A stretch of 13,580 nt of DNA, taken from Willaertia magna. Taxonomy: Eukaryota > Heterolobosea > Eutetramitea > Acrasida > Naegleriidae. Made by a program: the position numbers and the translations under genes. The notes under the pieces are model-generated. The model searched no databases. It saw nothing but the letters and a program-made list of their open reading frames with translations, and was not told the origin of the DNA. Below are positions 1 through 13,580 of this stretch, piece after piece. Position 1 is the stretch's first letter. Each line of letters opens with the position of its first letter. The stretch is taken from contig CADWAF010000548.1 of assembly GCA_902984215.1 (NCBI GenBank), forward strand, positions 1-13,580, given 5' to 3'.

Positions 1-153
1 AATGAAAATATTAAGAAATTGAATAAACCTCGTAGAAAGTGTTATCAAGTTTATTGCTATAGACCTTGTAAATATGGTTATAAAAGAGACAGATACGGTT
101 GTAAAACCTGTGCTTGTTTGTATGAAAAACATCATTTAAATAATGAATTTTAA
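1..153 (+). CDS. 3' end of a Cys-rich protein with an antistasin-like domain (partial)
   Basis: The first frame is open from base 1 to a TAA at 151-153, giving 50 residues whose start lies outside the window. It is Lys/Arg-rich with six cysteines spaced C-x4-C-x3-C-x10-C-x2-C-x-C, and a core reading CKYGYKRDRYGCKTCAC. This matches the antistasin-type pattern (C..C..C..G...D..GC..C.C), including the Gly and Asp. Antistasin-like modules are normally extracellular, disulphide-bonded and found in repeats, some of them as protease inhibitors. Inhibition cannot be claimed here, because neither the rest of the protein nor a signal peptide is visible. An unrelated secreted Cys-rich protein is the alternative. 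Confidence 0.6.
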   Translation, partial: NENIKKLNKPRRKCYQVYCYRPCKYGYKRDRYGCKTCACLYEKHHLNNEF

Positions 154-219
154 AGAACAAAAAAATAAAACACTATTTGTTACAAAAATTAATTTTTTAA
201 ATTTATTTTTAAAAAAAAA

Positions 220-2119
220 ATGAGTGGATTTAATTTTCAACAATTTCATTTCGAAGGCTACAACCAAGGTTTTATTAATAATAATCCATATACAGATATT
301 CATGAAATGATTAGTGTAATGCAAAATAATTTACGTGTATTAATGAATGAAGTTGAAAGAAGAGAACTTAGAAGTAATTACAATAATGGTCGCAACTATT
401 ATACTAATAATATTCATCGCAATAAAAGAAATAGATTTTATTCAAATTATGAAACAACAACACCACAACATTCTGTTAATTCTTCACAAAACTTTGATCA
501 AAACTTTAATGATGACTACAATAATCAATTTAATACATCTAATGATGACTATAATAACTATAATGAGTATTATAATGATTATATGAATAGTAATTTTAAT
601 GAACATTGACGATGAAGAAGCAGTAATGCAAGAAGATGAATATAATATAAAAGAAATAGAAATCATTACAATAATTATTATGAAGATTATCAAGATAATT
701 ATTTTAGACAATCCAATTATAAAAAGAAAAAATATAATAATTATTACAATAACGATATTTATTACAATAATGATAACTATTACAATATTAATTACAATAA
801 TGATATAAACTATCAATTTAACTTTTCAAATGACCAAATTGAAGATAAATTAATAAATAATAAAAATAAATTAATTGGAAATATTATACCAAATAATTAT
901 AATAGAAAAAGTATTTATGTTAGAAATAATAGATATAATGGACAAGATAGATTACATGTAGAATGTTCTTTATTATGTAAAAGAATTAGAAGTTTTAGAT
1001 CTTTTGAAAAGAAAGTAGAAAATGCAGCAGTAGAAAAAACTACGAATGAAAAAACACGTAATGCTTTGTATAATCAAATAATTGATAAATTAGATTTGGA
1101 AAGAAATGAAAGAGATTTATTTGCAGATAGAATGGTTGATCCTTATGAAGCTTATCAAGCAGGCTTTAGGTTTGTTATTTTATTTATTTAGTTCTTTGTA
1201 AACTATTAATTTTGTAATAATGATATGTAAAATAAGAACTTGGAGACCTAAAAAGATCTTTCAATTTGACGGTTATACATTAGAAGGACAATACGATGCA
1301 AGAGATTTAGATTTTTATGATGTTCAAGGATTAGCAGGTTTACAACTTGTTGAAAAGAATGACAAAGTAATGTTCTTTTCACAAAATGTATTAGGTCTCT
1401 TTATTCCTATTAAGAATGTAGATAGTGAGATAGTTGGCGCTCAATTACTTAAACCAAATAATGATAGTAATCCACAGTACTTGATATTAAGCTCAAAACG
1501 TAGTCATGGTGTGACAATTCACAACTGTCACCAAGAAATTCCTCTTGCTTTTTGGGAATGTAATAAACCTGCAGTTACTGATGCATTATTTGTAGTAGAA
1601 GGAATTTTAAAATCATATATTACTAGTCTACGTACAAAATCTCATTGCTTAGGAGGGACTTGTAGTGACTTTTTAGCGAGTGAAACAACTTTACATTATT
1701 ATTTACAAGAATTTAAAAAGAAATATCCATATGTTGATAAAGCTTTTATTTGTCCAGATGCTGGAATGTTAACAAATGAAATGGTAACAGCAAATTATAT
1801 TGAATTAAGTATTGTATTGGAACATTATTTTACAGAAGTTTACTTTTTATGGTGGGGACAACTTGAGAGAAAAGATGGAAATATTGATGAATTAGATGAT
1901 TATCAATTATTTAATTGGTGCTATTTAACAAGGGAAGAATATGTTTGTAAACATAATAAGGAAATGATTCAGTATTCAAAGTTTTTAAAGTTTTATAGAG
2001 ATGAATTAAAGAGAAAAAGAATGTATAGTACTATTTTACAAAGGTGTTATAGGTCTTTGGTTTATAATGAAAATAATGTTGGTTATGTTAATTATGAAAA
2101 TGAAAATGCTGATTATTGA
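220..2119 (+). CDS. DUF3854/TOPRIM-like (primase-associated) protein with Asn/Tyr-rich N-terminus; spliced or frame-broken
   Basis: The ATG at 220 follows an A-rich leader. Residues up to base 606 are Asn/Tyr-rich and probably disordered. The same frame reopens at 646 and runs to 1169. An inferred intron (1170-1236) then joins it to the frame ending in TGA at 2117-2119. From about 1060 the protein follows the DUF3854 plan: a helical segment around DKLDLERNERDLFADRM, then FRTW, a region with GLFIPIKNVDSEIVGAQ and QYLILSS, then a TOPRIM-like core. The core has LFVVEGILKS (acidic residue at 1598-1600), FICPDAGMLTN (Asp at 1757-1759) and GNIDELDDY. TOPRIM folds use an early Glu and a DxD pair; here the second Asp of DxD appears as Gly, so catalysis is uncertain. 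Relatives sit in plasmid/phage replication modules beside helicases, but no helicase is present here. Transfer from a plasmid or virus is inferred. The frame problem near 567-659 may mean an intron or a pseudogene. Confidence 0.6.
567..659 (+). other. Frame discontinuity: possible weak intron or paired indels
   Basis: The frame from 220 meets TGA at 607-609 and further stops to 645, yet the same frame is open again from 646. Between them, about 599-645 is open in the next frame and coding-like (DDEEAVMQEDEYN). Two readings fit. One is a multiple-of-three intron from GTATTA at 567 to an AG at 652-653 or 658-659. The other is a pair of compensating indels. The donor is weak compared with the GTAAGT donors elsewhere in this window, and the interior looks coding, so I slightly favour indels. 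Confidence 0.45.
742..804 (+). repeat. 18-nt periodic repeat encoding Tyr/Asn-rich units
   Basis: Two 18-nt units (742-759 and 760-777) encode YYNNDI and YYNNDN, followed by a degenerate continuation encoding YYNINYNND. It lies in the low-complexity N-terminal half of the DUF3854-like gene. The 3n unit length keeps the frame. Confidence 0.6.
1170..1236 (+). other. Inferred intron in the DUF3854-like gene (donor GTTTGT)
   Basis: This 67-nt AT-rich segment contains an in-frame TAG at 1189-1191 and starts GTTTGT and ends AATAAG. Removing it fuses the upstream frame to the downstream frame through a split AGA codon, giving QAGF-R-TWRPKK, which continues the conserved domain smoothly. The size matches the other introns here, but the donor departs from GTAAGT. 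Confidence 0.6.
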
Positions 2120-2720
2120 AATAAGTCATAAAGTTGTGACATTAATAATTTATTGTTTGAACTTTAATTTTGTTTAGTGTTGTAAACAAATTTGAAAAAA
2201 ACATTAATCAAGGCCTTTAACATTTTCTCTGAATTGCATCATAAAAAGGGCGGTAAATAGTTTGAATATTTTACAACAAATACCCTTCGATACTTTACAA
2301 AAATTTTGCCCAAGTTCTAAACAATAAGCAAATCACAAATTACTATTTAAGACGGACTTTCTAAATTGATCGAGAATTAATTTTAACTCTTCCATATCTG
2401 ATTTAAAGTGGAAAGCAATTCTTTACTTAAAGTTTTCAAGAAAGCTTAATTATTTATGTGAAGATCTTCCAAAAGAAATTTGTAAAGACCTAGATTGTAA
2501 GGAAGATGTTGTTTGTAAACGTAAATCCTAACCTTGAAGACAACTGAACTATTATAAGTACTACGCAATTAGTAATTTCTTTAGTGGAGAGAACTCTTTT
2601 TTCACTCAATTCTTCACTTCTTCCATGTTTGTAGGAAATGTCAACAACACTTCTTGGTTCTGGAATAATAATGGTAATTATAGTATTGATGGGCATAGTA
2701 GAATGTTATAGAACTCTATC
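2120..2720 (+). other. Gene-free stretch with short decayed coding-like pieces
   Basis: The base composition is less AT-rich than the DNA that follows and resembles coding sequence, but no long frame survives. One piece (about 2366-2530) reads as 50-odd residues including LCEDLPKEICKDLDCKEDVV and ends at a TAA. A second piece (about 2535-2710) is open in another frame and ends at a TAG. Neither is recognised. An opposite-strand open frame at 2490-2696 has no support. I read the stretch as the eroded 5' part of one or more genes, possibly including the lost N-terminus of the BCS1-like fragment downstream. Confidence 0.4.
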
Positions 2721-3104
2721 ATGACAAATATTTATGTTCAAAAAGGATTAAAATTGTTCATTAATTATTGTTTTCCAGAATTTCTTATTGAATCAACAAT
2801 TTTTCAATTCTTCTTTTCTTTCTTATTCTTTTTAATTATTTTCATGATTACAAATCATATTGAAAATTTACATCCTGCTTTAATAAGACTAGGTCGTATT
2901 GATTTTAAAATTAAATTTGATTACTCAACTAAAGATCAAATTAAACAAATAATGAGTAGGTTCTTTAAGGATAAAATTTTAGGAAATAAGATTAATGAAT
3001 TAATTCCAAAAAAGAAATTAATAATTATTGAATTACAAACTTATTTAATGAGATATATTTATGATTTAAAAGATTCTACTAATCATTTAAAAATTAATAA
3101 ATAA
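2721..3104 (+). pseudogene. BCS1-like AAA+ ATPase, C-terminal fragment
   Basis: From about 2840 the frame reads IIFMITNHIENLHPALIRLG and then RIDFKIKF. This is the BCS1-family sensor/arginine-finger region (family form FMTTNHxxxLDPALIRPGRxD), followed by the C-terminal lid (ELQTYLMRY). BCS1 is a mitochondrial inner-membrane AAA+ ATPase that translocates the Rieske protein; many eukaryotes also have BCS1-like paralogues. No Walker A or Walker B motif is found in the upstream 700 bp, and the part just before the motif is a Phe-rich hydrophobic run in place of the usual ALDG-type segment. Asp to His and Pro to Leu changes inside the signature suggest relaxed selection. I call it a truncated relic. 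A distant 5' exon is possible but unsupported. Confidence 0.65.
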
Positions 3105-4304
3105 AACTACAGTATAAGTAACTATTTGGTTATTTATATTTTATATATTTTAAATTAAAAAGAAAATAAATTAATTAAAAAACAATCTAAATAATTATAT
3201 TTTGTATCTTTATATTTTTACTGAATTCTCTATTTTTTTATAAAATAATTTAATTTGAATAATTTAATTTAAATAATTTATAAGCTAATTTTTAAAAAAC
3301 AAAGATTATGTACTTACTTTATATAAAATAATTATATATTTCTTCATTAATTTTCACATAATTTAACAAAATTACAAATTATTTCAATAATAAATTTTAA
3401 TAAAAAACTTACAAATTAAATAAATTATATAAAAATTTTCATAAAATATTATTTTACTTTATTTTTAATTTTTCAATTAATATAAATTCATATATATCAA
3501 TATATCTTAATATAATAGAAAAATTTTTTTTTTAATATATAAAAAATAATTTTTTTTATAAACTTTTCCCAAATAAAAAATATTCTCTCTCAAATCTATA
3601 TTTAAAATCTTTAAAAATACAGCCATTTTTTAAAGAAAAAACTAAAAAAAAAATATTAAAAAAGCAAATATATTAAATATTATTTTAATAATACAAAATA
3701 TATTTATTGAACAATTTCTTTATTATAAAATTGTTAAATAAAACTAAAGTTTTAATGTTATTCTTTTTATTTTAACTAAAAGCCAAAAAAAATTTTTAAT
3801 AAAAAAATTTTTAATTATAAAATAAATAAACAACAAGAATTATTATATAATATAGTCTAAAATTTTACATCAAATTTGTAAAATATAATAATATTAATAT
3901 TATTTATAGTAACCTAAGAGTTTTTATAAGTTAATTTTTTATTGAAAAGGCTAATAAAACTATAAAATTAATTCTAAAAACTAAAATATTTAAAAGTATT
4001 ATAATTGATTAATATAAATAACTTTAATAGTTTATTATTTTTGTTATTAATTATAAAATTATTTTTATATTCAAAAGTCAATACTTTAGAAAGAAAGGGA
4101 GAAAATGTTTTGTTTATTTATTGAATTTCATAATTTTGACTAATTTTGTCAATTGTTTGTTATGATTTCATTTTTTTATAAAAACTTTAAACTTTAAACT
4201 TTATTTAGTTATAAAAAATTTTAATTTATTATCTAGTTCCCTTTAAGAATATTATAATTTCTTAAAATTTTATAGCACTTTGTTGCAAGTAAAGTGAAAG
4301 TAAT
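3105..4304. other. Extremely AT-rich DNA, no gene seen
   Basis: There are long runs of A and T with almost no G or C, and no open frame of note on either strand. Part may be the 3' untranslated region of the minus-strand retroelement at 4305-7051, whose coding frame ends at 4305. No clear poly(A) tail, target-site duplication or tRNA could be recognised. Confidence 0.5.
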
Positions 4305-4496
4305 TTAGATTTCTATGACACATTTTTTAATTTTTTTGTTCAAGTAAAAGAATTTGTCTTTTTTTAGAATTATTTTCTTGTAATTTAGTTTTAATTTGTT
4401 GTAAAATATAGCATTTTTATTAATTGTAATACCACTGTTGAGTTCTGTGAGCTTAAGAATATTATTATTTGTCTAGTTTCTTTTTGTGGTTGTTTT

Positions 4497-4556
4497 AGGG
4501 CATTTTATTATTAAATACAGTAAGTTTATTTTCTTATTACATAAATTGCAGATATG
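4497..4556 (-). pseudogene. C-terminal zinc knuckle of the LINE relic
   Basis: The minus strand reads HICNLCNKKINLLYLIIKCP, matching the LINE C-terminal C-x2-C-x7-H-x4-C knuckle except that the His position is Tyr (TAT instead of CAT). The ORF tail runs another 60-odd codons to the TAA at 4305-4307, with one TAG on the way. Confidence 0.65.
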
Positions 4557-4959
4557 AGATTGTTTATAATTGATTATAGTATAGCAACAAACATTAATAT
4601 TACAGAATAGTCGAATTTTGGTTTTTGATGATAGATTCTGTTTAATAAATTTGTAAGTTTATATATAGCATATATTACTGTTATAGAATAGATTATTATA
4701 TGTTTTTCTATTCTAATCTTGGTTATACGTGAGATTGATGTTGTATATGTTAAAGTCACTTATATGTTATTGTATATTAAATACTATTATGCTTTGTTAT
4801 TTGTCATTAATAGTTGTTTATGTTGGAAAAGTTATCTAATATTGAAAATGTTAACAAATTAACTTATATTCTTAGTCTATTTATCTATTAGGTTGTTTTT
4901 AATGTTATTGTTGTGAGTTTTTACTTTAGTGATATTTAATTTTATGTTGTTTTGTCAAT

Positions 4960-5290
4960 TATTTTTTATAATTCTTTTTTAAAGCATAGAAAATCATCTT
5001 AGTAATTATCATTTTTGATGAGTTTAAGTAAAATTTTATTGTCTGTGTAAATTGTAATAGCATTATCTTTTAGAAATAGTTTAATACTATGTAAAATAAC
5101 ACATTTTGATCAGTTTATATATATAAATAATGTCTTAGAAGTTTTTATAAATGTCAAAATTTCTTATTTTCTTATTATTTTTTGCTTTAATTAAACTATT
5201 ACTTGTTAATAATATCATGAGTCTGAAATTACTATAGTATTTGTTTATTATAATTTTAACAATAAAAGTTTCCATTTATGTGTTAATTTT
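4960..5290 (-). pseudogene. RNase H-like segment of the LINE relic
   Basis: On the minus strand from 5103, the frame reads CVILHSIKLFLKDNAITIYT followed by DNKILLKLIKN. This resembles the RNase H helix (AExxAIxxAL) and the strand carrying a catalytic Asp (IxIYTDS). Upstream material down from 5290 is open but too decayed to assign. Its position between the RT and the zinc knuckle is where RNase H sits in several LINE groups. The call rests on a short stretch. Confidence 0.5.
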
Positions 5291-5660
5291 TCTAATGTCT
5301 AATCTGCCTTCTTTAATATTTTGATAAATGAAACTAATTAGTGTATTAAAAGCAATTAAAATCTTTTTTTTTAATTCAATACATAAGTAGTGTCAATGTC
5401 TTCACAATCTTTTTCTTTGACAACATTCTTTTTGCATAAATGTATATAACTAGATAAATATTTAATTTGAACCAAGTTTTTATAGTTATTAATATCGACT
5501 AATTGTTGATGTATAAATTTGATACTTTTTTTAATTTTGTTCTTTCTTTTTTCAATGTTTTTTTTTAGTAGTTTGTTTTTAAAAAAATAATTACTTAGTA
5601 TATATTCATTATCTATAATAAGTATTTCTATATTTTTCGTTATTAGTTTTACAATATTGT

Positions 5661-6540
5661 TTTTTTAGTTAATATTATTGCTTTAGATTTTACTGAGTTA
5701 ATACTAAACTTAATTTTTTTCATTTATTTAAAAAGATTATCTATTCTTCTATTAGTTTTCCTAAAATTTATGCCAATTAAATATAAGTCGTTAGTAAAAT
5801 TGAGTAATCTCATATAATTTAAGTTAGTTTTACATGAATCTTTTGGTATTTTCTATTTTTTTATGGTTTTATCTATAATGATTTAAGTGATACAATTAAA
5901 AATAATATATGCCAGTAGACATTTTTATGGAATGTCTTTTATTTTTATAATGTTTCCTCTGAGTTGATTATTGATTTCAAGTTTAAGTGAGTGATCTTTA
6001 TAAGTTTTTATGATAAACTTAATAAAAATTTGTAAAATTTATAATGGATTAAGCTTTTATATATTAATTCAAAATCAACATAATCGTATACTCCTTTAAT
6101 ATCTAGATTAATTATTGAGATATTATTTTAGTTTAATTTAATTAAACTTTTTAGTAAATAAACTTGATTTATTGCTTTTATATGTAGTATGAATGCTTGT
6201 TGTCTAACATTTAGTTGAGTTTTTGCCCAATTTTTTAATTTATAGGCAATGATGTTAAATAATAATCTATATTTTAGATTCATGATTGCTATAGGTTTAA
6301 AGTCTTTAAGAAAATTAATACTATCTTTTTTTAAGATGAATTTAACACATTTTTGTTTAAAACTATCATTAATATATCCTTCTTTGACTTAATTATTGAA
6401 GTATTTAATAAGTTTTTTAAGTATTTCGTTATTAAATTTTCTAAATAGTTCAAGTAGTATTTAATTTAATTCCATAGATTTAGATTTCATTTTTTTTAAA
6501 CTATCTTTGATATCTTTTACTGTTATTACATTTTATAATG
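5661..6540 (-). pseudogene. Reverse transcriptase domain of the LINE relic
   Basis: The frame with codons beginning at positions such as 6535 gives FLKDFKPIAIMNLKYRLLF (the RPIsLxNxxYK region), then RQQAFILHIKAINQVYLL, then INLDIKGVYDYVD (motif A, Asp kept). A frame change near 6045 moves to the frame holding QLRGNIIKIKDIP-stop-KC, where the stop sits at the Gln of the PQG motif. That frame continues with AYIIFN (the LFN motif), LLNFTNDLYLIG (motif C, YADD changed to FTND) and INSVKSKAIILTKK. Loss of the first Asp of the DD pair would abolish activity. In-frame stops on the minus strand begin at 6535, 6463, 6391, 6130 (first frame) and 6041, 5927, 5885, 5855, 5726 (second frame); one more precedes the domain at 6760. 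Confidence 0.85.
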
Positions 6541-6982
6541 GACTTTCACTAATGGTTGTTTGGAACATCTTAAGTTTAATATTTGAGATATTATTTTTTG
6601 CAAATTTTTTTGTAAAGAAATTGATAATTAAGAGATCATTAATATTTTCTTTTAATATGTTCCAATTTATATTTTTACTGTTAAATATATTATCATATTT
6701 ATATAACATGTTTTTGGTATTTTTGTTATAATTGAAGAAGAAATTTTTTTTTCTTTCTTAGGTTATTTTTTTAGTGATTTCTTTAAGTTTAATGTTGAAG
6801 GATTTAAGTTTGTGGATTAATTGGGAATTATTATTTGTTTGTCTAATTCTTTCTTTAATGGGGTGTATTTTGTTTTTCAAGTTTGAGTATTCTTTGTTTT
6901 TCCTCATATTATTTCTTGTAAACAGGTATTGATGTTTACTTTTTTCTTTAAGGTAAGAGCTAATATTGTTTAAGAAGGGTAA

Positions 6983-7036
6983 AATTTCTTTGTTGCTAGT
7001 AATTTCTTTGTTGCTAGTAATTTCTTTGTTGCTATT
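6983..7036. repeat. 18-bp tandem repeat, three copies
   Basis: The unit AATTTCTTTGTTGCTAGT occurs at 6983-7000 and 7001-7018. A third copy at 7019-7036 differs by one base (GCTATT for GCTAGT). On the minus strand the units encode S/T-S-N-K-E-I in the LINE frame. The array lies at the 5' edge of the LINE relic, 28 bp before the HPS1 start codon. Confidence 0.9.
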
Positions 7037-7064
7037 ATTAAATTTTTCTTTTTAGTTATAAAAA

Positions 7065-9083
7065 ATGATAGCATCAAATTTCATCACCAACAACACAAAT
7101 GGAGATACTGACAACAAGAACACGAATATAATAAAAAAGCATAATACTAACAATAATCCAATACATCATCAACATTCATCATCCAATACTACTCATCCAA
7201 CAACAAATGAAGATGATTTCTACTATAAAACAGAAAAATACTTTATGGTTTCACAAGGTTCTGCCGAAATCTTTTCCGATCACCCAGCTGCCGGTCTTAA
7301 TATTCCAGTATTAAGTACATCACAAGAATCTTTAAAAGAACTATGTGGTACAAACTGTAGACAAATACATACATTAGGAAATGATAAAATCTTATTAACC
7401 CATTCTTTCGGTAATTTACATTATTGTATCATTTACATGCGAGAGAAGATGAAAAAGTTACATTTTCATCATCATCACAACCATAACAATAATAATCAAC
7501 AATATTTACAACAAGAAGAAATAATAATGATTGAAGAAGAACCTAGAGAAACAACAGCTTCACTTTTTAGACAATTATGTTTAATTCATGATCTTACTTG
7601 TTTTAGTATTAGAATTCAAGTAAGTTCAAATTTTAATAGAGGAATAAATCAAAATGAAGCAAAAAGAGTTTTAAAACCAGTTGTTGAAACTTTAAAACGT
7701 TTATATAAAACACAACAATCTATTTTAGTACAAGGTATAGAATATGTTGATTTAAATTATCACAATAGACAAATTATAATTGATGCTTTAAAAGATGGTA
7801 TTGAACCTTATCCTTTCTTATTACATGCAGTTCTATTAGTTGGTACTAAATTAGCTGCTGTTTACTCTAGAAAGAAAACTTGGGTTTTATTACCGAGAGA
7901 TATTCTTTGTTTAATGATTTATTCACAAAGTACTTTTTTTTATAAAACTAAATCTACGACTGATGGCGGTAATAATAATAACAGTAATGTGAAAAAGAAG
8001 AAGAATCATGTGAATAGTAATACCAGTGGTGGTAGTGGTAATAATAATGTGAATTCTTATGGAGAAGGTGAGTATTCACCATCGTTGGGGATGATGGGTA
8101 GTAGTGATCAATTTATAGATCATCAAATGATGAATAAATGTTCTACAAGTTCATCAGATGATAATATTTCAGACACTGATACTACTAAAAAAGAAGAAGA
8201 AGAAAATATTGAATCTAAATTTGATTATTTATTCTTTCATGCAACTGAAAATCATGGAAATTTTAATCAAAAATTATTTAAGTGTGGTGTTTATTTTGAA
8301 TATGATAAAGAGCAAGATATGACTTTAATGTTAATTTGTGACCCAACTATTGTAAATATTGAACAATTAGTGAAAACTAATACAACTAATACAATTGGAA
8401 CTAGTCTTACTGTTGGTGGAGGTGGCACTGGCCTTAGCGTTGGAAATAGTTTAATGGAAAGTCACTCATTGGGTAATCACAATAATATTACAACAACTGG
8501 AACAAGTTTTGATGAGACAGAAGGAGATATTGAGGAAGAAGAAGAAGATAAAGAAACTGTTAGAGATCAATTACAAGAAGCTGCCATTCAAGTAAATGAA
8601 AAAATCTCTAGTTTTAAAAAGTTTTCTTACCTTAAAGTAAAAGCTGATTCTCACATGACAATGTTAAATTATTTACATTATTGTCCTGGTTTAATTCATT
8701 TCATATTAGTTGATAGAATTTACGATAGAGTTTACGCTCCAAGAATTGTCTCACTTCACACAAATAATATTTCAGCAAAAGCAGAAGAAGAACAGATTTC
8801 AATTTTAAAGAAAAAAGTTTGGGAAATGTGTTATGTATTACAACAGTATAGAGATGAAGGTTATACTGAAATTGGTGTTTGTGGTGATGGTGTACAATAT
8901 TGGTTTAAAGAATGGTTTGAAGATGAAAATCAATTGGAATTGAAAATGACAAGAAATAATTTAAATCATGCAAAAGCTCATTATGAATTGTATACAATGT
9001 ATTTACCTTTTGTTTCTACACAAGCAATTGGACATCATAACAAATTATTAATTAAATTATTATTGGATCGTCCTATTAATTAA
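7065..9083 (+). CDS. HPS1: HPS1 homologue, BLOC-3 subunit (Rab32/38 exchange factor)
   Basis: This single-exon frame gives 672 residues, close to the roughly 700 of animal HPS1. HPS1 pairs with HPS4 as BLOC-3, the exchange factor for Rab32/Rab38 on lysosome-related organelles; it belongs to the MON1/CCZ1/Fuzzy longin-domain group. Three longin-like regions are visible. The first begins at residues 57-70 (EKYFMVSQGSAEIF). The second contains residues 252-269 (LLHAVLLVGTKLAAVYSR), which align with the corresponding HPS1 strand-helix. The third has NYLHYCPGLIHFILVDR from 535 and FKEWFEDENQLELKM, ending with YELYTMYLP. These distinguish HPS1 from MON1 and Fuzzy. A disordered N-terminal 50 residues, a His/Asn run near 130-150 and Asn/Ser/Gly linkers at about 300-385 and 438-510 are inserts. 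The ATG follows ATAAAAA. The gene looks intact beside a dead retroelement, which must leave its promoter in or beyond that relic. Confidence 0.82.
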   Translation: MIASNFITNNTNGDTDNKNTNIIKKHNTNNNPIHHQHSSSNTTHPTTNEDDFYYKTEKYFMVSQGSAEIFSDHPAAGLNIPVLSTSQESLKELCGTNCRQIHTLGNDKILLTHSFGNLHYCIIYMREKMKKLHFHHHHNHNNNNQQYLQQEEIIMIEEEPRETTASLFRQLCLIHDLTCFSIRIQVSSNFNRGINQNEAKRVLKPVVETLKRLYKTQQSILVQGIEYVDLNYHNRQIIIDALKDGIEPYPFLLHAVLLVGTKLAAVYSRKKTWVLLPRDILCLMIYSQSTFFYKTKSTTDGGNNNNSNVKKKKNHVNSNTSGGSGNNNVNSYGEGEYSPSLGMMGSSDQFIDHQMMNKCSTSSSDDNISDTDTTKKEEEENIESKFDYLFFHATENHGNFNQKLFKCGVYFEYDKEQDMTLMLICDPTIVNIEQLVKTNTTNTIGTSLTVGGGGTGLSVGNSLMESHSLGNHNNITTTGTSFDETEGDIEEEEEDKETVRDQLQEAAIQVNEKISSFKKFSYLKVKADSHMTMLNYLHYCPGLIHFILVDRIYDRVYAPRIVSLHTNNISAKAEEEQISILKKKVWEMCYVLQQYRDEGYTEIGVCGDGVQYWFKEWFEDENQLELKMTRNNLNHAKAHYELYTMYLPFVSTQAIGHHNKLLIKLLLDRPIN

Positions 9084-9448
9084 AATTCATTTAAGCTTAT
9101 TGATTTTTCCGATTCTCAGTCATGGTTAACTTTTGTAAATAGCGATATATTCATTAACACTTTACAATAATTCAACGTAGTTGACAAACTGGGCCCGGAA
9201 TGTAATTATCGGAACCTGTACATGGTCGTACTTTTGCCATATAATTATAAAGCCAAGCATCTTAATATAGTTTTTCAATCAAAAAGAAACCAAAGGGAAT
9301 TTAGACATTATGAGACACATAATAGGTTTCCTATCGGAATAGTAAAGAGTATAAAACAATTAAACTCAACAATCATTAAACAACAAACAAAAAAACAAAG
9401 CAACAACAAGAAGCACTAATATTAGAAAGCAAGTTTAATTGACTCAAA
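9084..9448 (+). promoter_or_regulatory. Intergenic region upstream of the small heat-shock gene
   Basis: This holds the HPS1 3' end and the sHSP promoter/leader. A locally GC-rich patch (about 9175-9235, with GGGCCC at 9191-9196) stands out from the surrounding AT-rich DNA. I could not find a canonical alternating GAAnnTTC heat-shock element. The last 90 bp are A/C-rich, as expected of a leader. A 65-codon open frame (9222-9419) ends 29 bp before the sHSP start in another frame and has no recognisable product. Confidence 0.45.
9350..9356 (+). promoter_or_regulatory. Candidate TATA box of the sHSP gene
   Basis: TATAAAA lies 92 bp before the sHSP ATG, in an otherwise mixed-sequence stretch and followed by an A/C-rich leader. 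It is a plausible core promoter, but AT-rich DNA produces such motifs by chance. Confidence 0.35.
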
Positions 9449-9958
9449 ATGATTGACAAACTAGTAAAGAGCGCAAGTAAGGGATTAAATCCATACAGAA
9501 ATCGTTTCTTTGGTGGTTTCCCATCTGTATTCTTTAATGATCCCTTTTTAAAGAATGCATTTAAGGATTTTGATGAACATTTTGGCGGTCAAATGTCAAA
9601 ATATGATCAACCAGCTGTAGATGTCAAAGAAACAGAAAACACATTCGAATTAGTAGCTGATGTTCCAGGATTTAAAAAAGATGCAATTAAAGTTGATTTA
9701 GATGAAGATAATAGATTATTAACATTAAAGGGAGAATTAAAATCAGAAAAAGAAGAAAAAGATAAAGAAGGAAAATATCATCTTCAAGAAAGAAGTTATT
9801 CAAGTTTCCAAAGAAGTTTTACTCTTCCAGATAATGTTAAATTAGATGATCTTAAAGCACAATTAAAAGATGGTCAATTGAAGATTGTTTTGGAAAAAAT
9901 TAAACAAGAGAAACAAGAAAAACCAAAAAGTAAATCAATTGATATTACTGAACATTGA
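9449..9958 (+). CDS. Small heat-shock protein (Hsp20/alpha-crystallin family)
   Basis: A 169-residue single-exon frame, typical for the family. It is an ATP-independent holdase that binds unfolding proteins and forms oligomers, usually in the cytosol. Residues 1-50 are the variable N-terminal arm, rich in Phe and Gly. The alpha-crystallin domain spans about 53-153, with FELVADVPGFKKDAIKVDL at 66-84, ERSYSSFQRSFTLP at 114-127 and the signature AQLKDGQLKIVLEK at 137-150 (family form AxxxxGvLxIxxxK). The C-terminal extension is Lys-rich and carries an I-x-I anchor (IDI) shortly before the end. The arrangement resembles bacterial and plant class-type Hsp20. No targeting peptide is evident. The ATG at 9449 is the first in frame after the leader. 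Stress induction is expected from the family but not shown by a clear heat-shock element. Confidence 0.95.
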   Translation: MIDKLVKSASKGLNPYRNRFFGGFPSVFFNDPFLKNAFKDFDEHFGGQMSKYDQPAVDVKETENTFELVADVPGFKKDAIKVDLDEDNRLLTLKGELKSEKEEKDKEGKYHLQERSYSSFQRSFTLPDNVKLDDLKAQLKDGQLKIVLEKIKQEKQEKPKSKSIDITEH

Positions 9959-9963
9959 ATGTA

Positions 9964-9979
9964 AATAAATGTAAATAAA
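9964..9979 (+). terminator. Tandem AATAAA polyadenylation signals of the sHSP gene
   Basis: Two AATAAA hexamers at 9964-9969 and 9974-9979 lie within a near-perfect 10-bp tandem duplication (GTAAATAAAT / GTAAATAAAC) just after the TGA, followed by T-rich DNA. This suggests a very short 3' untranslated region. Confidence 0.45.
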
Positions 9980-10405
9980 CTTTATTGTAATTATTTTTTT
10001 AAATTACTAAAAGAAAATATTGAATATTGGAATTTATTTGATGATAAAATAAAATTAGATAAATCTATTTTAAATAGTTTATTAAAAGTAAATTTAAATA
10101 ATAATTATGATACATTCTTAGAAAATTTTTTACCTTTACTTTTAAAGCAAAAGATAATTACTGATTTTATTGATGCAAAAATGATAATTGAAGTTAATCC
10201 AACTTTAATTAATTCACTCCCAAAAGAATTACAATTAAATTATAATATTTTACAAGTGATATTTGATAAAGATATTTTAAATTGTGTAAATTATTTACCA
10301 ATTGAAATTTTAGACAGTTTTAAATTTTTAATGTTTGACTCAGTTGACTCCTCAAAAAGAAAAGTATTATTACAACAATTTAAAGAAAGATACAATAAAG
10401 ATTAA
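9965..10405 (+). pseudogene. 3' gene fragment with leucine/asparagine-rich helical repeats, start missing
   Basis: The frame is open from 9965 to TAA at 10403-10405 (146 codons), but the first ATG is at 10181, which would give only 74 residues. The upstream part (YWNLFDDKIKLDKSILNSLL and on) is coding-like, so the ORF is better seen as the tail of a longer protein whose beginning is lost, or as a 3' exon. The segment NPTLINSLPKELQLNYNILQ followed by VIFDKDILNCVNYLP vaguely recalls DUF4116-type helical repeats; I do not rely on this. It starts within the sHSP 3' region, with no room for an independent promoter. Confidence 0.45.
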
Positions 10406-10584
10406 ATTTACAATAATGTATTTATAAAAAAGTAATCCTTTGGTTTCTACTAAATACAAAATGTTTAATACTTATAATTAATTGCATTATACATGACCAA
10501 ACCAATTGACTGACATGAATTATTTCAACATTAAATTAAAAATTATCAACAACTGAATTTGAGAGTTGTTTCATAGTTAATTTG

Positions 10585-11526
10585 TCATAATAATTTTCCA
10601 AATATAGTCAATCCTCGTGCATATTCAAATTTATTTGAAAATTTAAACAACCCAAGTTGTAACCAACCATAAACAATAATATTTAATTCTTCTGTTTTAA
10701 ATTTATTCATAACCTCATCATTAAAAAGATAAATTTTCAATTCATTTAATACACTTTCAGAATATTCTTCACTGAATTTACCATTATCATAATTAAATTC
10801 CCCATCATAATTATAATTATGTGTAAATAATGGTTTTGAATTAATAAATACACTTTCACTGAAACTAGTACATCCATTATCAATTTGTTCATTAAAAGAA
10901 ATACAAATAGAAATTGGAAAACCACAATTTGTAAATACTGTATATTGAATTGTAAAGAAATGATCTTTTTTTTTGACTTTATGAACAAATATTCCCTTAA
11001 GACTATTACCAAAAAGTAGAACATGATGGTCCTCTTCTTCAATGTAACTAATAATTTCATTATCTAAATTAATATTTATCTTTTCAATTTTTAATAATTT
11101 TTTGACTTTTCTAATGGTAATTGAATTATTGTCAAGTTTATAATTGCAAATTAATTTTTGACTATTTTCTAAAAGATTATTTCTATAATTTTGATATTTT
11201 GAGTAAATTTTTAAAATATCATTTAAATTTTCAATTTCATGTTTTATTTTATCTTTTTTAAGTCTTTTAATTTTCTTCTTCTTTTTACGTTTTTCACTTT
11301 CTAATTCCTTTTCATTATTAATATTGTAAAGAGTAATACAGTTTTGTAATTGTTTCATTTCATTTTCATTTAATTGAAATAAGTTAATTAAATAAAGTTT
11401 TGAAAATTCTAGTGAATGAAATGCAGCGTTAAAGTTAGATGAAATTAAATGCGGTTTTATAATGGACCAATCTGCAATATCAGAAAAGAGTAAAATATTT
11501 GTGCAAAGCAACAAATCAAATGACAT
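10585..11526 (-). CDS. Unrecognised 313-residue protein, Lys-rich helix, possible F-box-like N-terminus
   Basis: A single-exon minus-strand frame with ATG at 11524-11526 after a poly-A leader and stop TGA at 10585-10587. Residues 1-55 are helical and hydrophobic (around LLFSDIADWSIIKPHLISSN), which could be a divergent F-box, but the LP motif that normally opens an F-box is missing. Residues about 70-125 are strongly basic and probably coiled coil. The C-terminal half is a beta-rich globular region with HHVLLFGNSLKGIFVHKV, FFTIQYTVFTNCGFPISICI and a Tyr/Asn-rich loop near residue 240. No signal peptide or membrane segment is evident. It lies 141 bp downstream of the RCC1-repeat gene on the same strand, but a shared transcript is not implied. 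Function unknown. Confidence 0.7.
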   Translation of the reverse strand: MSFDLLLCTNILLFSDIADWSIIKPHLISSNFNAAFHSLEFSKLYLINLFQLNENEMKQLQNCITLYNINNEKELESEKRKKKKKIKRLKKDKIKHEIENLNDILKIYSKYQNYRNNLLENSQKLICNYKLDNNSITIRKVKKLLKIEKININLDNEIISYIEEEDHHVLLFGNSLKGIFVHKVKKKDHFFTIQYTVFTNCGFPISICISFNEQIDNGCTSFSESVFINSKPLFTHNYNYDGEFNYDNGKFSEEYSESVLNELKIYLFNDEVMNKFKTEELNIIVYGWLQLGLFKFSNKFEYARGLTIFGKLL

Positions 11527-11536
11527 TTTTTTTTAA

Positions 11537-11627
11537 TTTTTCTTGTGAAATAAATGGATTGACGAGGTTAATTTACAATTTACAATCAAACACCTTAATA
11601 AAATGTTTTTCTTGTGAAATAAATGGA
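11537..11627. repeat. 22-bp direct repeat upstream of the 10585-11526 gene
   Basis: TTTTTCTTGTGAAATAAATG plus GA occurs exactly at 11537-11558 and again at 11606-11627, 69 bp apart. The first copy lies about 10 bp upstream of the minus-strand ATG, in its leader. This suggests a partial tandem duplication of the leader/promoter segment. Confidence 0.9.
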
Positions 11628-11667
11628 CATGACATTCTAGAAAAACTTAAATGAATAAAAATATATT

Positions 11668-12908
11668 TTATAATTGAATTGTAATATCTGTTAATTTAGA
11701 TTCTTTCAAACAACATTTAAATAATCTACTAAAATGTTTTGTAATTGATTCATTCTTTTGATAATAAAAATATGCAAATGATTTACCACAAATAATTTGA
11801 TTTATACTTGTCATATCTAATCTATAATCAGTTTTAATAAATTCAGATTTACTTAAATCAGTAAAAACATATCCATTACAATCTAAAATTATAGAAAAAC
11901 CATAACCACAACCAATTTTAAAAGGTAAATCAATATGTTGACGTAAAATTCTAAATTCTTTTGTATCATATCCTCCAACTATATATACAACACCAGTTTG
12001 TAAAGCATACAATGTGAAATATTCTCCACTTTTAATGTCTCTAATTAAATTTATTGAAAATGGTACTTCTAATTCTTGAATTGGAAAATAAGTGTCAACT
12101 GCTTTACCATTTACTTGTCCATTACTATTTTTAAAATTATTAATTAATTAATTAAATAATTTACTTACGTATTTGATCCACCACCAAATAATCGCCCATC
12201 AGCTGTCAACATGATACTATGATTTCCTCCAGCCGATAGAATTTGAAACGGTCCCCTTATATGAATATCATTAATTGTAGATAATTCTGAATGATCTCCT
12301 TTATAACCATAAGCAGTTGCATATCCAAAACCTTTTAATGAATATCCTTCTTTATTACAATAAGTTTCTAATAAACAGTGAATAGAGGCAGATGACGTTT
12401 CAATCTTTTCAATAATTAAATGCTTTTCAATCCTTAATTTTTCAAAAGTATCTAATAAAATATGATTTTTAGTGTTTGGTTGATTACCACTCCAATAAAT
12501 TTGATTATCTGTTGTTACAATAAATGATGTAAAATAATTGGCTGCTATAAATTTAATATTTTTATGAAATGGTATTTTTGTAAAAGTTGTAATACTTTCG
12601 GGAATGTTTGAAATACCTAATTCTCCTTGATCATTTCTTCCACAGCCATATAGTTCATTATTATCTTAATTGACCAATTAAAACATTACAAAAAAAATAA
12701 AATTTTAAAAAAATGATCCATTAATAAATTTTTTTAAATACTTACCCGTTAATATCATTACATAATATGCACCACAAGCAACTTGTTTAATAGATAAAGG
12801 ATTAATAGGAGATATATTTATTACTTTTGGTTGTGTTGCTCTTTCTTCAACTTGGGAAGTAAGTTGCGAATAATCATTTGCTCCTAAAACTTGAACATAA
12901 GCTGACAT
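11668..12908 (-). CDS. RCC1-repeat protein, three exons
   Basis: Exons 12746-12908, 12169-12664 and 11668-12124 join in frame to a 371-residue protein, about the size of one seven-bladed RCC1 propeller. Repeat signatures include VLGANDYSQL (exon 1), CGAYYVMILTGDNELYGCGR with NDQGELG across the first splice, SAGGNHSIMLTADGRLFGGG with SNTNGQVNG across the second splice, and FKIGCGYGFSIILDCNGYVF in exon 3. RCC1 is a Ran exchange factor, but most RCC1-repeat proteins, especially in amoebae, have other or unknown partners. The divergent blades here do not support calling it Ran GEF. The chosen start (MSAYVQ) follows a poly-A leader and begins directly in a blade. The frame also stays open to an ATG at 12977, which would add a 23-residue hydrophobic-then-basic segment. 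Confidence 0.85.
12125..12168 (-). other. Intron 2 of the RCC1-repeat gene (44 nt)
   Basis: GTAAGT donor, AAATAG acceptor, phase 2, and contains a run of ATTA repeats. Joining gives GGGSNTNGQVNG, again restoring an RCC1 motif across the junction. Confidence 0.85.
12665..12745 (-). other. Intron 1 of the RCC1-repeat gene (81 nt)
   Basis: GTAAGT donor, AT-rich interior, AATTAAG acceptor, phase 1. Joining restores GDNNELYGCGRNDQGELG, a canonical RCC1 blade edge, and bypasses a stop. Confidence 0.85.
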
Positions 12909-13120
12909 TTTTTTTTGACTTTTTGATTGACGTTTTTGAAATGCTATTAAAGCTATAATATAAACTAATATTAACAATAAAAAATTAATTGATAGCGAAT
13001 GATGTTTTTTTAAATGTTTTTATTACATTATGGCTTACACAAATATTAATAAATTAATAATTCACAAAAATATATTTTAAACAATTTATTAAAAGAATAA
13101 TTAAAAATGAAACTATTATT

Positions 13121-13539
13121 TTATTCTTTTACTTGTTCTTTTACATTATTCGGAAGGGAATCTAATCTACAATTAGCAAAGGTTTGACTCTATTAGAAAG
13201 TAATGTTTATGATTGATTATTAATGACTGGAATGAAACTTACCTTTCCTCCATATTTATGTTTGAAAACTAGTGTATAATCTCCTTTTACATTCAAATGT
13301 GAATTTGCTAATTCATAATTAGGATCATTACATATTTCATCTAGAGTTTCTCTAGTACCTGGTTCTTGTCCGCCTATGTAGTTATATAAGAAATAGTTAT
13401 TCATTGTTAATCATGAAAATTCAAGGCTTAATAATAATTAACCTAAGAATTACTTACCTGGTAAAGTTTCTTTAGCTTCTCTTCCTGTATAACCTTCTTC
13501 AACGTTTTTAACATCTAGATCTGTTTTCTTAATATCCAT
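13121..13539 (-). CDS. Small orphan protein, 93 residues, three exons
   Basis: Exons 13458-13539, 13243-13373 and 13121-13189 join to a 93-residue acidic/hydrophilic protein. It starts MDIKKTDLDVKNVEEGYTGR, continues with GGQEPGTRETLDEICNDPNY and ends DSLPNNVKEQVKE before TAA at 13121-13123. The ATG lies 41 bp from the window edge after an A-rich leader. Both donors are GTAAGT; the junction phases are 1 and 0. The last acceptor is inferred: AG at 13190-13191 gives SQTFANCRLD, while an alternative AG downstream leads to a quick stop. There is no signal peptide, membrane helix or recognised domain. A middle segment (NVKGDYTLVFKHKYGG) looks like a beta hairpin. Function unknown. Confidence 0.65.
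13190..13242 (-). other. Intron 2 of the 93-residue gene (53 nt)
   Basis: GTAAGT donor after KYGGK and a T-rich CTAATAG acceptor, phase 0. The intron contains a TAA in frame with the upstream exon. Confidence 0.65.
13374..13457 (-). other. Intron 1 of the 93-residue gene (84 nt)
   Basis: GTAAGT donor and TACATAG acceptor, phase 1. Removal fuses KETLPG to GQEPGTRE and takes out in-frame stops. Confidence 0.75.
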
Positions 13540-13580
13540 ATTGTTGCTTAATTGATTTTTTTAAAATTAAAATTTACAAC

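Follow-up and report, generated by a model that had tools for sequence, protein, structure and literature searches.

The closest described systems are the replication proteins (Reps) of cyanobacterial plasmids. CyRepA1 is reported to be essential for pSYSA as a separate replicon and to carry primase and helicase domains (PMC9978351), and the N-terminal domain of CyRepA, called DUF3854, is described as related to Toprim (PMC10079941). CyRepX1 is reported to support autonomous replication, and the same report states that neither SMART nor Pfam recognised a specific domain in this protein (PMC10899382). DUF3854-like matches are also described for the fern genes Mankyua ORF531 and MORFFO (PMC6220310), and MORFFO-like sequences are reported in fern nuclear genomes too (PMC13000998). 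In the accessible portions of the literature on these Reps and on gene transfer to protists, we found no report of a CyRep-type primase family in a heterolobosean. The nearest precedents are the fern ORFs and the reported passage of genes into eukaryotes from viruses with circular single-stranded DNA. To our knowledge, plasmids have seldom been the source of additional replication enzymes.

Here we describe a gene from the amoeba Willaertia magna. The window, which is the whole 13,580-base stretch analysed, is contig C169 of a 19.2-Mb W. magna assembly of 894 contigs. This assembly is probably partial, since the published genome has 36.5 Mb at 24.8% GC (PMC6892926). The original prediction had noticed a DUF3854/TOPRIM-like gene in a eukaryotic nuclear context; the gene is real, and its extent, its DUF3854 label and the reading of one active-site residue are corrected here.

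Structure of the gene

The gene runs on the forward strand from an ATG at 220 to a stop at 2117-2119, with two exons separated by one intron. The start first marked, at 1060, lies too far in; the Asn/Tyr-rich N-terminus that had been attributed to the gene does belong to it. Exon 1 (220-1169, +) encodes this N-terminus, a conserved block common to other copies (GNIIP...KSIYV...RLHVECSLLCKR, around 892-993, +) and a helical lead-in. Its open parts are the ORF 220-609 and the frame 646-1167, which are the same frame before and after an interruption at 607-~650 (+), where stops close the frame before it resumes. The order of exon 1 is the same in the paralogue on contig C681 and in the NCBI proteins P0002, P0005 and P0008; P0002 (ABK040_012659, 587 aa) is 97% identical to the gene of the window. 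As both the C681 paralogue and P0002 show it, ORF 220-609 is the N-terminus of the gene. Within the interruption, a neighbouring frame codes for an acidic peptide resembling that of other copies, and the stretch is either a lesion or an odd intron. It is omitted from the NCBI model of P0002, so the same interruption is probably present in the NCBI assembly. Exon 1 of the C681 copy is broken in frame too, and the model of P0005 likewise omits that stretch.

The predicted intron (1170-1236, +, 67 nt) is of the spliceosomal type, with GT...AG ends. The intron originally proposed is corroborated by the C681 paralogue, whose GT...AG intron of ~49 nt matches it in place and phase, and by four NCBI W. 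magna proteins (P0002, P0004, P0005 and P0008) that read through the junction GFR-TW. P0001 has no intron at this place and is a single ORF. Exon 2 (1237-2119, +) encodes a DnaG-fold primase core with TOPRIM, followed by a C-terminal helical region. The peptides VVEGILKS, PDAGMLTN and GNIDELDD lie in a single open frame (1220-2119, +), all within exon 2. No inverted or terminal repeats were found flanking the gene, and tRNA and Rfam searches gave no match.

Genomic setting, composition and selection

Two host-type neighbours are encoded on the same contig, a MON1-type longin protein (7065-9083) and HSP20 (9449-9958). Directly upstream of MON1 lies a decayed LINE-type reverse transcriptase (4300-7064, -), in which the RVT_1 match (6032-6337; E 2.5e-5, below the family cut-off) contains one internal stop. 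Positions 1-150 (+) hold the last part of a gene that encodes an antistasin-type Cys-rich domain (PF02822, E 3e-6, above cut-off). An AAA-like ORF at 2721-3104 (+; Pfam AAA, E 0.0039, below cut-off) resembles the C-terminus of AAA ATPases of the BCS1 type and is probably a gene fragment.

The GC3 of exon 2 is 0.16, against 0.158 for MON1, 0.136 for HSP20, 0.111-0.171 for five more host ORFs and 0.29-0.52 for six cyanobacterial relatives. The predicted host-like base composition is thus confirmed and, together with the intron and the MON1 and HSP20 genes, it upholds the eukaryotic nuclear context. Exon 2 is under purifying selection: between the window and C681, Ka is 0.25 and Ks 1.25 over 176 codons (Ka/Ks ~0.2). 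For exon 1 the values are 0.39 and 0.92 over 55 codons. The window and C130 (Ka 0.85, Ks 0.97, 268 codons) are too diverged to judge selection.

Copies in the W. magna genome

Other copies had been anticipated, and the gene is indeed not a lone one. Searching the assembly with exon 2 revealed 7 matching places on 5 contigs (C169, C681, C130, C226 and C411), with values of 66% for C681 and 34% for C130; C226 and C411 each bear two convergent degenerate copies. At NCBI, five W. magna proteins belong to this family (P0001, P0002, P0004, P0005 and P0008). Since none of the 7 places seems to correspond to P0004 or P0008, the count of 7 is a lower bound. The ORF on C130 is 100% identical over 354 aa to ABK040_010150 of W. 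magna, P0001 has an uninterrupted frame of 354 aa in both assemblies, and P0008 is without most of the primase-like domain.

Alignment of C226 with C411, the contigs that bear the degenerate copies, shows 91.5% identity over a stretch of 3033 columns and 93.3% over one of 2807. About 6 kb are common to their analysed segments (L020, C226:1-9900; L021, C411:9000-18890) at 91-93% identity. Transitions account for 253 of the 290 substitutions; 160 have G/C in C226 and A/T in C411, and 93 go the opposite way. Such a pattern resembles the outcome of deamination, or of a RIP-like process acting on a duplicated segment, or else that of haplotype divergence. In the C681 copy of this assembly (L018, 5515-5770), unrelated sequence follows PDAG with the frame unchanged, and P0005 has the normal domain end; the change is either a misjoin or a rearrangement.

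DNA likeness between the window and C681 is confined to coding sequence. RVT_1 matches, 80 in total, occur on 58 of the 894 contigs and on four of the five contigs with a primase-like copy (C169, C681, C226 and C411), two of these matches being below cut-off. As C226 and C411 represent one duplicated segment, the co-occurrence is really three of four, and it may be explained by regional repeat richness.

Relatives among cyanobacterial plasmid Reps

We searched 72,556 plasmid records with exon 2 using tblastn. Matches at E<=0.01 were observed in 63 records (best E 7e-13), the best 60 of which are all cyanobacterial, and several are annotated as 'plasmid replication protein, CyRepA1 family'. The 432-aa paralogue matched 18 plasmid records, all cyanobacterial. 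In a single profile-profile comparison (hhalign), the amoeba and cyanobacterial sequences matched with a probability of 100% and E 1.8e-43. Both results exceed chance and agree with the original assignment of a TOPRIM/primase-type domain of the bacterial plasmid world. In five cyanobacterial relatives (L013-L017, 1019-1257 aa), the amoeba match lies in the N-terminal part. In two of these relatives the region behind it (residues 415-1003 and 417-1017) matches the NCBIfam model CyRepA1 (NF042913), which, with the published descriptions, indicates that the rear part is a helicase; no Pfam helicase domain was found in the five at E<=0.01. NF042913, which covers the part behind the primase-like domain, matched none of exon 2, P0001, P0002, P0004 and P0005.

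The cyanobacterial matches include the pSYSX ORF 27957-31322 (L072, 2386-5751), which scores 224 bits at residues 99-399 against the profile of 42 domains. This ORF is probably Slr6031, that is CyRepX1, because it adjoins the duplicated region of pSYSX, which is reported to end at 27,731 (PMC10899382).

The amoeba proteins end after the primase-like domain, and no CyRep-type helicase half was found fused to them. Used whole, the CyRepA1-type protein L014 matched the W. magna assembly only with residues 155-356, 187-358 and 187-313 (on C130, C169 and C681), that is, with its primase part. The statement that the gene has no partner helicase thus stands. The suggestion that a helicase might lie beside other copies gained nothing, as the helicase half of L014 was not found in this exon-by-exon search of an incomplete assembly.

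Exon 2 had no match at E<=10 in 50,697 phage records, and the Willaertia alignment gave 16 pattern matches and 0 relatives in IMG/VR; a phage or giant-virus source was discarded on these results. The PHROGs collection gave one weak match to exon 2 (E 0.18). Searching IMG/VR with the cyanobacterial alignment yielded 3 loci, which points against a simple dismissal of a viral link. On the contig of one of these loci (L029, 210-9312), a CyRep-like protein of 1206 aa (phrog_4913, replication) is encoded beside phage tail and portal genes, which indicates that the CyRep-like family also occurs on phage-like elements.

The DUF3854 label can be kept in part. It agrees with the published use of this name for the N-terminal domain of CyRepA (PMC10079941), and the profile check against Pfam PF12965 came out negative, exon 2 giving no match at E<=1. 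PF12965 had 0 matches in the W. magna assembly and none in the control genomes, and none at E<=0.01 in the five cyanobacterial relatives. Among 38 family members it matched two weakly (best E 0.027). No PF12965 match lay above the curated cut-off, and membership in DUF3854 was therefore rejected. None of 10 cyanobacterial PF12965 proteins matched the family profile. Profile comparisons with these 10 proteins gave probabilities of 4% for the amoeba profile and 81% for the cyanobacterial relatives (E 1.2e-5 as a single comparison). PF12965 proteins resemble the CyRep-type family in having TOPRIM-like motifs ahead of a helicase region; the motifs are EGxKKA, DxD/DxE and KGVDD in the former, whereas they are EGxLK, DAG and DIDE in the latter. 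Judged by the profile comparisons, the amoeba/CyRep-type domain and PF12965 are distant branches of one superfamily.

Phylogeny and possible donor

An unrooted tree of 42 domains was built without P0008, as most of its domain is missing, without L013 (the same protein as L044) and without the partial L058, L060 and L061. The latter three are also excluded from alignment A6, together with L051 (a near-copy of L048) and L014-L017. The group called 'cyano' includes the metagenomic P0003, P0006 and P0007. Four W. magna proteins form a single clade (100/99), and the remaining 38 rows stand together across a 100/99 branch. The single clade is consistent with one acquisition followed by duplication. 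P0001 is located on a long branch, and both P0001 and P0004 have unusual composition.

The nearest rows by path are those of a Calothrix/Nostocaceae group (L043, L047, L050 and L053-L055), which joins the amoeba proteins with support of 93/88; four of its rows have DAGMLTN like the window. Placing the amoeba proteins with L015/L016/L059 was not rejected (p-AU 0.095), and placing them with the Calothrix plasmid group was rejected (p-AU 0.001). All 31 loci confirmed in a genome scan are cyanobacterial; as the patterns were taken solely from L013, L014, L017, P0006 and P0007, which are cyanobacterial and metagenomic sequences, the scan is no evidence that other organisms lack the family. In protein searches, which require shared five-residue words and could thus miss distant eukaryotic relatives, the named eukaryotic matches were the five W. 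magna proteins only; besides these, the searches returned just three further proteins.

Fold and active site

The amoeba protein has the predicted fold of a DnaG-type RNA polymerase domain, so that the proposed structural comparison with TOPRIM folds is positive. Its identity to DnaG domains (e.g. 5guj from B. subtilis) is 10-16%. Structural matches include Twinkle, T7 gp4 and topoisomerases. Among predicted viral structures, 38 share the fold at E<=0.001, headed by phage primases, which likewise speaks against simply dismissing a viral link. A PDB profile search returned three DnaG entries with E 1.8-1.9, not significant alone. A PDB sequence match to actin-fragmin kinase (E 0.0049) was dropped, as the fold searches give it no support. 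No DnaG-type zinc ribbon was found in the amoeba proteins; PF01807 matches one of the 38 family members, the metagenomic P0003.

The acidic set of the DnaG TOPRIM comprises a Glu, a DxD and a third motif. Residues were counted in a family alignment of 38 rows. The first acidic residue, the Glu of EGILKS (1598-1600, +), is Glu in 35 rows and Asp in 3. The place of DxD is taken by the Asp-Ala-Gly of PDAG (1757-1765, +), with Asp in all 38 rows and, for the second Asp, Gly in 37 and Ala in 1. The family thus keeps the Glu and the first Asp, and differs from DnaG in the second. The replaced second Asp had been read as a sign of lost or changed catalysis. This reading is not supported, since a Gly found family-wide is no amoeba-specific change, and it was likewise rejected as a sign of domestication. 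The third acidic motif is NIDEL (1880-1894, +), with an Asn at 1880-1882. Of the 37 rows with a letter at the first Asp of DIDE, 34 have Asp, 2 have Asn and 1 has Gly; the two Asn rows are the window and its NCBI orthologue, i.e. one gene. The second Asp of DIDE is kept in 37 of 37 rows. The copy-specific change is therefore this Asn and not the DxD replacement. The Lys of EGxLK, the Asn of PDAGxxxN and the Gln of WWGQ are invariant in all 38 rows. P0001 and P0004 keep every key residue in open frames, and the degenerate copies on C226 and C411 have Asn or Asp for the Glu and Gln or His for the Asp.

Origin and possible function

Computed evidence underlies the origin, anatomy and fold of the locus, of which anatomy and fold are well supported. 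The W. magna locus is probably a captured and ameliorated plasmid primase module of the CyRepA1/CyRepX kind, acquired by horizontal transfer. What entered the nuclear genome, in one acquisition, would have been the N-terminal, primase-like half of a plasmid Rep of cyanobacterial type, with the helicase half lost afterwards or never transferred. An N-terminal extension and an intron would have been gained and the composition would have shifted to that of the host. The gene would then have duplicated, intact-looking copies being kept by selection while others decayed. Most likely the protein is still active on nucleic acids as an enzyme of the DnaG fold. The acidic residues of EGxLK (Glu), PDAG (Asp) and IDEL (Asp) would bind single-stranded DNA together with a metal-bound nucleotide, and the enzyme would make or process short primers in DNA replication or repair.

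The intact paralogues likely function as a primase or a related TOPRIM enzyme. An enzyme function of the window's own copy is doubtful; with its broken exon 1 and the Asn in the third acidic motif, it may be losing activity. More tentatively, the family could be a stand-alone working nuclear primase derived from a cyanobacterial plasmid-type replicon, priming DNA synthesis as the first eukaryotic nuclear branch of CyRep. Its template might perhaps be an extrachromosomal circle, by analogy with the rDNA plasmids of Naegleria, which is related to Willaertia.

A gene captured from bacteria, then duplicated and now disappearing without present function would account for the frame breaks in the window and C681 copies, for the copies on C226 and C411 without catalytic Glu and Asp, for P0008 missing most of the domain and for the Asn at a conserved Asp in the window. 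We regard such general decay as unlikely, however, given the open frames and complete key residues of P0001 and P0004, the former open over 354 aa in both assemblies, and the low Ka/Ks of exon 2. It is quite unlikely that the gene is a remnant or passenger of an unrecognised eukaryotic mobile replicon whose partners are elsewhere or lost. Several dispersed copies, some of them degenerate, are what such a replicon would leave, and RVT_1 is present on four of the five copy contigs (three of four after removal of the duplicate) compared with 58 of 894 overall. Yet the relative position and strand of RVT_1 vary between copies, no inverted repeats surround the window's gene, and the helicase half was not found in the assembly. 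Coding-only likeness to C681, the failure to find a partner gene and purifying selection on exon 2 tip the choice between a domesticated gene and a mobile-replicon remnant, left undecided in the original prediction, towards a domesticated plasmid gene.

An ordinary eukaryotic TOPRIM protein of the Twinkle or topoisomerase type that looks bacterial by chance is very improbable, even with Twinkle, T7 gp4 and topoisomerases among the structural matches. Bacterial contamination or an assembly artefact deserves practically no credence. The contig is short (13,580 bases) and the C681 copy diverges from its NCBI protein after PDAG, but the intron and the host genes on the same contig already disfavour this explanation, as do the host GC3 and a second W. 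magna entry that has this gene on a contig of 14,726 bases.

If the capture of a plasmid primase module is true, the locus would show clearly how an enzyme of a bacterial plasmid can enter eukaryotic DNA metabolism: a DnaG-type primase core that became nuclear, was reduced to the primase half, multiplied and was partly kept under selection.

Comparison with known systems

The fern organellar ORFs (Mankyua ORF531 and MORFFO) are like the amoeba gene in being cyanobacterial-looking replication-type ORFs in eukaryotes (PMC6220310); they belong to plants and are mostly organellar, and the likeness is one of description only. The CyRepA1/CyRepX Reps are closer. They share with the amoeba proteins the whole primase-like domain, from the helical lead-in onward, with the motifs GxxxPI..., EGxLK, PDAGxxxN and WWGQ...DIDE. 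The Reps have about 1000-1250 aa and a helicase region (PMC10079941), whereas the amoeba proteins have 354-587 aa and no helicase. The N-terminus carries a Cys cluster in L013-L017 and an Asn/Tyr-rich extension in the amoeba. The Reps are encoded on a bacterial plasmid or chromosome, and the amoeba genes are nuclear. The comparison also serves the bacterial side, as the N-terminal part of the probable CyRepX1 of pSYSX gains from it a fold and a likely chemistry.
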